From NCBI GenBank assembly GCA_900317555.1, contig ONHF01000002.1:96474-160473 (forward strand): a stretch of 64,000 bases of DNA. Direction: 5' to 3'. A model generated the notes under the pieces. The model did not search any database, had not been told where the DNA came from, and was given only the letters and a program-made list of their open reading frames with translations. Positions 1-64,000 of the stretch are shown here, piece after piece (position 1 is the first letter of the stretch; each line of letters starts with the position of its first letter). Source of the stretch: an uncultured Lachnospiraceae bacterium. GTDB taxonomy: Bacteria > Bacillota > Clostridia > Lachnospirales > Lachnospiraceae. A program made the translations under genes and the position numbers.

Positions 1-713
1 TCCTCGCTCTCGAAGCAGTCGCCGAAATACTTCTCTTCCAGCGCGACACCTTCGCTGATGGAAACCTGGCAGCCTTCATTGATTGCCTTCTTGCAATTAC
101 GAACCGCGATCGGAGCGTTGCCTGCAATCGTAGCAGCAAGCTTCTTCGCCGCGGGAAGCAGTTCCTCCTGTGTGTAGACCGCGTTTACAAGGCCGATTCT
201 GTAAGCTTCATCCGCCTTGATGTTGCGTGCCGTATATACGAGCTGTTTTGCCATGCCCATGCCGACAAGGCGTGCCAGTCTCTGCGTGCCGCCGAAGCCG
301 GGTGTGATTCCAAGTCCGACTTCCGGCTGTCCGAAGACCGCGTTGTCCGAGCAGAGGCGGATATCGCAGGCCATCGAAATCTCATTGCCGCCGCCAAGTG
401 CGAAGCCGTTGATTGCCGCGATAACAGGAATCGGGAAGGATTCGATCTCAAGAAACAGATCATTTCCCTTCTTGCCAAAAGCAGTGCCTTCCGCCTTTGT
501 CAGTGTAGACATCTCTCCGATGTCCGCGCCCGCAACGAACGACTTATCGCCTGCGCCCGTTAAAACAAGACAGCGGACCGTCTCCAGGTCCACGCCGTCA
601 AAGACCTTCTTCAGGTCATCCAGCACTTCCGAGTTCAGCGCATTTAACGACTTCGGGCGATTGATCGTGATCACGCCAACCGCGCCTTCTACTTCATAAT
701 CAACATAACCCAT
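1..713 (-). CDS. crt: Enoyl-CoA hydratase / crotonase (3' end cut by window edge)
   Basis: Hydrates crotonyl-CoA-type enoyl-CoA in the cytoplasm, as in the butyrate pathway or reverse beta-oxidation. About 237 codons are visible and the last ~20 residues lie outside the window. The translation shows the crotonase oxyanion-hole and active-site region: GALGGGNE-like text (catalytic Glu 1) and GQPEVGLGITPGFGG (catalytic Glu 2). I chose the ATG at 713 because GGAGG (721-725) is 7 nt upstream; the ATG at 719 is too close to it. The gene lies 25 nt downstream of the thiolase, so the two are probably cotranscribed. A broader-specificity enoyl-CoA hydratase is possible, but the thiolase neighbour favours the C4 pathway. 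Confidence 0.93.
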   Translation of the reverse strand, partial: MGYVDYEVEGAVGVITINRPKSLNALNSEVLDDLKKVFDGVDLETVRCLVLTGAGDKSFVAGADIGEMSTLTKAEGTAFGKKGNDLFLEIESFPIPVIAAINGFALGGGNEISMACDIRLCSDNAVFGQPEVGLGITPGFGGTQRLARLVGMGMAKQLVYTARNIKADEAYRIGLVNAVYTQEELLPAAKKLAATIAGNAPIAVRNCKKAINEGCQVSISEGVALEEKYFGDCFESE

Positions 714-738
714 GCTCATACCTCCAACACAAGACATC

Positions 739-1923
739 TTAGTCTTCGTATCTCTCAACGACTGTCGCGCAGCCCATGCCGCCGCCGATGCACAGTGTCG
801 CAAGACCCCTCTTGGAATTTCTCTTCTGCATCTCATACAGCAGTGTTGTCAGAATTCTCGCGCCGGACGCTCCGACCGGATGTCCGATTGCAATCGCGCC
901 GCCGTTGACATTCAGCTTGTCCATATCGAAGTGAAGCTCTTTGCCTACCGCAACGGACTGCGCCGCAAATGCCTCGTTTGCCTCATACAGATCGAAGTCG
1001 TCAATCGTGAGGCCGGTCTTCGCAAGAACCTTCTTCGTTGCCGCTACCGGGCCGACACCCATGATCGAAGGATCAACGCCGCCAAGCGCTCCTGCAACCC
1101 AGACTGCCATCGGCTTTACGCCAAGCTCTTTGGCCTTCTTCTCGGACATAACAACGATCGCAGATGCGCCATCGTTGATGCCGGATGCGTTGCCTGCGGT
1201 CGTTACGCCGCCTTCGTTAATCGGGCGGAGCTTTGCGATATCCGCTGCTGTCTGCGGTCCGCGGGGGCCTTCGTCGGTATCGAAGATCACGGTCTGCTTC
1301 TTCTGCTTGACCTCTACAGGAACGATCTCGTCCTTGAACTTGCCCTCTTCCATTGCCTTGGCCGTCTTGGTCTGCGACCATGCGGCGAACTCATCGAGTT
1401 CTTCCCTGGTGAGTCCCCACTTCTCTGCTACATTATCTGCGGTCTTGATCATGTGATAATTGTTGAAAGCATCCCAAAGAGCATCATTAACCATCGTATC
1501 AACCATGGTTGCATTGTTCATACGGTAGCCGAAACGGGCCTTGGTCAGCGCGTAAGGAGCCATGGACATGTTCTCCATGCCTCCGGCAACAACAACATCA
1601 GCTTCACCCGCCCTGATGATGTCCGCTGCAAGATTAACAGCATACAGGCCGGAGCCGCATACGACATTCAGTGTAACAGCCGGGCACTCAACCGGAAGTC
1701 CCGCATTGATGGATGCCTGTCTTGCGACGTTCTGTCCCTGCGCCGCCTGAATGACGCAGCCCATGAAAACCTGATCGACATCTTCAGGTTTGATGCCGGC
1801 ACGGCTGATGGCTTCCTTGATAACAATCGAGCCGAGCTTCGCTGCGGGTGTTGTGGAAAGAGCTCCTCCCATCTTTCCTACTGCCGTACGGCAAGCACTT
1901 GCAATAACAATTCTGTCTGCCAT
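739..1923 (-). CDS. thlA: Acetyl-CoA acetyltransferase (thiolase)
   Basis: Condenses two acetyl-CoA to acetoacetyl-CoA, the entry step of the butyrate/C4 pathway. The product is 394 aa, usual for type II biosynthetic thiolases. The three catalytic residues sit where they do in the Zoogloea enzyme: Cys89 in NVVCGSG, His348 in GHPVGASG and Cys378 in CIGGGMG. GGAGG abuts an ATG at 1929, so the ATG at 1923, with 6 nt of spacing, is the better start. Its own promoter lies at 1997-2025. Crotonase follows 25 nt downstream. No hbd or bcd gene is visible, so the rest of the pathway would lie outside the window or elsewhere. Confidence 0.96.
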
Positions 1924-1996
1924 GATCATCCTCCATTATTCTGTGCGTGTTCAGATTGATGTGAAAGATTGTTAATTTTTTATCACATCAAGAGTC

Positions 1997-2025
1997 ATTA
2001 TAACATAAGAGACATGCCTTTTCAA
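1997..2025 (-). promoter_or_regulatory. Promoter of the thiolase-crotonase unit
   Basis: On the minus strand, -35 TTGAAA (2025-2020), a 17-nt spacer and -10 TATAAT (2002-1997). The -35 lies inside the hairpin at 2007-2053. Confidence 0.75.
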
Positions 2026-2053
2026 TGTAATTCACTGAAAAAACATGTCTCTT
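2007..2053. terminator. Hairpin between hpf and thlA
   Basis: AAGAGACATG (2007-2016) pairs with CATGTCTCTT (2044-2053), and the stem continues inward through TTTTCA/TGAAAA. A T-run follows only on the plus strand. For hpf (minus) it would be a terminator without a good U-tract. It also overlaps the thlA -35. Confidence 0.45.
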
Positions 2054-2101
2054 TTTCACTTTTTGGTGCAGATTGAATATACCTGCGCCGGCATTTGTAC
2101 T

Positions 2102-2629
2102 CTATCCGATTTCAGGCTCGATCAGGCCATATGTGCCGCCTTTTCTCTTATAGACAACATTGATCTGTTCGGTTTCCGCATTGCAGAAAACATAAAAGCT
2201 GTGTCCCAGAAGCTCCATCTGCACGCAGGCATCTTCCGGATACATCGGCTTCATATCAAACTGCTTGTGCCGTTCGATATGAATCGTCTCCTCTTCCATG
2301 TAATCATGGTCGATGAATTCCTTCCGGAATCCGCCGTCCTGATGCTTGTCGATAATCTTGGTCTTATATTTCTTGATCTGTCTCTCAATGACCTCCACCG
2401 CAAGATCAAGTGAAACATACATATCATTACTGGACTGCTCCGAACGTATGATACCTCCCTTCACCGGTATCGTGATTTCAATCTTGTGACGGTCCTTCTT
2501 CACTTCCAAAGTCACATGCGCCTCGGTTTCCGGCGCGAAGAAGCGGTCAAGCTTGCCAATCTTCTCCTTGATTGCAGAATCCAGAGCGGGTGTAACTTCC
2601 ATATTCTTGCCGACAATCACAAATTTCAT
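2102..2629 (-). CDS. hpf: Ribosome hibernation promoting factor, long form
   Basis: Binds the 30S decoding region and, in the long form, dimerises 70S ribosomes to 100S in stationary phase. The product is 175 aa, the usual long-HPF length. The N-terminal ~100 residues (MKFVIVGKNMEVTPAL onward) carry the RaiA/YfiA beta-alpha fold. A charged linker (RQIKKYKTKIID) leads to a C-terminal dimerisation domain (about 120-175) with the typical KQFDMKPMYPEDACVQMELLGHSFYVF-like pattern. The ATG at 2629 follows AGGAG with 6 nt spacing. The gene stands alone between the NlpC/P60 hydrolase and the thiolase. Confidence 0.95.
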   Translation of the reverse strand: MKFVIVGKNMEVTPALDSAIKEKIGKLDRFFAPETEAHVTLEVKKDRHKIEITIPVKGGIIRSEQSSNDMYVSLDLAVEVIERQIKKYKTKIIDKHQDGGFRKEFIDHDYMEEETIHIERHKQFDMKPMYPEDACVQMELLGHSFYVFCNAETEQINVVYKRKGGTYGLIEPEIG

Positions 2630-2714
2630 ATGCTGCTCCTATTCTATGCTGCGGGTTGATCCTGCTGCCAGGCCGGCGAGCGACTTCTGCGGGCGTTCCG
2701 CGGCATGCAAGTTA

Positions 2715-2743
2715 TTGACCTTTGACAGGTCAACCTAAGTATA
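2715..2743 (-). promoter_or_regulatory. Possible hpf promoter region with inverted repeat
   Basis: A perfect 6-bp inverted repeat with a 7-nt spacer (TTGACC/GGTCAA, 2715-2733) lies next to a minus-strand TATACT (2743-2738) that could be a -10. No good -35 is visible upstream. The repeat would sit just after the start site, as an operator might. Confidence 0.4.
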
Positions 2744-2845
2744 GCATACCCCGCGGGATTCCGTCCGCTCAAAGATACCGCGTCATTTTTGTGCAAAAGA
2801 GAGTCGCGTTGCCGGCCAATACAATATGGGCGCTGTCTCCTGTTT

Positions 2846-2956
2846 TGCATAGATTTTCCAAGACAAAACAAAAATTCTCCCCCGTATTGCCTGAAATTCA
2901 CCGATTTCCATGCAATACGGGGGAGACCATGAAATTTGTCTTGAATTTTCTATGCA
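2846..2956. repeat. Large imperfect inverted repeat, two 45-bp arms
   Basis: The arms 2846-2890 and 2912-2956 align without gaps. Three blocks are perfectly complementary: an inner 15 bp (2876-2890 with 2912-2926), a middle 8 bp (2860-2867 with 2935-2942) and an outer 8 bp (2846-2853 with 2949-2956). They are separated by 6- and 8-nt mismatched stretches of equal length on both arms, and the loop is 21 nt. The element lies in the gene-free stretch 2630-3012 between the hydrolase and hpf. No coding gene is credible there. It could be a MITE-like remnant or a structured RNA/3'-end element. Confidence 0.8.
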
Positions 2957-3012
2957 GCAGAGCGGATTCGCACTCTGTTGCATGAGTGCCGGCTGCGCAG
3001 CGTCTGCGGATA

Positions 3013-4758
3013 TCAGAAGATTCTGCGGATCGCCGCAATCTGGCGGTAGGTTGCGCTGCCGGTTGTAATCCCCGTTCTCGGGTTGGACGCATGCACAATC
3101 TGACCGTTTCCGATATAGATACCTACATGGCCGTAATAGCAGATCAGATCGCCGGGCTGTGCTTCCGCAAGGCTCGAAACCGCGGTGCCACAGGATCTCT
3201 GTGCGCCGTCATAATGCGGCAGGCTTACGCCGAAGTGCGAGTAAACCGACATTGTAAATCCGGAGCAGTCTGTTCCGTTTGTAAGACTCGACCCGCCCCA
3301 CACATACGGATTGCCGATAAACTGCATCGCGTAGTTGACAACTGCCTGTCCCTGCGAAGATCCGGAAGTGCTGCCGGAGGATTTCGAGGAAGCTGTGCTG
3401 CCCGAGGATTTCGTACTTCCGGACGCGGAAGACTTTTGGGAAGTGCTCTTCTGCTTCGCTTCCTGCTCGGCTTTCTCTTTGGCTTCCTTCTCTTCCTGCT
3501 CTTTGCGTTCCGTTTCTATGGATACAGCTTCGGGATATATCTGCTCCACATCCGCGAAGTCAGCGGAGATATATCCTTCACCGTCCGCTGTATTGACCTT
3601 ATACCAGCCGTTTTCTTCCTTGATGATATCCAGCTGTTCTCCCTTACCAATCAGGGAAATAACATCCGACTCCGGATCGGCTGCGGCACGTACTCGAAGC
3701 GTTGTCGTTGTAACAGTCGCCTGCTTCTTGCTGACATTGTCAGCGATTTCCTGTGCCTTGCTGCCTTCGGCTACATAATCTTTCTTGACGTATCCGGTAA
3801 CATCGCCGGACTTGATCTTGATCCAGCCGTTTGCATCGGCTTCCGCAAGAATCTCGCCGACGGAATTCGAGTAAAGTTTCCCCAGAATTTCACTGTCCTG
3901 ACTGGCTTCCTTACGAATATAGACAAAATCGGAAGCAGTGGACGCTACCAGCGTGGAGCCTTCGGAAGCGTTTTGCTGCGAACTTGCTGTATCTGCGGAA
4001 TTATTCGCAGAAGATGCCGTATTGCTTTGTGAAGCCGCCTCAGTGCTGTCTGAGGAAGCGTCGTCTGATGCCTGCGCTGCATTCGCGCTGTCATCCGTCT
4101 TTGCAGAATTGCCGGATGTGGTATTGCCAGAAGAAGCAGTATCAGAAGCTGTATCTTCCTCTTTCATCGAAGGAGCTGCGGCCGCGGCTGCGATTGCCTC
4201 GCTCTCCGTTACCTCCCCCTTTATTCCGCTTTCTGTGGAAGTCTCCGCCTGCCGGACAGCCTGATGTTCCTTTTCCTGCACGGGCGTCAAGGTAGTTTCC
4301 ATGATCCCATCTGCTGCAGTGTCAGAAGCAGTGCTGTTGTCCGCTGCAGTGTTCGAATCGGATGCAGCATCTGTATTCTCTCCGGAAGCCGTATTTGTAT
4401 CTTCCTGCGTCTCAGAAGACGCGGTATCAGTTTTCTCAATGGCCGTTTCCGTTCTGGAAGCCGTCATCTTGACAGCTGTCAGCATAGAAGCGCCGACCGG
4501 TTTCAAAACGTCCTGCGCTGTTATGCCTGATGCCTCTGCCGAAGTCTTGCCGGACGCCTTGACGCGCTCCAGAGCATCAACTTTCGTTCTGACATCGCTG
4601 AGCGAAACCTTCTTCGCCGAAAGAGCGTAGCTTACGCCCGCGCTCGGAAGAGAAACACGGCTCGTCCATACAGACGCCTTCACGCTTGCCGGCATTCCCA
4701 TCATGGACAGTGCAGTCATCCCGGCTGCCAGATAAACCATTGCCTTTTTGCTGTTCAA
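3013..4758 (-). CDS. Secreted SH3b-NlpC/P60 peptidoglycan hydrolase
   Basis: Predicted secreted D,L-endopeptidase that cuts peptidoglycan stem peptides. In 581 aa: signal peptide ~1-28; a long Ser/Thr/Ala/Asp low-complexity stretch (~105-265) like a cell-wall spacer; two bacterial SH3 domains (~270-332 and ~346-406) for wall binding; a Lys/Glu-rich helix (~415-440); a Ser-rich linker; and C-terminal NlpC/P60 (~470-581) with catalytic Cys498 (DCSGF), His544 (HVGIYIG) and third residue His556. The start is TTG at 4758: CGGAGGG lies 5 nt upstream, while the next ATG (codon 7) has no site of its own. Regulation: strong promoter 4842-4870 and a WalR-like box at 4819-4835. Confidence 0.93.
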   Translation of the reverse strand: MNSKKAMVYLAAGMTALSMMGMPASVKASVWTSRVSLPSAGVSYALSAKKVSLSDVRTKVDALERVKASGKTSAEASGITAQDVLKPVGASMLTAVKMTASRTETAIEKTDTASSETQEDTNTASGENTDAASDSNTAADNSTASDTAADGIMETTLTPVQEKEHQAVRQAETSTESGIKGEVTESEAIAAAAAAPSMKEEDTASDTASSGNTTSGNSAKTDDSANAAQASDDASSDSTEAASQSNTASSANNSADTASSQQNASEGSTLVASTASDFVYIRKEASQDSEILGKLYSNSVGEILAEADANGWIKIKSGDVTGYVKKDYVAEGSKAQEIADNVSKKQATVTTTTLRVRAAADPESDVISLIGKGEQLDIIKEENGWYKVNTADGEGYISADFADVEQIYPEAVSIETERKEQEEKEAKEKAEQEAKQKSTSQKSSASGSTKSSGSTASSKSSGSTSGSSQGQAVVNYAMQFIGNPYVWGGSSLTNGTDCSGFTMSVYSHFGVSLPHYDGAQRSCGTAVSSLAEAQPGDLICYYGHVGIYIGNGQIVHASNPRTGITTGSATYRQIAAIRRIF

Positions 4759-4818
4759 TATAACCCTCCGAATGTTCTTGTAACACGCCGCGTCGCAGCG
4801 GCGTACTCTTTACGATTT

Positions 4819-4835
4819 GTTACAAAAATATTACA
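4819..4835 (-). promoter_or_regulatory. WalR (YycF)-type binding box
   Basis: Minus strand TGTAAT-N5-TGTAAC fits the published WalR direct-repeat consensus TGTWAH-N5-TGTWAH exactly. It lies just downstream of the -10, around the expected start site, upstream of a peptidoglycan hydrolase, which is the classic WalRK target type. The position suggests repression rather than activation. Confidence 0.65.
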
Positions 4836-4841
4836 GAGACC

Positions 4842-4870
4842 ATCATAGCAGTTGCGGCGTTTCATGTCAA
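4842..4870 (-). promoter_or_regulatory. Promoter of the NlpC/P60 gene
   Basis: Minus strand: TTGACA (4870-4865), 17 nt, TATGAT (4847-4842). Near-consensus vegetative promoter. Confidence 0.8.
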
Positions 4871-4910
4871 CGAAAGGTATTGTGAAAATCGCTTAACCCA
4901 TTCCCGGCCT

Positions 4911-6239
4911 TCAATATGATGTCGCCGCGCAGACACAATAGATATTGATTTTGTTTTGCATCCTGCTGTTAAAGAAAATCCGGTCTCCGGCGTGCGAATA
5001 AATCGGATGCGGATGCGCATCCTGTCCAAGCCAGTCGGAGTCATGGCGGCACAGGGGAATCCAGTTCAGTCTGCCGTCCGGCCAGTCGGGAACAACCTTG
5101 CAGATATAAGCGCCGTCCTTGCGGTGCGGGTCGGGTCCGTTGTCAGTGGAGTTTTCGCGTTCGATGACCTTCTCGCCCGGCATGCGGTAATACCCGTCGC
5201 AGGTAAGATTTCCCTCGTGATCCATCAGGAAATGCCCGTAAGCCGTATATTCGTCCGGCAGTGCGATTTCCTCATAGGATACAACGCCGAAGCCGTCCGG
5301 CAAATCTTCCTGCCGGAACTTTGCGCTCTCTTCAAGCGCGGACAGGTCGATTGTGCAGCGGCCTGCCATGGCTGGCCCGTTCTCATATCCGCCGTGATAA
5401 ATGATGTGCTCGCCGTCGTCCTGCCACATCTCATGGCACACCCAGTCGTTTCGGCTGCGGACAAAACCGCGCGGGTTTCCCTTGGTATCGTTCCCCTCGC
5501 TGCGCACATGGAAGTACCGGTCCGTGTGGTGGTCGTACAGATTGATTCTGCGGATGCCGCAGTCAAACGATGACCATTCGTGATTGTACATGATGATCTC
5601 GGGGTCCGTGGGGTGAAACTGCACATGCGTGATCCAGCAACGCGGAATTTCCTTTTCATATAAGAGGCGGCCGTCTTTCGTATCATAAACGAACAGGTAG
5701 CTGCTGAGATTTTCGCTCTGCACACGCCCGTCAATATCGTAAACCGGACGTTTGTCGAGCCCGGAGCCTTCTGTATCCGGATCAAAATCCAGAATTCTGC
5801 CATCGGTCATCGGAACACAGAGGCGCGTGCCGTCGCTGCTGACATGCGTAAAAGCCGTCATGCGGCCTTCCGGCACCTGATTCAGCACGCGCAGATTCCC
5901 GTCTTTATCACAGACGCAGATATCACGGTCCTGAATGAAATATACGTTTTCCCGCAGATAGTCCAGGCAGACGCTTGCCTTGCCTAGTCCCTCATCCTGC
6001 ATTCCGTCAAAATAAACATAGCTCTTAAGATACCCCTTTGTATTGCGGGAGAGCATTCTCTCCGCGCCTGTCAGGAGATTTCTCACCCAGATATTCGGAT
6101 GACCATCCCGGTCAGAGATCATGTAAAGTCGCTCGTCGTCCGCTGACAGCGAGGAGCAGGTGAAATACAGCAGCTGCGAATTGCACGCGCTGTCGCAGGC
6201 TCCGCTGACCAGAATTCTTCCATGTAACTTGTTCTTCAT
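4911..6239 (-). CDS. ogl: Oligogalacturonate lyase (PL22 family)
   Basis: Cytoplasmic beta-propeller lyase that breaks unsaturated digalacturonate from pectin into keto-uronates. In 442 aa, the N-terminal half shows WD-like SDRDGHPNIWVRNL propeller blades. The metal site of the family is recognisable: His in WVCHEMW, and the cluster QDAHPHP, whose Gln and two His have the same spacing as Gln350/His353/His355 of the Yersinia enzyme. No signal peptide is seen, as expected. The ATG at 6239 follows GGAGGG with 7 nt spacing; a TTG at 6254 overlaps that site and is rejected. It stands alone. uxaC, the uronate isomerase of the same catabolic theme, is at 62-63.4 kb. Confidence 0.88.
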   Translation of the reverse strand: MKNKLHGRILVSGACDSACNSQLLYFTCSSLSADDERLYMISDRDGHPNIWVRNLLTGAERMLSRNTKGYLKSYVYFDGMQDEGLGKASVCLDYLRENVYFIQDRDICVCDKDGNLRVLNQVPEGRMTAFTHVSSDGTRLCVPMTDGRILDFDPDTEGSGLDKRPVYDIDGRVQSENLSSYLFVYDTKDGRLLYEKEIPRCWITHVQFHPTDPEIIMYNHEWSSFDCGIRRINLYDHHTDRYFHVRSEGNDTKGNPRGFVRSRNDWVCHEMWQDDGEHIIYHGGYENGPAMAGRCTIDLSALEESAKFRQEDLPDGFGVVSYEEIALPDEYTAYGHFLMDHEGNLTCDGYYRMPGEKVIERENSTDNGPDPHRKDGAYICKVVPDWPDGRLNWIPLCRHDSDWLGQDAHPHPIYSHAGDRIFFNSRMQNKINIYCVCAATSY

Positions 6240-6327
6240 GTAAAGTCCCTCCAATGCTGCTTCCCGTCATCTGACGGGCACATGCTATATCATACAGCAT
6301 CCGCAGACGAATCGCACCGTCCGGCAT

Positions 6328-6344
6328 CAGTTTATGATAAACTG
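6328..6344. promoter_or_regulatory. 17-bp palindrome between ogl and the C39-like gene
   Basis: CAGTTTAT-G-ATAAACTG is a perfect palindrome in the divergent spacer, six bases before the plus-strand start at 6350. An operator is plausible; no regulator is assigned. Confidence 0.45.
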
Positions 6345-6349
6345 GTTGC

Positions 6350-7051
6350 ATGAAAATGATGCCTTTATTAAAGGGCAGCTACGGTTTCCGCCCTTTCCCT
6401 GATTCAGGTCAAAACAATCCGCTCCCCGCGGTTTCCGCGGACAACCGCCGCGCGTTTCTTCTACGCGGCCGCGGCACTGCGTTTCTCCGGCGTGAGGGCA
6501 GCTCCGCGTTTCTTCTATGCGGCAGCGGCCACGCGTTTGCCACGACCGGAGATTTTCAAAACGACGCAAGGAATCACTGCGCCGCGACGACGGTGCTGAA
6601 CCTTCTGCTGCTCTCGGGGGCCGCGGGAGTGCCGCAGCCCGGCACTGCCGCGGCGCGGGCTTTGTTCCTGCGCGTTCACAGATATATCGGGAACGGGCCG
6701 GTCTTCCGGCTGGCGCCAAAAGCCACGCGCCTGTTCCGCGCGGAACAGATACCGCTGACTGCAGAAGCAGTCAGCCTGCGACAGATCCGAAGTTCTTCGG
6801 GGAGCGCCGGAATCGCGGCGTTCATCGCAGGAGAACTTCGCCGGGGCAATTACTGCGCGGTCATGGTCGAAGCCGCGGTCTTTGCCTGGCACTGGGTGCT
6901 TGTAACCGGATACAAGGCCGCAGAAAACGGCGGTACCGTTCTTCTTGTCGAAGACAACTGGCACCGCCGCGGCATGCAGGAATATGTTCCGGACAACGGG
7001 AGCATTGTCCGGGGAATTTGTGTTTTTCATCCTCTGATGCCGGATAAATAA
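6350..7051 (+). CDS. Papain-like (peptidase C39-like) protein of unknown role
   Basis: A 233-aa protein without signal peptide. From residue 70 it resembles the C39-like cysteine peptidase fold: FQNDARNHCAATTVLN carries the nucleophile-like Cys77 preceded by the family's Gln70, AWHWVLVTGY carries His181, and LVEDNW gives Asp202/Asn203. So the Gln-Cys-His-Asp set appears intact. Residues 34-63 contain a near-duplicate, AFLLRGRGTAF and AFLLCGSGHAF, from a 34-bp DNA repeat (6451-6484 and 6505-6538, 5 mismatches). The start is uncertain among the ATGs at 6350, 6356 and 6359, and no clear ribosome-binding site is seen. It is divergent from ogl and convergent with the Nudix gene, overlapping that gene's 3' end by about 25 bp. 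Substrate unknown; it may be a self-cleaving or peptide-processing enzyme. Confidence 0.7.
   Translation: MKMMPLLKGSYGFRPFPDSGQNNPLPAVSADNRRAFLLRGRGTAFLRREGSSAFLLCGSGHAFATTGDFQNDARNHCAATTVLNLLLLSGAAGVPQPGTAAARALFLRVHRYIGNGPVFRLAPKATRLFRAEQIPLTAEAVSLRQIRSSSGSAGIAAFIAGELRRGNYCAVMVEAAVFAWHWVLVTGYKAAENGGTVLLVEDNWHRRGMQEYVPDNGSIVRGICVFHPLMPDK
6451..6538 (+). repeat. 34-bp direct duplication inside the C39-like gene
   Basis: Copies 6451-6484 and 6505-6538 differ at five positions and are offset by 54 bp, so the duplication keeps the reading frame. Confidence 0.7.
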
Positions 7052-8064
7052 CGCTTCATCATATCGAGCTCGGAGAGGTAAATGCAGTTCGGGATTGTCC
7101 CTTCCTTTACGGCTGTATAGAGCGCGTCAAACGGCATCCACCGGACGCTCTCGACTTCACTCTTCTGGAGCGTGAGCTTTTCTGTGTTCACCGGTTTCGT
7201 ATACAGAAAGACCTCGGCGACCTCGCTGTCCCGGAACGGCTTTCCGTAATAAACCGCTTCAAAAGAGCCGGAATGTTGACCGATATGGACAAAGTCGTCT
7301 GCTTCTGCTCTGATTCCAAGCTCTTCCCCGATTTCACGGATGGCCGACTCCATGACACCGGCGCCCGCCTGCATATGTCCCGCCGAAGAGATGTCATACG
7401 CTCCGGGGTTTGAGTCCTTGTTGCTGCTCCTTTTCTGCAGAAGTACTTCATACGGCACTTCTTTGCCCGCGGGGTCCGGCCGCACGATCCACATATGCAC
7501 CGTATGGTGGCGCGTGCCTTCCCTGTGCGCAACGCCCCGTTCCGTCACGCGGCCGGTCGGCTTTCCGTTCTCGTCCGCGATATCGAACAGTTCCATATCC
7601 TTCCCGTTCAGAACAGCCTGCACAAGCCTGTCCGTACCGTCATATACAAGCTTAAGCGAAAAGAACGGCGCGTCCTCATCCATCAGCCGGAAGAAAATCT
7701 TATCGCCTTCCCAGATATTGAGCTTCCATACTTTCTCTTTATCGACCCATTCGAGCTTCCCCTCATCACAGGGCGCGGCTTCTCCGGTCCAGCCGGAGGC
7801 CGTGTACAGAAACATATACTCGTAGTCGCCTTTACCAGAAAGGAATGTAACAACGCCCCGCATCCTGTAATCCGTGAGCGTGTATCCGGTTTCCTCCCGC
7901 ACTTCCCGCAGGAGACAGTCCTCCGGACTTTCATTCTCCTCGCAGTGTCCGCCGACACCGATCCATTTATCTTTATTGACATCGTGTTTCTTGGAGACGC
8001 GGTGCAGCATCAGGTACCTGCCGTCCCGCTCCAGATAGCACAAAGTTGTCAGCTCCGCAGGCAT
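7027..8064 (-). CDS. Protein with two Nudix hydrolase domains
   Basis: A 345-aa fusion of two Nudix domains. Domain 1 (~1-150) resembles MutT/8-oxo-dGTPase, with a complete Nudix box from Gly39 through Glu45 and REVREETG (53-60). Domain 2 (~155-345) resembles the YfcD/IPP-isomerase-like group (ELFDIADENGKPTGR). Its box from Gly229 keeps REIGEELG (243-250) but has Ala235 where the first Glu is expected. The ATG at 8064 follows GGAGGAGG. The open frame extends further upstream, but that part lacks a start with a ribosome-binding site and overlaps the plsY-like gene. It probably hydrolyses an oxidised nucleotide or other nucleoside diphosphate derivative; substrate unknown. Confidence 0.85.
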   Translation of the reverse strand: MPAELTTLCYLERDGRYLMLHRVSKKHDVNKDKWIGVGGHCEENESPEDCLLREVREETGYTLTDYRMRGVVTFLSGKGDYEYMFLYTASGWTGEAAPCDEGKLEWVDKEKVWKLNIWEGDKIFFRLMDEDAPFFSLKLVYDGTDRLVQAVLNGKDMELFDIADENGKPTGRVTERGVAHREGTRHHTVHMWIVRPDPAGKEVPYEVLLQKRSSNKDSNPGAYDISSAGHMQAGAGVMESAIREIGEELGIRAEADDFVHIGQHSGSFEAVYYGKPFRDSEVAEVFLYTKPVNTEKLTLQKSEVESVRWMPFDALYTAVKEGTIPNCIYLSELDMMKRYLSGIRG

Positions 8065-8101
8065 GCAGGCCTCCTCCAACTGATTTTGTTTTGCGCACTC
8101 G

Positions 8102-8749
8102 TCAGCGCTTTTTGCCAAGTTTTGACCGGATTGCTCCAAGAACATCGGTCTTCTCGCACTTCCCGGACGGGATGGTCCGGATCGCGGGATAATGTTTTGC
8201 AAAACAAACCGCGGCCAGCACGCACTGCAGCATCCCTGCCTCCCTGCCGCCGAAGAGAAATGCCGGCAGAATAAAAAACAGCGGGATCGCGATGCCACCG
8301 AGGCACAGGTATTTTGTCGCGAAAACTACGAGCATCCCGAAAATATTCGCGGCAGCGCCGGCAAGCGGCATGTACAAAAAGATCGCAAGGCAGCTGGTTG
8401 CGACGCCCTTTCCGCCTTTGCAGTCCGGCATCAGAAGCGGCCGGTCATGCCCGAGCGTAACGCCGACGCCTGCATATAAAACCGCGAGCTGCCCCATGCT
8501 CTTTCCGAAAAGGAGGGCACAGACGATCGCGGCGAGCAGTGTTTTGCCGAGGTCGCCGGCAAGTACCAGAATCCCCGGTTTAAAACCGAGGTTCGCCATC
8601 ACGTTTGCCATGCCGGGATTGCCTGTCGTCCCGAGACAGCGGCACGGCTTTCCGGTCAGCTTTCTCGTCACGAATTCCGCGGTCATGAAATTGCCGGAAA
8701 GGTAACCGATGAGCAGGCAGAGAATTCGCGGGATGATCAGTTCTTTCAT
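8102..8749 (-). CDS. plsY: PlsY-like acyl-phosphate:glycerol-3-phosphate acyltransferase
   Basis: Integral membrane acyltransferase that moves acyl groups from acyl-phosphate to glycerol-3-phosphate, the first step of phospholipid synthesis. 215 aa with about five membrane segments. The family's motif 1 region appears as GTTGNPGMANVM, and motif 2 as a basic loop ending CKGGKGVAT. Its ATG at 8749 shares one base with the stop of the glycerophosphodiesterase gene (TGATG), so translation is coupled. Motif 1 departs from the common GSGNPGATN form, so this may be a second, specialised PlsY rather than the main copy. Confidence 0.82.
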   Translation of the reverse strand: MKELIIPRILCLLIGYLSGNFMTAEFVTRKLTGKPCRCLGTTGNPGMANVMANLGFKPGILVLAGDLGKTLLAAIVCALLFGKSMGQLAVLYAGVGVTLGHDRPLLMPDCKGGKGVATSCLAIFLYMPLAGAAANIFGMLVVFATKYLCLGGIAIPLFFILPAFLFGGREAGMLQCVLAAVCFAKHYPAIRTIPSGKCEKTDVLGAIRSKLGKKR

Positions 8750-9486
8750 CACTTTTCTGCCGCAGTCAGCACTTCACGGCAAAGATCGGGCTTGTTCGTA
8801 ATAATCGCTTCCGTGCCCATCTTCGCGCATAACTTCATATACTCTTCGTCATTGACCGTCCAGACATGTGTCTCCAGCCCGAACGCGTGTGCCTTCTGGG
8901 TGTAGGCCGGATCCTGCAGATGGTAAAGCGCGGGGTGCAGGTAATTAACAAGCGCAGTGTTTTTCGCGTAAGGAAAAACATCAATCCAGTCGTCACTGTA
9001 CAACAGCCCGGTCCGGATCGAGGGATCCAGTTTTCTCATATGAACCAGTGTATAGTGATTGAACGAGGAATAGACGACGGCTTCTTCCATCCCCAGATCT
9101 TTCGTCAGCTGCAGTGCCTTCTCCTCGATGCCTTTGTACCAGAAGATCCCGGTTTTGAGCTCGACATTGATCGTGAGTCCGGTCGGCTTCAGCAGGCGGT
9201 ACACTTCTTCGAGTGTCGGAATCCGCGCGTTATCAAATTCCGGGTGAGTTCGGTTGAACTGCATCTGCTTGAGTTCGGCGAGCGTGTAGTCTTTCACATA
9301 GCCCGGCTGCCCGGTTACGCGTTTGATTTCCTCGTCGTGCGTGACAACCATCTCGCCGTCCCGCGTCAGCTGAATGTCCAGCTCAACGCCGTCCGCGTGC
9401 ATTTGCGCCGCCATCTCAAATGCTTCCAGTGTGTTCTCGGGCGCGTAAGCGGATGCTCCGCGGTGTGCCCATACCTTTGTATTCAT
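8749..9486 (-). CDS. Glycerophosphodiester phosphodiesterase
   Basis: Cytoplasmic-type (no signal peptide) GDPD, 245 aa, releasing glycerol-3-phosphate from deacylated phospholipids. The N-terminus shows the TIM-barrel catalytic pattern HRGASAYAPENT, then GVELDIQLTRDGEMVVTHDE, which carry the metal-binding Glu/Asp and the two catalytic His. The start at 9486 overlaps the stop of the upstream transporter by 4 nt (ATGA), and its own stop touches the PlsY-like start. The three genes thus form a coupled unit. Together with the acyltransferase it suggests recycling of glycerophosphodiesters back into phospholipid. Confidence 0.92.
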   Translation of the reverse strand: MNTKVWAHRGASAYAPENTLEAFEMAAQMHADGVELDIQLTRDGEMVVTHDEEIKRVTGQPGYVKDYTLAELKQMQFNRTHPEFDNARIPTLEEVYRLLKPTGLTINVELKTGIFWYKGIEEKALQLTKDLGMEEAVVYSSFNHYTLVHMRKLDPSIRTGLLYSDDWIDVFPYAKNTALVNYLHPALYHLQDPAYTQKAHAFGLETHVWTVNDEEYMKLCAKMGTEAIITNKPDLCREVLTAAEK

Positions 9487-10724
9487 GATTTAACAGCCTC
9501 CTTTGCCGATATGCGAAACAGAACCAGTCCGGTCAGGAAAAACAGTGCAAGCCCGACGACGCCGAAATTCTGTCTGCCGGTGGCCTGCGTGACAATGCCC
9601 ATCATGGTCGTTCCGATGATAGACGCTCCCTTGCCGCAGATATCAAAGAAGCCGAAGTATTCACCGGAGCGTTCGGGTGGTGTGATTCTCGCGAAATAGG
9701 AACGGGACAGCGCCTGAATGCCGCCCTGAAACATCCCGACGAAAACTGCGAGCACCCAGAACTGCCATGTGTGCGCGAGGAAAAACGCGAAAACCGCGAT
9801 GCAGAAGTACGCGGAGATGCAGATCGTGATCAGTGTCGATGATTTGTATCTGCGCGAGAGTCTGCCGATGAGAAGCGCGCTCGGAAAAGCGACGAACTGC
9901 GTGACAAGGAGCGCGAGGAGCATAGCCGAGGAATCCAGCCCCAGAGAGGAGCCGTAGGCCGTTGACATGTCAATGATCGTGTAAACGCCGTCGATATAGA
10001 AGAAAAAGGCAAGCAGAAACGTCCAGACCTTTTTGTCTCCTGCGATTCCCTTCAGCGAGCGCAGGAGCTGGCTCCCGATATTGACGCTCTGTTCTTTCTC
10101 GTCCTGCAAATAATTCTTCTGTTCGTATACCTTTAATATAGGCGCGGATACGAGCAGCCACCAGACCGCGGTGATGAACAGGGAGATGCTCATCGCGTTC
10201 ATCGGGGAAAGGCCGATTTTACCGCTCATCAGAACGAGCACAAGGCACGCGATGAACGGAATGCAGCTGCCGATGTAGCCGAATGCGTAGCCGGCACTCG
10301 AGACATCGTCCATGCGTTCGTCGGTCGTGACATCAGCCAGCGTCGAGTCATAGATGACGAGGCTCAGCGAATAAATTGTCTTCGCGACGCAGAAAATAAC
10401 GAGAAAAAGCTGCCACTGCCGCACAAAGCCGAGCGCCATGCAGAACGCGGCGCCAAGCACAATCGAGGCCGCAAAATACATCTTTTTCCTGCGTCCCCGG
10501 TCTCCGGCCGCACCGATCAGGGGACCGAGGATTGCGGTCAGGAGCGTCGCGATCGAAAGTGCATATCCCCAGTAGGCCAGGTAGTCTGTCGGCGAAACAC
10601 CCGCCGCGTCGCCAAGCGCATGGAAGTAAATCGGAATGATCGTGGAGACCATCATCGTGAACGCGGAGTTCGCGACATCGTAGAGGATCCATTTCTTCTC
10701 CAGGGAAGTCAGTGACTGTTTCAT
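9483..10724 (-). CDS. MFS transporter, UMF1/Vps-Atg22-like family
   Basis: Polytopic membrane protein of 413 aa with about 12 membrane helices. The opening EKKWILYDVANSAF and the loop GAAGDRGRRKKM are typical of the UMF1 branch of the major facilitator superfamily. It is the first gene of the coupled trio with glycerophosphodiesterase and PlsY-like acyltransferase (4-nt overlap). A substrate related to glycerophosphodiesters is therefore a reasonable inference, but nothing in the sequence proves it. The ATG at 10724 follows GAGGGG. Confidence 0.85.
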   Translation of the reverse strand: MKQSLTSLEKKWILYDVANSAFTMMVSTIIPIYFHALGDAAGVSPTDYLAYWGYALSIATLLTAILGPLIGAAGDRGRRKKMYFAASIVLGAAFCMALGFVRQWQLFLVIFCVAKTIYSLSLVIYDSTLADVTTDERMDDVSSAGYAFGYIGSCIPFIACLVLVLMSGKIGLSPMNAMSISLFITAVWWLLVSAPILKVYEQKNYLQDEKEQSVNIGSQLLRSLKGIAGDKKVWTFLLAFFFYIDGVYTIIDMSTAYGSSLGLDSSAMLLALLVTQFVAFPSALLIGRLSRRYKSSTLITICISAYFCIAVFAFFLAHTWQFWVLAVFVGMFQGGIQALSRSYFARITPPERSGEYFGFFDICGKGASIIGTTMMGIVTQATGRQNFGVVGLALFFLTGLVLFRISAKEAVKS

Positions 10725-10838
10725 ATGAAATTACCCCTCATCGTGCGGCGCCGCGCTGCTCATCTGCAGATCCTGCCGGGCACTTCGTGCGGCACCGCGC
10801 CGTCCGCCGGCAGGTGCCGGCTGCATTTTGCAGGTAAT

Positions 10839-10871
10839 GCCAGCTCTGCCGCGGAGCATGGCTGAGCTGGC
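10839..10871. terminator. Hairpin downstream of trxB
   Basis: GCCAGCTC (10839-10846) pairs with GAGCTGGC (10864-10871), directly after the trxB stop on the minus strand. There is no U-tract, so termination is uncertain. Confidence 0.35.
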
Positions 10872-10876
10872 TGCAA

Positions 10877-11788
10877 TTAACATAACTCGCAGGCCGCAAG
10901 CGCTGCTACCGCGCCGTCCGCGCCGGCTGTCGCGAGCTGTCTTACCTTCTTGGTACGGCAGTCGCCGGCCGCGAAAATGCCTTCCGCGCTTGTCTTTGTA
11001 TCTTCCCCTGCCACGATATAGCCGGCAGAGTCCAGTTCCACGATATCCGCGAACGCCTGATTGGCGGGAATCTGGCCGATTGCAACAAAAAGTCCGGATA
11101 CCGGTATTGTTCTCTTCTCCCCGGTCAGCTTGTCCGTTGTCTCTATCGAAGCAAGCTTCCCGTCTTCACCTTCCGAAAGTGCCGTAATTGTGCTGTTCAG
11201 CACGAGTTCGATGTTTTCCTTGCCTTCGATCTTCCGGATCTCGGCTTCAGCCGCGCGGAACTGATCTCTTCTGTGAATCAGGTAAACCTTATTGCAGAAA
11301 CGGGAAAGGAATTCCGCGTCCTCGAGCGCCGTATTGCCGCCGCCGTTTACCGCGACATCCTTCTTTCTGTAGAAGGCGCCGTCGCATGTCGCGCAATATG
11401 AAACACCCTTGCCTACCAGTTCCTTTTCGTTCGGAAGACCGAGCACTCTTCTCGCAACACCGGTCGCAATGATCACCGCGCGGCAGCGGTATGTTTTTCC
11501 GGCTGTCCGGACCAGCTTTTCCTCCCCGTCCGCGGTAATTCCGAGTACCTCTTCGAATTCGACCTTTGCTCCGAGTTCCTGTACCTGCTCGTAAAGCCCG
11601 GTCGCGAAGTCAAAGCCGGAAATATGCTTGATGCCAGGATAATTCTCGACATCAAGCGTATTGATAATCTGGCCGCCGTAAGCGTTTCCTTCGAGTACCA
11701 GCGCTGTTTTGCCGGCTCTCTGCACATAAATTGCGGCGGAGAGCCCTGCGGTTCCGGCGCCTGCGATAACAACATCATAATCTCTCAT
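10877..11788 (-). CDS. trxB: Thioredoxin-disulfide reductase
   Basis: FAD/NADPH enzyme that reduces thioredoxin. 303 aa. The N-terminal FAD motif is GAGTAGLSAA, the redox pair is Cys132/Cys135 in YCATCDGAF, an NADPH-binding GGGNTALEDA follows, and the C-terminal FAD signature is GIFAAGDCR. The ATG at 11788 has GGGAG upstream and a near-consensus promoter at 11858-11886. No thioredoxin gene is adjacent, so it may serve a distant thioredoxin or a related redox partner. Confidence 0.93.
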   Translation of the reverse strand: MRDYDVVIAGAGTAGLSAAIYVQRAGKTALVLEGNAYGGQIINTLDVENYPGIKHISGFDFATGLYEQVQELGAKVEFEEVLGITADGEEKLVRTAGKTYRCRAVIIATGVARRVLGLPNEKELVGKGVSYCATCDGAFYRKKDVAVNGGGNTALEDAEFLSRFCNKVYLIHRRDQFRAAEAEIRKIEGKENIELVLNSTITALSEGEDGKLASIETTDKLTGEKRTIPVSGLFVAIGQIPANQAFADIVELDSAGYIVAGEDTKTSAEGIFAAGDCRTKKVRQLATAGADGAVAALAACELC

Positions 11789-11857
11789 GACAGATCTCCC
11801 TTCAAAATTGAATTTATTTCTGATATAGATTCCTGCATCTCACTTTTTGATAATTAA

Positions 11858-11886
11858 ATTGTATGCAATTTATTTGGATCTGTCAA
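11858..11886 (-). promoter_or_regulatory. trxB promoter
   Basis: Minus strand: TTGACA (11886-11881), 17 nt, TACAAT (11863-11858). Confidence 0.78.
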
Positions 11887-12013
11887 ATGGAGATTGCGGC
11901 ACTTTCAGAGGCGGTGGGGAAAGTGCGCGGATGCGTTTGCCGGGCGGCGCACCGCGGATGCGGTTTTCAGGCGGCGCGCCCTCGCTTTTCTTGCGAATCT
12001 GAAAATTTCTTTG

Positions 12014-12140
12014 TTTTGCAAGAAAGCTTTCTTTGCGACTCTGATTATCTGCGTTTTTGCAAGAAAATTTTCCTAATCCCCCGCGTTCGCTTCTTGCAAA
12101 TTCCCGATTTCATTGATTTTGCAAGAAAGGCTTCTTGCAA
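12014..12140. repeat. Dispersed TTTTGCAAGAAA motifs, direct and inverted
   Basis: Direct copies lie at 12014-12025, 12055-12066 and 12117-12128. Inverted copies lie at 12091-12100 and 12132-12140. The last direct/inverted pair forms a perfect 9-bp hairpin (12119-12127 with 12132-12140). They occupy the 464-bp gene-free stretch 11789-12252. Confidence 0.7.
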
Positions 12141-12143
12141 GCA

Positions 12144-12223
12144 CCGCAGTCTGGCAAATTCAGCCGCAGTCTGCCAAATTCAGCCGCAGTCTGGCAAATT
12201 CAGCCGCAGTCTGCCAAATTCAG
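12144..12223 (+). repeat. Four tandem 20-bp units (A-B-A-B)
   Basis: Units start at 12144, 12164, 12184 and 12204, each reading CCGCAGTCTGSCAAATTCAG. The S base alternates G, C, G, C, so the array looks like a duplicated 40-bp dimer. A fifth unit starts (CCGCA) and decays. It lies just past the 3' end of the ABC importer operon. Confidence 0.9.
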
Positions 12224-12252
12224 CCGCACCCGGCGGGAATCTGCTGTACACG

Positions 12253-13041
12253 TCACCCAAGCGCCATTCTGTCACTAACTTCGGCGCCCGCCTCCTCAAA
12301 CCTCGCGAGAAGATCCGCAACATGTAGTTTCTTCTTCTCCTCGCCGCTGACATCATAGATAATATGCCCGTTGCTCATCATAATCAGGCGATTGCCGTGC
12401 GCAATCGCGTCCCGCATGTTATGAGTGACCATTAGCGTTGTCAGATGGTTGTCATTGACAATGCGGTCGGTGGCTGCAAGAACCTTGGCTGCGGTCTTCG
12501 GATCGAGCGCCGCGGTGTGCTCGTCCAGAAGGAGCACCTTCGGCTTCTTCATGGTTGCCATTAAAAGCGTCAGCGCCTGACGCTGGCCGCCCGAAAGAAG
12601 CCCGACCTTTGCTGTCAGACGGTCTTCGAGTCCCAGATCCAAGCTTTTCAAGAGCTCCATGTACTGCTGCCGCTCCTTGTTGGACACACCCCAGCGGAGC
12701 GTCCTCCTCTGTCCGCGTCTGGCAGCCAGAGCCATGTTCTCGTCGATCTGCATGTCGCCGGCCGTCCCGGTCATCGGGTCCTGAAAAACGCGACCCAGGA
12801 ACGGTGCTCTTTTATACTCCGAAAGCCCTGAAACATCGGTTCCGTCTATGATGATCTGCCCGCTGTCGACCGGCCATACGCCCGCGATCGCGTTCATAAT
12901 CGTCGATTTTCCGGCGCCGTTGCCGCCGATGACGGTCACGAAATCGCCGTCCTGCAGGGTCAGACTGACATTTTCCAGTGCTTTCTTTTCGTTGATGGTT
13001 CCGGGGTTGAATGTCTTGGAGATATTTCTGACTTCTAACAT
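12253..13041 (-). CDS. ABC importer ATP-binding protein
   Basis: 262-aa nucleotide-binding subunit of the importer formed with the next two genes. Walker A is GGNGAGKST, signature LSGGQRQA, Walker B VLLLDEHTAALD, switch VTHNMRDA. The His after Walker B's Glu (DEHTAALD) is usual for this LivF-like branch. The ATG at 13041 shares a base with the permease stop (TGATG), so translation is coupled. The repeat-rich spacer follows. Confidence 0.92.
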   Translation of the reverse strand: MLEVRNISKTFNPGTINEKKALENVSLTLQDGDFVTVIGGNGAGKSTIMNAIAGVWPVDSGQIIIDGTDVSGLSEYKRAPFLGRVFQDPMTGTAGDMQIDENMALAARRGQRRTLRWGVSNKERQQYMELLKSLDLGLEDRLTAKVGLLSGGQRQALTLLMATMKKPKVLLLDEHTAALDPKTAAKVLAATDRIVNDNHLTTLMVTHNMRDAIAHGNRLIMMSNGHIIYDVSGEEKKKLHVADLLARFEEAGAEVSDRMALG

Positions 13042-14009
13042 CACTTCTCCTCCTTCTTCGAAGCAAGTTTCGCGTTGCGTCTTGCCAGTCCGCGGAAAGA
13101 GCTGGTCCTGATCTGTTTGAGGTACGGTACCGCGAGGAAAATCGCGACCACGATCGCCGTAAGCAGTTTCATGTCATCGGCCGGGAACTTCAGCCAGAGG
13201 ACAAAGACATAGACGAAATAATACACGATCGCGCCGATGACCGTAAACGCGAGGCGCAAAACAAACCCGAGCCGCTTCCCCAGAATCGCCTCGGCGAGCA
13301 CTTCGCCGATGATGACCGCGGCAAGACCGATGACGATCGAGCCCTGCCCCATCTTGACGTCCGCAAAGCCCTGATACTCTGTCAGGATACCGCCCGAAAG
13401 TGCGATCAGACCGTTGCTGACCGAAAGCGCAATGACTTTCATCAGATTCGTGTTGATGCCCTGCGCGCGGGACATGTTCTGATTGATGCCGGTCGCGCGG
13501 ATCGCGCTGCCGATCTCCGTGCCGAGGAACCAGTAAATAACGCCGACGATGACAACGTCAACAATCAGTGTCAGTGCAATTGTCTGGCCAAGATAGCGGA
13601 TATTTGAAGTGAAATGAACCGTCACCTGCCCTGCGGGGACTGCCTGGTTGGCTTTTCCCATGATGTTCAGGTTGATCGAGTACAGAGAAATCTGCGTCAG
13701 AATTCCGGCAAGGATATCCGGAATACCGAGGACCGTGTGCAGAATTCCCGTGACAAGTCCCGCGAGAAGTCCGCATAAAAACGAGATAAGCAGCACGGCT
13801 TCGGGACTCCAGCCTGCAAGAATCAGCATGACCGCGGTAGCGCCGCCGAGAGCGAAAGATCCGTCGCAGGTCATATCCGCGAAATTCAGAATACGGAATG
13901 TCAGATAAACGCCAAGTGCCATGATGCCCCAGATCAGGCCTTGCGCGAGACCGCCGGGCGCGGCGTTCCAGAGCGCCTGCGGGTTCAGGGATGCAAAATA
14001 CGCTGCCAT
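13041..14009 (-). CDS. ABC importer permease (LivH/TrpY-like)
   Basis: 322-aa membrane subunit with about 8-9 helices, containing the branched-chain-type permease pattern (RATGINQNMSRAQGINTN followed by alternating hydrophobic segments). The ATG at 14009 follows AAGGAG; the upstream in-frame extension to 14093 runs through the terminator at 14054-14083 and is rejected. It is paired with a PF04392-type binding protein and a LivF-like ATPase. This gene set is annotated as tryptophan/tyrosine or unknown-substrate importers in Firmicutes. Confidence 0.9.
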   Translation of the reverse strand: MAAYFASLNPQALWNAAPGGLAQGLIWGIMALGVYLTFRILNFADMTCDGSFALGGATAVMLILAGWSPEAVLLISFLCGLLAGLVTGILHTVLGIPDILAGILTQISLYSINLNIMGKANQAVPAGQVTVHFTSNIRYLGQTIALTLIVDVVIVGVIYWFLGTEIGSAIRATGINQNMSRAQGINTNLMKVIALSVSNGLIALSGGILTEYQGFADVKMGQGSIVIGLAAVIIGEVLAEAILGKRLGFVLRLAFTVIGAIVYYFVYVFVLWLKFPADDMKLLTAIVVAIFLAVPYLKQIRTSSFRGLARRNAKLASKKEEK

Positions 14010-14053
14010 GAAATTCTCCTTACTGTTCGTAATACCACTTCGCTGCTGATAAG

Positions 14054-14083
14054 AAAAACAGCGCAGGCACCAGACCTGCGCTG
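14054..14083 (-). terminator. Intra-operon terminator after the binding-protein gene
   Basis: A perfect 9-bp stem CAGCGCAGG/CCTGCGCTG with a 7-nt loop, followed on the minus strand by TTTTT. It lies between the binding-protein gene and the permease, so it should reduce transporter expression relative to the lipoprotein. Confidence 0.85.
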
Positions 14084-14177
14084 CCGTTACCATTATATGC
14101 TACTTCCTGCTGTTCGAACCATAAAAACTTTGCGGCTTTCTGACCGGAATCCTGTCCCGGAATGTGTTCCGCCTGAA

Positions 14178-15224
14178 TTACTTTTCAATTGCGACATAGT
14201 CGGAAGGAATCGTGAATCCGATCGCGTCCGCATATTCCTTGTTGTACTTCTTGGTTGTGGTCTTCGCGTATCCGATAGGCATTGTCGAAACATCCGCGCC
14301 GTTTGCGAGAATATCGATTGCCTGCTCGCCTGCCGCCTTTCCGATATCGTAGTAGTCAATCGAAAGTGTGGCAAGGCCGCCGTTGGAGCACATGTTCTCC
14401 TCGCCGCAGATGATCGGCAGCTTCGCGGGTTCCGTGATGTTTTTAATGATCGTCATGTTCGATGCCGCCGTGTTGTCGGTCGGAATGTACATGACATCAC
14501 ACTCGGAAACCGCGGACTGTACAACGGACTGCAGATCGTTGGAATCCGCAAACGTGTATTCCTGATAAGCGATCTTGTCGGCGTCCAGATACCCTTCGAT
14601 TTTTTCCGCCTGGAACTTGGAGTTGGCTTCCGCGGAGCAGTACAGAATCGCGACCTTCTTTGCGTCCGGAACCAGTTCCTTGATCATCGCTTCCTGCTGG
14701 TCAAGCGGCGCGAGGTCGGATGTGCCGGAAACGTTCATGCCGGTTGTGCCGGAGAAATCTTTCAGATTCAGCGCTGTGCCGTAATCTGTAATGGATGTTC
14801 CGAGAATCGGGATATCGGTTGTCGCGGCAACCGCTGCCTGCAGTGCCGGCGTCGCGTTCGCGAGGATCAGATCGTACTGGTTCGAAACAAAGCCGTTGAC
14901 AATCGTCGCGCATGTTGCGGAATCGCCCTGCGCATTCTGGTAGTCAATCGTCACATTGTCGCCGAACTTATCCTTGAGAGCATCCTCAAAGCCCTTTGTC
15001 GCCGCGTCAAGCGCATCGTGCTGGACGAGCTGGCAGATGCCGACCTTGTATGTTTTGCCGGAATTATCTGCTGCCTGTGTCGCTGCGGACGAAGGTGCCT
15101 CTGTCGCAGCCGCAGCTGCCTCCGCTTTCGTCGCTGCTGTATCCGCCGGCTTGCCGGAACTGCCGCATGCTGTCATGGCAAGCATTGCGCCGGCCAGTGC
15201 GAGTGCCATCATTTTCTTTTTCAT
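14178..15224 (-). CDS. ABC importer substrate-binding lipoprotein (ABC_sub_bind family)
   Basis: 348-aa extracytoplasmic binding protein. The signal peptide ends in a lipobox (AMTACGSS, Cys about 21), followed by an Ala/Thr-rich tether (~25-55). The folded domain begins KTYKVGICQLVQHDALD and shows the DxVxPTxN-like hinge text of PF04392 proteins (DVMYIPTDNTAASN). The ATG at 15224 follows GGGAGGA. First gene of the operon, with promoter at 15372-15400 and a terminator after it. Family members bind aromatic amino acids or other small ligands; the ligand here is unknown. Confidence 0.9.
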   Translation of the reverse strand: MKKKMMALALAGAMLAMTACGSSGKPADTAATKAEAAAAATEAPSSAATQAADNSGKTYKVGICQLVQHDALDAATKGFEDALKDKFGDNVTIDYQNAQGDSATCATIVNGFVSNQYDLILANATPALQAAVAATTDIPILGTSITDYGTALNLKDFSGTTGMNVSGTSDLAPLDQQEAMIKELVPDAKKVAILYCSAEANSKFQAEKIEGYLDADKIAYQEYTFADSNDLQSVVQSAVSECDVMYIPTDNTAASNMTIIKNITEPAKLPIICGEENMCSNGGLATLSIDYYDIGKAAGEQAIDILANGADVSTMPIGYAKTTTKKYNKEYADAIGFTIPSDYVAIEK

Positions 15225-15371
15225 AAACTGCTTCCTCCCTGCATCGGAAAACAGAAAAATCCGCCCCAAAACCGTCAAATCCGGGAATCTGTTGTTTGAC
15301 TTCTCTGTCTTCTGTTTATACATTGTTCTATGACCGCCGGAATCCGGCCGTCGGAAGAACTGATTTATTAC

Positions 15372-15400
15372 ATTAAAGCGCAAACGCGTTGGCGTGTCAA
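15372..15400 (-). promoter_or_regulatory. Promoter of the ABC importer operon, with near-palindromic spacer
   Basis: Minus strand: TTGACA (15400-15395), 17 nt, TTTAAT (15377-15372). The spacer contains a near-palindrome centred on AACGCGTT, of LacI-operator style. The leader to the start codon is about 140 nt and contains a GGCCGGATTCCGGC hairpin. Confidence 0.65.
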
Positions 15401-15453
15401 ATCTTTTCTATTCAAAATGTACACAATATGAACCGCTACAGGAGGCTCCGCTC

Positions 15454-16710
15454 ATGAGCGTAACCGAAATCTTCGGTAAAACAGTCATAAAAGCAAACAA
15501 AAACCACCCCGCACTCTCCCGCGGCATTCTGCGGGCAGGCTGGGAGGCGGAGGATCTCGTATTCCGCTTTCATCCGCACAAAGAGTCTTTCCCCGCGGAT
15601 CAGTATCTCGCGCGGCTGATGATGGATACGATGCTGGCGCCGCTTCGAACTCCCGACCAGTCCGTGATCTGCAGTATCTTCACGCCGTGCGAGCTTGTGC
15701 AGGAAGCACAGCTCCACCCTTACAACGTGGAAGCCTTTTCCAGCTACATCTCAGCCTCGTACGCCGAGAGCGCCTGCGTGCAGAAGGCCGAGGAAACCGG
15801 CATTTCCGATACGCTCTGCAGCTACCATAAAACATTTCTGGGCGCCGCGGAAAACGGTCTGATGCCAAGGCCCCGCTGCATTGTATATACCAATGTAACG
15901 TGCGACGCGAATCTTCTGACCTTCTCCCGGCTCGCGCGCCTTTTTGATGTGCCGGAATTCTTCGTGCAGGTGCCTTCCGACCCTTCGGAAGACGCTGTCG
16001 CCTATGTGCGGGACGAACTACTCTCATTGAAAAACTTTCTGCAGGACGTAACCGGCCGCAGCATTGATGACAACGCGTTAAAAGCCCGCGTCGAACGCTC
16101 GAAGAGAACGCTCTCTTCTTTTGAAGCCTACCAGAGTGCGCGGGCGGACCGCTATGTTCCGTCCGATCTTGTCACGCCACTTTACAGCGCGATGACTGCG
16201 AACATTCTGCTTGGCACGAAGGAAGAAGAGACCTATGTAAACCGCTGCCTTCTGGATCTGCAGAAGGCAGGCTCGAAGAAGGGAAAACATATCTACTGGA
16301 TGCACACGCTCCCGTTCTGGTCATCCGCGGTCAAGAAATATTTCCTGTTCAATGAGAACGCGCAGATTGTCGGCGACGAGCTGTCACAGGTCTGCTCGTC
16401 GGATTTTGACGCTGAAGATCCCTACCGGGGTATGGCGCAGCGCCTTGTTTATAACGCGCTGAACGGTCCCGCGGACCGCAGAATTGAAGCCGGCATTCAA
16501 CACGCGAAGCAGTGCGGTGCCGACGGCGTAATCTGGTTCAACCACTGGGGATGCAAGCACACGCTCGGCATGGCACAGCTCGCAAAGGCCGGCTTTGAAG
16601 ACGCGGGACTTCCGACGCTCCTTTTAGACGGCGACGGGTGCGACCGCGCGCACGGCGGCGAAGGCCAGACGCTGACGCGGATCGGCGCGTTCCTTGAAAA
16701 TCTGGTCTGA
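15454..16710 (+). CDS. 2-hydroxyacyl-CoA dehydratase family subunit
   Basis: 418-aa protein of the 2-hydroxyglutaryl-CoA dehydratase D-component family (HgdA/HgdB, BcrB/C). These radical enzymes use a [4Fe-4S] cluster and a dedicated activator to dehydrate 2-hydroxyacyl-CoA. The C-terminal part is most typical: GADGVIWFNHWGCKHTLGMA, then LLLDGDGCDR. Cys residues at TPCEL and WGCKH could serve the cluster. The ATG at 15454 follows AGGAGG with 8 nt spacing; the open frame back to 15394 has no such site. A partner subunit-activator fusion begins 163 nt downstream. The substrate is not predictable from sequence. Confidence 0.88.
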   Translation: MSVTEIFGKTVIKANKNHPALSRGILRAGWEAEDLVFRFHPHKESFPADQYLARLMMDTMLAPLRTPDQSVICSIFTPCELVQEAQLHPYNVEAFSSYISASYAESACVQKAEETGISDTLCSYHKTFLGAAENGLMPRPRCIVYTNVTCDANLLTFSRLARLFDVPEFFVQVPSDPSEDAVAYVRDELLSLKNFLQDVTGRSIDDNALKARVERSKRTLSSFEAYQSARADRYVPSDLVTPLYSAMTANILLGTKEEETYVNRCLLDLQKAGSKKGKHIYWMHTLPFWSSAVKKYFLFNENAQIVGDELSQVCSSDFDAEDPYRGMAQRLVYNALNGPADRRIEAGIQHAKQCGADGVIWFNHWGCKHTLGMAQLAKAGFEDAGLPTLLLDGDGCDRAHGGEGQTLTRIGAFLENLV

Positions 16711-16860
16711 CACGGCCGGAGCGTCCCTTGCAAATCTGGTCTGACGTGGCCGGAGTGCCCCTTGCAAATCTGGTCTGACGCGGACGGCGGTCCCTTGAAA
16801 ATCCGTTCCGGCCGGATCGGCGCATTCCTTGAGAACCCGGTTCGATCCGGATCGAACTCC
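16692..16860 (+). repeat. Degenerate 34-bp tandem array spanning the dehydratase stop codon
   Basis: Units begin at CCTTG at 16692, 16726, 16760, 16793 and 16827 (periods 34, 34, 33, 34). The first unit encodes the last residues (FLENLV) and TGA stop of the upstream gene. Units 2 and 3 repeat the same AAATCTGGTCTGA text, and units 4 and 5 are more diverged. The array ends right before the GAAAGGA ribosome-binding site of the next gene. Confidence 0.88.
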
Positions 16861-16873
16861 GAAAGGATATTTT

Positions 16874-18571
16874 ATGGCACATACTATTCATTACATCTGC
16901 AAATACACACCGCTCGAACTTTTCGCCGCAATGGGCGCCGAATGCGTCTATGCCAATCACATGCCGGACGGCTTCGGCATTTCCGAAGCCGTGATCGGCT
17001 CCAACATCTGCGGCTTCGGAAAATCTCTGATTGATCTCGTCAGCTCCGGCGGCGTGCATGAACTGATTATGACAAGCTGCTGCGACACGATCCGCAGCGT
17101 ATACGACAACCTGCAAAAGAGCGGGAAGCCGGACTTCCTGTTCTATCTCGATATCCCGCATGCGGAGTCCGGTTGCACGAAAACGCAGCTTTCTTACCAG
17201 TTAAAACAACTGGTCCGCGCATATTCAGCGTACAGCGGGAATTGTTTTGACCGGAATAAATTTATGGAGGCGATGAAGCTCTCGCACGCGCAGCAGGTCC
17301 GGCCGAATTCTCCGTACATCAGTATTCTCGGCGGACGCGCCGGGATCGAGTTGCACAAAGAAGCTTTGAAAGAGATGCCGCTGCCCGTGCACAACGACAC
17401 CTGCGTCGCCGGAAGAAGCGTCGGGGAGAGCCTGCCCGATCCGTCGCTGTCCTTTGACGGGCTGATGGACTGGTATGCCGGTGAACTGCTGTCGCAGCTG
17501 CCCTGCATGCGGATGATTGACCGAGAAGGTCGAAAGAGGCTCTACAATGACCCGAATCTGCGGGGTATCATATATCATACAATCCGGTTCTGTGATTTCT
17601 ACAATTTCGAATACAGCGAAATTAAAAGCCACGTCGATGTGCCGATGCTGAAAATCGAAACCGATTACACAACCGGCTCTTCGGGGCAGCTTCTGACAAG
17701 GCTGCAGGCTTTTGCCGAGGAGATTCGCAGCGCCTATTCGGACACGCCGCAGATTTTCAAAGGAAACAGATCGGGAGGATCAGCAATGAACAAACAGAAT
17801 TTCACCTATGTGGCAGGCATTGATTCGGGCTCCGCGAGCACGGATGTCGTGATTCTGGATAAGGATAGAAATTATGTCGCAGGTATCGTTCTGCCGACCG
17901 GCGCCGGTGCGGTCATCAGCGCGGAAAAAGCGCTCGAAGCGGCGCTGCAGGAGGCCGGCCTTTCGCGATCGGACATCGGCCGCGTCGTGACAACCGGATA
18001 CGGCCGGACATCGATCGGGAATTCCGACCGCAGTATCACAGAGATCACCTGCCACGCGCGAGGCGCGCATTTTCTCGATCCGTCTGTCCGCACGGTCATT
18101 GATATCGGCGGGCAGGACAGCAAGGTTATAACACTGGACAGCACGGGAAAAGTTACGAATTTCGTAATGAATGACAAGTGCGCGGCCGGAACCGGCAGGT
18201 TCCTTGACATGATGGCGCGCACGATGGAAATGACGCTGGATGATATGAGCCTTCGCGGGCTGACTTATAAAGAAGACATTACGATCTCGAGCACCTGCAC
18301 GGTGTTCGCGGAGTCGGAGGTTGTCTCTCTGATCGCGGAAAACAAAGACGTCGACGACATCGTCCACGGTCTGGACAAATCTGTCGCCGCAAAAACAGCA
18401 ACGCTTGTAGCAAGGGCCGGCGGCAGCGGTCCGTTCATGATGACCGGCGGCGTCTCGAAGAACAAAGGGCTGGTCAAGGCTCTGTCCGAAAAGCTCGGAC
18501 AGAAGCTGATCATCTCGGACAAGGCGCAGCTTTGCGGCGCGCTCGGCGCGGCGCTGTACGCGCTGGACTAA
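16874..18571 (+). CDS. Fusion: 2-hydroxyacyl-CoA dehydratase subunit + BadF/HgdC activator ATPase
   Basis: 565-aa fusion. Residues 1-~300 are a dehydratase D-component subunit (YTPLELFAAMG near the start, TSCCDT as a likely cluster-ligand region). Residues 305-565 are a complete activator of the BadF/BadG/HgdC family, which uses ATP to inject an electron into the dehydratase. It shows GIDSGSASTD (nucleotide-binding start), DIGGQDSK, and Cys436 (NDKCAAGTG) and Cys475 (SSTCTVF), 39 residues apart like Cys127/Cys166 of HgdC, which bridge the dimer's [4Fe-4S] cluster. The ATG at 16874 has GAAAGGA upstream. At the junction an in-frame ATG (17786, Met305) is preceded by a full GGGAGG, so a free activator may also be made. 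Confidence 0.9.
   Translation: MAHTIHYICKYTPLELFAAMGAECVYANHMPDGFGISEAVIGSNICGFGKSLIDLVSSGGVHELIMTSCCDTIRSVYDNLQKSGKPDFLFYLDIPHAESGCTKTQLSYQLKQLVRAYSAYSGNCFDRNKFMEAMKLSHAQQVRPNSPYISILGGRAGIELHKEALKEMPLPVHNDTCVAGRSVGESLPDPSLSFDGLMDWYAGELLSQLPCMRMIDREGRKRLYNDPNLRGIIYHTIRFCDFYNFEYSEIKSHVDVPMLKIETDYTTGSSGQLLTRLQAFAEEIRSAYSDTPQIFKGNRSGGSAMNKQNFTYVAGIDSGSASTDVVILDKDRNYVAGIVLPTGAGAVISAEKALEAALQEAGLSRSDIGRVVTTGYGRTSIGNSDRSITEITCHARGAHFLDPSVRTVIDIGGQDSKVITLDSTGKVTNFVMNDKCAAGTGRFLDMMARTMEMTLDDMSLRGLTYKEDITISSTCTVFAESEVVSLIAENKDVDDIVHGLDKSVAAKTATLVARAGGSGPFMMTGGVSKNKGLVKALSEKLGQKLIISDKAQLCGALGAALYALD
17773..17788 (+). promoter_or_regulatory. Internal ribosome-binding site and start inside the fusion gene
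   Basis: GGGAGG (17773-17778) lies 7 nt before the in-frame ATG at 17786, exactly at the domain boundary. It would produce a 261-aa stand-alone activator, the usual length of HgdC-type proteins. Confidence 0.75.
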
Positions 18572-18706
18572 AGCGGCGGCTGCGCAGCTGCCTGCTGCCG
18601 CGGGCGGCAGGAGCACTGGTACGGCAGCCCGCGTGGCGGCTTCGATTGAGCGGCGGCTGCGGGAGCCTGTGCCGGCGGTGCGCGATGTGCAGCACAGCCG
18701 TGACAC

Positions 18707-19909
18707 TTACTGCGGCGGCGCGCCGCGATGAATCGCGCCGCCGCCGAACTTTCTGCGGATTTCGTCTACGGCGGCATCCGCTTTCTTCTCTTTCTCTCTT
18801 TGATCATCTCCGAAAAGACTCAGCTGCACGGCCTGCTCTTTTGTAACATCAGTCAGCGATATGCCGATCAGGCGAAGCGGTGTCCTGCCGTCCCAGAGCT
18901 CGTCGAACAGCGCAACTGCCGCTCCGGTGATCTCGGCGGTAATATCGCTCGCCTGCGAAAGCTTTTTCTGATGAGACCTGTTGGTCCGGTTGGAAAAAGA
19001 GCCCGAACGGATCTTTACGCCAACGCACTGCGTGCGGAACCCGTCCCTGCGCATCCTTGAAGCCGCGGTGTCCGCAAGCTCCCGCAAAATCGCGTGCAGC
19101 TTTTCCCTGTCCGCAAGGTCCTCCTCGGTTGTTGTGGAAGCGCTGTATCCCTTCGCTTCTTCCGGATGATCCAGTACCTTTGAAGGATCAATTCCGTTTG
19201 CGAAATCGTGGTAGAGCTGCGCTGTTTTGACGCCAAGAAGGGAGGAAAGAGAGGCCATATCGCAGGCCGCGAGATCGCCGATCGTATAAATGCCCGCTTT
19301 CCGCAGCCTGTCTGCCGAATGTCCGCCGACCAGAAACAGCTTCCCCACCGGCATCGGCCAGAGCTTGCGCGGGATCTCGTCTTCAAAGAGCGTATGCGTT
19401 TTGTCGGGCTTTTCCATGTCGCTCGCCATCTTGGCAAGCAGCTTATTGTGCGCGATACCGACATTGACCGTAAACCCAAGCTCGGTCCGGACGCGCTCCC
19501 GGATCGCTGCTGCCGCGCGCAGCGGGTCCGGCCAGAGCTTCCCCATGCCGGTCATGTCAAGATAACATTCATCGATCGAGGCCTGCTCGAGCACCGGCGT
19601 AAAATCTCTGCAGACCGCGATAAAGCGCCGCGAGCACTCTTTATACCATGCCCTGTCCGGCGGCGCGACAACAAGTTCCGGGCATTTCTGCATCGCCATC
19701 GAAGACGCCTCTCCGGTATGGATGCCGAGTTTCGCGGCAGGAATCGACTTTGCGGCGACGATGCTCGTACGGAGCCCCGGATCTCCGCTGATAATCGCGG
19801 GGACATTCCGCAGATCACTCTTCCCTTCCCGCAGACGCTTTACCGACGTCCACGAAAGAAACGCGCTGTTTACATCCACATGGAAAATCAGCCGCCGTTC
19901 CTCTTCCAT
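18707..19909 (-). CDS. dinB: DNA polymerase IV (Y-family)
   Basis: 400-aa translesion polymerase. The palm motifs are visible: HVDVNSAFLSW at the start (first catalytic Asp), then SIDECYLDMTG with the Asp-Glu pair. C-terminal little-finger region follows TTEEDLADREKL. I chose the ATG at 19909 because GAGG lies 6 nt upstream, just inside the end of the threonine aldolase gene; the frame is open from a GTG at 19921. The gene starts 8 nt downstream of the aldolase stop, so the two are probably cotranscribed. Confidence 0.93.
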   Translation of the reverse strand: MEEERRLIFHVDVNSAFLSWTSVKRLREGKSDLRNVPAIISGDPGLRTSIVAAKSIPAAKLGIHTGEASSMAMQKCPELVVAPPDRAWYKECSRRFIAVCRDFTPVLEQASIDECYLDMTGMGKLWPDPLRAAAAIRERVRTELGFTVNVGIAHNKLLAKMASDMEKPDKTHTLFEDEIPRKLWPMPVGKLFLVGGHSADRLRKAGIYTIGDLAACDMASLSSLLGVKTAQLYHDFANGIDPSKVLDHPEEAKGYSASTTTEEDLADREKLHAILRELADTAASRMRRDGFRTQCVGVKIRSGSFSNRTNRSHQKKLSQASDITAEITGAAVALFDELWDGRTPLRLIGISLTDVTKEQAVQLSLFGDDQREKEKKADAAVDEIRRKFGGGAIHRGAPPQ

Positions 19910-19917
19910 CACACGCC

Positions 19918-20940
19918 TCACAAAAGATCCAGCAGCGCGTCCACATCTTCTTCGCGGGTCGCCCAGCTCGTCGCGAGCCGGATTGCCGTTCTGTTCTCAT
20001 CGACCGGCTCCCATTCGCTGAAAATGACCTTTTCCGCGAGCGCGCGCATCTGATGATTCTGCAAAACAACAAACTGCTGATTCGTCGGCGACTCCAGAAG
20101 CAGCTGATAGCCCTTCCTGCGCAGTCCTTCCCGCAGCTTCATCGCAAGATCCACCGCGTGTCTGCTGATCTGCAGATACAGGTCGTCCGTAAGAAGCGTG
20201 TCAAACTGCAGGCCCAGAAGCCATCCTTTGGCAAGCAGGCCGCCATGCTGTTTGACCTGCGTCATGAAGTGCGGCGGCATATTTTTCTTCGTAAAAACAA
20301 CCGCTTCGCCAAACAATGCCCCCACCTTCGTTCCGCCGATATAAAAGACGTCCGAAAGCGCTGCGATGTCCCGCATAGTCAGCTCTTTGGACGCAGCGAG
20401 CCCGTAGCCGAGGCGTGCGCCGTCAATAAACAGCGGAATACCGTACTCGCGGCAGATGCCGGAGACCGCGTTCAGCTCCTGCGCGCTGTACAGCGTGCCA
20501 TACTCGGTCGGGTAGGAAATATAGACCATTCCCGGAAAAACCATGTGCTCACGGTCCGGATTCTCCCGGAATGCTTTAAGGAAAGAACGGAGCTCTTCGG
20601 GGTCGATTTTGCCCTGATGCGCGGGCAGCGGCAGTACCTTATGCCCCGAGTATTCAATCGCGCCGGCCTCATGCACATTTACATGTCCGGTAGCCGCGGC
20701 AATGACCCCTTCATACGGACGAAGCATCGTCGAAATCACGATCTGATTCGTCTGTGTACCTCCGCAGAGAAAGAAAATCTCCGCGTCGTCAACGCCGCAG
20801 GCGCGGCGGATCTTTTCCTTCGCGGCAGCGCAGATTTCATCACTTCCGTAGCCTGTCTGCGGCTGCAGATTCATCTTCATCATCCGCTCCAGAATCAGCG
20901 GGTGCGCGCCTTCCATGTAGTCACTTGCAAATGCCAGCAT
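19918..20940 (-). CDS. ltaE: Low-specificity threonine aldolase family protein
   Basis: PLP enzyme of the beta-eliminating lyase fold, 340 aa, cleaving L-threonine or L-allo-threonine to glycine and acetaldehyde. It shows the cofactor-binding FLCGGTQTNQ, the substrate-side FIDGARLGYGLA, and the PLP lysine in YIGGTKVGALFGE. The ATG at 20940 has AGGAG upstream. Related aldolases with other beta-hydroxy amino acid substrates are possible. It is followed closely by dinB, with no metabolic link that I can see. Confidence 0.9.
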   Translation of the reverse strand: MLAFASDYMEGAHPLILERMMKMNLQPQTGYGSDEICAAAKEKIRRACGVDDAEIFFLCGGTQTNQIVISTMLRPYEGVIAAATGHVNVHEAGAIEYSGHKVLPLPAHQGKIDPEELRSFLKAFRENPDREHMVFPGMVYISYPTEYGTLYSAQELNAVSGICREYGIPLFIDGARLGYGLAASKELTMRDIAALSDVFYIGGTKVGALFGEAVVFTKKNMPPHFMTQVKQHGGLLAKGWLLGLQFDTLLTDDLYLQISRHAVDLAMKLREGLRRKGYQLLLESPTNQQFVVLQNHQMRALAEKVIFSEWEPVDENRTAIRLATSWATREEDVDALLDLL

Positions 20941-21028
20941 TCTTCTCCTCCATTATCTGAAAGTCCTGCGGCCGCGCGGCAGTCCGGGCAGCGGCAGAAC
21001 ACACAGCATCTGTCTGATTATGTCATTT

Positions 21029-21056
21029 TTGACCAAAATATTCAACATGTGATAAA
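21029..21056 (+). promoter_or_regulatory. Promoter of the 21.1-kb membrane protein gene
   Basis: TTGACC (21029-21034), 16 nt, GATAAA (21051-21056), about 40 nt before the start codon. Confidence 0.55.
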
Positions 21057-21095
21057 CTGCGAATCGACACGGAAACAATATGCGGGGGCAGAGAG

Positions 21096-22049
21096 ATGCG
21101 TAAGAAAACAGACAGACAACCGGATCTTTGGAACGCGCTTCCATGGCTCAGCGTCATGGCGCTCGTTATTCTGATGATGGCTGCAGCGGAACTGCTGCAT
21201 GAAAAGGAAATCATCTTCCCGGAGATCACGGCGCTCGCGGTCGGGTATATTCTCGCAAAGAAGCGGGCATGGATCGTGGATTCGAAGAGGATCCTGATTC
21301 TGATCACGGGATGCGCGGTGCTGGGACTTCTGATTGTCCTCTATATTCCCCTGTCCCTCCGGGGACAGATCTGCCTCGCCTTTGCGGTCAGCCAGCTCAT
21401 TTTCCTGTATTCGGGCACGACGCTCGCGCCGTTTGTATCCGCGATCGTGCTTCCGGTCATTCTGCAGACAAAGTCCTGGATTTACCCGGTTTCCGCATTT
21501 TTACTGACTCTTGTAGTCATCGTCTTGCACGGGCTTTTCATCCGGCTTGGCATCCGGGAAGACGAGCCCTATGTTCCGACTGCGATCCCGACAAGACAGG
21601 AATGGTTTGACGCGGTGCTGCGGACGGTTGTGGTTTCGGCTGCGGCTTGTTTTGCCCTGAAATATAACGTCCGTTTCGTAATCGCGCCGCCGCTTCTCGT
21701 CGCGTTCACGGAGTTCTCAAGGCCCTTGAACCCCGCAAGAAAGCGCCCGGTCAAAGTCATTCTGCTCCTCACGGCCTGCGCGGCGGCAGGAACGTTGTGC
21801 CGGCTCGTTCTGACAAATGCGGCGGGGCTTCCGCTCTCAGTCTCTGCCGGCGCCGCCACCCTGATCATGATGCTGCTGGTCCGCAAAACCGGAATGTACA
21901 TGCCGCCCGCCGGCGCCGTCACGATCCTGACCTTCCTTGTTCCGGACGAAGCTCTTGTATTCTTTCCGCTGCAGGTGCTGGCCGGCATCAGCCTCCTCAT
22001 GGGCATCACACTGTTAATGTTCGAACCGCTGCAAAAAGGACGCGCGTAA
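21096..22049 (+). CDS. Polytopic membrane protein, family not recognised
   Basis: 317 aa with about 8-9 hydrophobic segments from residue 15 to the end. The cytoplasmic loops are short apart from a loop around residues 155-170 (REDEPYVPTAIPTRQE). A conserved-looking stretch, KTGMYMPPAGAVTILTF near the C-terminus, is of the kind found in HPP-type membrane proteins, but I would not assign the family on this alone. The ATG at 21096 is preceded by a weak GGGGGC. It is convergent with the LysR gene (stops 18 nt apart). Role unknown. Confidence 0.8.
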   Translation: MRKKTDRQPDLWNALPWLSVMALVILMMAAAELLHEKEIIFPEITALAVGYILAKKRAWIVDSKRILILITGCAVLGLLIVLYIPLSLRGQICLAFAVSQLIFLYSGTTLAPFVSAIVLPVILQTKSWIYPVSAFLLTLVVIVLHGLFIRLGIREDEPYVPTAIPTRQEWFDAVLRTVVVSAAACFALKYNVRFVIAPPLLVAFTEFSRPLNPARKRPVKVILLLTACAAAGTLCRLVLTNAAGLPLSVSAGAATLIMMLLVRKTGMYMPPAGAVTILTFLVPDEALVFFPLQVLAGISLLMGITLLMFEPLQKGRA

Positions 22050-22067
22050 AACAGCGCAGTCCCATCG

Positions 22068-23021
22068 TTAAAGAATCTCCGCGTCTTCCGGAATCTCGAA
22101 CTCTCTTTCCTTCGTCTGGAAGCGTTCGGAGTGCATCTTGTCCTCTTCCATGAAATCCCGGACATAGCTGATAAATTCCTGCACGAGAACGCTCGGGCGC
22201 TGGTCTCTCGGCCATACCAGGAGATACTCGACAATTTTCGCGGGATCTGTGATTACCTTGGAAACGACATGCGGATTCGGCGTATACGTGGTCTGCGGGA
22301 AAATACTGATGCCCACATTCTGCTCGGAGAGCGCGACCGCGTCGAGATAGTTGGACATTTCGCAGACGATGTTCGGCTCTTTGCCGATGCCCTCAAACCA
22401 TTTGCGGATCGCTTCAATTCTTGAATTTCTGCGCGGACTGATCAGAGGATAATCCGCGAGCTCGGAAAGTTTTACCGTCGTTCCTTCTCTTACGGCAAGC
22501 GGATGGTTTTTCGGGATAATCGCGATCCAGGGCTCCTTCCCGATCACAATGCTGTCCAGATGCTCGTTGTCGAAGGGATAGGCGATGACCGCGAGGTCCG
22601 AAAGTCCCCGCGCGAGATGCTCCAGAACATCGTCCGAGCTTCCGTTCCACATCTGATACCGCACCATCGGAAATTCTTTGGAAAATCCCGCGATCCATCT
22701 CGAGGCGATATAAGGTGCCCGGCCTTCCACCATTCCGAGAGAAATGGTTCCCGAAAGACCGTTCTCCATGTGCGCGAGATCGCTCCTTGTCTTGTCCGCA
22801 AGCGCGAGCATCTGATTCGACCGGTGCAGAAGAAGGCTTCCGGCCTCGGTCAGCTGCAGGTGGCGCTTCCCGCGGATGAACAGCTGAACGCCCAGATCTT
22901 CCTCGAGGCCTTTGATCTGATTCGAAAGCGGCGGCTGACTCATATTCAGCTTCTCGGCGGCTCTCGTGAAATTCAGTTCCTGCGCGACAACGGTAAAATA
23001 CTGAAGTGTTCTGAAATCCAT
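22068..23021 (-). CDS. LysR-family transcriptional regulator
   Basis: 317 aa. N-terminal winged helix-turn-helix (1-60: FRTLQYFTVVAQELNFTRAA, then LNMSQPPLSNQIKGLE) and a C-terminal periplasmic-binding-like effector domain (~90-295). The ATG at 23021 begins MDFRTLQYF. Its likely promoter is at 23123-23151, overlapping a palindrome, and the predicted start site falls at the base of a strong hairpin (23075-23118). The target is not evident. The convergent membrane protein and the sugar locus upstream on the same strand are the nearest candidates. Confidence 0.92.
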   Translation of the reverse strand: MDFRTLQYFTVVAQELNFTRAAEKLNMSQPPLSNQIKGLEEDLGVQLFIRGKRHLQLTEAGSLLLHRSNQMLALADKTRSDLAHMENGLSGTISLGMVEGRAPYIASRWIAGFSKEFPMVRYQMWNGSSDDVLEHLARGLSDLAVIAYPFDNEHLDSIVIGKEPWIAIIPKNHPLAVREGTTVKLSELADYPLISPRRNSRIEAIRKWFEGIGKEPNIVCEMSNYLDAVALSEQNVGISIFPQTTYTPNPHVVSKVITDPAKIVEYLLVWPRDQRPSVLVQEFISYVRDFMEEDKMHSERFQTKEREFEIPEDAEIL

Positions 23022-23074
23022 ACTCTCCGGCTTTCTGACGGGCAGCCATAGCTGCTGCCATCTGATATTTGCAT

Positions 23075-23118
23075 AAAGCGCCGGCTATGCAGAATTTTAC
23101 AGTCTGCGCCGGCGCTTT
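23075..23118. terminator. Hairpin between the sugar locus and lysR
   Basis: AAAGCGCCGGC (23075-23085) pairs with GCCGGCGCTTT (23108-23118); GCAGA/TCTGC extends the stem after a 3-nt bulge. It probably ends the minus-strand DUF4867 transcript. The lysR transcript may also begin at its base. Confidence 0.65.
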
Positions 23119-23121
23119 AAA

Positions 23122-23151
23122 TATTATACGTATTTAGTATAATAAATGCAA
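23122..23151 (-). promoter_or_regulatory. lysR promoter overlapped by a palindrome
   Basis: Minus strand: TTGCAT (23151-23146), 17 nt, TATAAT (23128-23123). TATTATAC/GTATAATA (23122-23129 and 23137-23144, 7-nt spacer) forms an inverted repeat over the -10 and spacer, suggesting autoregulation. Confidence 0.65.
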
Positions 23152-23210
23152 TATATCAGTAATAGTTATTCGAAAGGATATATTAAGTGTATGGGCAAAA
23201 CATTCCGCGG

Positions 23211-23843
23211 TCAGTCCGAGGCGATATCCGGATTCTCTCCGGTCAGCCCGACATAGGCGCCGTCCTTTGCCTCCGGAGCATCCGGATGCGCGAGAAGCCA
23301 CTTGTTGTTCGCACGAAGAAGCCGGTCTTCAAAGGTCTTTCCGGCTGTCTTCGGAGCCTCTGTGTTCGTCCCCTTCGGAAGCGCGACCATCACGCGGAAG
23401 CCCTTGGAAGGGTCTGTATGGCAGGGCGCATAGTGAAGCGACGTAGCATAAACCTCAACCAGAACTCCTTTCGGTACAAGAAACGCTTTGCAGGCAGCCG
23501 TGTCCAGCTTTCCGTCCTGGATCTCGCTTTGTTTTGCGAGGATCAGAACAAAGTCCTCTGTCCCTAGATTAAACTCACTGCTTCTGTGATACTCAAGGCA
23601 GTTCAGCTTTGTATTATGCCCGTTGCACCAGCCGAATTCGACCGGCAGGCCGCCGAAAAGTGTGGGCGCCAGCTCTTTTGCGGCCGGCAGCTCCTGCAGC
23701 GCGGGCTCCTCCGGAACATAAGCGGTGCCTTCCGGCAGCGGCGTATGCTCGTTCAGTGCATTGACGATCGGCTGTGTATCATACCCCTCCAGAATTCTTC
23801 CATATGCACGGAATTCCGGATCTGTAACTGGATAAGTCTTCAT
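23211..23843 (-). CDS. DUF4867-type protein linked to sugar isomerase
   Basis: 210-aa soluble protein (MKTYPVTDPEFRAYG start) with a cupin-like middle region: LEYHRSSEFNLG, then TEDFVLILAK and ALHYAPCHTDP-like metal-ligand spacing (several His/Glu). I recall this as DUF4867, found beside fucose-isomerase genes in Clostridia; its activity is uncharacterised, and a sugar mutarotase or isomerase accessory role is a guess. The start could be the ATG at 23861 (six codons longer); neither has an ideal ribosome-binding site. It is 66 nt downstream of the isomerase gene in the same direction. Confidence 0.78.
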   Translation of the reverse strand: MKTYPVTDPEFRAYGRILEGYDTQPIVNALNEHTPLPEGTAYVPEEPALQELPAAKELAPTLFGGLPVEFGWCNGHNTKLNCLEYHRSSEFNLGTEDFVLILAKQSEIQDGKLDTAACKAFLVPKGVLVEVYATSLHYAPCHTDPSKGFRVMVALPKGTNTEAPKTAGKTFEDRLLRANNKWLLAHPDAPEAKDGAYVGLTGENPDIASD

Positions 23844-23909
23844 AATAAATGTAACCCCCATTGCGCCGGGCGCGGCACGGGATAAAACCGCGCCCGTAAA
23901 ACCAGCTTC

Positions 23910-25466
23910 TTATCTGCCGCCAAACGGATTTTCCGAAGCGTACAGGACGCCCGAAGGATGATTGTAGCCGATTTCAGACGGTGCTACGCCAATATACTTC
24001 AGGGCGTCATACAGCGCCTTTCCATAGTGTCCGAACATAACGGCGCCGTGGTGCGGATAGTTCTTTTCGATCAGCTCGTAGCGGTAGAATCTTCCCATCT
24101 CCGGAATCGCGAAAACACCGATCGAGCCGAACGACTTCGTCGCCACCGGCAGGACTTCGCCTTCCGCGGCATAAGCGCGGAGAATCCCGTCCGCGGTCGA
24201 CTGCAGTCTGTAGAACGTGATTTCGCCGGGCTTGATGTCGCCTTCCATCGTGCCGTCACACCAGTCTGCCGGATGCGTATTCGCCATGATCTTCTGGTAC
24301 GCGACATGCGGATTCTGCAGCCTTGTGCTGCAGGTATTGCCGCAGTGGAAGCCCATGAACGTGTCGGTATGCTTCCACGGATAGGAGAATTTCCCCTCAA
24401 TGCTCTCATGATACATGTCTTTCGGCACAGAGTTGTTGATATCCAGAAGCGTTACCGATTCGCCGCTGATGCACCAGCCGATGTACTCGGACAGAGCGCC
24501 GTAAAGGTCAACCTCGCAGGAAACCGGAATTCCTCTGCCGGTCAGACGGCTGTTGACATAGCAGGGTACGAACCGGAACATATCTTCGAACGCCGGCCAG
24601 CACTTGGTCGAAAGCGCAACATATTTGCGGTATCCCTTGTGCTCTTCTACCCAGTCAAGGAGCGTCGCTTCATAGGCCGCGAACTTGCAAAGCTTTTCGT
24701 CGTTCTTCTTTGCGGCCTCTTCGTCATATCCGAGCTCCCGGATCATATCCGACTTGATGGCCGCGATTTCCCCGTTCTGTTTCTTTACGGTCTGCTCGTC
24801 CAGGTTGTATTTCTCCGGGCAGTAATGCTTCTCGTAAGCTTCAAACAGATCGAGCTCGGACTCTTCCTCCACCTCGACGCCGAGGTTGTAAAACTGCTTG
24901 ACCGGCGCATTACAGGCAAGGAAATTCTGCGGGCGGGGGCCGAACGAAATGATCTTGAGATTGTCAAGGCCGAGACGGACGCGGGCAATCGGCAGGAAAT
25001 CGTGAATCATATCCGCGCAGTCTTCTGCATCACCGACCGGATACTCCGGAATCCATGCGGTCGTGTTCCGCAGTGCCAGGTTATAGCTGGCATTGAGCAT
25101 GCCGCAGAACGCATCGCCGCGTCCGGTGATGCCCAGCGTCGAGGAAGCTTCTTCGGCAGCGGCGCAGAACATCTTCGGCCCGTCAAAATGTTTTGCGAGA
25201 AGTGTCTCGGCGATTTCGGGGCCGAAGTTACCAAGGTAGACGCAGAGCGCATTGCAGCCGTGCGCCCTGACATCTTCGAGCGCGTTCACCATGTCCGTTT
25301 CACTCTCCACGATGGTGACCGGGCATTCATAGATGTCGTCCGCGCCGTACTTGTCCGTATAGGCCTGTACCAGCGCTTTTCTTCTGTTCACGGCAAGCGG
25401 AGCCGGGAAACAGTCTCTGGATACCGCTACAATACCGACTTTGATTGTGGGAATATTGGTTGTCAT
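23910..25466 (-). CDS. L-fucose isomerase family protein
   Basis: 518-aa cytoplasmic aldose-ketose isomerase of the L-fucose/L-arabinose isomerase superfamily, Mn-dependent in characterised members. It shows the N-terminal Rossmann-like region (KVGIVAVSRDCFP), a metal-site pair resembling FucI Glu337/Asp361 (SCEVDLYGALS and LLDINNS) and late histidines (PHHGAVMFGHYG). The ATG at 25466 follows AGGAG. With the xylulokinase 95 nt upstream, the substrate could be L-fucose, D-arabinose or another aldose whose ketose a FGGY kinase phosphorylates. No fuculose aldolase is in the window. Confidence 0.85.
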   Translation of the reverse strand: MTTNIPTIKVGIVAVSRDCFPAPLAVNRRKALVQAYTDKYGADDIYECPVTIVESETDMVNALEDVRAHGCNALCVYLGNFGPEIAETLLAKHFDGPKMFCAAAEEASSTLGITGRGDAFCGMLNASYNLALRNTTAWIPEYPVGDAEDCADMIHDFLPIARVRLGLDNLKIISFGPRPQNFLACNAPVKQFYNLGVEVEEESELDLFEAYEKHYCPEKYNLDEQTVKKQNGEIAAIKSDMIRELGYDEEAAKKNDEKLCKFAAYEATLLDWVEEHKGYRKYVALSTKCWPAFEDMFRFVPCYVNSRLTGRGIPVSCEVDLYGALSEYIGWCISGESVTLLDINNSVPKDMYHESIEGKFSYPWKHTDTFMGFHCGNTCSTRLQNPHVAYQKIMANTHPADWCDGTMEGDIKPGEITFYRLQSTADGILRAYAAEGEVLPVATKSFGSIGVFAIPEMGRFYRYELIEKNYPHHGAVMFGHYGKALYDALKYIGVAPSEIGYNHPSGVLYASENPFGGR

Positions 25467-25561
25467 ATGATCTCCTTCCGGTTCTGCGCCGCAGAACCTG
25501 CATAAAATGATTGATGGAATAATCCGGCGCCGTAAATTTAAAGCGCCGTTGTTCTGCCCCG

Positions 25562-27031
25562 TTACAGTTCCGGAAACAGCCCCTTCAGTGCGGGATACAA
25601 TTTGTGGAATGTCCGGTAACGCTCTTCATAGGAAGCCGAGAGCGCGGGCTCCGGCTCCGTCACGCCGGATATATGAACCAGTCTTTCCGCTGCTTCCTGC
25701 ACCGAGCTGTACTCTCCGCAGGCTGTCGCAGCCAGAATCGCGCCGCCGTACCCCGGCCCCTGCTCGGTCTCCGGCATCGTAAGTTTGATATTCAGGACGT
25801 TCGCGAAGATCTTTCTCCAGAGAGGGCTCTTCGCGCCGCCGCCGCAGATCATGCTCGTCTTTATGTCCATGCCGAGCTTCCGGATCTCTTCGAGCGAATC
25901 GCGGATGCCAAACGCAACGCCTTCGAGCACTGCCTGCGTCATCTCTTCTCTTGTGGTGTCCATGGTCATACCGATAAAACAGCTCCTCGCCGCAGGATCA
26001 TTGTGCGGTGCCCGCTCGCCCATCAGATACGGCAGGTAATACACATGATTGTGTCCCAGCATCTCGTCTGTGATGTTCTTCTGCTCTGCCGGATAATCTT
26101 TCGTCCGCAGAATTTCATCCATGAACCATTTGTTGCAGGATGCCGCACTGAGCATGCAGCCCATCAGGTGGTATCTTCCGTCTGCGTGCGCGAAGGAGTG
26201 GATGCCGTCCGGCGGCAGGAGAAACTGATCGCTCGCGATAAAAATGGTTCCGGAGGTACCAAGCGAAATGTTGCATGCGCCGCTGCAGGCGGTTCCTGTT
26301 CCGATCGCGGCTGCAGCATTGTCGCCAGCGCCGGCCGCGACCTTCACCGATGCGGGAAGGCCCAGCACCTCCGCGATCTCCGGTTTGAGCGTGCCGACCG
26401 TTTCATAGCTTTCAAAAAGCCGCGGCAGCTGCCTTTGTGAAACGCCGCAAATAGCAAGCATCTCTTTGCTCCAGCATTTATTCCGCACATCCAGAAGCAG
26501 TGTTCCGGAGGCATCCGAATAATCGGTGCAGTGCACGCCGGTCAGCATATAGTTGATGTAGTCCTTCGGCAGCATGATCTTGTCGATTCTGCCAAAGAGC
26601 TCCGGCTCGTTCTCCTTCATCCAGAGGAGCTTGGGCGCCGTAAAACCGGCGAAGGCGATATTGCCTGTATATTGCCGCAGCCTGTCTCTGCCGACCTTCT
26701 GATTCAGGTAACCGGTCTGCGCGGTGGTTCTGCCGTCATTCCACAGAATTGCGGGGCGGATCACTTTGTCCTCTTTATCCAGAACGACCAGTCCGTGCAT
26801 CTGCCCGCCCGCGCCGATGCCGCGCACCTGCCGCGGATCGCAGTCACTGACAAGCTCCCGGATGCCGTCCGTCACCGCGGCAAACCAGTCCGCGGGATTC
26901 TGTTCCGACCAGCCGGGACGGGGAAAGTACAAGGGATATTCCCTTGAAACAATTTTGCGAATCCGCCCGTCCGCTTCCATCAAGAGGAGTTTGACGGCGG
27001 AAGTGCCCAGATCAATACCGATATACAGCAT
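25562..27031 (-). CDS. xylB: Xylulokinase (FGGY family)
   Basis: 489-aa sugar kinase that phosphorylates D-xylulose or a related ketose with ATP. It begins LYIGIDLGTSAVKLLLM (ATPase fold phosphate loop) and contains GQMHGLVVLD, the substrate loop with catalytic Asp in GAGDNAAAAIG, and MICGGGAKSPLW near the C-terminus. The ATG at 27031 has GGAGG 7 nt upstream. First gene of the operon, with a consensus promoter at 27128-27156 and a palindromic operator at 27082-27108. The ROK regulator lies just upstream on the same strand. Confidence 0.92.
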   Translation of the reverse strand: MLYIGIDLGTSAVKLLLMEADGRIRKIVSREYPLYFPRPGWSEQNPADWFAAVTDGIRELVSDCDPRQVRGIGAGGQMHGLVVLDKEDKVIRPAILWNDGRTTAQTGYLNQKVGRDRLRQYTGNIAFAGFTAPKLLWMKENEPELFGRIDKIMLPKDYINYMLTGVHCTDYSDASGTLLLDVRNKCWSKEMLAICGVSQRQLPRLFESYETVGTLKPEIAEVLGLPASVKVAAGAGDNAAAAIGTGTACSGACNISLGTSGTIFIASDQFLLPPDGIHSFAHADGRYHLMGCMLSAASCNKWFMDEILRTKDYPAEQKNITDEMLGHNHVYYLPYLMGERAPHNDPAARSCFIGMTMDTTREEMTQAVLEGVAFGIRDSLEEIRKLGMDIKTSMICGGGAKSPLWRKIFANVLNIKLTMPETEQGPGYGGAILAATACGEYSSVQEAAERLVHISGVTEPEPALSASYEERYRTFHKLYPALKGLFPEL

Positions 27032-27081
27032 ATGTCTGCCTCCAGTTTCACCTATTATGCATGGTACCTGCATCGTATCAG

Positions 27082-27108
27082 ACTTTTGCAAACAATTTTA
27101 GCAAAAGT
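27082..27108. promoter_or_regulatory. Palindromic operator, probably for the ROK regulator
   Basis: ACTTTTGC (27082-27089) and GCAAAAGT (27101-27108) form a perfect 8-bp inverted repeat with an 11-nt AT-rich spacer. It lies just downstream of the start site of the xylB promoter. A GCAAAAGT half-site recurs upstream of the regulator gene (28359-28366). Confidence 0.75.
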
Positions 27109-27127
27109 ATCTTTCAAAACTGATTCT

Positions 27128-27156
27128 ATCATATTTTATGACAGAAATGATGTCAA
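27128..27156 (-). promoter_or_regulatory. Promoter of the xylB-isomerase-DUF4867 operon
   Basis: Minus strand: TTGACA (27156-27151), 17 nt, TATGAT (27133-27128). Near consensus. Confidence 0.82.
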
Positions 27157-27175
27157 GAACGCAGGCAAAGATGTT

Positions 27176-28321
27176 TCATACACTTTTAATGAACTCTGTA
27201 ATGAAATAACCTGCCGCTCCGATCATCCCGGCCTTCTCCGGTTCCCGCCCGAGCCGCACATAGTCCGCGCCGTCCGAGAACGGGTCTCTTTCTGCCACCA
27301 GTCTTCGAAGCTCCGCAAGGTACGGTTCCAGCTGCAGCGATGTAGCGCCGCCAAGCACGATATCGCAGTCAAAAGCCATCCGCAGATTCGCGATACCGAC
27401 CGCCAGATGCTGCAGAATATCATTCCAGAGCGATACGCTGTCGGCATTTCCCCGCCGGAGCGATTCGAAGAATTCATCGGATGTCCGTCCGATATCTCTG
27501 GTATAACGCAGCGCCCCGCAGTAAGCTTCGAGGCATCCGCGGCGGCCGCAGTTGCACAGGAGTCCTCCCGGGTGCACGCACATATGGCCGAATTCACCGC
27601 TCCTTCCATTCGTTCCCTTGTACTGCCTGCCGTCCAGGATCAGTGCGCCGCCGACGCCGTACTCCAGAAGAAGATACGCGAAGTCTCCTTTTCTTCCGTC
27701 CGCGGTTTCAAATAAAAGCTCCGCGTACCCTGCGCTGGCCGCGTCATTTTCGACATAGCAGGGATACGGAACCGCATCCTGCAGGCTCTGCAGGCGGAAA
27801 TCCCGGATATGCATGGAAGGAGACACCAGCACCTTCTCTCTGTTTTTATCAATCGCACCGGGAATTGTTATGCCGACGCCCAGGATCTTCCGGCTGTCCA
27901 GCCGGTTGTCTTTAATGAAAGCCGCAAGGCCCCCGGTCAATATCCGGATCAGGCTTTCCCCGTCCTGCTCATGCTGGGCGATTCTCTGATCCGCCACTTC
28001 ATTTCTCTTAAGATCGAGCGCAAGAAACCGGATCTGACTCGCCGAAAGCTTCACGCCGATTGTCAGAAACTGTCCGCTGCTGACCGTATATCCGACCGGC
28101 GGCCGGCCCCCGGTCGATTTGATGCCCGTGACTTTCAAAAGGAGACCTTCTTCTTCAAGTTCCGCGATATTCTGATGCACGGTCGGAAGACTCAGCCCCA
28201 GCTCGTAGGCAAGCTGCTGCTGGGTTACCGGCTCCTTCGCGTAATAAATATATTGGAAAACACGGTTTTTGGTCTGCGCTCTTCTCCCGGGCGCGGGTTC
28301 AAATGTATTCGGAGTTGTCAT
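27176..28321 (-). CDS. ROK-family transcriptional repressor (XylR/NagC type)
   Basis: 381 aa. N-terminal winged helix-turn-helix (~15-75: VTQQQLAYELGLSLPTVHQNIAELEEEGLL) followed by a ROK sugar-kinase-like domain with the zinc motif CNCGRRGCLE and the preceding GEFGHMCVHPGG. The ATG at 28321 has AGAGG upstream. It precedes xylB on the same strand with a 144-nt gap that holds its own probable operator, so it most likely represses the sugar operon and is relieved by the sugar or its ketose. Confidence 0.92.
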   Translation of the reverse strand: MTTPNTFEPAPGRRAQTKNRVFQYIYYAKEPVTQQQLAYELGLSLPTVHQNIAELEEEGLLLKVTGIKSTGGRPPVGYTVSSGQFLTIGVKLSASQIRFLALDLKRNEVADQRIAQHEQDGESLIRILTGGLAAFIKDNRLDSRKILGVGITIPGAIDKNREKVLVSPSMHIRDFRLQSLQDAVPYPCYVENDAASAGYAELLFETADGRKGDFAYLLLEYGVGGALILDGRQYKGTNGRSGEFGHMCVHPGGLLCNCGRRGCLEAYCGALRYTRDIGRTSDEFFESLRRGNADSVSLWNDILQHLAVGIANLRMAFDCDIVLGGATSLQLEPYLAELRRLVAERDPFSDGADYVRLGREPEKAGMIGAAGYFITEFIKSV

Positions 28322-28337
28322 CATGCACCTCTGATTT

Positions 28338-28375
28338 CTATATAAAGAAAGTTGTTTTGCAAAAGTTATTGTCAA
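28338..28375 (-). promoter_or_regulatory. Upstream region of the ROK gene with operator half-site
   Basis: Contains TTGACA (28375-28370) and GCAAAAGT (28359-28366), the same octamer as in the xylB operator. No good -10 is found at 17 nt, so the promoter itself is unclear. Confidence 0.4.
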
Positions 28376-28467
28376 TATGATTTTAGCACATACGTGAGGA
28401 TTGCCAAACGAAAGATCTGCTGCCTGCGGAAGGCTCTGCCGAAGAAGCAGGAAGGACTTGCAAAAAT

Positions 28468-30111
28468 GTGTTAAACTACTGGATAAGTAACAGAGAAAAT
28501 GCAACAGAAAGAGGTCTCATTATAGCTGAATGGTTTGAACCGGAGCCGAGGAAATCCAGAGCTCCGTTAATAATTGTCATTACTCTGCTCGTGACAGCCG
28601 CTGCGATTGCCGCGGCGTATTTCGGCGTGCGGCTTTATAACGCGAGTCCGAAGGTCCGGCTGTCCAGATCGCTCGAAGCCGCGCAGGAAGCGCTGCAAAG
28701 CGGCTCCTACGCGGCGGCGGAAAAGGAATATCTGGCAGCCCTGCAGATTGATTCCGGGAACACGAAGGCTTATACCGGTCTTTGTGATACATATGCGCAG
28801 GAAGAGAACTGGGATCAGGTGGAACAAACACTGGAGGACGCGCTCTCTGCTATGGACAAAACAGACGGCGCCGCGCTGACCAGTCACGTGATCTCTGTTA
28901 TGATGTCGGAAGCCGATGCCTTCTCCAGCAAGAAGGACTACAGCAGCAGCGCGGCCTTGTATCTCCGGGCACAGGAGCTTCTGAACAAACGGATGCCGGA
29001 TGACAAAAAGGCCGCGGATGCTCTGAAAAAGAAGATTGCCGGCGTGGAGCTTGTACTCGCGCGCAGCAGCTCCGGTCAGGAAGCCATAGACGCCTGGGAG
29101 CAGGTGCACAGGAATGATCCGGACAACACGGAAGCGCTGTCCGCTCTGGCTGCTGCCTACGCTTCGGCCAAAGAATACGAGAAGGCTTCGGCTGTTCTCA
29201 CGCGCCTTCTGGAAATCGAGCCGGGAGAGCTGCGGCACTACACCGATCTTGCAAATGTCTATACGGCGGCGGGCGACTACGAAAAGGCGCTGGAGACACT
29301 CGAAAGCGCGAAATCGCTGGACAGCTCTTCTTCTCTTGAGAGTCTGATCACAAATGTATACGCGGCAGCGGCAAGGAGCGCGGAAGGCGACAAGGCGATC
29401 GGGCTCTGGAAAAAGGTTATCGAACGCTCTCCTTCCTATGTGAACGCGTATGAGTCGCTCGCGGATCTGTATGCTGCGAAGGGCGATTATACCGACGCCC
29501 TCCGGATTCTGGAGGAGGGGCAGGAGAAGTCGGGGGATTCTGTTTTGTCGGGAAAGGCGAATGTCATCCGGCAGAAAATGGCGGCGGCCGGCATCGGCGA
29601 CGAGGACGGCAATCCACTCGAAAAGCTCTCCGAAGCGCTCGAAGAGAACCGGTACAAGGACGCGCTGCAGCAGATGGCGCGCAGGGATTTCATGGACATC
29701 ATCGATACGCTTGAGAGGCAGTACGATGAGGAAAATGAGATTTCCGATGACGCGGATACAACAAAAAGGAAGGCTCTGGAAATCACGCTTTCCGGCTCTC
29801 TTGTAACCGAAGAGGAAAAGAGCGCCCAAGAGGCTGCTTCCTCGTCAAAGAAGTCCGGAAAGTCCGGCAGCAGGCAGCCTGAAACCATCAAGGTCACGCT
29901 CGGCTATCTCAAGGCTTTCGAGACGAAGACTATGGTTGTCACTGCCGCGGACGGAACGCGCATCACCGCGTACCACCCCGCGTATGTGGATGAGCTGGAA
30001 CGTACTGTGATCGGACAGTACGGATCTGATCAGTACGGCTACGGCACCTATGTGCTTGCGGACGGAACGGCGCTTTCCAGCGTGCAATATGTTGCTCCTT
30101 TGAATCCTTAA
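28468..30111 (+). CDS. Membrane-anchored TPR-repeat protein
   Basis: 547 aa. A short cytoplasmic N-terminus and one membrane helix (about residues 32-52, APLIIVITLLVTAAAIAAAYF) are followed by tetratricopeptide repeats (~65-330; helical pairs such as AEKEYLAALQID and ALETLESAK). Then come an acidic/Ser-Lys linker (~440-470) and a small C-terminal domain ending in TDQYGYGTYV-like text. The start is uncertain: the frame opens at GTG 28468 with a distant GGAAGG, and no later ATG lies before the helix. Probably a scaffold on the outer face; no partner is evident. The gene is divergent from the ROK regulator. Confidence 0.82.
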   Translation: MLNYWISNRENATERGLIIAEWFEPEPRKSRAPLIIVITLLVTAAAIAAAYFGVRLYNASPKVRLSRSLEAAQEALQSGSYAAAEKEYLAALQIDSGNTKAYTGLCDTYAQEENWDQVEQTLEDALSAMDKTDGAALTSHVISVMMSEADAFSSKKDYSSSAALYLRAQELLNKRMPDDKKAADALKKKIAGVELVLARSSSGQEAIDAWEQVHRNDPDNTEALSALAAAYASAKEYEKASAVLTRLLEIEPGELRHYTDLANVYTAAGDYEKALETLESAKSLDSSSSLESLITNVYAAAARSAEGDKAIGLWKKVIERSPSYVNAYESLADLYAAKGDYTDALRILEEGQEKSGDSVLSGKANVIRQKMAAAGIGDEDGNPLEKLSEALEENRYKDALQQMARRDFMDIIDTLERQYDEENEISDDADTTKRKALEITLSGSLVTEEEKSAQEAASSSKKSGKSGSRQPETIKVTLGYLKAFETKTMVVTAADGTRITAYHPAYVDELERTVIGQYGSDQYGYGTYVLADGTALSSVQYVAPLNP

Positions 30112-30113
30112 CG

Positions 30114-30161
30114 AAGAGGCAGCGGCTTCCGGAAAACAGACCGGAAGCCGCTGCCTCTTTT
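30114..30161. terminator. Bidirectional terminator
   Basis: A perfect 19-bp stem (30114-30132 with 30141-30159) and an 8-nt loop, with T-runs on both sides, between the convergent TPR gene and ABC exporter. Confidence 0.92.
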
Positions 30162-30176
30162 CATACCATTTTTCAG

Positions 30177-31952
30177 TTACTCGTCCATCACCGCCGCATC
30201 GAGCTGCCGCATATACAGCTCATAATAATATCCCTTGCGTGCCATCAGCTGTGCGTGTGTTCCCTGTTCAACAATCTTCCCGTCTTTCACCGCAAGAATG
30301 ATGTCCGCGTTTGTGATCGTAGACAGTCTGTGCGCAATCACGAAAGACGTCCTTCCTTTGATCACAGTTCTGATCGCGTCCTGAATCGCCTTCTCGGTCA
30401 CCGTGTCAATCGAAGCCGTCGCTTCATCGAGGATCAGAAGCCGCGGATCGGCGAGGATTGCTCGCGCGAACGAAAGGAGCTGTTTTTCCCCGGTCGAAAG
30501 CAGATCGCCGCCCTCTCCGACCTCGCTGTCGAGGCCTTTATCCATCTTGCGGACAACATATTCCGCGGCAACCGTGTGCAGCGCCTGCCAGATCTCTTCA
30601 TCGGAAGCGTCCGGCTTTCCGTAACGCAGATTGTCGCGGACAGTGCCGGAGAACAGATGCGGTGACTGCAGTACATACCCGATACTGCTGTGCAGCCACA
30701 ACTGGGAACGGAGTCTTACATCCTTTCCGTCAATCAGCACTTGCCCGGAAGTCGGCTCATAGAAACGGCAGACCAGATTCACAAGCGTTGATTTGCCGGC
30801 GCCCGTTTCACCGACAATTGCTACATTCGTGCCTTGTTGTACCTTTAAGTTGAAATGATCAAGAACCAGCTCTTTGCCGTCGGGGTAGCGGAACGAAACA
30901 TCCCTGAATTCCACATCGCCGTGCAGAGGCTCCCAGTTTTCCTTCTTTGCCGTGAAGTTGTCACCGTACTTTTCGATGACTTCCTTCGAATCGGCAACAT
31001 CTGATTTCTCTTCAAGAAGCTTTGTAAAGCGTTCGATATTCACCTGAATCGAGATGAAAGCCGCCAGTGTCTGGATGACGTTCTGGACCGGCTCGAGCAT
31101 TCCGACCGCGTAGGACATGAAAACGCTCAAGGTTCCAAGTCGGATGACGCCCTGCATCGTAATCTTTCCGCCACGCCAGAGGACGACCGCAAGCGCGAAC
31201 GAAGAGAGCATCGTCACGACCGAGGTGAACAGAGCCGAATAATGCGTTGTTTTGATACTCACCTTTCGCATGCGCGTCGTGTCTTTTTCAAAATCGCGCT
31301 GCATGAGCTTCTCGATCACAAGAGTACGGATGCTGCGGGCGCCCGTGATCCCCTCGTTGAAATTGCCGGTGATCGTGGAATTGATTTCCCGGATCTTCCG
31401 GTTTCCTTCGACCAGCCGGCGCTGGAAATAGGTAATGATCAGCACGCCGGCCGGAACGATAAGCAGCGTCCACGCGGCGAGACGCACATTGATTGCCAGC
31501 ATCATAACGATGACAAAAAGGATATAGGAAGCTTCCCAGACAAAGTCCATCAGCCGCCATGCCACAAGCTCGCCGATTTTGCCGGTATCGCTCATGACCC
31601 GGGCATGGATATAGCCGACATTGTTCTGGTTGAAATACGAGAATGAAAGCGTCTGCAGATGATTGAACGAAGCGTTCCGAAGGTCCCTGTCCACTTTCAT
31701 TTCAACGACGCCGCACTTGTACAGGCAGTAATAATTGACTGCTTCGGTTACTGCCATGAGTAAAAGATACAAAAGCGAGAACGGAACGATTCCCCGCAGG
31801 GTTTTCCCGGCGACAAATGTATCCAGCGCGTAGCTCGTAAAAAGCGGATAAATCGAGTCGGCCAGAGAGCTGAAAACGCCGAGGATAACCATAACCGCTA
31901 TCGTCTTATAATATGGCCGCAGGTACGGCGCAAGTTTCCGGACGCCTTTCAT
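30177..31952 (-). CDS. ABC exporter half-transporter, canonical Walker B subunit
   Basis: 591-aa type IV (exporter-fold) half-transporter: six membrane helices (~1-320) and an ATPase domain (~340-591). Walker A GETGAGKST, Walker B LLILDEATASID with the catalytic Glu, but signature LSTGEKQ instead of LSGGQ. With the upstream gene, whose stop overlaps this start by 4 nt, it forms a heterodimer of the BmrCD/LmrCD/TM287-288 type. Such pumps export lipids, peptides or drugs; the substrate is unknown. The operon promoter is at 33905-33933. Confidence 0.92.
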   Translation of the reverse strand: MKGVRKLAPYLRPYYKTIAVMVILGVFSSLADSIYPLFTSYALDTFVAGKTLRGIVPFSLLYLLLMAVTEAVNYYCLYKCGVVEMKVDRDLRNASFNHLQTLSFSYFNQNNVGYIHARVMSDTGKIGELVAWRLMDFVWEASYILFVIVMMLAINVRLAAWTLLIVPAGVLIITYFQRRLVEGNRKIREINSTITGNFNEGITGARSIRTLVIEKLMQRDFEKDTTRMRKVSIKTTHYSALFTSVVTMLSSFALAVVLWRGGKITMQGVIRLGTLSVFMSYAVGMLEPVQNVIQTLAAFISIQVNIERFTKLLEEKSDVADSKEVIEKYGDNFTAKKENWEPLHGDVEFRDVSFRYPDGKELVLDHFNLKVQQGTNVAIVGETGAGKSTLVNLVCRFYEPTSGQVLIDGKDVRLRSQLWLHSSIGYVLQSPHLFSGTVRDNLRYGKPDASDEEIWQALHTVAAEYVVRKMDKGLDSEVGEGGDLLSTGEKQLLSFARAILADPRLLILDEATASIDTVTEKAIQDAIRTVIKGRTSFVIAHRLSTITNADIILAVKDGKIVEQGTHAQLMARKGYYYELYMRQLDAAVMDE

Positions 31953-33838
31953 CGCGCGCTCCTTTCTGCGAAAGCTCCTTCCGCGGGTATCTGCCCGTCT
32001 TCCACCCCGGCCGTCTGCAGGCGGTACACTTTGGCGTACATGCCGTTCTTCGAAAGAAGTTCTTCGTGCGTTCCCTGTTCGACAATCTTCCCGTGTTCCA
32101 TCACATAGATTCTGTCCGCGTGCATCAGCGTGGAGATTCTGTGCGCGATCAGAATCACCGTCGATGAACCAAGGTTCTCCCGGAGCGATTCCCGGATCTT
32201 CGCGTCCGTCTCCGCATCGACCGCGGAAAGCGAGTCGTCAAAGATCATAACAGGCGGCTTCCGGATCAGCATCTGCGCGATCGCCGTGCGCTGCTTCTGC
32301 CCGCCCGAAAGCGTCACTCCGCGCTCACCGACAAACGTATCGTACCCTTCCGTGAACTTCAGGACGGTATCGTCGAGGCTCGCGAGTCTTGCCGCGCGGC
32401 GCACTTCGCGAAGGTCATAATTACTTCTTGCGATGCCGATATTATCGGCAAGTGTCCTTGAGAACAGAAACGGCTCCTGCAAAACAATGCCGACATTGCT
32501 CCGCAGCCACGACTTCCGGATATCACGGATATCCGTATCTCCGACCGTAATTTTTCCGTTTCCTTCCGGCAGCTCATACAGCCCGTCCAAAAGATACATC
32601 AGCGTCGACTTGCCGCTGCCGGTTCCGCCCAGAATCCCGATCGTCTTTCCCGCGGGGATCGTCATGCTGATGCCGCTTAAAACTTCCGCGGATCCGTTAT
32701 CGTACTGAAAACGGACATTCTCCAGATGAATGTCCTGATGCATATCCGGCGTCCCGGCACCCGGCCGGTCCTCTTCGGTCTTCGAATTCATGATATAGCG
32801 CAGTCTGTCAATCGAGATCCCCGCTTTCGACATTTCCGTGATCGTTCTGCCAAGGCTGCGGATCGGCCAGGACAACAGACCGTTGTAGGAAATCAGGGCA
32901 ATATAGCCGCCGGCAGTCAGATTTCCGCGCACGCACAGGACCGCGCCGAGCACCGTAACCAGCATTGTGCGCGTCGTCGCTATAATATTGCCTTCGACCC
33001 AGAATGCCGCAAACGTCTTCTGGAGTGTAATCCAAAGGCCTGTATAATATTCGTTCTGCTTCTCGAAGCGCTCCTTCTCATAGCGTTCCCTGCCGAACGC
33101 GCGGACAACCCGCACACCGGTCAGGTTTTCCTGCGCGATGCTCGAAAGCCTGCCTTCCTCCACGTCCGTCTGCTCGAACTGGTCCGCAATCTTCTGATGA
33201 AAGAAAACCGACCGCAGCACCATGACCGGAATGAAAACCGCCGCGACGATCGTAAGCGGAATATTGATACCTGCCATGAACCAGATCGAAAGCACGATCA
33301 AAAGCACCGTCCGGAACAGGGAAACAAGCTGTTCGGATAGGAATGTTTTGATCGTTTCAACGTCGGAGGTGCAGCGCTGGATGATGTCTCCCGTATGGTT
33401 CTCGCTATACCACGAAAAAGGCAGATGAATGATATGCTCAAACAGCGAATCCCGCATGCGTTTGACCAGTGTCTCCGCGCCCTTAGCGTTCATAAGACTG
33501 AAAAGATACCGGCAGATACCTCCCGCCGCGGCGACAGCCACCACCAGAACCGCAACAATATACAGGTGCGAGCGCAGATACGGGATGCCGCCGGAACGCG
33601 TGAGCAGAGACTGCAACATCGCCGGCATCGAAGGCAAGCTGTTCCCGATCACCGCGTCCACCGTAAACTGGATAATCTTCGGATTGACCAGATCGATTAG
33701 CGACACGAGTGCAGCAAAGAGAATTGCGAGGGCAAAGTACCTTTTACTGCCTTGCAGAAAAAACATCACCAGACTGACCCTGTCCGGATACGCAAGATTC
33801 CTGCCTTTCGTAGTCGTATGGACTTCTTTATGATTCAT
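31949..33838 (-). CDS. ABC exporter half-transporter, degenerate-site subunit
   Basis: 629 aa, six membrane helices then an ATPase domain. Walker A GGTGSGKST and a canonical signature TLSGGQKQR, but Walker B reads VMIFDDSLSAVD, so the catalytic Glu is Asp. Together with the LSTGE signature of its partner this defines one degenerate and one active nucleotide site, as in known heterodimeric exporters. The ATG at 33838 has AAAGGA upstream. First gene of the operon, divergent from the MacB-like system across a shared spacer. Confidence 0.92.
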   Translation of the reverse strand: MNHKEVHTTTKGRNLAYPDRVSLVMFFLQGSKRYFALAILFAALVSLIDLVNPKIIQFTVDAVIGNSLPSMPAMLQSLLTRSGGIPYLRSHLYIVAVLVVAVAAAGGICRYLFSLMNAKGAETLVKRMRDSLFEHIIHLPFSWYSENHTGDIIQRCTSDVETIKTFLSEQLVSLFRTVLLIVLSIWFMAGINIPLTIVAAVFIPVMVLRSVFFHQKIADQFEQTDVEEGRLSSIAQENLTGVRVVRAFGRERYEKERFEKQNEYYTGLWITLQKTFAAFWVEGNIIATTRTMLVTVLGAVLCVRGNLTAGGYIALISYNGLLSWPIRSLGRTITEMSKAGISIDRLRYIMNSKTEEDRPGAGTPDMHQDIHLENVRFQYDNGSAEVLSGISMTIPAGKTIGILGGTGSGKSTLMYLLDGLYELPEGNGKITVGDTDIRDIRKSWLRSNVGIVLQEPFLFSRTLADNIGIARSNYDLREVRRAARLASLDDTVLKFTEGYDTFVGERGVTLSGGQKQRTAIAQMLIRKPPVMIFDDSLSAVDAETDAKIRESLRENLGSSTVILIAHRISTLMHADRIYVMEHGKIVEQGTHEELLSKNGMYAKVYRLQTAGVEDGQIPAEGAFAERSAR

Positions 33839-33904
33839 ATGGATTCCTTTTTGAAACTTCTATTGCAGGTGCGGCCTCCCGGCGCCGCGGCCTCCATTGA
33901 CCGG

Positions 33905-33933
33905 ACTATACCATACTCCCGCGAGAAGTGCAA
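33905..33933 (-). promoter_or_regulatory. Promoter of the ABC exporter operon
   Basis: Minus strand: TTGCAC (33933-33928), 17 nt, TATAGT (33910-33905). Confidence 0.75.
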
Positions 33934-33949
33934 AATCGGTTCACTTCTC
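33923..33949. promoter_or_regulatory. Inverted repeat in the divergent export-gene spacer
   Basis: GAGAAGTG (33923-33930) and CACTTCTC (33942-33949), perfect, 11-nt spacer. It covers the -35 of the minus promoter and lies just before the plus-strand TATAAT at 33968-33973 (weak -35). Confidence 0.65.
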
Positions 33950-34043
33950 TTTTTCCCCTCCGGCGTGTATAATTGCTATCAACATTACACTGATTTGATC
34001 AGGCAGCAAAAACAGCCGCCGCAGGGCGGCATGAGGTTCATTT

Positions 34044-35912
34044 ATGAATGCACAGGATAACAAACAGGAAGAAATCACTTTCGAGGACATGAACTCGGGC
34101 GGCAGCGAATCCGTCAGTGAAGCAGCATCCTCCGGCGCGGAGGGAACGGCTGCGCAGGAATCTCCCGCCTTTTCGGACGCAGAGGAGACGGCTGTGAAGC
34201 CTGCTTCTGTTCCGGACGCGGAGGAGACGGCTTCGGAGTCTTCTGCCGCCGGAAGCACCGGAAACGGAAAGAACAGTAAAAAGCGCAAAAAAGGCCGTAA
34301 AAAGCTGGTCAAATGGCTCATCATCGCGGGCGCAGCCGCAGCTGTCCTCGGCTTCTTTATCTGGAAGACGAAAAAGTCCGCGGCCGACGTTTATCTGGAA
34401 GACACCGTTTCGAAGCGCGACATTGTAACCTACCATACCTTTACCGGAACGGCTGCGGCCGTAGATTCCCGCAGCGTCATGTCCGCTGTCTCGGGCGTTA
34501 AGGTCACCGAAGTCCCGGTGGAAGAAGGCGATTATGTCAAAGAGGGCGATGTCATCGCCGTTCTTGACTCCTCCGGTCTCGATGAGCAGATTTCCGAGAA
34601 GAAAGCCGCAATGGCAGCATCTGCCAATTCCAGCTCTATCCAGATCCGCTCCGCGCAGCATTCCTACAACAGTCTCCAGTCCAATGTGAAGGACGGTCTG
34701 GATTCTTCCCTGCAGGGCGCGCAGGCCGGCATCGACTCTGCCTTCTCAGGACTCGTATCCGCACAGCAGGCATTTAATAATGAAGTAAATCTGAATAACA
34801 GGCAGCTCAGCGCGACGATTCTCGGGGCGATCCAGAACGTTGATAATGCCTACAACGCCGTGCAGCGCGCAGCGCTTTCCACGCAGCAGGCAAAGGACGC
34901 GCAAGCGCACGCGGAGCAGCAGGCTGAAGACGCGGGACTTCCTTATGATAAATTCTCCTCCTCGCAGGCGATTGAATCCAGCGAGCTGTCCGAAGATCAG
35001 GCCTGGGATGCCTACCATCAGGCAGTAACCAGTTATGAAGCCGCGAAAATCAATGAGGAAAATCAGCTGACGCAGCTCTTTGACAGCCTGATTACCGCGC
35101 AGAACTCCTACCTGAACGCCGTTGACAGCTATAACGCGGCGGTCCGCAGTACGAAGCAGCAGCTCGAAAGCTATTCCCTGCAGGTGCAGCAGGCGCAGGC
35201 CGGCGCGGATGATACTGTCAGCCGGCTGCAGCTGGATAATCTCGAGGACCAGCGCAAGGATTACACAATTACGGCGCCGATCAGCGGACAGATCACGAAG
35301 CTTTCGGTAAAGACCGGCGACATCACCGCTGTCTCCAATACGACCAGCCTCGCGACGATCACAAACTATGACAAGATGAAGGTCGACATCAAGGTCGGCG
35401 AGTACGATATTGTGGACCTGAAGTCCGGCGATCCCGTCACAATCCGCATTCAGGCGCTGAAGAAGGATTATACCGGAAAAATCGCACATATTGACCGCGA
35501 GGCAACCGTGGAAAACGGCGTCTCCTATTTCAACGCGGAAGTCAACTTCGCGCCTGACGAAAATGTCCGCGGCGGTATGAGTGCCGAGGTGAAGCTGACC
35601 ATCAACGATCTGCACGATGTTCTGTCGATTTCCAACGACGCGGTGCAGAATGCCGATGACGGCTCTTCTTATGTCCTTGTCCGCAGCGAAGACGGCAAAA
35701 CATACACCCGCAAAAATGTTACACTCGGTGCGACTGACGGTTCCTATACGCAGGTTACGGACGGCCTTTCGGACGGCGACAAGGTCTACTACCTGCCTGC
35801 AAAGGCGCCGGGCCTGCAGGAAGGTTTGTACATGGGTACAGACGAGGGACCGGCCGACGGAACGGATGATAGCGGCGCCCCGGCAGACGGCGATGCCGCG
35901 CAGGCAGAATAA
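34044..35912 (+). CDS. Membrane fusion (HlyD/RND-type) adaptor of an ABC exporter
   Basis: 622 aa, YknX/MacA-like adaptor. A cytoplasmic acidic N-terminus (~1-75, with a duplicated DAEETA segment), a Lys/Arg-rich patch, one membrane helix (~89-107), a biotinyl-lipoyl half (GDYVKEGDVIAVLD), a long coiled-coil hairpin (~190-390), the second lipoyl half and a beta-barrel (ITKLSVKTGDITAV onward), ending in an Asp/Gly-rich tail. The ATG at 34044 has GAGG upstream. The ATPase and permease follow at 12 nt and 135 nt. The acidic cytoplasmic extension is unusual for the family. Confidence 0.9.
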   Translation: MNAQDNKQEEITFEDMNSGGSESVSEAASSGAEGTAAQESPAFSDAEETAVKPASVPDAEETASESSAAGSTGNGKNSKKRKKGRKKLVKWLIIAGAAAAVLGFFIWKTKKSAADVYLEDTVSKRDIVTYHTFTGTAAAVDSRSVMSAVSGVKVTEVPVEEGDYVKEGDVIAVLDSSGLDEQISEKKAAMAASANSSSIQIRSAQHSYNSLQSNVKDGLDSSLQGAQAGIDSAFSGLVSAQQAFNNEVNLNNRQLSATILGAIQNVDNAYNAVQRAALSTQQAKDAQAHAEQQAEDAGLPYDKFSSSQAIESSELSEDQAWDAYHQAVTSYEAAKINEENQLTQLFDSLITAQNSYLNAVDSYNAAVRSTKQQLESYSLQVQQAQAGADDTVSRLQLDNLEDQRKDYTITAPISGQITKLSVKTGDITAVSNTTSLATITNYDKMKVDIKVGEYDIVDLKSGDPVTIRIQALKKDYTGKIAHIDREATVENGVSYFNAEVNFAPDENVRGGMSAEVKLTINDLHDVLSISNDAVQNADDGSSYVLVRSEDGKTYTRKNVTLGATDGSYTQVTDGLSDGDKVYYLPAKAPGLQEGLYMGTDEGPADGTDDSGAPADGDAAQAE

Positions 35913-35924
35913 GCGGAGGCACTT

Positions 35925-36614
35925 ATGGAAGATATCCTCCGAATGGTTAACATCTGCAAGGACTACGAGATGGGCGAGGAGACGCTGCATGTTTTGAAGA
36001 ACGTCTCGCTGACTGTCCGCAAGGGCGAGTTTCTTGCAGTTCTGGGTCCTTCCGGGTCCGGAAAATCCACTTTGATGAACATTATCGGCTGTCTGGACAC
36101 CCCGACATCCGGTGATTACTGGCTGCACGGCAAATACATCGCAGATGAAGACGAAACCAGCCTCGCGCATATCCGGAGCAGGGAGATCGGTTTCATCTTC
36201 CAGTCCTTCTATCTTCTGCAGAAGCAGACCGCGTATCAGAATGTCGAGCTGCCGCTCCTGTACGCAAACGTGCCGCCGGCAAAACGGAAAGAGCGTGTAA
36301 ATTACTGTCTTTCCATGGTCGGATTGACTGATAAGGTCGGAAACTATCCCAACCAGCTCTCGGGCGGCCAGCAGCAGAGAGTCGCGATCGCGCGGGCGGT
36401 CGCTAACCATCCATCCATCCTTTTAGCCGATGAGCCGACCGGCGCTCTGGACCAGAAAACCGGTGAACAGGTGATGCGCCTGTTTCATACGCTTAACGAG
36501 GAAGGCAATACAATTATCATGATCACCCATGATCCGAAGATCGCGTCGCACGCTTCCAGAATCGTCCGTATTCTGGACGGCGAAATCAGTGAGGGTGCTC
36601 TCGCCGACGCGTAA
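35925..36614 (+). CDS. ABC transporter ATPase (MacB/LolD/YknY type)
   Basis: 229-aa ATPase of the mechanotransmission (type VII) class. Walker [10 protein letters not shown], the family's Q-loop FIFQSFYLL, signature LSGGQQQR, Walker [12 protein letters not shown], switch [14 protein letters not shown] precedes the ATG by 5 nt. It lies between the adaptor and the FtsX-type permease, so the three probably form one complex that moves or releases substrates outside the membrane (peptide, lipoprotein or antibiotic). Confidence 0.94.
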
Positions 36615-36749
36615 GCCTGCGCAGGCGCCGCGCTATCGCAGACATGTGACCCGTTGCCGGCGTCGCGGGCGCCTGCAAACGCATGGTTCTGCCCCGGTGC
36701 CGCCTGGACGCGGGACGAAAATTATAAAACTACAGGAGGATTCGCCTCG

Positions 36750-37955
36750 ATGCGAAATCATTTTGCCATGGTGCTGCAGAGTATCGAGATGGCTGTCGAC
36801 AATATCCGGAGCAATAAGCTTCGTTCGTTTCTGACGATGCTGGGCATTGTCATCGGCGTTGCTTCGGTCATTGCGCTTGTCACGATCGTACAAAGTGTTA
36901 CGGGCTCCGTTATGTCTCAATTTGAAGGACTCGGCGCAGGCACCATCAGTATCGCCGCGCCCGGAACCGTACTGAATAAGGGTTTATCCGATACCGCGCT
37001 GGATGAACTGCGCGCGACAGAGGGCGTCGCAGCTATCTCACCTTCCGCGTCCATGTCAACTTCCGCGGTTTATCAGGATACGATTACAAAGAACATTTCC
37101 GTGAACGGCTGCGATCCCGTGTACTTCCTGCATAACACGGATCAGCTTTCCGACGGCCGCGTGTTCAGCTCTGCCGAAAACGACGGGCAGACCAACGTCG
37201 CAATCGTCGACAAGGACTTCGTAAAGAATGTTCTCCGGGGAAATGCAGCGCTCGGAACAGAGTTCACACTGGACGGCTACACCTATAAGGTGATCGGAAT
37301 CAGGAAACCTTCCGACAGCCTGACCGCCGCGATGACCGACAACAGTCAGGTCAAGGGCACCGTAACGATTCCCTATAAAAACGTGCTCCGGATGCAGGGA
37401 ACAGCGAATGTCACAAGTGTCGATGTGTATTACGGCAGTCCTTACACTTCGTCGCAGGTGGAAGCGAATCTCCGCAAAACATTAAACCGGATCTACAATG
37501 ACGCCGACAACGCCTTTTCGATCATCAATCTGGAAAGCCTGATGAACGTCATGAATTCTGTCCGCACCATGCTAAGTACGATGCTGGGCGGCATTGCCTC
37601 GATCGCCCTTGTCGTCGGCGGCATCGGCATTATGAACATGATGCTGGTTTCGGTTTCAGAAAGGACGAAGGAGATCGGTCTTCGCAAGGCGCTTGGTGCC
37701 GAACCTGTCCGGATTCAGTCACAGTTTCTGATCGAATCCATTACACTGTCCGTCATCGGCGGGATAGTTGGTATTCTCCTGGGACTCCTGGTCGCTTTTA
37801 TCGGTGCGAAAGCGCTTAAAACAACCTTCTCCATATCCTATGGAGCAATTGTCCTCGGCGCGGGCTTCTCGGCCGCCGTCGGCATTATTTTCGGCTGGAT
37901 GCCTGCCAAACGCGCGAGCGCGCTCAATCCGATTGACGCTCTGCGCTCCGAGTAA
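36750..37955 (+). CDS. MacB-like ABC permease
   Basis: 401 aa: one N-terminal helix (~25-45), a large extracytoplasmic domain (~50-270, MacB-PCD type) and three C-terminal helices with the FtsX signature GGIGIMNMMLVSVSERTKEIG followed by LRKALGA. The ATG at 36750 follows AGGAGG; the open frame from 36654 has no such site. It completes the adaptor-ATPase-permease system. Confidence 0.93.
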   Translation: MRNHFAMVLQSIEMAVDNIRSNKLRSFLTMLGIVIGVASVIALVTIVQSVTGSVMSQFEGLGAGTISIAAPGTVLNKGLSDTALDELRATEGVAAISPSASMSTSAVYQDTITKNISVNGCDPVYFLHNTDQLSDGRVFSSAENDGQTNVAIVDKDFVKNVLRGNAALGTEFTLDGYTYKVIGIRKPSDSLTAAMTDNSQVKGTVTIPYKNVLRMQGTANVTSVDVYYGSPYTSSQVEANLRKTLNRIYNDADNAFSIINLESLMNVMNSVRTMLSTMLGGIASIALVVGGIGIMNMMLVSVSERTKEIGLRKALGAEPVRIQSQFLIESITLSVIGGIVGILLGLLVAFIGAKALKTTFSISYGAIVLGAGFSAAVGIIFGWMPAKRASALNPIDALRSE

Positions 37956-38059
37956 CCGGTGACCGCAGAACCGACAGGCATTATCTGCGTAAATATCGGC
38001 TGCAAAGTGAACAGACACTATTGAAAGATTCCGAATCGTTATATAAGAAAGGGGATATT

Positions 38060-38707
38060 ATGAATCAGAAATTTACCGCGAAACTGGCAGCGGTCGCTGC
38101 TGCCGCAGCACTCGTCTGCACGCTGGCACAGCCCGCAGCGCTCTCCGCAAGCGCTGCTCCTGCCTATGAATCCAGGTGGACACAGACCATTTCCATGGAG
38201 GAACTGTTACTTCCCGCACTTTCCAATCCATGGACCGACGCAAATGGCACCTACCGCCAGCTCAAACAGGCGCTCCGCTTCAAGACACTTTATCAGGGAA
38301 ACATTCTGAGCCTCTGGCAGAAGGGTGCCCGTATTCCCGCGGAGTCACTGCGCATGCTCTCCGAAGAGGGACTGATTTCCGGATATCTGTACAAGCTGAT
38401 CGCCGGTCTGCCGTTTGCGGCTTCCGATTTCCGTGATGTTTTCAACGCGAATTATTATTACGCGGCTAATCCCGACCTTGCGGCTGCAGGCATTCCGCTG
38501 GATGAAAATCAGCTGTTCCAGCATTTCCTGACACAGGGCATGGCGCAGGGCAGAGTCGCTGCGCCCTCCTTCAATCTCTCATATTTCAAGGCGAATTATC
38601 CGCAGCTCGAGAAGGCGATGGGAGGCAGCAATGTCAACTGGTACCTGTATTACATTCTGTACGGCAAGGATAACGGACAGGTCGCCGACAGACTGCTGAA
38701 AAAGTAA
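38060..38707 (+). CDS. Secreted protein with NPDL-type repeats
   Basis: 215 aa. Signal peptide ~1-33 (Ala-rich, cleavage near SASA-AP). The C-terminal half holds two related units: FRDVFNANYYYAANPDLAAA with LFQHFLTQGMAQGR, then FNLSYFKANYPQLEKAM with WYLYYILYGKDNGQ. This YY..NPDL...HF...G..EGR pattern recurs in secreted Lachnospiraceae proteins; its function is unknown to me. The ATG at 38060 follows AAAGGGG. It lies 104 nt behind the MacB-like permease, so it might be exported with or affected by that system, but it carries its own Sec signal. Confidence 0.82.
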   Translation: MNQKFTAKLAAVAAAAALVCTLAQPAALSASAAPAYESRWTQTISMEELLLPALSNPWTDANGTYRQLKQALRFKTLYQGNILSLWQKGARIPAESLRMLSEEGLISGYLYKLIAGLPFAASDFRDVFNANYYYAANPDLAAAGIPLDENQLFQHFLTQGMAQGRVAAPSFNLSYFKANYPQLEKAMGGSNVNWYLYYILYGKDNGQVADRLLKK

Positions 38708-38719
38708 ACTGATCGTGTG

Positions 38720-40375
38720 TCAGGCGAGCAGCTGCTCGCGGATCGGCGGAATCAGCTGTTTCTTTCTGCTGACAACCCCGGGCAGCAACGCCTGAGCGTC
38801 CTTCGCCTCCACATGAAACGCGCTTCTGACCAGCTCTTCTGCCCCTTTTCCTGCATACAGAAGAAGCGTCCCCTGCTGCGGGATGCTGGTCAGCATGTAA
38901 AAGATCATGTTCATGCCGCTTCGCTTCTGTTCTTTCGGAAGATAGTCTGCCACCATCTTCTCCGCAATGCCGTATGCCTTTTCGCTCATAAAGAAGCCCT
39001 GCCCGACCGAAATATTGTAATCTCCGATCGAGAATTCCTTATAATCGGTATGCAGAATATCATCCGCGTCCCGTCCGGAAAGATCTTCTCCTGCTTCAAA
39101 CATGCTTTTTGCGTACTCTTCGATGTTTTCGCCGGCAATGACAGAGAGCGCCCTTGCCGCTGCCTGATCCCGCAGCGTGCAGGTCGGTGAATGGAACATC
39201 AAAGTGTCCGAAAGAATCGCCGACAGCATCAGCCCCGCAATCTTTTCCGGGATCTTCACATTCTTTTCCTGATACATTTCGTAAAGGATCGTCGAAGTGC
39301 AGCCGACCGGCTCATTCCGGAAGTACACCGGTCCCCCGGTCTCAAGGCTTCCGATTCTGTGATGGTCGATAATCTCCAGAATCGCCGCTCCCTCGAGTCC
39401 GTCTACAGCCTGCGACTCCTCGTTATGATCGACAAGAATGACTTTCTTTCTGTGCATGTTCAGGAAATTCCGCCTGCTGATCACGCCGCAGTATTTGCCC
39501 TCTTTGTCGAGAATCGGGAAATATCTGTGTCGAAGGCTCGCCATAACTTTGCGGGCTTCTTCAATCGGCGTGCTGACATTAAAGGTAATCAGGTTCTCCT
39601 TCAGCATGAAATATTTGATCGGCGCCGCCATGCTGACGAGTCTCGCGGACGCGTAGGTATCATAATGCGTCTGGACCACGGTGCAGCCCGAAGACTCCGC
39701 CCGCTTTAACAGGATCGGCGGAACCTTGGAATCCGCGCACACGACAAGGCAACTCGCGCCGCATTCAATCGCGCACATCTGCGCTTCATAGCGGTTCGTC
39801 ACCATCACGAGATCACCCGGCTGCACGAGTTCCTCCATAACTTCCGGACTGGTGCCGACCAGAATCCTGCCTTTCGTGATCTCTCCGTCTGCATCGCCGG
39901 CTAGTAGCTTTCCGTCCAGAACTTCCAGGAGGTTCCTGTAGCTCGTATGTGCTTTCGAAAGAACCGCCGTGTCGAACAGATCCATGTTCGCGTTGGCAAC
40001 GTCCTTGACCGCGATCAGTCCCAGCAGGTTATTCTCTTTGTCTGTGACGCAGAGCGTGTCGATTTCATGCTCCAGCATGTGCTTCCAGGCTGCCCGCATG
40101 CTCATATTGCCGTCCACGCCCGGTTCCTGCCGGATATCAATGTTGCTGATATTGGGGCTTAAGTCGACGGAAAGCCTTGGCTGTTCAAAGCCGAAATGCC
40201 GCAGAACAAACTCCGTCTCCCTGTTGATCTCTCCCGCCCTGCGGGGCTCATAGATTTTCTCTCCGGAAAGACAGTTTTTCAGATAGGCATAGGAAATCGC
40301 CGAACAAATGGAATCCGTATCCGGATTCTTGTGACCGATCACCCGGATAATTCGTTGTTTGGAAGTGTCGAACAT
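38720..40375 (-). CDS. ppaC: Family II inorganic pyrophosphatase with regulatory CBS domains
   Basis: 551-aa Mn/Co-dependent DHH-family pyrophosphatase, the long CBS-containing type. The DHH metal site GHKNPDTDSICS is at the N-terminus, a regulatory insert of CBS-DRTGG-CBS spans ~70-300 (adenine-nucleotide control in characterised enzymes), then DHNE and IIDHHRIGS motifs and a DHHA2 C-terminus. The ATG at 40375 has GGGGGAAAA upstream. It lies 30 nt after mntP, so pyrophosphatase and Mn efflux are probably cotranscribed. Confidence 0.95.
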   Translation of the reverse strand: MFDTSKQRIIRVIGHKNPDTDSICSAISYAYLKNCLSGEKIYEPRRAGEINRETEFVLRHFGFEQPRLSVDLSPNISNIDIRQEPGVDGNMSMRAAWKHMLEHEIDTLCVTDKENNLLGLIAVKDVANANMDLFDTAVLSKAHTSYRNLLEVLDGKLLAGDADGEITKGRILVGTSPEVMEELVQPGDLVMVTNRYEAQMCAIECGASCLVVCADSKVPPILLKRAESSGCTVVQTHYDTYASARLVSMAAPIKYFMLKENLITFNVSTPIEEARKVMASLRHRYFPILDKEGKYCGVISRRNFLNMHRKKVILVDHNEESQAVDGLEGAAILEIIDHHRIGSLETGGPVYFRNEPVGCTSTILYEMYQEKNVKIPEKIAGLMLSAILSDTLMFHSPTCTLRDQAAARALSVIAGENIEEYAKSMFEAGEDLSGRDADDILHTDYKEFSIGDYNISVGQGFFMSEKAYGIAEKMVADYLPKEQKRSGMNMIFYMLTSIPQQGTLLLYAGKGAEELVRSAFHVEAKDAQALLPGVVSRKKQLIPPIREQLLA

Positions 40376-40405
40376 GTTTTCCCCCTTGTTTCTCCCTCGG
40401 ATGAT

Positions 40406-41005
40406 TTAAGGCAAAAAGCTGCGTATAAAAATCTCAAGCCCGATGCCGATCAGAATCGTGCCGCCCAGAATTGAAGCCTTATCGGACAGCCGCGCGCCGA
40501 AGTGCCTGCCGAACCGCAGCCCGCACATGCAGATCGCGAACGTGACAACGGCAACGATCGCGCATGCCGTCAGCGCTTCCGGTGCCCCGTATTCCGAAAT
40601 TGTAAATCCGACCGAAAGTGCGTCAATCGAAGTGGCAATCCCCTGCATGAAAAGTGTTGCCGGATCCAGCCGTTTGCAGCAGAACTTCTCTTCCTCTGCT
40701 GCCCGGATCTTCCAGATGCCATCCGCCAGCATCTTGCCGCCGATATAAGACAGTAAAAACAGCGCGATCCAGGGAATAAATTGCTGAAACGCCTCAAACG
40801 CAGACGCAATTTTATGAACGCAGAACCAGCCGGCCAAAGGCATCAGAAACTGAAAGCCGGCGTAGGTACCCGCAATGCAGCACATTCTTTTGTGCGACAT
40901 GCCGGGGTCTTCCAGTCCGTTGGCAATGGAGACCGAGAACGCATCCATCGCAAGGCCTGCGCCCAGAAGGATGCTGTTGATAATAAATGCGGATGTTACT
41001 GTCAT
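40406..41005 (-). CDS. mntP: Manganese efflux pump MntP
   Basis: 199-aa membrane protein with six helices. The duplicated MntP motifs are clear: LAMDAFSVSIANGL near the start and GIATSIDALSVGFT in the second half. Exports Mn(II). Its ATG overlaps the stop of the AI-2E family gene by 4 nt (ATGA). No yybP-ykoY riboswitch precedes it, because the upstream sequence is coding, so any Mn control must act on the operon promoter. Confidence 0.93.
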   Translation of the reverse strand: MTVTSAFIINSILLGAGLAMDAFSVSIANGLEDPGMSHKRMCCIAGTYAGFQFLMPLAGWFCVHKIASAFEAFQQFIPWIALFLLSYIGGKMLADGIWKIRAAEEEKFCCKRLDPATLFMQGIATSIDALSVGFTISEYGAPEALTACAIVAVVTFAICMCGLRFGRHFGARLSDKASILGGTILIGIGLEIFIRSFLP

Positions 41006-42156
41006 TCGGAGATTTTTTCCTTGTCCTTGCTGCGTACCTTCTGAAGTTTCACAACAATATATTCATGATAAATAAAGTAAAAGATCGCTGCCGCCGGAAT
41101 GGCAATCAGGATGCCGACAACGCCGAACATTCTTCCGCCGACAATAATCGAAGCCAGTGTCAGGAGTGACGGAATGCCAAGGGACCCTCCGAAAAGCTTC
41201 GGCTTCAGGACATACCCGTCGATCGTCTGCAGAATCACCGTAAAAATCAGAAACCACAGCGCGTACCATGGATTCACCATCAGCAGGATGAAGCCGCCGA
41301 TGACCGCACCGACAATCGGTCCGAACGTCGGCGCGAGGTTTGTAACACCCACGACAATCGAAATCAGCGCGATATACGGCATTTGCGCGATCACCATGAA
41401 CACGGCATTCGCAACGCCGATAATCAGGCCGTCGAGCAGATCGAAAATAATATAGCGGATCAGGATATCATTGCACTTGCTCCAGAAAATACCGGCCTCA
41501 TTGTACCTCTGCTCCGGAAGCAGCAGCCGGAAAAAGTGCCTGAACGCCCGCAGCACCGATTTCTTGTCCATCAGGAAATAGATTGCGAGGATGTAACTGA
41601 TCACCCCGTTCATAATACCGCTTCCGATGGACCTGCCGGTATCCAGCACCTTGTCGAAGTTCTGCGTCATGCTGTGGGAAATGCTCCCGATAAAACCGTT
41701 AATCTGCAAAATCACCTGATTCAGATCCAGGTGGACTGCCTGCGCGCCGGCGCTTCCGCCGATGCTTCCAATCAGCGCCTGCAGGCCTTCGGCATAGGTT
41801 TCCAGATTGTCGAAGAACCCTTTGATACTGGAAAACAGCTGCGGAATCAGCGCAACAAATAACAGAACGATCAGCAGAATAATCACAATCGCGGCAAAAG
41901 CCACCGACAGGATGCGGTTCACCTTCTCGCGTTTCACCTTGCGGAACAGCGACCTCTGGAACAGTTTGCAGAGTGGATCCATGACATATGCAATGATAAT
42001 ACCATAGATAACCGGCGCAAAGAAGTTGATAAATGTCGAAATTCCGGATGCCACGATATTCAGATGCGAGACGGTGACAAATAACAGCACAGCCGCGCAC
42101 GCGGCAAATGTTCTTGACCCCCAGGCGGTATCTTTCCAGTTCCGGTTAAACTTCAT
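41002..42156 (-). CDS. AI-2E family transporter
   Basis: 384-aa membrane protein of the AI-2E/PerM/UPF0118 family with about 8 helices. Typical middle text is LIRYIIFDLLDGLIIG-like helix starts and GVTNLAPTFGPIVGAVIGG, a Pro/Gly-rich pore signature. Members are proposed transporters for AI-2, ions or other small molecules; no specific substrate can be read here. The ATG at 42156 has AAAGGA upstream, and the open frame to 42192 is not needed. It overlaps mntP by 4 nt. Confidence 0.88.
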   Translation of the reverse strand: MKFNRNWKDTAWGSRTFAACAAVLLFVTVSHLNIVASGISTFINFFAPVIYGIIIAYVMDPLCKLFQRSLFRKVKREKVNRILSVAFAAIVIILLIVLLFVALIPQLFSSIKGFFDNLETYAEGLQALIGSIGGSAGAQAVHLDLNQVILQINGFIGSISHSMTQNFDKVLDTGRSIGSGIMNGVISYILAIYFLMDKKSVLRAFRHFFRLLLPEQRYNEAGIFWSKCNDILIRYIIFDLLDGLIIGVANAVFMVIAQMPYIALISIVVGVTNLAPTFGPIVGAVIGGFILLMVNPWYALWFLIFTVILQTIDGYVLKPKLFGGSLGIPSLLTLASIIVGGRMFGVVGILIAIPAAAIFYFIYHEYIVVKLQKVRSKDKEKISE

Positions 42157-42188
42157 CCTGTTTCCTTTCGTTCTGTCGGTAAAACATC

Positions 42189-43124
42189 TCACACAAGCCC
42201 GGTACTCTCGTCCAGCCCCAGCATAATGTTCATATTCTGGACGGCCGCTCCGGAAGCTCCTTTGCCCAGATTGTCGAATACGGCGGTAACGCTGGTCTGC
42301 TCCTCATGTCCGCAGACATAAATCCGCAGCTCATTGGTCCCCGCGAGCATATTCGCGTGGAGTCTGGCAGGCTGCTGCCCGAACGGAGCCACGCGCACAA
42401 AGCGCTCTCCCTTATAATACTCCTGCAATCTTTCACATATTGTTTCCGCGGAAGGCTGCCCTGTAAGGAGCCGGTTCTGCAGCAGAATCGTTGTCGCCAT
42501 TCCTTTGTAATAATCATCCACGACCGGAAGAAAAACCGGAGGATAGATAAGCCCTGTCATTTTCTGCATCTCCGGCACATGTTTATGCCGCAGGCTCAGA
42601 CCGTAGATTCCCGGTGCATATAACGCTTCCGGCTTGTCCGGCGCTTCATATTCGGCGATCATCTTTTTGCCGCCCCCGGAGTAGCCGGTCAGGGAATAGC
42701 AGCTTACCGGATAATCCTCCGGCAGTATTCCCATGCGGACAAGCGGTGCCGTGACCGAAATGAATCCGGTCGCGTGGCAGCCGGGATTCGTGATCCTGCT
42801 GCTCTCCGCGATTTCCCGGCGCTGCTGCGCGGACAGTTCCGGAAAGCCGTAAACCCAGCCTTCGCTGACCCTGTGCGCCGTGGAAGCGTCAATGACGCGG
42901 ACATGCGGGTTCACGATCATATCCACTGCTTCAATGGCCCCCGCGTCCGGCAGGCACAGAAAAACAATATCCGCCGCGTTTAACAGGCGCCTGCGCTCGT
43001 TCTCATCGTGCCTTTTGTCTTCCGCGATCCGCAGAAGCTCGAGGTCATCTCTTTGACCGATCCTGTCATAAATCTGGAGTCCTGTCGTTCCGTATTGTCC
43101 GTCAATATATATTCTGGTCTTCAT
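42189..43124 (-). CDS. argC: N-acetyl-gamma-glutamyl-phosphate reductase, short type
   Basis: 311-aa NADPH enzyme of arginine synthesis, of the compact (type 2) class. It begins RIYIDGQYGTTGLQIYDR (Rossmann phosphate loop) and carries the catalytic Cys in NPGCHATGF. It sits in a mixed operon between phosphoglucomutase and the AI-2E gene (26- and 32-nt gaps). No other arginine genes are nearby, which is unusual, as argC normally sits with argJBD. Confidence 0.93.
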   Translation of the reverse strand: MKTRIYIDGQYGTTGLQIYDRIGQRDDLELLRIAEDKRHDENERRRLLNAADIVFLCLPDAGAIEAVDMIVNPHVRVIDASTAHRVSEGWVYGFPELSAQQRREIAESSRITNPGCHATGFISVTAPLVRMGILPEDYPVSCYSLTGYSGGGKKMIAEYEAPDKPEALYAPGIYGLSLRHKHVPEMQKMTGLIYPPVFLPVVDDYYKGMATTILLQNRLLTGQPSAETICERLQEYYKGERFVRVAPFGQQPARLHANMLAGTNELRIYVCGHEEQTSVTAVFDNLGKGASGAAVQNMNIMLGLDESTGLV

Positions 43125-43150
43125 TCTTTCTCCGGTTAGTCCCTTGCCCG

Positions 43151-44869
43151 TTATACGTCACGCTCCGGGAGAAGGTTTCTGAGCTTTTCGTTGACTGCGG
43201 CTTTTAATTCTTCTGCAAGATCCTCCGCCGCCTGCCTGCTGCCGCCGGCAGCATAGTAATAAAACTTGATTTTCGGTTCGGTTCCGGACGGCCGCACCGC
43301 AAACCAGATGCCATCTCCGAAATCAAATTTCAGCACATTGGAGGGCGGCAGAATATCATGGCCGTCATCGTATCCTGCAATATAATCTGTCGTCCTTCTG
43401 ACCCTGAATTTTCCGAAATGATCCGGCTTTCCTTCACGGAACGCGGTCATCATCTCCGCAATCTTTGCTGCGCCTTCCTGACCTTTCAGGACAATCGAGA
43501 CCTGCTCTTCCGCCGTGTATCCGTATTTCCTGTAGAGCATTTCAAGGACGTCCCGCATTGCCATGCCGCGCTTTCGATAGAAAGCCGCCATCTCGCAGAG
43601 CAGCATACCTGCACAGATCCCGTCTTTGTCCCGGACCTGCTCTCCCGGCGCGCAGCCGATGCTTTCCTCATACCCGAAGAAATATGTATATCCGAGTTTT
43701 TCGATTCTCGGGATCTGACCGCAGATATTCTTGAAACCGGTGAGTGCCTGAAAAACCTCGATGCCGTAGTCCCTGCAGATTGTTTTGCCGAGATCTCCGG
43801 TGACAATCGACTGGATCATCGCGGCATTTGCCGGCAGCGTTCCCTTCTCCTTTTCGGACATCGCCAGATAAAAGATCAGAAGTGCGCCGGTCTGGTTGCC
43901 ATTTAAAAAGCGGTAGCCGCCGTTACCATCCGCAATTTCAACTGCCATCCGGTCACTGTCCGGATCTGTGGCGATTAAAAGCTCCGCGCGCTTCTCTTTC
44001 CCGAGCTTCTCGGCAAGGTCAAAGGCTTTGGGATTCTCGGGATTCGGAAACGGAACCGTCGTAAAATCGGGGTCCGGGTCCTTCTGCTGCGGTACAATAA
44101 AGAAATTTTCAAAGCCGCGTTCCCGCATCAGCGTCTGCATCGGCACACTGCCGGCTCCGTTGAGCGGCGTATATACGACGGGGACGGACCGATCCAGCTC
44201 CGCGTCATCCCGCTGCGCCATTAAGTGGCAGTAATCAAGATAGGCGCGGTCCATCTCTTCGCCGAGCATCAGAATCCGGCCGCTGCGCACGCCTTCCCCG
44301 ATGCTGCTCTCTGCGAATTTGTCAAACAGATCGTGTCGCTGAATTGCCGCCGCGATCCCGTCCGACACTTCTCCGGAAATCTGTGCGCCGTCCTTCCAGT
44401 ACACCTTGTATCCATTATACTCCTTCGGATTGTGGCTTGCCGTCATGTTGATACCGGATACGGCTCCGATCTTGCGAATCGCAAAGGACAGCTCGGGTGT
44501 CGGACGAAGCGACGGGAACAGATAGACACGGATTCCATTCCCGGCCAGAATCTGCGCCGCGAGCTCCGAAAACTCTCTGGAATGGTGCCTGCAGTCATAG
44601 GCTATAACAACGCCTCTGTCCGGATCTTCTCCGCTTGATAAAATGTAGTCCGCGATTCCCTGCGTTGCCCTTCCGACCGTCCGCTCGTTCATTCTGTTCG
44701 TGCCGGCGCCGCAGATTCCCCGAAGGCCTGCAGTGCCAAACGCGATATCCTGATAAAACCGGTCGTTAATCTCTTCCGGATTTCCTTCGATTGCCTTTAA
44801 TTCCAGGTACATCGGATCATTTTCCGGTATTTCGGAAAGCCAGGTCTTATATGTTTTCTGTGCATCCAT
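43151..44869 (-). CDS. pgcA: Phosphoglucomutase / phosphomannomutase (PgcA type)
   Basis: 572-aa alpha-D-phosphohexomutase interconverting glucose-1-P and glucose-6-P. The phosphoserine loop is TASHNPKEYNGYK, the metal loop DPDSDRMAV, the sugar loop GYEESIGC and the C-terminal phosphate-binding RPSGTEPKIKFY. The ATG at 44869 follows AGGGG; the longer frame to 44959 runs into the stop region of the upstream ATPase gene. With pgi in the same window it links glycolysis to glycogen and cell-envelope sugars. Confidence 0.95.
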   Translation of the reverse strand: MDAQKTYKTWLSEIPENDPMYLELKAIEGNPEEINDRFYQDIAFGTAGLRGICGAGTNRMNERTVGRATQGIADYILSSGEDPDRGVVIAYDCRHHSREFSELAAQILAGNGIRVYLFPSLRPTPELSFAIRKIGAVSGINMTASHNPKEYNGYKVYWKDGAQISGEVSDGIAAAIQRHDLFDKFAESSIGEGVRSGRILMLGEEMDRAYLDYCHLMAQRDDAELDRSVPVVYTPLNGAGSVPMQTLMRERGFENFFIVPQQKDPDPDFTTVPFPNPENPKAFDLAEKLGKEKRAELLIATDPDSDRMAVEIADGNGGYRFLNGNQTGALLIFYLAMSEKEKGTLPANAAMIQSIVTGDLGKTICRDYGIEVFQALTGFKNICGQIPRIEKLGYTYFFGYEESIGCAPGEQVRDKDGICAGMLLCEMAAFYRKRGMAMRDVLEMLYRKYGYTAEEQVSIVLKGQEGAAKIAEMMTAFREGKPDHFGKFRVRRTTDYIAGYDDGHDILPPSNVLKFDFGDGIWFAVRPSGTEPKIKFYYYAAGGSRQAAEDLAEELKAAVNEKLRNLLPERDV

Positions 44870-44897
44870 TGTTTTTCCCCTGTTACAGCGCTTCGCC

Positions 44898-46418
44898 TTA
44901 CAGTATCCGGTCAACCGCTTCCGTGTCAAAAACAACACGCTCCAGCTTCTTCGTCTCAATCTGATAAAGCGCGTTCGCCGCCAGATGCTCGGCAGCCTGT
45001 TCTAGATCGCGTACACCGGTCGTGTCTTTAAACTTTCTTACGACCAGCTCCGCGGCCTTGTCTGTCACGACGCATTCCTCCCGGTTCATTCCCATTCTCT
45101 TCAAAACACGGGGCAGCGAAAACTTCAGGAAAATCGTCTTCTTCTCCTCCGGTGTATAGTCCGGAATATCAATGACCGCAAAGCGGCTCATCAAGGGCGC
45201 GCTGATTCTGGACTTGTCATTTGCCGTCGCGATCGGATAGACACCGGACGTCGGAATCATGCATTCCATGTAGTTATCGGTGAAGCCGATATTGTCCAGC
45301 AGCGTCAGCAGCGCGTCCGCGGGGTTTCCTCCGCCCGCAGCCGCTGTGTCCGCCTTGTCCAGTTCGTTGATGATAAAGACAAGATTGGATTCACCCGCCG
45401 CGTAGAACGCTTCCATAATGCTTCCGGGTTTCGCGTTCGAATAGACTCTCGGAGAACCGGTCAGCTGCTCGGAATTATGGATCGAGCTCATGTCAAGCGT
45501 CGTCCACGGCAGCTTTAAAATTCTTGCGACCGCGTAGGCAATCTGCGATTTTCCGGTGCCTGCCGGCCCCGCGAGCAGCAGTCCGTATGCCGGCAGCGTA
45601 TGCGTTCTGTTGATCTGAATGATCGTTTCGATGATCCGCTGCTTGACCTTGTCCATGCCGTACAGTTCTTCATCGAGAATTTTACGCGCCTGCACCGGGT
45701 CAATCGCCTCGAAATAATCGCTCTTCCACTGCACGTTCAGCATGATGGAAAGCGCTCTTTGCGCATGCCGCCGTTCTTCCGGGCTGACCTCCTTCGATCT
45801 TGCGACAGCCAGGTTTCTCCTCGCCCAGAGCCGGATATTCGAAGGGAGCGTCCTGCCGGTGCAGGAAAGGAAATCCGTAATGCTCTGCAGGCTTGTGAGC
45901 TTCATGTCATCGCCTTCAGGGTCCGTGTCGTCGTCTTCCTGCGCTTCATCGAGCGAACGGCTCTGCAGGAGCCTTGTAATCATAAACTGCAGAAATCCGT
46001 CTTCCGCGGACAGCTTGGTCTCTCCGCCGGAATCCACTTCCCGGATTTTGTAGACGGCAAATCCCTGCTCCGTATGCGCTCCGGACAGCCGCACGCCGAT
46101 CTGATTGTCCCCGAGCCACGAAAGAAGGGCTGTAAACCGGCTGTCCATCCGCAGGATATCCACCGTGCAGCTTTCTCCCGAAGCCGGCTGATAACGGAAA
46201 GCCGTTCTTTTATCCGGGCTCATGAAAACACCGCTGACATGATGCTGCAGCGCGGCATCCTTATCATCCAGTACCAGAATCGGATGCGCGGCATCCGCAA
46301 AGGACGCGTCGCTTTCAAATTCCGTATAGGTGCATACCTTTGGTGCAACAGCGCTGTTCTTTGACTGCGGGCTGTCCGCGTCTTGTTTTGCGCTGAAATC
46401 AAACATAAGCGAAGGCAT
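44898..46418 (-). CDS. Lon-type AAA+ ATPase without a protease domain
   Basis: 506 aa. The N-terminal ~235 residues are an unfamiliar domain with an acidic stretch (158-171). Residues ~240-500 align with the Lon ATPase module: ARKILDEELYGMDKVKQRI, Walker A GPAGTGKS (284-291), Walker B FIINELDK (348-355), a Lon-like GNPADALLTLLDNIGFTDNY segment, sensor 1 IATAN and sensor 2 GVRDLEQ. No Ser-Lys peptidase domain follows: the protein ends 35 residues after sensor 2. In Walker B the usual Asp is Asn351. So it may be a chaperone-like or regulatory ATPase with weak hydrolysis. GAAAGGAG precedes the ATG. It lies 28 nt before pgcA in the operon. Confidence 0.88.
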   Translation of the reverse strand: MPSLMFDFSAKQDADSPQSKNSAVAPKVCTYTEFESDASFADAAHPILVLDDKDAALQHHVSGVFMSPDKRTAFRYQPASGESCTVDILRMDSRFTALLSWLGDNQIGVRLSGAHTEQGFAVYKIREVDSGGETKLSAEDGFLQFMITRLLQSRSLDEAQEDDDTDPEGDDMKLTSLQSITDFLSCTGRTLPSNIRLWARRNLAVARSKEVSPEERRHAQRALSIMLNVQWKSDYFEAIDPVQARKILDEELYGMDKVKQRIIETIIQINRTHTLPAYGLLLAGPAGTGKSQIAYAVARILKLPWTTLDMSSIHNSEQLTGSPRVYSNAKPGSIMEAFYAAGESNLVFIINELDKADTAAAGGGNPADALLTLLDNIGFTDNYMECMIPTSGVYPIATANDKSRISAPLMSRFAVIDIPDYTPEEKKTIFLKFSLPRVLKRMGMNREECVVTDKAAELVVRKFKDTTGVRDLEQAAEHLAANALYQIETKKLERVVFDTEAVDRIL

Positions 46419-46429
46419 AAAAACTCCTT

Positions 46430-47308
46430 TCAGACCAGCCTCTTCTGATATCCGCCGGTTACATTGGTCCCCGCCTTCTCGATAATGAAGGCCTGCGGAT
46501 CGATTGACAGAATGTCTTTCTTGACCTCTTCCACTTCACTCTTGGCGACAACCGTAATCATGACCTCGGTCTCTTTACCTGTATACGCGCCCATACCTTT
46601 CCAGCAGGTTACGCCGCGCACATACTTGCTCATGATGATGTCCTTGATCTCCGGATGATGCGTAAAAATCATCAGCTCCAGCTCGATGTTCTGGTAGTGG
46701 AACCGGTCAATCGCAATCGCGAAGGCCGCAACAAAAATGATCGAATCAATCGCGACCGAAAGCTGGAATAAAACCGCCATTACCGTATAAAGGCAGGCGT
46801 TGAAAATCAGATTCATGAGGCCGACCGAAAAATGCCCCTTCTGGGTCAGATAAACGCCCAGAAGATCAAGGCCGCCGGCACTGCCTCCGTTCGTGAGTAT
46901 GAGGCCGCACCCGGCGCCGCCGAAAAGCCCCGCGATCAGAATATTCGCGAGCGTATCATCAATCAGCGGCTTTACGGGAATCGGTGCCAGCGTGAACGCG
47001 ATTGTCTGCACCGCGACCGAAATCAGCGTGCCGGCCAGCATCTTGCGGCTCATGGACCGGTACGCCAGAAGAAACAGCGGAATGTTCAGCGCGAGGTTGA
47101 CAAGTCCCGCGACATCGACGCCGTTTATATTTGAAAAAAGCAGCGTCCGGATGAGCTGCGCAAGGCCTACAATGCCGCCGGCGTACAAATGCAGCGGCAT
47201 CATGAACCAGTTGACAGCACAGGCATATATTGCGGACCCCAGAACAATCATCAAAAGGTTCGACGGCGTCATCGGACGGTAGGGGCCGGTAATCTTATTC
47301 TCTTCCAT
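46430..47308 (-). CDS. YitT family membrane protein
   Basis: 292 aa: five to six membrane helices in the first ~200 residues (including GGSAGGLDLLGVYL, a family signature) and a cytoplasmic C-terminal DUF2179 domain (~220-280, GVTCWKGMGAYTGKE). Function unknown; proposed transporter. The stop lies 11 nt before the Lon-like gene, so the two are tightly linked. Confidence 0.93.
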   Translation of the reverse strand: MEENKITGPYRPMTPSNLLMIVLGSAIYACAVNWFMMPLHLYAGGIVGLAQLIRTLLFSNINGVDVAGLVNLALNIPLFLLAYRSMSRKMLAGTLISVAVQTIAFTLAPIPVKPLIDDTLANILIAGLFGGAGCGLILTNGGSAGGLDLLGVYLTQKGHFSVGLMNLIFNACLYTVMAVLFQLSVAIDSIIFVAAFAIAIDRFHYQNIELELMIFTHHPEIKDIIMSKYVRGVTCWKGMGAYTGKETEVMITVVAKSEVEEVKKDILSIDPQAFIIEKAGTNVTGGYQKRLV

Positions 47309-47352
47309 ACTGTTTCGTCCTGCTCATTCCTTTTTGTGCATTCCGTGCCCTG

Positions 47353-47739
47353 TTATCTGCAGGCAACCGCGTCAATCTCAAGCTTCGCTCCCTTGGGCAG
47401 CGCCGCGACCTGGACCGCGCACCTTGCGGGAAACGGCGCCGTGAAGAACGTCGCGTACACTTCATTCATTGCGGTAAAATCAGCGATATCCGCAAGATAA
47501 ACCGTCGTTTTAACAACATCGGACATGTCCATGCCTGCCGCCGAAAGAATATTCCGGATATTTGTCAGGGACTGTGCCGTCTGCGTCTGAATATCATCGC
47601 CCGCGAAATTTCCGGTCGCGGGATCCACCGGAATCTGTCCGGATACATAAACGGTTTTACTGCTCCCCGTCACTTCCACGCCCGCGGAATACGGGCCGAG
47701 CGCAGCGGGTGCCTTGTCGGTTACAACTGCCTTATTCAT
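47353..47739 (-). CDS. ridA: RidA family enamine/imine deaminase
   Basis: 128-aa trimeric enzyme that hydrolyses reactive 2-aminoacrylate/imines from PLP enzymes. It shows APAALGPYSAGV, VYVSGQIPVDP and the catalytic Arg in PARCAVQVAALP. The ATG at 47739 has AAAGGAGAG upstream; the in-frame TTG at 47748 directly abuts that site and is rejected. It is probably the first gene of the long minus-strand operon down to ppaC; a TATAAT (47769-47764) is placed suitably but no matching -35 is clear. Confidence 0.93.
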   Translation of the reverse strand: MNKAVVTDKAPAALGPYSAGVEVTGSSKTVYVSGQIPVDPATGNFAGDDIQTQTAQSLTNIRNILSAAGMDMSDVVKTTVYLADIADFTAMNEVYATFFTAPFPARCAVQVAALPKGAKLEIDAVACR

Positions 47740-47792
47740 ATGCGTCAACTCTCCTTTAACAATATTATAGGTATTCTATACTTTGTCAGCAC

Positions 47793-47849
47793 GGCCCGCA
47801 ATGGAGCATCGCAATATTCCTGTCTTCGCGCTCCGCTGCGGGCCTTTTT
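47793..47849 (+). terminator. Plus-oriented terminator-like hairpin
   Basis: GGCCCGCA (47793-47800) pairs with TGCGGGCC (47837-47844), with GGAGC/GCTCC inside the stem, then TTTTT (47845-47849). The U-tract is on the plus strand, yet both flanking genes are on the minus strand. Confidence 0.55.
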
Positions 47850-47864
47850 CAGTTCAATTTCTGT

Positions 47865-48854
47865 TCAGTTCTGCATCCGGATCTGCTGTCCCTGCACCAG
47901 TTCAAAGGAAGTCAGCTGCTCCGCGTCCAGATCGGTATGGTGCATGTCCACCGCGGCAATCTGGCTGTTCTCATAGGTCGTGTAATAGTAAATTCCCCTG
48001 TCCAGATTGCAGCAGGAGCTGTAAATCGTATACTCGCAGACCGGGCGGCCGTCCGCATCCGTCCCAAGCCGGCAGCAGCCTTTCTGCTGCTCTACAGACC
48101 CGAGAATCTTGAAAAACTGACTGATGCTCGCGGACTCCGTCTCCGCTTTTTCCGAATTCATCCGCGTGAATGCAACTTTCACAAACCGGGATGCCGAAGA
48201 AAGATCGCCCGGAATTCCGAAGCCGCCCATGCCGCGGCTGTACGTATCCAGCGTAACCCCCGGAATCAGTTTCTGCTGCGGAAGTCCCGCGGAAGCGTTC
48301 ATATAATCCGCAAGATGCGTCATCTGATAGTCGAACGTCGGGTTGTTCGTCATGACGCCGACCGGATTGTCATAAACCACGCCGCCCTTTGCTGTCTGCT
48401 CAAAAACAACCGCTTCCTTCTGATCCGCGATCATCCAGTGCAGCGGTGAAGGCGGAAGCTGCGGCGCGAACGCGTCATCGGTCAGATTGATTTTAGCAAG
48501 AAGTGCTCTTGCCTGCTGAACACTTTCGCACTGGCCGAGGATCCACGGAATAAATTCGAAAGAAGTGATATTGTCCTTCCCTTCGGCCGCTTTCCCGTAG
48601 TCCGCGTTTCCGGGGAAGTTCAGACCTGCCATACCAAGTCCCTTTTCATTGACGGCGTCATAATACAGCGGATAATCGCCTACGACATATGCCATTCCGA
48701 TCAGCGCAAAGTGATGTGGCATTGGCGTGCAGTGACGAAACGTCAGCGCCTTGTTTCTCGGCGTGACTGTCACCGTCTCGTGATAGGAAAACTCAAGATC
48801 CAGATTCCGGCCAAAATAATGATCTTTCCCCGTATAAGCTGCTGCTGTACACAT
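47865..48854 (-). CDS. Bile salt hydrolase / choloylglycine hydrolase family
   Basis: 329-aa Ntn-hydrolase that removes the initiator Met to expose Cys2. Key residues of characterised bile salt hydrolases are present: Cys2, Arg16 and Asp19 (GRNLD), Asn in MAGLNFPGNADY, the Asn pair in VMTNNPTFDYQ, and Arg in SSASRFVK. The GGFGIPGDLSSASRF loop is typical of true bile salt hydrolases rather than penicillin V acylases, so deconjugation of taurine/glycine bile acids is likely. No signal peptide. It is a strong pointer to an intestinal habitat. The fragment of a radical-SAM gene lies 53 nt upstream. Confidence 0.9.
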   Translation of the reverse strand: MCTAAAYTGKDHYFGRNLDLEFSYHETVTVTPRNKALTFRHCTPMPHHFALIGMAYVVGDYPLYYDAVNEKGLGMAGLNFPGNADYGKAAEGKDNITSFEFIPWILGQCESVQQARALLAKINLTDDAFAPQLPPSPLHWMIADQKEAVVFEQTAKGGVVYDNPVGVMTNNPTFDYQMTHLADYMNASAGLPQQKLIPGVTLDTYSRGMGGFGIPGDLSSASRFVKVAFTRMNSEKAETESASISQFFKILGSVEQQKGCCRLGTDADGRPVCEYTIYSSCCNLDRGIYYYTTYENSQIAAVDMHHTDLDAEQLTSFELVQGQQIRMQN

Positions 48855-48907
48855 AGTTTCATCTGCTCCTTTCCTTCATGTCTCCCCTGATAAACCGGTT
48901 CCGGTTA

Positions 48908-49138
48908 TTAAGAGTTGTTTCTTAACAAAATCAGTCTATCACACTCTGCTGCCGGCGGGTCTGCCTGATTTTCTTCCGCAGAAGATTCTCCGGAAACTCC
49001 TTCCGAACAGAACGTGCAGCCGGAAAAGCCGGCTGTCCCGTCCCTGTAGGGGCAGGAGCAGCCGGCAGAAAGAGAAATCTTGTAGACCTTCTGTCTGTAT
49101 TCCTTTTTCAGATACCCGGATAAGGTCAGAATTTCCAT
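48908..49138 (-). pseudogene. Truncated TIGR01212-type radical SAM gene
   Basis: A 76-aa remnant matching the N-terminus of the YtqA/YhcC-like radical SAM family: KVYKISLSAGCSCPYRDG, then GFSGCTFCSEG, with the three cluster cysteines Cys29, Cys41 and Cys44. Full members are about 310 aa; here the frame diverges after ~50 residues and stops. GGAGAG 7 nt before the ATG is intact, and pgi ends 22 nt upstream, so it may still be translated. The missing part is not found before the bile salt hydrolase gene, which argues for deletion. Confidence 0.78.
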
Positions 49139-49160
49139 TCCGTCTCTCCGGGCAGGCGCG

Positions 49161-50741
49161 TCAGATCTCAAGGAGATCGCTGTAAGCTTTCAGAGCGCCT
49201 TCCGTATCGTGCGCGAGAACGCGTTTCGCGAGAACCTTGCCCAGCTGAACGCCTTCCTGGTCGAAGCTGTTAACATTCCAGAGGAATCCCTGGAACATTA
49301 CCTTGTTCTCAAAGTGCGCAAGGAGCGCTCCGAGAGAAGCAGGTGTCAGCTGTCTGCCGGTGATAATGCTCGACGGACGTCCGCCTGCGAAGTTCTTGTT
49401 CCGATTCTCGTCTTTCTTTCCGCAGGCAAAGGCAACGATCTGCGCAGCCACATTCGCGCAGAGCTTCTTCTGGCTGGTGCTGCCTTCGATGACAACATCC
49501 GTGCCGGTCTGGTTTTCCCGGAAACCGATGAACTGCAGCGGAATGATGTTCGTTCCCTGATGGAGCAGCTGATAGAAAGAGTGCTGGCCGTTGGTTCCGG
49601 GCTCACCGAAAATGACAGGCCCTGTCACATAGTCTACAGGCTCGCCGAAACGATTGACCGATTTGCCGTTGGACTCCATGTCCACCTGCTGCAGATGTGC
49701 CGGGAATCTGGAAAGGGCCTGCGAATACGGCAAAACAGCAGTGGCCTCCATTCCGAGAACATTGCGCTCATATACGCCGATCAGCGCATCCAGCATATCC
49801 GGATTCTTTAACGGATCTTTCTCCTTTGCAAGCTCGTCTTCGGCATGTGCGCCGTCAAGGAACTGCGCGAACACTTCCGGTCCGAAGGCAAGAGAAAGAA
49901 CCGCGCCGCCGACCGCCGAAGAGCTCGAATACCGGCCTCCGATATAGTCATCCATAAAGAACGCGTCAAGATACCCTTCATTCTTCGCAAGCGGAGACGT
50001 CTCACTGGTTACCGCGATCATATGTTTAGCAGGATTATATCCTGCTTTGACAAGAGCATCCTTTACAAACGCTTCATTTGTCAGCGTCTCGAGCGTTGTG
50101 CCGGATTTGGATACAAGGATGAAAACTGCATGTGCAACATCCGTGGACGCAAGAACCGCCGCCGCGTCATCAGGATCCACGTTGGAGATGAACTTCGCGC
50201 TCATCTTAAGGTTTCCGGTTGCCTTTGCCCAGTTCTCGAGCGCGATATACATGGCTCTGGGGCCGAGGTCGCTGCCGCCGATACCGATCTGGACAACGGA
50301 TGTGAACTTTTCTCCGTTCTCGTTGACAATTTCGCCGCTGTGTACCTTATTTGCAAAGTCGGCAATTCTCTTCTGCTGTTCCTCATAGAACGCGCGCTTA
50401 TTGACACCGTCTGCGACAACATCCTTGCCGAGCTGTCCTCTGCACAGCTGATGCAGGACAAGACGCTTTTCACCGGTATTGATGACGGCACCGTTATAAA
50501 GCTCCTCAAACTTCTCGGACAGCTGCGCCTCAAGAGCCAGTTCCCGCAGCGCTTTCAATGTGTCATCGTCCACTGCCTTCGCCGCATAGTTGTACTGCAG
50601 GCCTTCTGCCATCGGCACGCTGTACTTCTTAACGCGCTCCGCGCCCGCTTCTGCGCTCATCACCGCGGCGAGATCCACGCGCTTCGTTTCTTCCAGCTTC
50701 TTAAAGGAAGCCAGTGTATCAAGGTTTTTCCAATCAGCCAT
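49161..50741 (-). CDS. pgi: Glucose-6-phosphate isomerase
   Basis: 526-aa glycolytic isomerase. Both family signatures are visible: DDYIGGRYSSSSAVGG and, near the C-terminus, QEGVQLGKVLAKRV. The substrate loop VQIGIGGSDLGPRAM and the active-site VSKSGTTLET are present. It is divergent from the XpaC-TelA pair; a TATAAT (50817-50812) lies upstream without a clear -35. Confidence 0.96.
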   Translation of the reverse strand: MADWKNLDTLASFKKLEETKRVDLAAVMSAEAGAERVKKYSVPMAEGLQYNYAAKAVDDDTLKALRELALEAQLSEKFEELYNGAVINTGEKRLVLHQLCRGQLGKDVVADGVNKRAFYEEQQKRIADFANKVHSGEIVNENGEKFTSVVQIGIGGSDLGPRAMYIALENWAKATGNLKMSAKFISNVDPDDAAAVLASTDVAHAVFILVSKSGTTLETLTNEAFVKDALVKAGYNPAKHMIAVTSETSPLAKNEGYLDAFFMDDYIGGRYSSSSAVGGAVLSLAFGPEVFAQFLDGAHAEDELAKEKDPLKNPDMLDALIGVYERNVLGMEATAVLPYSQALSRFPAHLQQVDMESNGKSVNRFGEPVDYVTGPVIFGEPGTNGQHSFYQLLHQGTNIIPLQFIGFRENQTGTDVVIEGSTSQKKLCANVAAQIVAFACGKKDENRNKNFAGGRPSSIITGRQLTPASLGALLAHFENKVMFQGFLWNVNSFDQEGVQLGKVLAKRVLAHDTEGALKAYSDLLEI

Positions 50742-50862
50742 AGTATCCTTTCCGCACCGACTCTAAGCGATGCACCAAAACACCTTCGGAACCGATCCCG
50801 AAATCGTTCTGATTATATCATGTAATATCTCTGAAGAACAGAGCCGACCGGCCAATTAGCAC

Positions 50863-50891
50863 TTGCTCTTCCCCTTCAATCCATAGATAAT
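50863..50891 (+). promoter_or_regulatory. Promoter of the xpaC-telA operon
   Basis: TTGCTC (50863-50868), 17 nt, GATAAT (50886-50891). Confidence 0.65.
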
Positions 50892-50942
50892 TGAATGTAT
50901 AGATGTCTTCTTTCTACAGGAAGGCAGACAGGGGTTGCTGAA

Positions 50943-52205
50943 ATGGAAATTAAAGATCTGTTCGATACCGGCGGCGCGATTATGGATGCCGTAAACGACG
51001 CCGTCTCTTCCAATGACTATTCCGCTCTTTCCGGCAAAATCCGTGATTCGCTGCAGGAAGCCTCGGAAGCCATGAAGAACGCAGGCAAGGGTTTTACTCC
51101 GGGCAGCGGCGCAAAGTCCGGCGATTCCTCGCGGCTGGACAAGGAGAAGAAATACTGGCAGGATTATCAGTCCGCATGGTACTTGCGCCATCCGGAGAGC
51201 GCCGCGGCAAAGCCTTCCGCAAAGCCGAAAGAAGGCAGCACCTTTTTCCTCCGGAGCGGCATTTCCAGAAACAAAGGACTGGTTCCTCTGATTCTCGGCG
51301 TTACCGGCGATATCCTCGGCGGATTCGGAATTCTCTCGTTTCTCGTGATCGGACTGCTTATGTCGGTTGCGGGGACCGGGTACGGGTTTGTTCTGGCGGG
51401 CTTTCTCTTCTACACCGCGCTCCTTGGTGCCGGCATCTTTGCGACCATCCGAGGCGTCACGACGCGCCAGCTTGTGAAGAAGTATTTCCGGTACGCGGAA
51501 CTTGTCGGCGATCAGGAATATTTCTCGATTTCCGATCTGGCAAAACAAGTCTCCGCGCCCGATGAGCTCGTTCGGACGGACCTTTCGAAGATGATCCGCG
51601 CCGGCTATCTGAAGGACGCGCGTTTTGACAAACAGCAGAAAACACTGATGCTGACCGGGCATGTCTATGAACTCTATCAGAACGCAGAGCAGGGCAGAAT
51701 CGAAAGGGAGCAGGAAGCCGCCAGAGAAGAGGAGCAGAAGGCGCACCAATACGATGACCTGCCCGAAGAAGCAGCGGCGATCATGAAGGACGGGGATGAG
51801 TACATAAGACGCGTCCGGAAGATCAACGATGTCATCCCGGATACCGATGAAATGAGCACGAAGCTCTACAAGATTGAAGATACAATGCGCGCGATCTTTG
51901 CGCAGCTGCGGCGCGATCCTTCGGCGGCGTCCGGCCTTCGCCGCTTTATGAACTATTATCTGCCGACGATGATGAAGCTTCTGAATGCTTACGTGGATCT
52001 GGACAGGCAGAGTGTTTCGACCGAAAACGTACAGCAGACCAAGCAGGAAATCCGGGACAGTCTGGATACAATTCAGACCGCTTACGAAAAGCTGTTCAAC
52101 GATCTGTTCCAGAACAAGGCGTGGGACATCCAGTCAGATATTTCGGTTATGAAAACCATGATGGAGCGGGACGGACTCGTTCCGCAGGAAGGGGAAAATA
52201 AATGA
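50943..52205 (+). CDS. xpaC: XpaC family protein (5-bromo-4-chloroindolyl phosphate hydrolysis)
   Basis: 420 aa. A soluble N-terminus (~1-95), two membrane helices (~112-160, GLVPLILGVTGDILGGFG onward), then a winged-helix-like segment (SISDLAKQVSAPDELVRTDLSKMI) and a helical charged region containing the XpaC core (DTMRAIFAQLRRDPSAASGLRRFMNYYLPTMMKLL). The biochemical role is unknown despite the family name. The ATG at 50943 follows AGGGG. It overlaps telA by 4 nt, so the two proteins probably act together at the membrane. Confidence 0.88.
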   Translation: MEIKDLFDTGGAIMDAVNDAVSSNDYSALSGKIRDSLQEASEAMKNAGKGFTPGSGAKSGDSSRLDKEKKYWQDYQSAWYLRHPESAAAKPSAKPKEGSTFFLRSGISRNKGLVPLILGVTGDILGGFGILSFLVIGLLMSVAGTGYGFVLAGFLFYTALLGAGIFATIRGVTTRQLVKKYFRYAELVGDQEYFSISDLAKQVSAPDELVRTDLSKMIRAGYLKDARFDKQQKTLMLTGHVYELYQNAEQGRIEREQEAAREEEQKAHQYDDLPEEAAAIMKDGDEYIRRVRKINDVIPDTDEMSTKLYKIEDTMRAIFAQLRRDPSAASGLRRFMNYYLPTMMKLLNAYVDLDRQSVSTENVQQTKQEIRDSLDTIQTAYEKLFNDLFQNKAWDIQSDISVMKTMMERDGLVPQEGENK

Positions 52206-53407
52206 CAAATGATTTTTTCAGGGATTTTGACAAAGAGGCTCCGCAGTCACCGGTACTGACCTTCTCCGGGGCGGAGAACAGCACCGCCGGGACGCAGGTC
52301 AGTACCGCCGGAGCGGCGGAAGCAGCCGCGCAGCCGGCGCCTTCCAAAACCGCGGAAGACGCGATGGAAGAAGCCAGAAAACTGCTGACGCCGGAAGAGC
52401 TTTCGCAGGTGGATGCTTTCGCGGACAAAATCGACCTGTCCGATTCCGCCGCCATTATGAACTACGGTGCCTCCACGCAGAAGAAGCTGGCGGATTTCTC
52501 CCAGTCCGCGCTCGACAATGTGCGCACGAAGGATATGGGGGAAACCGGGGAGATGATGACACAGCTGATAACGCAGCTGCGCAATTTTGACGTTGACAAT
52601 GAAGAAAAGAAAGGTCTGTTCGGGCTCTTTAAGAAGGCGGACAACAGCCTTGCGGCTATGAAGGCGAAGTACAGTAAGGTCGAGACCAATGTCACGACAA
52701 TCTCGAACGAGCTCGAGAAGCATCAGGTTATGCTCCTTAAAGACATCGATGTGCTGGACCGGATGTACGAGCTGAATCTGAATTACTTCCGGGAACTGAC
52801 CATGTATATCCTTGCCGGCAAAAAGAAGCTGCAGGCAGTCCGCGAAAACGATCTGCCGGAGCTGCAGAAAAAGGCGGAGGAAAGCGGTCTTGCAGAGGAC
52901 GCACAGGCCGCAAGGGATCTGAGCGCCCAGTGCGACCGCTTTGAGAAGAAGCTTTATGACCTCGAGCTCACAAGGACCGTCTCGATGCAGACGGCGCCGC
53001 AGATCCGTATGGTGCAGACCAGCGACACGGTCATGGCCGAGAAGATCCAGTCGACCATTGTAAACACGATTCCGCTCTGGAAGAATCAGATGGTAATTTC
53101 ACTCGGCGTTGAGCACGCGGCGCAGGCCGCAAGGGCAGAACGCGAAGTCAATGACATGACAAATGAACTGCTCAAAAAGAACGCGGATGCGCTGAAAACC
53201 GCGACGGTTGCCGCTGCGAAGGAATCCGAGCGCGGCATCATTGACATTGAAACGCTTCGCCATACGAACGAAACGCTGATTTCCGCTATGGACGAAGTCA
53301 TCGCGGTCCAGAAGGAAGGCAGGCAGAAACGCCTCGCGGCGGAAAACGAACTCGCGCAGATTGAGGATCAGCTGAAAAACAAACTCCTCGAGGCAGCAAG
53401 AAACTAG
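52202..53407 (+). CDS. telA: TelA / toxic anion resistance family protein
   Basis: 401-aa cytoplasmic helical protein of the TelA/KlaA family (tellurite or toxic-anion resistance in some plasmids, otherwise unknown). Ala-rich N-terminus; the core from ~140 includes LFGLFKKADNSLAAMKAKYSKV-type text, LLKDIDVLDRMYELN and RTVSMQTAPQIRM. Partners XpaC by a 4-nt overlap. In other Firmicutes these two are linked to envelope-stress responses. Confidence 0.92.
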   Translation: MTNDFFRDFDKEAPQSPVLTFSGAENSTAGTQVSTAGAAEAAAQPAPSKTAEDAMEEARKLLTPEELSQVDAFADKIDLSDSAAIMNYGASTQKKLADFSQSALDNVRTKDMGETGEMMTQLITQLRNFDVDNEEKKGLFGLFKKADNSLAAMKAKYSKVETNVTTISNELEKHQVMLLKDIDVLDRMYELNLNYFRELTMYILAGKKKLQAVRENDLPELQKKAEESGLAEDAQAARDLSAQCDRFEKKLYDLELTRTVSMQTAPQIRMVQTSDTVMAEKIQSTIVNTIPLWKNQMVISLGVEHAAQAARAEREVNDMTNELLKKNADALKTATVAAAKESERGIIDIETLRHTNETLISAMDEVIAVQKEGRQKRLAAENELAQIEDQLKNKLLEAARN

Positions 53408-53436
53408 CTCCGGGTTCCAAATCCATCACAACAGTT

Positions 53437-53477
53437 AAATGCCCGGCTGACAGAAGAAAACTGTCAGCCGGGCATTT
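53437..53477. terminator. Bidirectional terminator
   Basis: A perfect 17-bp stem (53437-53453 with 53461-53477), 7-nt loop, A/T runs at both ends, between convergent telA and the ZIP gene. Confidence 0.92.
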
Positions 53478-53479
53478 GC

Positions 53480-54256
53480 TCATCCCAGCGCCACATCCAG
53501 AATCATCATCAGCGTAAAGCCGGCCGCAAAGGCAACCGTTCCGAGGTTTGAATGTTTTCCCTCGGACATCTCCGGAATCAGCTCCTCGACTACGACGTAC
53601 ATCATGGCGCCGGCCGCAAAGCTCAGAAGATAAGGAAGGACCGGCACAACAAATCCTGCTGCAAGCACGGTGATCAGCCCGGCGACAGGTTCCACCGCGC
53701 CGGACAGCGTTCCCAGGACGAACGTCTTCGATTTCTTCATACCCCCGGCGCGAAGCGGCATGGATACAATCGCGCCTTCGGGAAAGTTCTGAATCGCGAT
53801 GCCGATGGACAGTGCAAGTGCGGATGCCATCGTGATATTGCTCGTGCCGTACAGCCATCCCGCAAAAACAACGCCGACCGCCATCCCCTCCGGAATATTG
53901 TGCAGTGTAACCGCGAGGATCAGCTTGGTCGTCCTTTTCAAGCCGCTTTTCGGGCCCTCTTCTTCATTGTCCATATGCATATGCGGCGTAATGACATCCA
54001 GCAGCAGAAGGAATCCCATGCCGATCAGAAAGCCGACAGCGGCAGGAACAAACGCAAACTTTCCCATGTTTTCGGCTTCTTCAAGCGCAGGAGCAAGCAG
54101 GCTCCAGAAACTGGCCGCAACCATGACACCGGCCGCGAAACCGGTCAGCGATTTCTGCACCTTCTGCGTAAGCTGATCGCGAAGCAGAAACACCATTGCC
54201 GCTCCTGCAGTTGTTCCGATAAACGGAATGATGAGTCCTCTAAAGATATCCGGCAT
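53480..54256 (-). CDS. ZIP family metal transporter
   Basis: 258 aa, eight helices. It shows the family's metal-binding HNIPEGMAVGVVF in helix 4 and NFPEGAIVSMPLR in helix 5, plus a His/Met/Asp-rich cytoplasmic loop (HMHMDNEEEG). Probably takes up Zn(II) or related divalent metals, GufA-like. Last gene of a minus-strand trio with two small membrane proteins (gaps 46-48 nt). Shares the terminator with telA. Confidence 0.92.
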   Translation of the reverse strand: MPDIFRGLIIPFIGTTAGAAMVFLLRDQLTQKVQKSLTGFAAGVMVAASFWSLLAPALEEAENMGKFAFVPAAVGFLIGMGFLLLLDVITPHMHMDNEEEGPKSGLKRTTKLILAVTLHNIPEGMAVGVVFAGWLYGTSNITMASALALSIGIAIQNFPEGAIVSMPLRAGGMKKSKTFVLGTLSGAVEPVAGLITVLAAGFVVPVLPYLLSFAAGAMMYVVVEELIPEMSEGKHSNLGTVAFAAGFTLMMILDVALG

Positions 54257-54301
54257 TTCCGTCGTTCCTTTCTATAGTCAGCATATCGAGAGTAAGATGA
54301 T

Positions 54302-54523
54302 TCAGGCCGCCGCGCCGGCAATCAGCGCGATCAGTCCGATGATCAGGATAATCGGCAGGACATAGACCGCAAGTCCGATTACACTGATCGCAAGTACGGC
54401 AAGAATCAGCCAGCCGATACCGCCGAGCAGCCAGCCGAGCAGCTTTCCCGCGATGTGGAACATGCATCCTGTCAGCTTAAACAGAATAACGATAAATAAG
54501 ATTGTTATCAGGATAGAAATCAT
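54302..54523 (-). CDS. Small hydrophobic membrane protein
   Basis: 73 aa, almost entirely hydrophobic: two to three helices (ISILITILFIVILFKLTG; WLLGGIGWLILAVLAISVIG; VLPIILIIGLIALIAG). GAGGAG-like sequence upstream of the ATG at 54523 and its place between DUF1304 and ZIP genes support it as real. Function unknown. Confidence 0.75.
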   Translation of the reverse strand: MISILITILFIVILFKLTGCMFHIAGKLLGWLLGGIGWLILAVLAISVIGLAVYVLPIILIIGLIALIAGAAA

Positions 54524-54570
54524 ATATTGCTCCTCGTTTCACAGGATGGAATTCATTACCTCACCCTGGT

Positions 54571-54927
54571 TTAGAAAATGCAGGTGATCAGTGTCAGAAT
54601 TGCCAGCCCGCCCTGCATCAGAATGATTTTCGGATTGCTGGTCAGGCTTCCGTACAGCGCTACCGCTACGATGTAGATCATGAGGAAGATCAGTGCTGTT
54701 TTGCTGGAAAAAGCAAAAACAGCGATCAGAATCAGCACGCTGATCAGCCCGTTGTATACTCCCTGATTCTTGAAAAGCGTATTGACCGAATCCCGCTTCA
54801 ATTCATCGGCGGTCATGCCGAAAACCTTGGCGGTCTTATCCGACGCTGTCGCGAGCGTCTCCAGATAGAAAATATACAGAAACTCGAGCGCCACCAGCAA
54901 AGCGAAAATTTTTGTAATCAGTGACAT
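54571..54927 (-). CDS. DUF1304 family membrane protein
   Basis: 118 aa, four helices. The opening SLITKIFALLVALEFLYIFYLET and the central NQGVYNGLISVLIL are characteristic of DUF1304. Function unknown. The ATG at 54927 has GGAG 8 nt upstream; the GTG at 54936 directly overlaps that site. Promoter at 54973-55001. First gene of the trio ending with ZIP. Confidence 0.9.
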   Translation of the reverse strand: MSLITKIFALLVALEFLYIFYLETLATASDKTAKVFGMTADELKRDSVNTLFKNQGVYNGLISVLILIAVFAFSSKTALIFLMIYIVAVALYGSLTSNPKIILMQGGLAILTLITCIF

Positions 54928-54972
54928 ATAAAACACTCCTTCATATCAATTATTGAACAACCTGTAAGGCAC

Positions 54973-55001
54973 ATTATAGCCTGCGGCTCATTCTTTTACA
55001 A
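54973..55001 (-). promoter_or_regulatory. Promoter of the DUF1304-ZIP unit
   Basis: Minus strand: TTGTAA (55001-54996), 17 nt, TATAAT (54978-54973). Confidence 0.72.
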
Positions 55002-55109
55002 ATCACAATTGTTTCTGCAATGCTTCTCAGCCTCCGGGTTATCTTCTGTGTACAGTCGGAAGGGAACTTTATGATGATGCCCGCGCCTTATAGCGGCCAA
55101 GCATATAGG

Positions 55110-55150
55110 AAAAGCCGGCCCGCCATTCCTTTACGGAACAGCGGGCCGGC
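55110..55150 (-). terminator. hsp20 terminator
   Basis: GCGGGCCGGC/GCCGGCCCGC 10-bp stem (55141-55150 with 55114-55123), followed on the minus strand by TTTT. Confidence 0.88.
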
Positions 55151-55165
55151 CATACGCGGTTCGCG

Positions 55166-55729
55166 TTACTTGATCTCAATCTGTTTAGCGGGAGCCTTTT
55201 CGGCTATCGCAGCCTTGTTCGGTACGGTAAGTGTCAGAACACCGTTCTCATACTTCGCCGCAATCTCTTCCGGCTTTACATCCTCGCCGACTTCAAAGCT
55301 TCTCTCATAAGAAGCTTCGGTTCTCTCCTTGCGGATAAACTTACCGGTCTTCGTATCCTTCTCGTCCTTGTCTTCCTTGTGGGAAGCGGAAACGCTCAGA
55401 ATACCGTCCTTCAAGCCGATACTGATATCCTTCTTGTCAAAGCCCGGAAGATCAGCCGTCAGCGTGAAGTGATCGCCATGATCAACCACATCGGTCTTCA
55501 TAAGATTCTTCTTCATCAGGCGGTTCATTCCGTTCCACTCATGACGAAGCATCTTGTTATATCTGTTCGCGAGCTTTCTGTTGTGGCGGTCAATACTCTT
55601 TTCTGTCTGAATCTCTTCCTTGTCCGGAGCGACCAGTGATACAACATCCTCAAACGGATCGTACCAGTCATCAGCAAAATCATCTATCATATCATCAAAA
55701 TCATTCGTCCAAACCATAGGCATTAACAT
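55166..55729 (-). CDS. Hsp20 / alpha-crystallin small heat-shock protein
   Basis: 187-aa holdase chaperone. Variable N-terminus with an acidic DDMIDDFADDWYDPF stretch, alpha-crystallin domain ~80-185 (DHFTLTADLPGFDKKDISIGL, ending in ANGVLTLTVP-like text) and a C-terminal IEIK tail like the oligomerising I-x-I/V motif. GGAGG precedes the ATG at 55729. The 5' leader is about 120 nt and the promoter carries a 7-bp palindrome at its -10 (55857-55875), suggesting tight repression. Confidence 0.94.
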   Translation of the reverse strand: MLMPMVWTNDFDDMIDDFADDWYDPFEDVVSLVAPDKEEIQTEKSIDRHNRKLANRYNKMLRHEWNGMNRLMKKNLMKTDVVDHGDHFTLTADLPGFDKKDISIGLKDGILSVSASHKEDKDEKDTKTGKFIRKERTEASYERSFEVGEDVKPEEIAAKYENGVLTLTVPNKAAIAEKAPAKQIEIK

Positions 55730-55856
55730 AAGTCATTCCTCCTTTAGTAGCGAGGCCTTCCGTTGCTGCCGCGGTGAAGCCTTGTTGTTATGATTTATTA
55801 AATTGCTTTCGGAGAGGTTTCTGTATCATTCTTTCTTTCCCTCTCTTCAATTATGT

Positions 55857-55885
55857 GTTATAGCACTTCTATAACATATAGTCAA
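55857..55885 (-). promoter_or_regulatory. hsp20 promoter with palindromic operator
   Basis: Minus strand: TTGACT (55885-55880), 17 nt, TATAAC (55862-55857). GTTATAG-CACTT-CTATAAC (55857-55875) is a perfect 7-bp inverted repeat over the -10 and spacer. It is not the CIRCE element. Confidence 0.78.
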
Positions 55886-55912
55886 CAGGCAAAACAGATT
55901 TTTTTTGAAATT

Positions 55913-56176
55913 TTACGCTTCCTGCTCAGAACGAAGGCCTGCGTCTTCCGGAGAAAGTGTGACCGTTCCGTCCTCCAGGACAAAACACGGAATCCCCGCA
56001 TACCCGTTCGCCTTCGCATCATCGAATGCCGGATTTGTGTCGCGCAGCTTGAGAAACGCCTTCAGATTCTTCACATGCGCGCCGATATCAATCATCTTGT
56101 ACGCGTCATTGCCCTCAATCTGCTTCTCTACGAAAGCGCAGTCCGGGCAGCTTGGCATGCCGTAAATTGTGATCAT
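55913..56176 (-). CDS. Glutaredoxin-like thioredoxin-fold protein
   Basis: 87 aa with a CxxC active site near the start (YGMPSCPDCAFVE; Cys10, Cys13) and the cis-Pro loop GIPCFVLEDG. It resembles the small glutaredoxin-related proteins of Clostridia. An extra Cys follows the cis-Pro. GGAGG precedes the ATG at 56176. Probably a thiol reductase. The stop is 28 nt from the hsp20 promoter -35. Confidence 0.85.
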   Translation of the reverse strand: MITIYGMPSCPDCAFVEKQIEGNDAYKMIDIGAHVKNLKAFLKLRDTNPAFDDAKANGYAGIPCFVLEDGTVTLSPEDAGLRSEQEA

Positions 56177-56406
56177 TTTCGCCTCCTGTTTTCTGACGAA
56201 TCATTCATTCCTGACTGATCATTCATTATAGAAGATTTTTTAAGTATACCATATTGCCGGCGAAGTCTAGCAGGGGTTCATCACCTGTAACCGAATCATG
56301 ACTTTCTTTCCCCTGTCGTATAATACCGTATAATTATATGGTATATTTATTTTTAGTTTATCAATTAAACTGTTTGCAAAATATTCTAACAGTATAAGGA
56401 GCCACT

Positions 56407-58167
56407 ATGCTCGAAGTCCTGATTCTCTGGGGTTACATGCTGCTCGTCTGCATGACTGCCGGTACAGTCGTGCTGTCTTTGCTTTCCCGAATTCTTTCCA
56501 CTCCGAAACCGTCCATACTCGGTCCCGCCTCCTGCGTGATGACCGGAATCTTTGCGCTTACAATATACGCGGAATACTTCAGCCTTTTTGCCGGTGTCGG
56601 AGCCGCAGCGCACCTGTTGATGCTGGCGCTGCTGGCAGCCGGCTGCTATTTCTATAAAGATGAAGTCCGTCCGATATTCTCCCGTTTCCGCAGGATTCTA
56701 TACTCCCGCGAATGGTTGCTGATCCTTCTGTTCGCTGCGGCCGCCGCATTTTACACTTCCCGCGGCAAATTTCATACAGATACCGGTATTTATCATGCGC
56801 AGGCAATCCGCCTGATTGAAGAATACGGAACACTCCTTGGCAGTGGCAATATCCAGCAGCATTTTGCCTATAACAGCAGTTCGTTATGTTTTGCCGCATT
56901 GTTTACGTTTTCATGGATTCTGCCCGGCGCTTTCCATGGAACTACCGGATTTCTGATGACGGTGCTGGGACTTTATTCTGTTCATGGACTGCTGAATCTG
57001 CGTAAAACACGTGCCTTCGGCTCCGCAGCCTGCCAATGCGGAATTCTGATCTATATTCTGACCGATATCTACTACGCGCAATCACCGGCGACGGACTATT
57101 TTGCCATGCTGTGCGCTCTGTTTCTTTTCTCCGAGTGGCTGAAAGGCTCTGCTTTGCGGGCGCTGCACCGCGCGGGCGATTTTTATCCGGCAGGATACTA
57201 CGGTCTGCTTGCCGTATCTTCCATCTTCATCGTCAGCATCAAGCTCTCGGCCGCCGCGGTCGTACTTCTTGCTTTATACCCTCTGGCGATTCTGATCAAA
57301 GAGAAAAAGCCGGCGCTGATCCTTCGTTTTCTGCTTGCAGGATTTCTTGCTTTCCTGCCGTTTCTTCTCAGGAACATCCTGATTTCCGGCTGGCTTCTCT
57401 ACCCTGTGAAAAGTCTGGATCTGTTTGCGGTCGACTGGAAGGTCCCGGCGGCTTATCTTGAACATGACTCGGCGCAGATCTCGGTCTGGGCGAAATGTCT
57501 TTATGATGTAAATAAGAAGGACTGGTCCATCCGCCAGTGGTTTCCGGTCTGGTTTAAAGGACAGCAGCATTATGAAATCATGCTGTTTTATGCCCAGTTC
57601 GTCTCGGTTCCCCTGCTGTTCATCGATTTTATCGGCCGCCGCAGCCGCGGGCTCCGGTTCCGCCGGGATTATGCCATATATTACGCGGCGGTTTTTGCTT
57701 CTCTTGGCATCTGGTTTCTGGAAGCGCCCTTTATCCGCTACGGGCTGGCGTTTCTCTTCGCGCTTCCACTGACAGCGGCTTTCGAATTCTTTGGCATGAC
57801 TTCCGGTCAGCTCTTCCCGCGACGGGAATCTTCTGCTGCGGACTCCGGTCAAACCGTGCTCCTTACCCTTGGCACAGGTCTGTGCGTGGCAGTTTTCATC
57901 TGTTTTACCAGCTGGATTGACCATTACGCGATGGATGAGCTGGTCTTTGCAAAACATCATCTGACAGAGCCGTACTATCTGACGCAGATTCCGTTTGATA
58001 CCGTAAAGGAAGCCGAAAAAAACTGGGGGGATATTACAGTCTATTATTCCGAAGAGAACGATATGAACAGCTACTGGCTTGTGCCCTCGGTCTGCTACAG
58101 TGACATGCTGGACCGTTCGCAGCCGCGGGGCACTACGGTTCGGGATGGTTTCCGGCCGCGGAAATGA
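56407..58167 (+). CDS. GT-C-like polytopic membrane protein (LIC_10190-like)
   Basis: 586 aa with about 12 membrane helices. After the third helix a loop with FHTDTGIYHAQAIRLIEEYG resembles the acidic catalytic loop of GT-C glycosyltransferases that use lipid-linked sugars; a C-terminal soluble tail (~530-586) follows. I recall similar proteins annotated LIC_10190 family. A role in transferring sugars to envelope glycans is an inference. The ATG at 56407 has AAGGAG upstream. The spacer 56177-56406 is AT-rich with several TATAAT-like words. Confidence 0.78.
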   Translation: MLEVLILWGYMLLVCMTAGTVVLSLLSRILSTPKPSILGPASCVMTGIFALTIYAEYFSLFAGVGAAAHLLMLALLAAGCYFYKDEVRPIFSRFRRILYSREWLLILLFAAAAAFYTSRGKFHTDTGIYHAQAIRLIEEYGTLLGSGNIQQHFAYNSSSLCFAALFTFSWILPGAFHGTTGFLMTVLGLYSVHGLLNLRKTRAFGSAACQCGILIYILTDIYYAQSPATDYFAMLCALFLFSEWLKGSALRALHRAGDFYPAGYYGLLAVSSIFIVSIKLSAAAVVLLALYPLAILIKEKKPALILRFLLAGFLAFLPFLLRNILISGWLLYPVKSLDLFAVDWKVPAAYLEHDSAQISVWAKCLYDVNKKDWSIRQWFPVWFKGQQHYEIMLFYAQFVSVPLLFIDFIGRRSRGLRFRRDYAIYYAAVFASLGIWFLEAPFIRYGLAFLFALPLTAAFEFFGMTSGQLFPRRESSAADSGQTVLLTLGTGLCVAVFICFTSWIDHYAMDELVFAKHHLTEPYYLTQIPFDTVKEAEKNWGDITVYYSEENDMNSYWLVPSVCYSDMLDRSQPRGTTVRDGFRPRK

Positions 58168-58201
58168 TATAATAAGGCATGTTTTGAGCAGGAGGTTCCC
58201 C

Positions 58202-58765
58202 ATGTCCGACACCACCAAACGGGCTCTCGAAGAGTCCCTCAAACATATGCTTTTAAAAAAGCCTCTCGACAAAATATCGATCAGCGACATCACGAACGAC
58301 TGCGGCATCAGCCGCATGACCTTCTACTATCATTTCAGGGATATTTACGATCTTGTGGAATGGTCCTGCGAGGAAGACGCGGCAAGGGCTCTCGCCGGCA
58401 ACAAAACCTATGAGACATGGCAGCAGGGTTTCCTGCAGATTTTCGAGGCTGTCCGGAACAACAAGCCCTTTATTATGAACGTCTACCGCTCGGTCAGCCG
58501 CAGTCAGCTGGAACGGTACTTATATAAGGTGACGTACGCGCTTCTTTTAAATGTCGTGAACGAGGAAGCCGAAGGAATGTCAGTCGACGAAGAAGACAAG
58601 GCGTTCATCGCGCATTTCTATCAGTACGCCTTTGTAGGCCTTATGCTGGAATGGATCCAGGACGATATGAAAGAAGATCCGGCAGCGATCATCGAGCGGC
58701 TGACGCTCCTGATGCAGGGAAATTTTGCGCGGGCGCTGGAAGCATACCGCACGGACAAAACATAA
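58202..58765 (+). CDS. TetR-family regulator (DhaS/YxaF-like)
   Basis: 187 aa. N-terminal helix-turn-helix: KISISDITNDCGISRMTFYYHF (about 22-43). C-terminal domain of the TetR_C type seen in DhaS-like regulators. The ATG at 58202 follows AGGAGG. It lies 125 nt upstream of oleate hydratase in the same direction and probably controls it in response to fatty acids. An AGACTGGTAGT near-palindrome (about 58848-58858) in the spacer may be its operator. Confidence 0.9.
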   Translation: MSDTTKRALEESLKHMLLKKPLDKISISDITNDCGISRMTFYYHFRDIYDLVEWSCEEDAARALAGNKTYETWQQGFLQIFEAVRNNKPFIMNVYRSVSRSQLERYLYKVTYALLLNVVNEEAEGMSVDEEDKAFIAHFYQYAFVGLMLEWIQDDMKEDPAAIIERLTLLMQGNFARALEAYRTDKT

Positions 58766-58890
58766 CCTGTTTGACAATTCCCGCCATTTGATTAAAAATG
58801 CATCACCGCGTTCTTTTTGTTTATTGTGCCCTCCTGCTGATCTTTCTAGACTGGTAGTATACAAAAAACACCAGAACAGGAGGACTGCAT

Positions 58891-60666
58891 ATGTATTATT
58901 CAAGTGGTAATTATGAAGCGTTTGCACGCCCTGTAAAACCTGAGGGCGTAGATCACAAATCCGCATATCTGATCGGAAGCGGCCTTGCCGCGCTCAGCGC
59001 CGCCTGCTTCCTTGTCCGTGACGGACAGATGCCGGGCGATCACATCCACATTCTCGAAAAGGACTCTCATCCGGGCGGAGGCCTTGACGGCGACTACCTT
59101 CCGGGCGTCGGCTATGTCATGCGCGGCGGCCGTGAAATGGACAACCATTTCGAGTGCATGTGGGATCTGTTCCGCTCGATTCCTTCCATCGAAACGAAAG
59201 GCATCTCGGTCCTTGACGAGTACTACTGGCTGAACAAGAAAGATCCGAACTATTCGCTTTGCCGCGCAACGGTAAGCCGCGGACAGGACGCGAACACCGG
59301 CAAGTCATTCGGCCTTTCCGACAAGGGAAGTCTCGAGATCATGCAGCTCTTTATGACCCCGGACGAAGATCTGGCGAACGTAAAGATCACGGATATCTTC
59401 GACGATGAAGTTTTCAATACGAATTTCTGGATGTACTGGCGCACGATGTTCGCGTTCAAGGACGACCAGAGCGCGCTTGAAATGAAGCGCTACATGCAGC
59501 GCTATATCCACCACATCGGCGGACTTCCGGACTTCACGGCCCTTCGTTTCACGAAGTACAACCAGTATGAATCGATGGTTCTTCCGATGGTCAGCTACCT
59601 GAAGGACCACGGCGTGAACTTCCGGTACGGCGTCAAGGTTACAAATGTGCTGTTCGATATCCATGACGGAAAGAAGCAGGCGAAGACAATCATTCTTGAA
59701 AGCGAAAGCGGCGAAGAGAAAATCGGCCTGACCGAAAACGATCTGGTATTCTATACAAACGGAAGCAACGTCGAGAATTCGACCTACGGCAGCCAGACCC
59801 AAGCCACCGGCATGGACGGTGAAATTCACCCCGGCGGATCATTCGATCTCTGGCGCAAAATCGCGGCGCAGGACCCTTCCTTCGGAAGACCCGAAAAGTT
59901 CTGCATGGACCCGGAAGACAGCAACTGGGTCAGCGCGACTGTCAACACACTGGATGAAAAGATTCTTCCTTATATCCGCAGGATCTGCAAGAGAGATCCT
60001 CTCTCCGGCGGCGTTGTAACCGGCGGCATTGTTACGGTCAGAGATTCCGCATGGCTCCTTAGCTGGACGATCAACCGCCAGCCGCAGTACCGCAGTCAGC
60101 CGGAGGGACAGGTCCTTGTATGGCTGTACGGCATGTTCTCCGACCGTCCGGGCGATTATGTAAAGAAACCGATGCGGGACTGCACCGGAGCGGAGATCTG
60201 TGAAGAGTGGCTGTATCATCTGGGCGTACCGGAAGATCAGATTGAAGAGCTGGCGACAAAGAGTGCCAATACGGTCCCCGTTATGATGCCGTTTGCAAGC
60301 GCGTATTTCCAGCCCCGCGAAGAAGGCGACAGACCGGAGGTCGTTCCGGAGGGCTCGGTCAATTTTGCGTTCATCGGCAACTTTGCGGAGACGCCGCGGG
60401 ATACTGTTTTCACGACCGAATACTCGATCCGTACCGGTATGGAAGCAGTTTATACTCTGCTGAATGTCGACAGAGGCGTACCGGAAGTCTGGGGAAGCGT
60501 CTATGATCTGCGCGATCTTCTGGATGCAGCCGTTGCTCTTCGCGACGGCAAAAAGCTCACGGATATGGAACTCGGCTTCAAGGAGCGCGTAGCCCTCAAG
60601 GAAACTCTCAAGAAGGTTTCCGGCACCGAAGTGGAAAAATTATTAAAGGAACACGGCATGATCTGA
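58891..60666 (+). CDS. ohyA: Oleate hydratase (myosin-cross-reactive antigen family)
   Basis: 591-aa FAD enzyme that adds water to the cis-9 double bond of oleic and linoleic acids, giving 10-hydroxy acids and detoxifying host fatty acids. It shows the FAD motif IGSGLAALSAACF, HILEKDSHPGGGLDG, the catalytic loop RGGREMDNHFECMW (Glu) and the substrate Tyr in FTKYNQYESM. Length is normal. The ATG at 58891 follows AGGAGG. Terminator at 60679-60717. Membrane-associated but without a signal peptide. Confidence 0.96.
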   Translation: MYYSSGNYEAFARPVKPEGVDHKSAYLIGSGLAALSAACFLVRDGQMPGDHIHILEKDSHPGGGLDGDYLPGVGYVMRGGREMDNHFECMWDLFRSIPSIETKGISVLDEYYWLNKKDPNYSLCRATVSRGQDANTGKSFGLSDKGSLEIMQLFMTPDEDLANVKITDIFDDEVFNTNFWMYWRTMFAFKDDQSALEMKRYMQRYIHHIGGLPDFTALRFTKYNQYESMVLPMVSYLKDHGVNFRYGVKVTNVLFDIHDGKKQAKTIILESESGEEKIGLTENDLVFYTNGSNVENSTYGSQTQATGMDGEIHPGGSFDLWRKIAAQDPSFGRPEKFCMDPEDSNWVSATVNTLDEKILPYIRRICKRDPLSGGVVTGGIVTVRDSAWLLSWTINRQPQYRSQPEGQVLVWLYGMFSDRPGDYVKKPMRDCTGAEICEEWLYHLGVPEDQIEELATKSANTVPVMMPFASAYFQPREEGDRPEVVPEGSVNFAFIGNFAETPRDTVFTTEYSIRTGMEAVYTLLNVDRGVPEVWGSVYDLRDLLDAAVALRDGKKLTDMELGFKERVALKETLKKVSGTEVEKLLKEHGMI

Positions 60667-60678
60667 TGCCTGCCCTCT

Positions 60679-60717
60679 CACCGCCGCGTAAGCGAAATGC
60701 CGCGCGGCGGTGTTTTT
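60679..60717 (+). terminator. ohyA terminator
   Basis: CACCGCCGCG (60679-60688) pairs with CGCGGCGGTG (60703-60712), then TTTTT. Confidence 0.9.
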
Positions 60718-60780
60718 ATGCCATTCATAAAACTCTTTCTTTCCTCTTGCAATAGCCCGTTTCATCGCTTATTATCAGAA

Positions 60781-60794
60781 TGTAAGCGTTTACA
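60781..60794. promoter_or_regulatory. LacI-type operator before the lacI gene
   Basis: TGTAAGCGTTTACA, a perfect palindrome identical to the one at 61894 and one base from that at 61942. It also satisfies the CcpA cre consensus. Probably autoregulation. Confidence 0.8.
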
Positions 60795-60854
60795 TTTCTA
60801 CCGTCCGGCACCTGTTCTTTCAACCGGACGCGGCGGAATCTCCGAGGAAAAGCT

Positions 60855-61853
60855 ATGAATATCTATGATATCGCGCGGCTTTCCGGTGTTTCGATCGCAA
60901 CCGTCTCCCGCGTGATGAACGGCAGCGACAAAGTCTCCGGAAAAACCCGCAGAAAGGTACTCTCCGTCATTCAGCAGGAAGGCTATACTCCCAATCTTCT
61001 CGCGCAGGGGCTCGGTCAGGGTACGATGCATGCCATCGGCATCATGGTCCCCGAAATATCCGACCTGTTCATGTCAAGCTGCGTTTCTTATCTCGAATCC
61101 CTGCTTCTTTCGCACGGCTACAATTATGTTCTCTCCAGCAGCGGTTTCGCGCAGGACAAAAAGGAAGCCTGCGCGAGAGCTCTGCTCTCCCGGCAGATTG
61201 ACGCCCTCCTTCTGGTCGGATCCACCTACGCCGGCCATGAAAAGAGCGACACGGATTTTGTGCGGAGCGCGGCGGCGCAGGTTCCTGTCTTTATCATCAA
61301 TGGGTCCGTAGAGGGCGAGAACATCTACTCTTCCGTCAGCGATGATAAAAAGGCAGTCTATTCGGTCGTCACCTCGATGATCGGGAGCGGCAGGAAACGG
61401 ATTCTGTTTCTCTCCGACTCCCGCTCATACAGCGCGAATGAAAAGCTGGAAGGCTATGAACAGGCGCTCCTTGCGTCCTCTCTGCCGCTGCTCGGCGAGC
61501 TCAGAATGCACGTCCCGTCCGGCATACATGACGTGCGTGATCTTCTTCTGCAGTACCGGAATCTTTCGTTCGACGCGGTGCTTGCGGCAAACGACAGCAT
61601 CGCGGTCGGCGCGGTCAAGTACGCCTGCGCGCGCGGCCTGCGGATTCCCGAAGATCTTGTCATCGTCGGATACAACAATTCGACGTTTGCCGAGTGCTGC
61701 GAGCCCGAGCTTTCGAGCATTGACAACGGATTGAAGGAAATCTGCGAGAAGACAGTACAGCGCCTGATGCGGGTACTGGGCGGCGATCATGACGTCGAAA
61801 AAGATGTCACTGTCCCCTGCCGTCTGGTCCGCCGGAACACGACGGATTTCTGA
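60855..61853 (+). CDS. LacI-family transcriptional regulator
   Basis: 332 aa. N-terminal helix-turn-helix with hinge (1-60: NIYDIARLSGVSIATVSRVMNG) and a periplasmic-binding-like effector domain. The ATG at 60855 has GAGGA upstream. The palindrome TGTAAGCGTTTACA lies upstream of it and two more copies flank the uxaC promoter 40-100 nt downstream of its stop. So it is most likely the repressor of uronate isomerase, relieved by a uronate or its derivative. Global CcpA binding at the same sites is an alternative. Confidence 0.93.
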   Translation: MNIYDIARLSGVSIATVSRVMNGSDKVSGKTRRKVLSVIQQEGYTPNLLAQGLGQGTMHAIGIMVPEISDLFMSSCVSYLESLLLSHGYNYVLSSSGFAQDKKEACARALLSRQIDALLLVGSTYAGHEKSDTDFVRSAAAQVPVFIINGSVEGENIYSSVSDDKKAVYSVVTSMIGSGRKRILFLSDSRSYSANEKLEGYEQALLASSLPLLGELRMHVPSGIHDVRDLLLQYRNLSFDAVLAANDSIAVGAVKYACARGLRIPEDLVIVGYNNSTFAECCEPELSSIDNGLKEICEKTVQRLMRVLGGDHDVEKDVTVPCRLVRRNTTDF

Positions 61854-61893
61854 TCGTTTGTCAAAACAGCGCTTACTACAATTTTCCGCAAAA

Positions 61894-61907
61894 TGTAAGC
61901 GTTTACA
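61894..61907. promoter_or_regulatory. Upstream uxaC operator
   Basis: TGTAAGCGTTTACA, one base before the -35 of the uxaC promoter. Confidence 0.82.
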
Positions 61908-61908
61908 A

Positions 61909-61938
61909 TTGACAAATACAGGTGTTTTGGTTTATTTT
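61909..61938 (+). promoter_or_regulatory. uxaC promoter
   Basis: TTGACA (61909-61914) and a T-rich -10 (TATTTT 61933-61938, 18-nt spacer). Operators sit on both sides. Confidence 0.65.
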
Positions 61939-61941
61939 TAA

Positions 61942-61955
61942 TGTAAGCGGTTACA
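61942..61955. promoter_or_regulatory. Downstream uxaC operator
   Basis: TGTAAGCGGTTACA, over the expected transcription start. Centre-to-centre distance to the upstream copy is 48 bp. Confidence 0.82.
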
Positions 61956-61998
61956 AAGCTGATTATTATGTATCTGGGTCATAAGGAGGTTATAAGTC

Positions 61999-63429
61999 AT
62001 GAAGAGTTTCATGGACAAGGATTTCATGCTGTATAACGATACAGCGAAGCATCTTTTCCACGATTATGCAGAGAACCTGCCGATCGTCGATTATCACTGC
62101 CACATCTCCCCGAAGGAGATCTATGAAGACCGCCGCTACAACAACATCGCGGAAGTCTGGCTCGGCGGCAGAAACGCGGACGGCACATATTTCGGAGATC
62201 ATTACAAATGGAGACTGATGCGTTCCAACGGCACGGGCGAAGACCAAGTAACCGGCGGCGCAGATCCGTTTGTCAAGTTCACAGAGCTGGCAAAGGCGCT
62301 CGAAATGTCCATCGGCAACCCGATGTACCACTGGTGCAATTTGGAGCTGAAGAAGTATTTCGGCATCAATGAGCCCCTGACCGTGGACAACGCGAAGCAG
62401 ATCTGGGACAAGACAACCGACATGCTGCAGCATGATCCCGATCTGACGGTCCGCGGCATCATCAGAAAGTCCAATGTCGCTTTCATCGGCACGACCGATG
62501 ATCCTGTCGATTCGCTTGAGTGGCACGAGAAGCTCGCGGAGGTAAAGGACCTCGGCTTCAAGGTCTGCCCTTCCTTCCGTCCTGACAAGGCCGTCAATAT
62601 CCAGAGACCCGGATATGTCGAATATATCGCGGAGCTGTCCAGGGCAGCCGGCATGGAAATCCAGTCCGCGGAAGATGTCTGCACTGCTCTGAACAGGAGA
62701 ATTGACTTCTTCAAGGCGCATGGCTGCAAGGCATCCGACCACGGTCTTGACTATGTTCCGTTCGAGCCCTGCACAATGGAGGAAGCAGACCGCGTCTTCC
62801 GCAAGGCAATGGCCGGCGAAGCGCTTACAAAGAAGGAAATTGACGAGTACCAGACAACTGTTCTGCTGTCCCTTGCGCGCAAGTATCACCGGGAAAACAT
62901 CGTCATGGAGATCCACTACTCCTGCTCCAGAAACGTCAACCGCAGAATGTTCCGTCTGGAAGGCCCTGATACAGGTTTCGATATGATCGCAAAGAGCCTT
63001 TGCTATCAGCAGCTCGCGGACTTCTTCTCCGCGCTCGATGAAAACAATGAGCTGCCCAAGTGCATTGTCTTCTCTCTGGATCAGAGCGATTTTAACCAGA
63101 TTACGACCTGCCTCGGCTGCTTCCAGTCCGATGAAGTACCGGGAAAGATGCAGCTCGGCGCCGCATGGTGGTTCCTTGATACCAGAGACGGCATGGAAGA
63201 GCAGATGAAGTCTCTCGCGCGTCTTGGCATCCTCGGCAACTTTGTCGGCATGCTGACCGACTCCCGTTCGTTCCTCTCCTACACGCGGCATGATTACTTC
63301 CGCCGCATTGCCTGCAACCTGATCGGCGAGTGGGTAGAGAAGGGCGAATATCCCGATAACGATGCTTCTCTGAAGAAGATCGTTGAAGGCATCAGCTACA
63401 AGAACGCGGTACGTTATTTCGGCATCTGA
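61999..63429 (+). CDS. uxaC: Uronate (glucuronate/galacturonate) isomerase
   Basis: 476-aa amidohydrolase-fold isomerase converting D-glucuronate to fructuronate and D-galacturonate to tagaturonate. The metal-site VDYHCHISPKEI (HxH) is near the N-terminus, and ITTCLGCF and MLTDSRSFLSYTRHDYFRR are family text near the C-terminus. Length is normal. AAGGAGG precedes the ATG. Controlled by two LacI-type operators. The next pathway enzymes (uxaB/uxuA) are not in the window. Confidence 0.95.
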   Translation: MKSFMDKDFMLYNDTAKHLFHDYAENLPIVDYHCHISPKEIYEDRRYNNIAEVWLGGRNADGTYFGDHYKWRLMRSNGTGEDQVTGGADPFVKFTELAKALEMSIGNPMYHWCNLELKKYFGINEPLTVDNAKQIWDKTTDMLQHDPDLTVRGIIRKSNVAFIGTTDDPVDSLEWHEKLAEVKDLGFKVCPSFRPDKAVNIQRPGYVEYIAELSRAAGMEIQSAEDVCTALNRRIDFFKAHGCKASDHGLDYVPFEPCTMEEADRVFRKAMAGEALTKKEIDEYQTTVLLSLARKYHRENIVMEIHYSCSRNVNRRMFRLEGPDTGFDMIAKSLCYQQLADFFSALDENNELPKCIVFSLDQSDFNQITTCLGCFQSDEVPGKMQLGAAWWFLDTRDGMEEQMKSLARLGILGNFVGMLTDSRSFLSYTRHDYFRRIACNLIGEWVEKGEYPDNDASLKKIVEGISYKNAVRYFGI

Positions 63430-63442
63430 CGGTAAATGGTAA

Positions 63443-63481
63443 ATGAAAGCCGGTCAGTCCGACAGGACGGCCGGCTTTCAT
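63443..63481 (+). terminator. uxaC terminator hairpin
   Basis: ATGAAAGCCGG (63443-63453) pairs with CCGGCTTTCAT (63471-63481), with an inner GTCC/GGAC stem. The U-tract is poor. Confidence 0.65.
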
Positions 63482-63568
63482 TGCGGCATTCAGCAAAAAT
63501 CTATACACGGAAAGGGGTTCCAAAATGGAAAAACTAAATTAGTGACTGCTGATTAATTAAATAGCGCT

Positions 63569-63709
63569 ATAAAATATGGTTTTTATTATCGCATATGTTA
63601 TAATGAATGCAAAGTTATTTTAACTATTGCTGTTTATCGATAAAATATGGATTTTATCATCATATATGTTATAATGAATGCAAATTTATTTTAACTATTG
63701 CTGTTTATC
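63569..63709 (+). repeat. 71-bp tandem duplication upstream of the transposase
   Basis: Copies start at 63569 and 63640 (ATAAAATATGG) and run to TGTTTATC. They differ at a few positions. Each contains TGTTATAATG, an extended -10-like element. The sequence is strikingly AT-rich against its surroundings. The gene-free stretch 63430-63733 holds this, the uxaC hairpin and probably the left end of the insertion sequence. Confidence 0.85.
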
Positions 63710-63733
63710 TTTGCATTTAAGGGTCAGCCAGCC

Positions 63734-64000
63734 ATGTATAAAACAGTTACAGAGCACCAAATCACCTTTTTCGACTTCAATCAGAGCTGCGGGATGCAGC
63801 TTGAGGAGAAGAACGAGTGGGTTGTCCTTTCAACACGAATCGACTGGAGCGCGCTTGAAAAATTGTACGCCAGTCTGTTTCCCTCCCACAGAGGACACCC
63901 TGCGAAACCTCTGAGGATGGCGCTTGGGGCCCTCATTATCCAGAAGCGCAAAAAGCTGTCCGACCGCGCGCTTGTGAAAGAGATCGCCGAGAACCCGTAT
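63734..64000 (+). CDS. IS1182-type transposase (N-terminal part, cut by window edge)
   Basis: 89 codons visible from the ATG at 63734. The text HQITFFDFNQSCGM, then WSALEKLYASLF, GHPAKPLRMALGALIIQ and KLSDRALVKEIAENPY is typical of the IS1182/DUF772 transposase N-terminus. Full length would be about 500 aa. The terminal inverted repeat was not identified; the AT-rich leader with its 71-bp duplication probably belongs to the element. Confidence 0.88.
   Translation, partial: MYKTVTEHQITFFDFNQSCGMQLEEKNEWVVLSTRIDWSALEKLYASLFPSHRGHPAKPLRMALGALIIQKRKKLSDRALVKEIAENPY

Follow-up and report, generated by a model that had tools for sequence, protein, structure and literature searches.

Within the window, that is, the whole 64,000-nucleotide stretch of DNA analysed, an alpha subunit gene of the HGD-D family (15454–16710, plus strand, 418 aa) is followed on the same strand by a gene in which a beta subunit is joined to an activator (16874–18571). 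The second gene runs as a single open frame from the ATG at 16874 to the TAA ending at 18571 and encodes 565 residues, as stated in the preliminary description, which had read it as a dehydratase-type subunit fused to its activator; both domains were found by searching. Pfam matched HGD-D in two stretches, the better one covering residues 172–284, and the activator family BcrAD_BadFG over residues 315–563 (E 1e-60). The beta domain corresponds to 16874–17761 and the activator domain to 17786–18571, with an approximate interdomain linker at 17762–17806 that differs in length between relatives. AlphaFold2 modelled the fusion as two folded parts (mean pLDDT 79.6, pTM 0.63), with the lowest confidence at residues 298–308 (pLDDT below 50). 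In the linker, GGGAGG is read directly at 17774–17779 as the predicted Shine-Dalgarno (SD) site of an in-frame ATG at 17786, use of which would give a free activator of 261 aa. The calculated anti-SD duplex was -10.3 kcal/mol at this internal start, compared with -5.7 kcal/mol at the fusion's own start.

The alpha gene, the upstream neighbour of the fusion, encodes a complete HGD-D partner (Pfam 2.4e-59). In profile searches, its match to BzdO (1.6e-23) was slightly ahead of that to HadB (3.5e-21), whereas its AlphaFold2 model (pLDDT 85.8) matched the fold of HadB nearest, with MbdO and BzdO also matched; alpha alone is therefore indecisive on the enzyme class. Residues C122, C150 and C367 were Cys in every aligned row that had a letter there (77, 77 and 80 of 80, respectively). 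The cluster ligands of BzdO are given as Cys95/128/380 in PMC11971306; C122 and C367 aligned with Cys95 and Cys380, and C150 with Cys129, one column off the ligand Cys128 and beside a gap. The three alpha cysteines are expected to hold a [4Fe-4S] cluster. In addition, Asn153 of alpha aligned with the active-site His131 of BzdO and was invariant in the rows with letters (77 of 80).

The beta domain is short, having about 290 residues compared with 379–422 in the aligned solved relatives. It is without most of the intermediate helical domain (BzdN 156–227), which PMC11971306 describes as part of the CoA channel construction, and CoA binding may therefore differ. The best profile match was to DCCP (2.9e-21), followed by HadC (4.5e-13) and BzdN (4.2e-10), and Foldseek likewise placed DCCP (7yyl_A, 2.1e-13) first for the beta part, with HadC and BzdN close behind. 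The double-cubane ligands of BzdN are listed as Cys36/73/100/263/293/327 (PMC11971306), and the alignment placed C9, C46, C70, C177, C211 and C240 of beta, the predicted double-cubane ligands here, opposite all six; DCCP also has Cys at these positions, the positions themselves being set by the ligand list of BzdN. C177 faces Ala in HadC, the alignment of which begins one residue after C9. These ligand residues were computed directly, and all six, together with C69, were Cys in 95 of 95 beta sequences. Since, according to PMC11971306, the double cubane has been lost in dehydratases, whose second subunit keeps a [4Fe-5S] cluster as its remnant, the presence of the six ligand cysteines would group beta with the reductases. 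The enzyme is therefore probably not a 2-hydroxyacyl-CoA dehydratase, as the preliminary description had called it, and "dehydratase" is probably the wrong name. Curated models for HadB and HadC scored under their cut-offs (52 versus 750 and 26.8 versus 700 bits), as did those for BzdQ (173 versus 380), BzdO (38.5 versus 449) and BzdN (18 versus 454) and the double-cubane model NF040772 (66.8 bits on beta and 54 on alpha, cut-off 350); by the curated models, and with Asn at the position of BzdO His131, this is not a benzoyl-CoA reductase (BCR) either.

The activator domain scored 247–250 bits with TIGR00241, above the cut-off of 125. Its relatives include HadI, MbdQ and HgdC, the closest by sequence being HadI (4eht, 2e-71), and Foldseek matched the activator part to 9gai_D and 4eht. 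Activators of this kind are described in PMC11574389 as homodimers in which each monomer supplies two cysteines; both cluster cysteines were retained in the aligned relatives (94 and 92 of 95 rows, the remainder being gaps). Elsewhere in the window's own genome, the activator was matched only by a frame of 1,432 residues that contains two activator-type stretches (G000:C19; L002, L003).

Within the window's genus, the beta domain was matched in 22 of 62 genomes, and in 13 of these 22, the window's own included, beta and activator lay in one frame. Two of the 13 (G006 and G028) have a frame break within the beta domain as well, and in a third (G034) the contig ends within the activator. The other genus matches were weak, and those in G009, G025, G077, G001, G062 and G071 were paralogues with the activator as a separate gene, in a check that left out G010, G018 and the weak G029 matches. 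A contig-level scan, from which the best 80 of 490 relatives were retained, gave labels that were mostly Lachnospiraceae or Oscillospiraceae, with Peptococcaceae and Coriobacteriaceae among the few others; Blautia, Gemmiger, Flavonifractor and Oribacterium were among the names. Among these best 80, the fusion was present in 79, the exception being L152. A deeper sample, 393 genomes taken from the class, gave 66 with a match; leaving the own genome aside, the beta match was strong and long in 13. Of these 13 deep clostridial orthologues, 12 were fused, and the beta domain of one of the 12 (G321) contains a frame break. By direct computation, the fusion is old and common across the class. Because it spans the genus, the named contigs and the deep orthologues, a recent loss of a stop codon, which the preliminary description had offered as an alternative, was rejected, and the genes did not prove to be always separate in relatives, the outcome that the description had named as a refutation. 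An assembly artefact in one genome was also rejected, the same open fusion occurring in a 96% identical sister and in many other genomes. A literature search of titles and abstract openings returned none describing this fusion, which is weak evidence of absence.

Several loci depart from the common arrangement. In L152, a frame break in the linker (about 6940–6970) beside a G run, either an error or real, splits beta from the activator, and the activator, though split off, retains an ATG and a purine-rich site. The genome G289 (L175, 2457–5403) has a reverse arrangement, with beta and alpha in one 730-residue frame and a separate 272-residue activator frame after it. It was also noticed that the frame breaks of G006 (L035, 983–1389) and G321 (L168, 2067–2322) fall at a similar place in mid-beta, at about residues 164–183 of the window protein.

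In the linkers of 87 fused loci, some in-frame start was found in 84, a start preceded by an SD core of 4 or more bases in 77, and an ATG with such an SD in 73, compared with 82%, 27% and 15%, respectively, of 3,878 control windows of equal width in the same frames. The GGGAGG and in-frame ATG that had been pointed out at the junction were therefore confirmed and found to exceed chance. The ATG lay exactly 7 codons upstream of the activator GIDxGS motif in 63 of the 79 fused contig loci. Across these 79 loci, the frequency of the commonest residue was 0.80 at the internal Met and at least 0.87 at each of the following four positions. It was lower on the other side of the Met, with 0.46 and 0.43 for the two immediately preceding residues and 0.61 and 0.58 for the pair upstream of those, which coincides with the SD. 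In the 63 loci with the ATG at -7, positions -15 to -7 were 92–100% purine, though the encoded residues differ.

The genus by itself gave an erratic picture: the SD of the 96% identical sister (G004) is weakened to GGGGGG, the linkers of G078 and G006 are without a start codon, and G072 has none near the activator. From the genus alone, our first conclusion was that the internal start is non-conserved, and this was overturned by the wider sample. Of 86 loci, 81 had a start no more than 14 codons from the activator motif, and in the remaining five (G072 and G078 among them) it was absent or far away. By sequence comparison, most of the main clade has conserved the internal start. Among the 12 deep fused orthologues, an SD-led start within 14 codons was found in only three (L164, L166 and L168), and since the other nine are without it, the start may have been gained after the fusion instead of being retained from a separate activator gene. 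Thus, of the "retained" start proposed originally, conservation holds for the main clade, and its descent from a separate gene is less certain. A search for a separate short activator in the start-less genomes G072, G078 and G006 found only proteins of 1,444–1,609 residues, so the free activator must be dispensable in some genomes. A count of gains and losses on a tree gave five changes under a loose start definition that accepted a TTG at -18 (L163), a GTG at -42 (G021) and an ATG at -68 (L084), and was not taken as evidence.

All 81 loci with a start within 14 codons had an SD duplex of -5 kcal/mol or better, compared with 35% of 1,652 other in-frame ATGs. Upon synonymous recoding of these 81 loci, the mean duplex was -8.1 kcal/mol for the natural sequences versus -6.5 for the recoded ones (mean z -0.81; control ATGs 0.00), with the best candidate taken per locus, which biases the test slightly in favour of the result. 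Taken singly, only 8 of 81 loci reached p≤0.05; at that level the test is weak, and the result is clear only as a pooled shift. The Lys codon four before the ATG, which lies within the SD, was AAG in 44 of 44 cases, where 0.587 was expected from the same genes (P 7e-11); thinned to one junction per cluster (25 clusters), it was AAG in 12 of 12 (P 3e-4), and Lys before Glu elsewhere in the same genes was AAG in 130 of 201. The loci are related by descent, and these P values ignore kinship beyond the thinning. In addition, the SD is not tied to one reading phase: of 82 loci, 48 have it in one phase, 20 in another and 14 in the third. Where the start is not at -7 but between -8 and -13 (17 loci), an SD-like stretch was still there, 8–14 bases upstream in 15 and 17–18 bases in two; two of these 17 (L085 and L154) use GTG as the start. 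The recoding shift, the AAG bias, and the three phases with moved starts are therefore signs that a ribosome-binding site, and not the peptide alone, is under selection.

Because the start is conserved in the main clade, the SD occurs in three phases and its Lys codon is AAG in 44 of 44 cases, the proposal that one message would give both the fusion and the free activator is well supported, and appears stronger than a reading of one sequence could tell. Such a start is missing from three genus species and from nine of the 12 deep orthologues. It is probable, in our estimate about 0.6 for the explanation as a whole, that the alpha and fusion genes form a two-gene operon (15454–18571), the products of which would be an ATP-driven low-potential [Fe-S] reductase of the BCR/double-cubane family, with a free activator also made. 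Alpha would carry a [4Fe-4S] cluster at the substrate site and beta an [8Fe-9S] double cubane as an electron store, and the activator tethered to beta would hydrolyse ATP and pass electrons in. The ATG at 17786 would also be used, giving the free activator from the same message, and the complex would consist of alpha, beta-activator and free activator, so that a single catalytic pair is served by a single activator dimer, the arrangement of class I BCR. Because activators act as dimers around a shared cluster, such a mixed complex seems likely: a lone fused activator per alpha-beta pair would require a partner, which could be either a second fusion chain or the separate product of the internal start. 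The catalytic dimer of class I BCR is described as being fed, at one ATP per electron, by an ATP-binding dimer that a [4Fe-4S] cluster bridges (PMC11971306), and for dehydratases at least 1,000 turnovers per ATP are reported (PMC8473912); a tethered activator would suit the former regime better than the latter, catalytic one. As a more specific and tentative proposal, possible but short of probable, widespread gut and rumen clostridial double-cubane reductases would form their activator dimer by pairing a tethered activator with a free one translated from the internal start, so that one alpha-beta unit per dimer is served by a single activator gene.

The same loci could also make the fusion only, assembled as (alpha beta-activator)2 so that two tethered activators form the dimer; the ATG and SD in the purine-rich linker would then be little-used remnants of a former activator gene. 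Some species have no internal start and yielded no separate short activator, most deep orthologues (9 of 12) are without the start as well, and a Lys/Glu/Gly-rich linker by itself predicts a duplex of -6.5 kcal/mol; against it stand the sharp step in conservation at the Met, the invariant AAG codon in the SD (44 of 44), an SD that occurs in three phases and is kept where the start has moved, and the ATG with SD at 73 of the 87 loci, where control windows give 15%, and we regard this possibility as doubtful. A genuine 2-hydroxyacyl-CoA dehydratase whose activator is fused to it, whether or not a free activator is also made, would fit the HGD-D family membership of both subunits and an alpha subunit with a fold nearest to HadB and a HadB profile score that nearly equals that of BzdO. 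The six double-cubane cysteines in beta, with C177 opposite Ala in HadC, and the low scores with the HadB and HadC curated models (52 and 27 bits versus 750 and 700) speak against it, as does the turnover per ATP reported in PMC8473912, at which a 1:1 tether would be needless, and it seems unlikely. Finally, the complete SD and start at the junction, and the split of L152 by a linker frame break, are what a recent stop loss or an assembly error in one genome could produce, but this explanation is extremely improbable, since an open fusion of this kind is carried by 79 of 80 contigs, 13 genus species and 12 of 13 deep orthologues, and also by the 96% identical sister.

The predicted reductase shares with class I BCR (BzdNOPQ; MbdONPQ, PDB 9gai/9gba) a heterodimeric catalytic pair and an ATP-driven activator dimer, Cys in beta at all six BzdN ligand positions and an alpha that resembles BzdO. 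It differs in that the activator is fused to beta and is encoded by one gene here, versus two diverged genes in BCR, in its shorter beta, in the Asn at the place of BzdO His131, and in scoring below the curated models. DCCP/DCCP-R (6eno, 7yyl) is the best profile match of beta and has Cys at the same six positions, whereas DCCP is a homodimer with a double cubane per subunit and a separate reductase protein, and here there is a distinct alpha with three invariant cysteines. The HadBC and HgdAB dehydratases (activators HadI and HgdC) belong to the same superfamily, and the activator is closest to HadI; however, their activator is separate and their second subunit has a single [4Fe-5S] cluster, whereas six putative double-cubane cysteines are found here. 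Proteins of 1,400–1,600 aa with two activator-type stretches also carry activator-type domains within a longer chain, but they are far longer, have two stretches per frame and are about 29% identical in the activator. With respect to internal starts, CcmM (PMC11005335), SctQ/HrcQ (PMC8553256) and Cas11/Cas11b (PMC11899642) are described as genes with two in-frame products in one assembly. A start and SD conserved beyond coding need, as looked for in such genes, were found in the main clade, unlike in nine of the 12 deep orthologues. None of CcmM, HrcQ and Cas11 is a redox activator, whereas the free domain predicted here would be half of an electron-delivering dimer.

A gene joining beta to its activator occurs in many gut and rumen bacteria. 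If these are double-cubane reductases, common gut bacteria hold a capacity for ATP-driven reduction at very low potential, and the family name would misdirect work on them. An internal start conserved at the codon level, for which the signal was computed directly, would, if true, be a clear case of one gene giving a tethered and a free redox activator, and a dual-product gene would make it possible to test directly how such complexes fix their activator-to-enzyme ratio.

As a guide to the substrate, a shared gene neighbourhood was sought in the 80 contigs, where only alpha (67 loci) and the fusion (66 loci) were widely common; the next clusters were a reverse-strand one in 21 loci, which is a shadow frame overlapping the fusion, and one in 11 loci. 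The genes that flank alpha and the fusion in the window (12253–15383 and 18707–19921, both on the minus strand), as read from their translations without a search, look like an ABC uptake system (ATPase, permease and binding protein) and a DinB-like polymerase, and the neighbours differ in relatives. It was also noticed that a 34-base tandem array of about 4–5 copies (16672–16845, 78–83% matches) spans the last codons of alpha and the gap before the fusion gene. The array resembles copies of the 3′ end of alpha itself, and the gap between alpha and the fusion is shorter in the sister genome than in the window.
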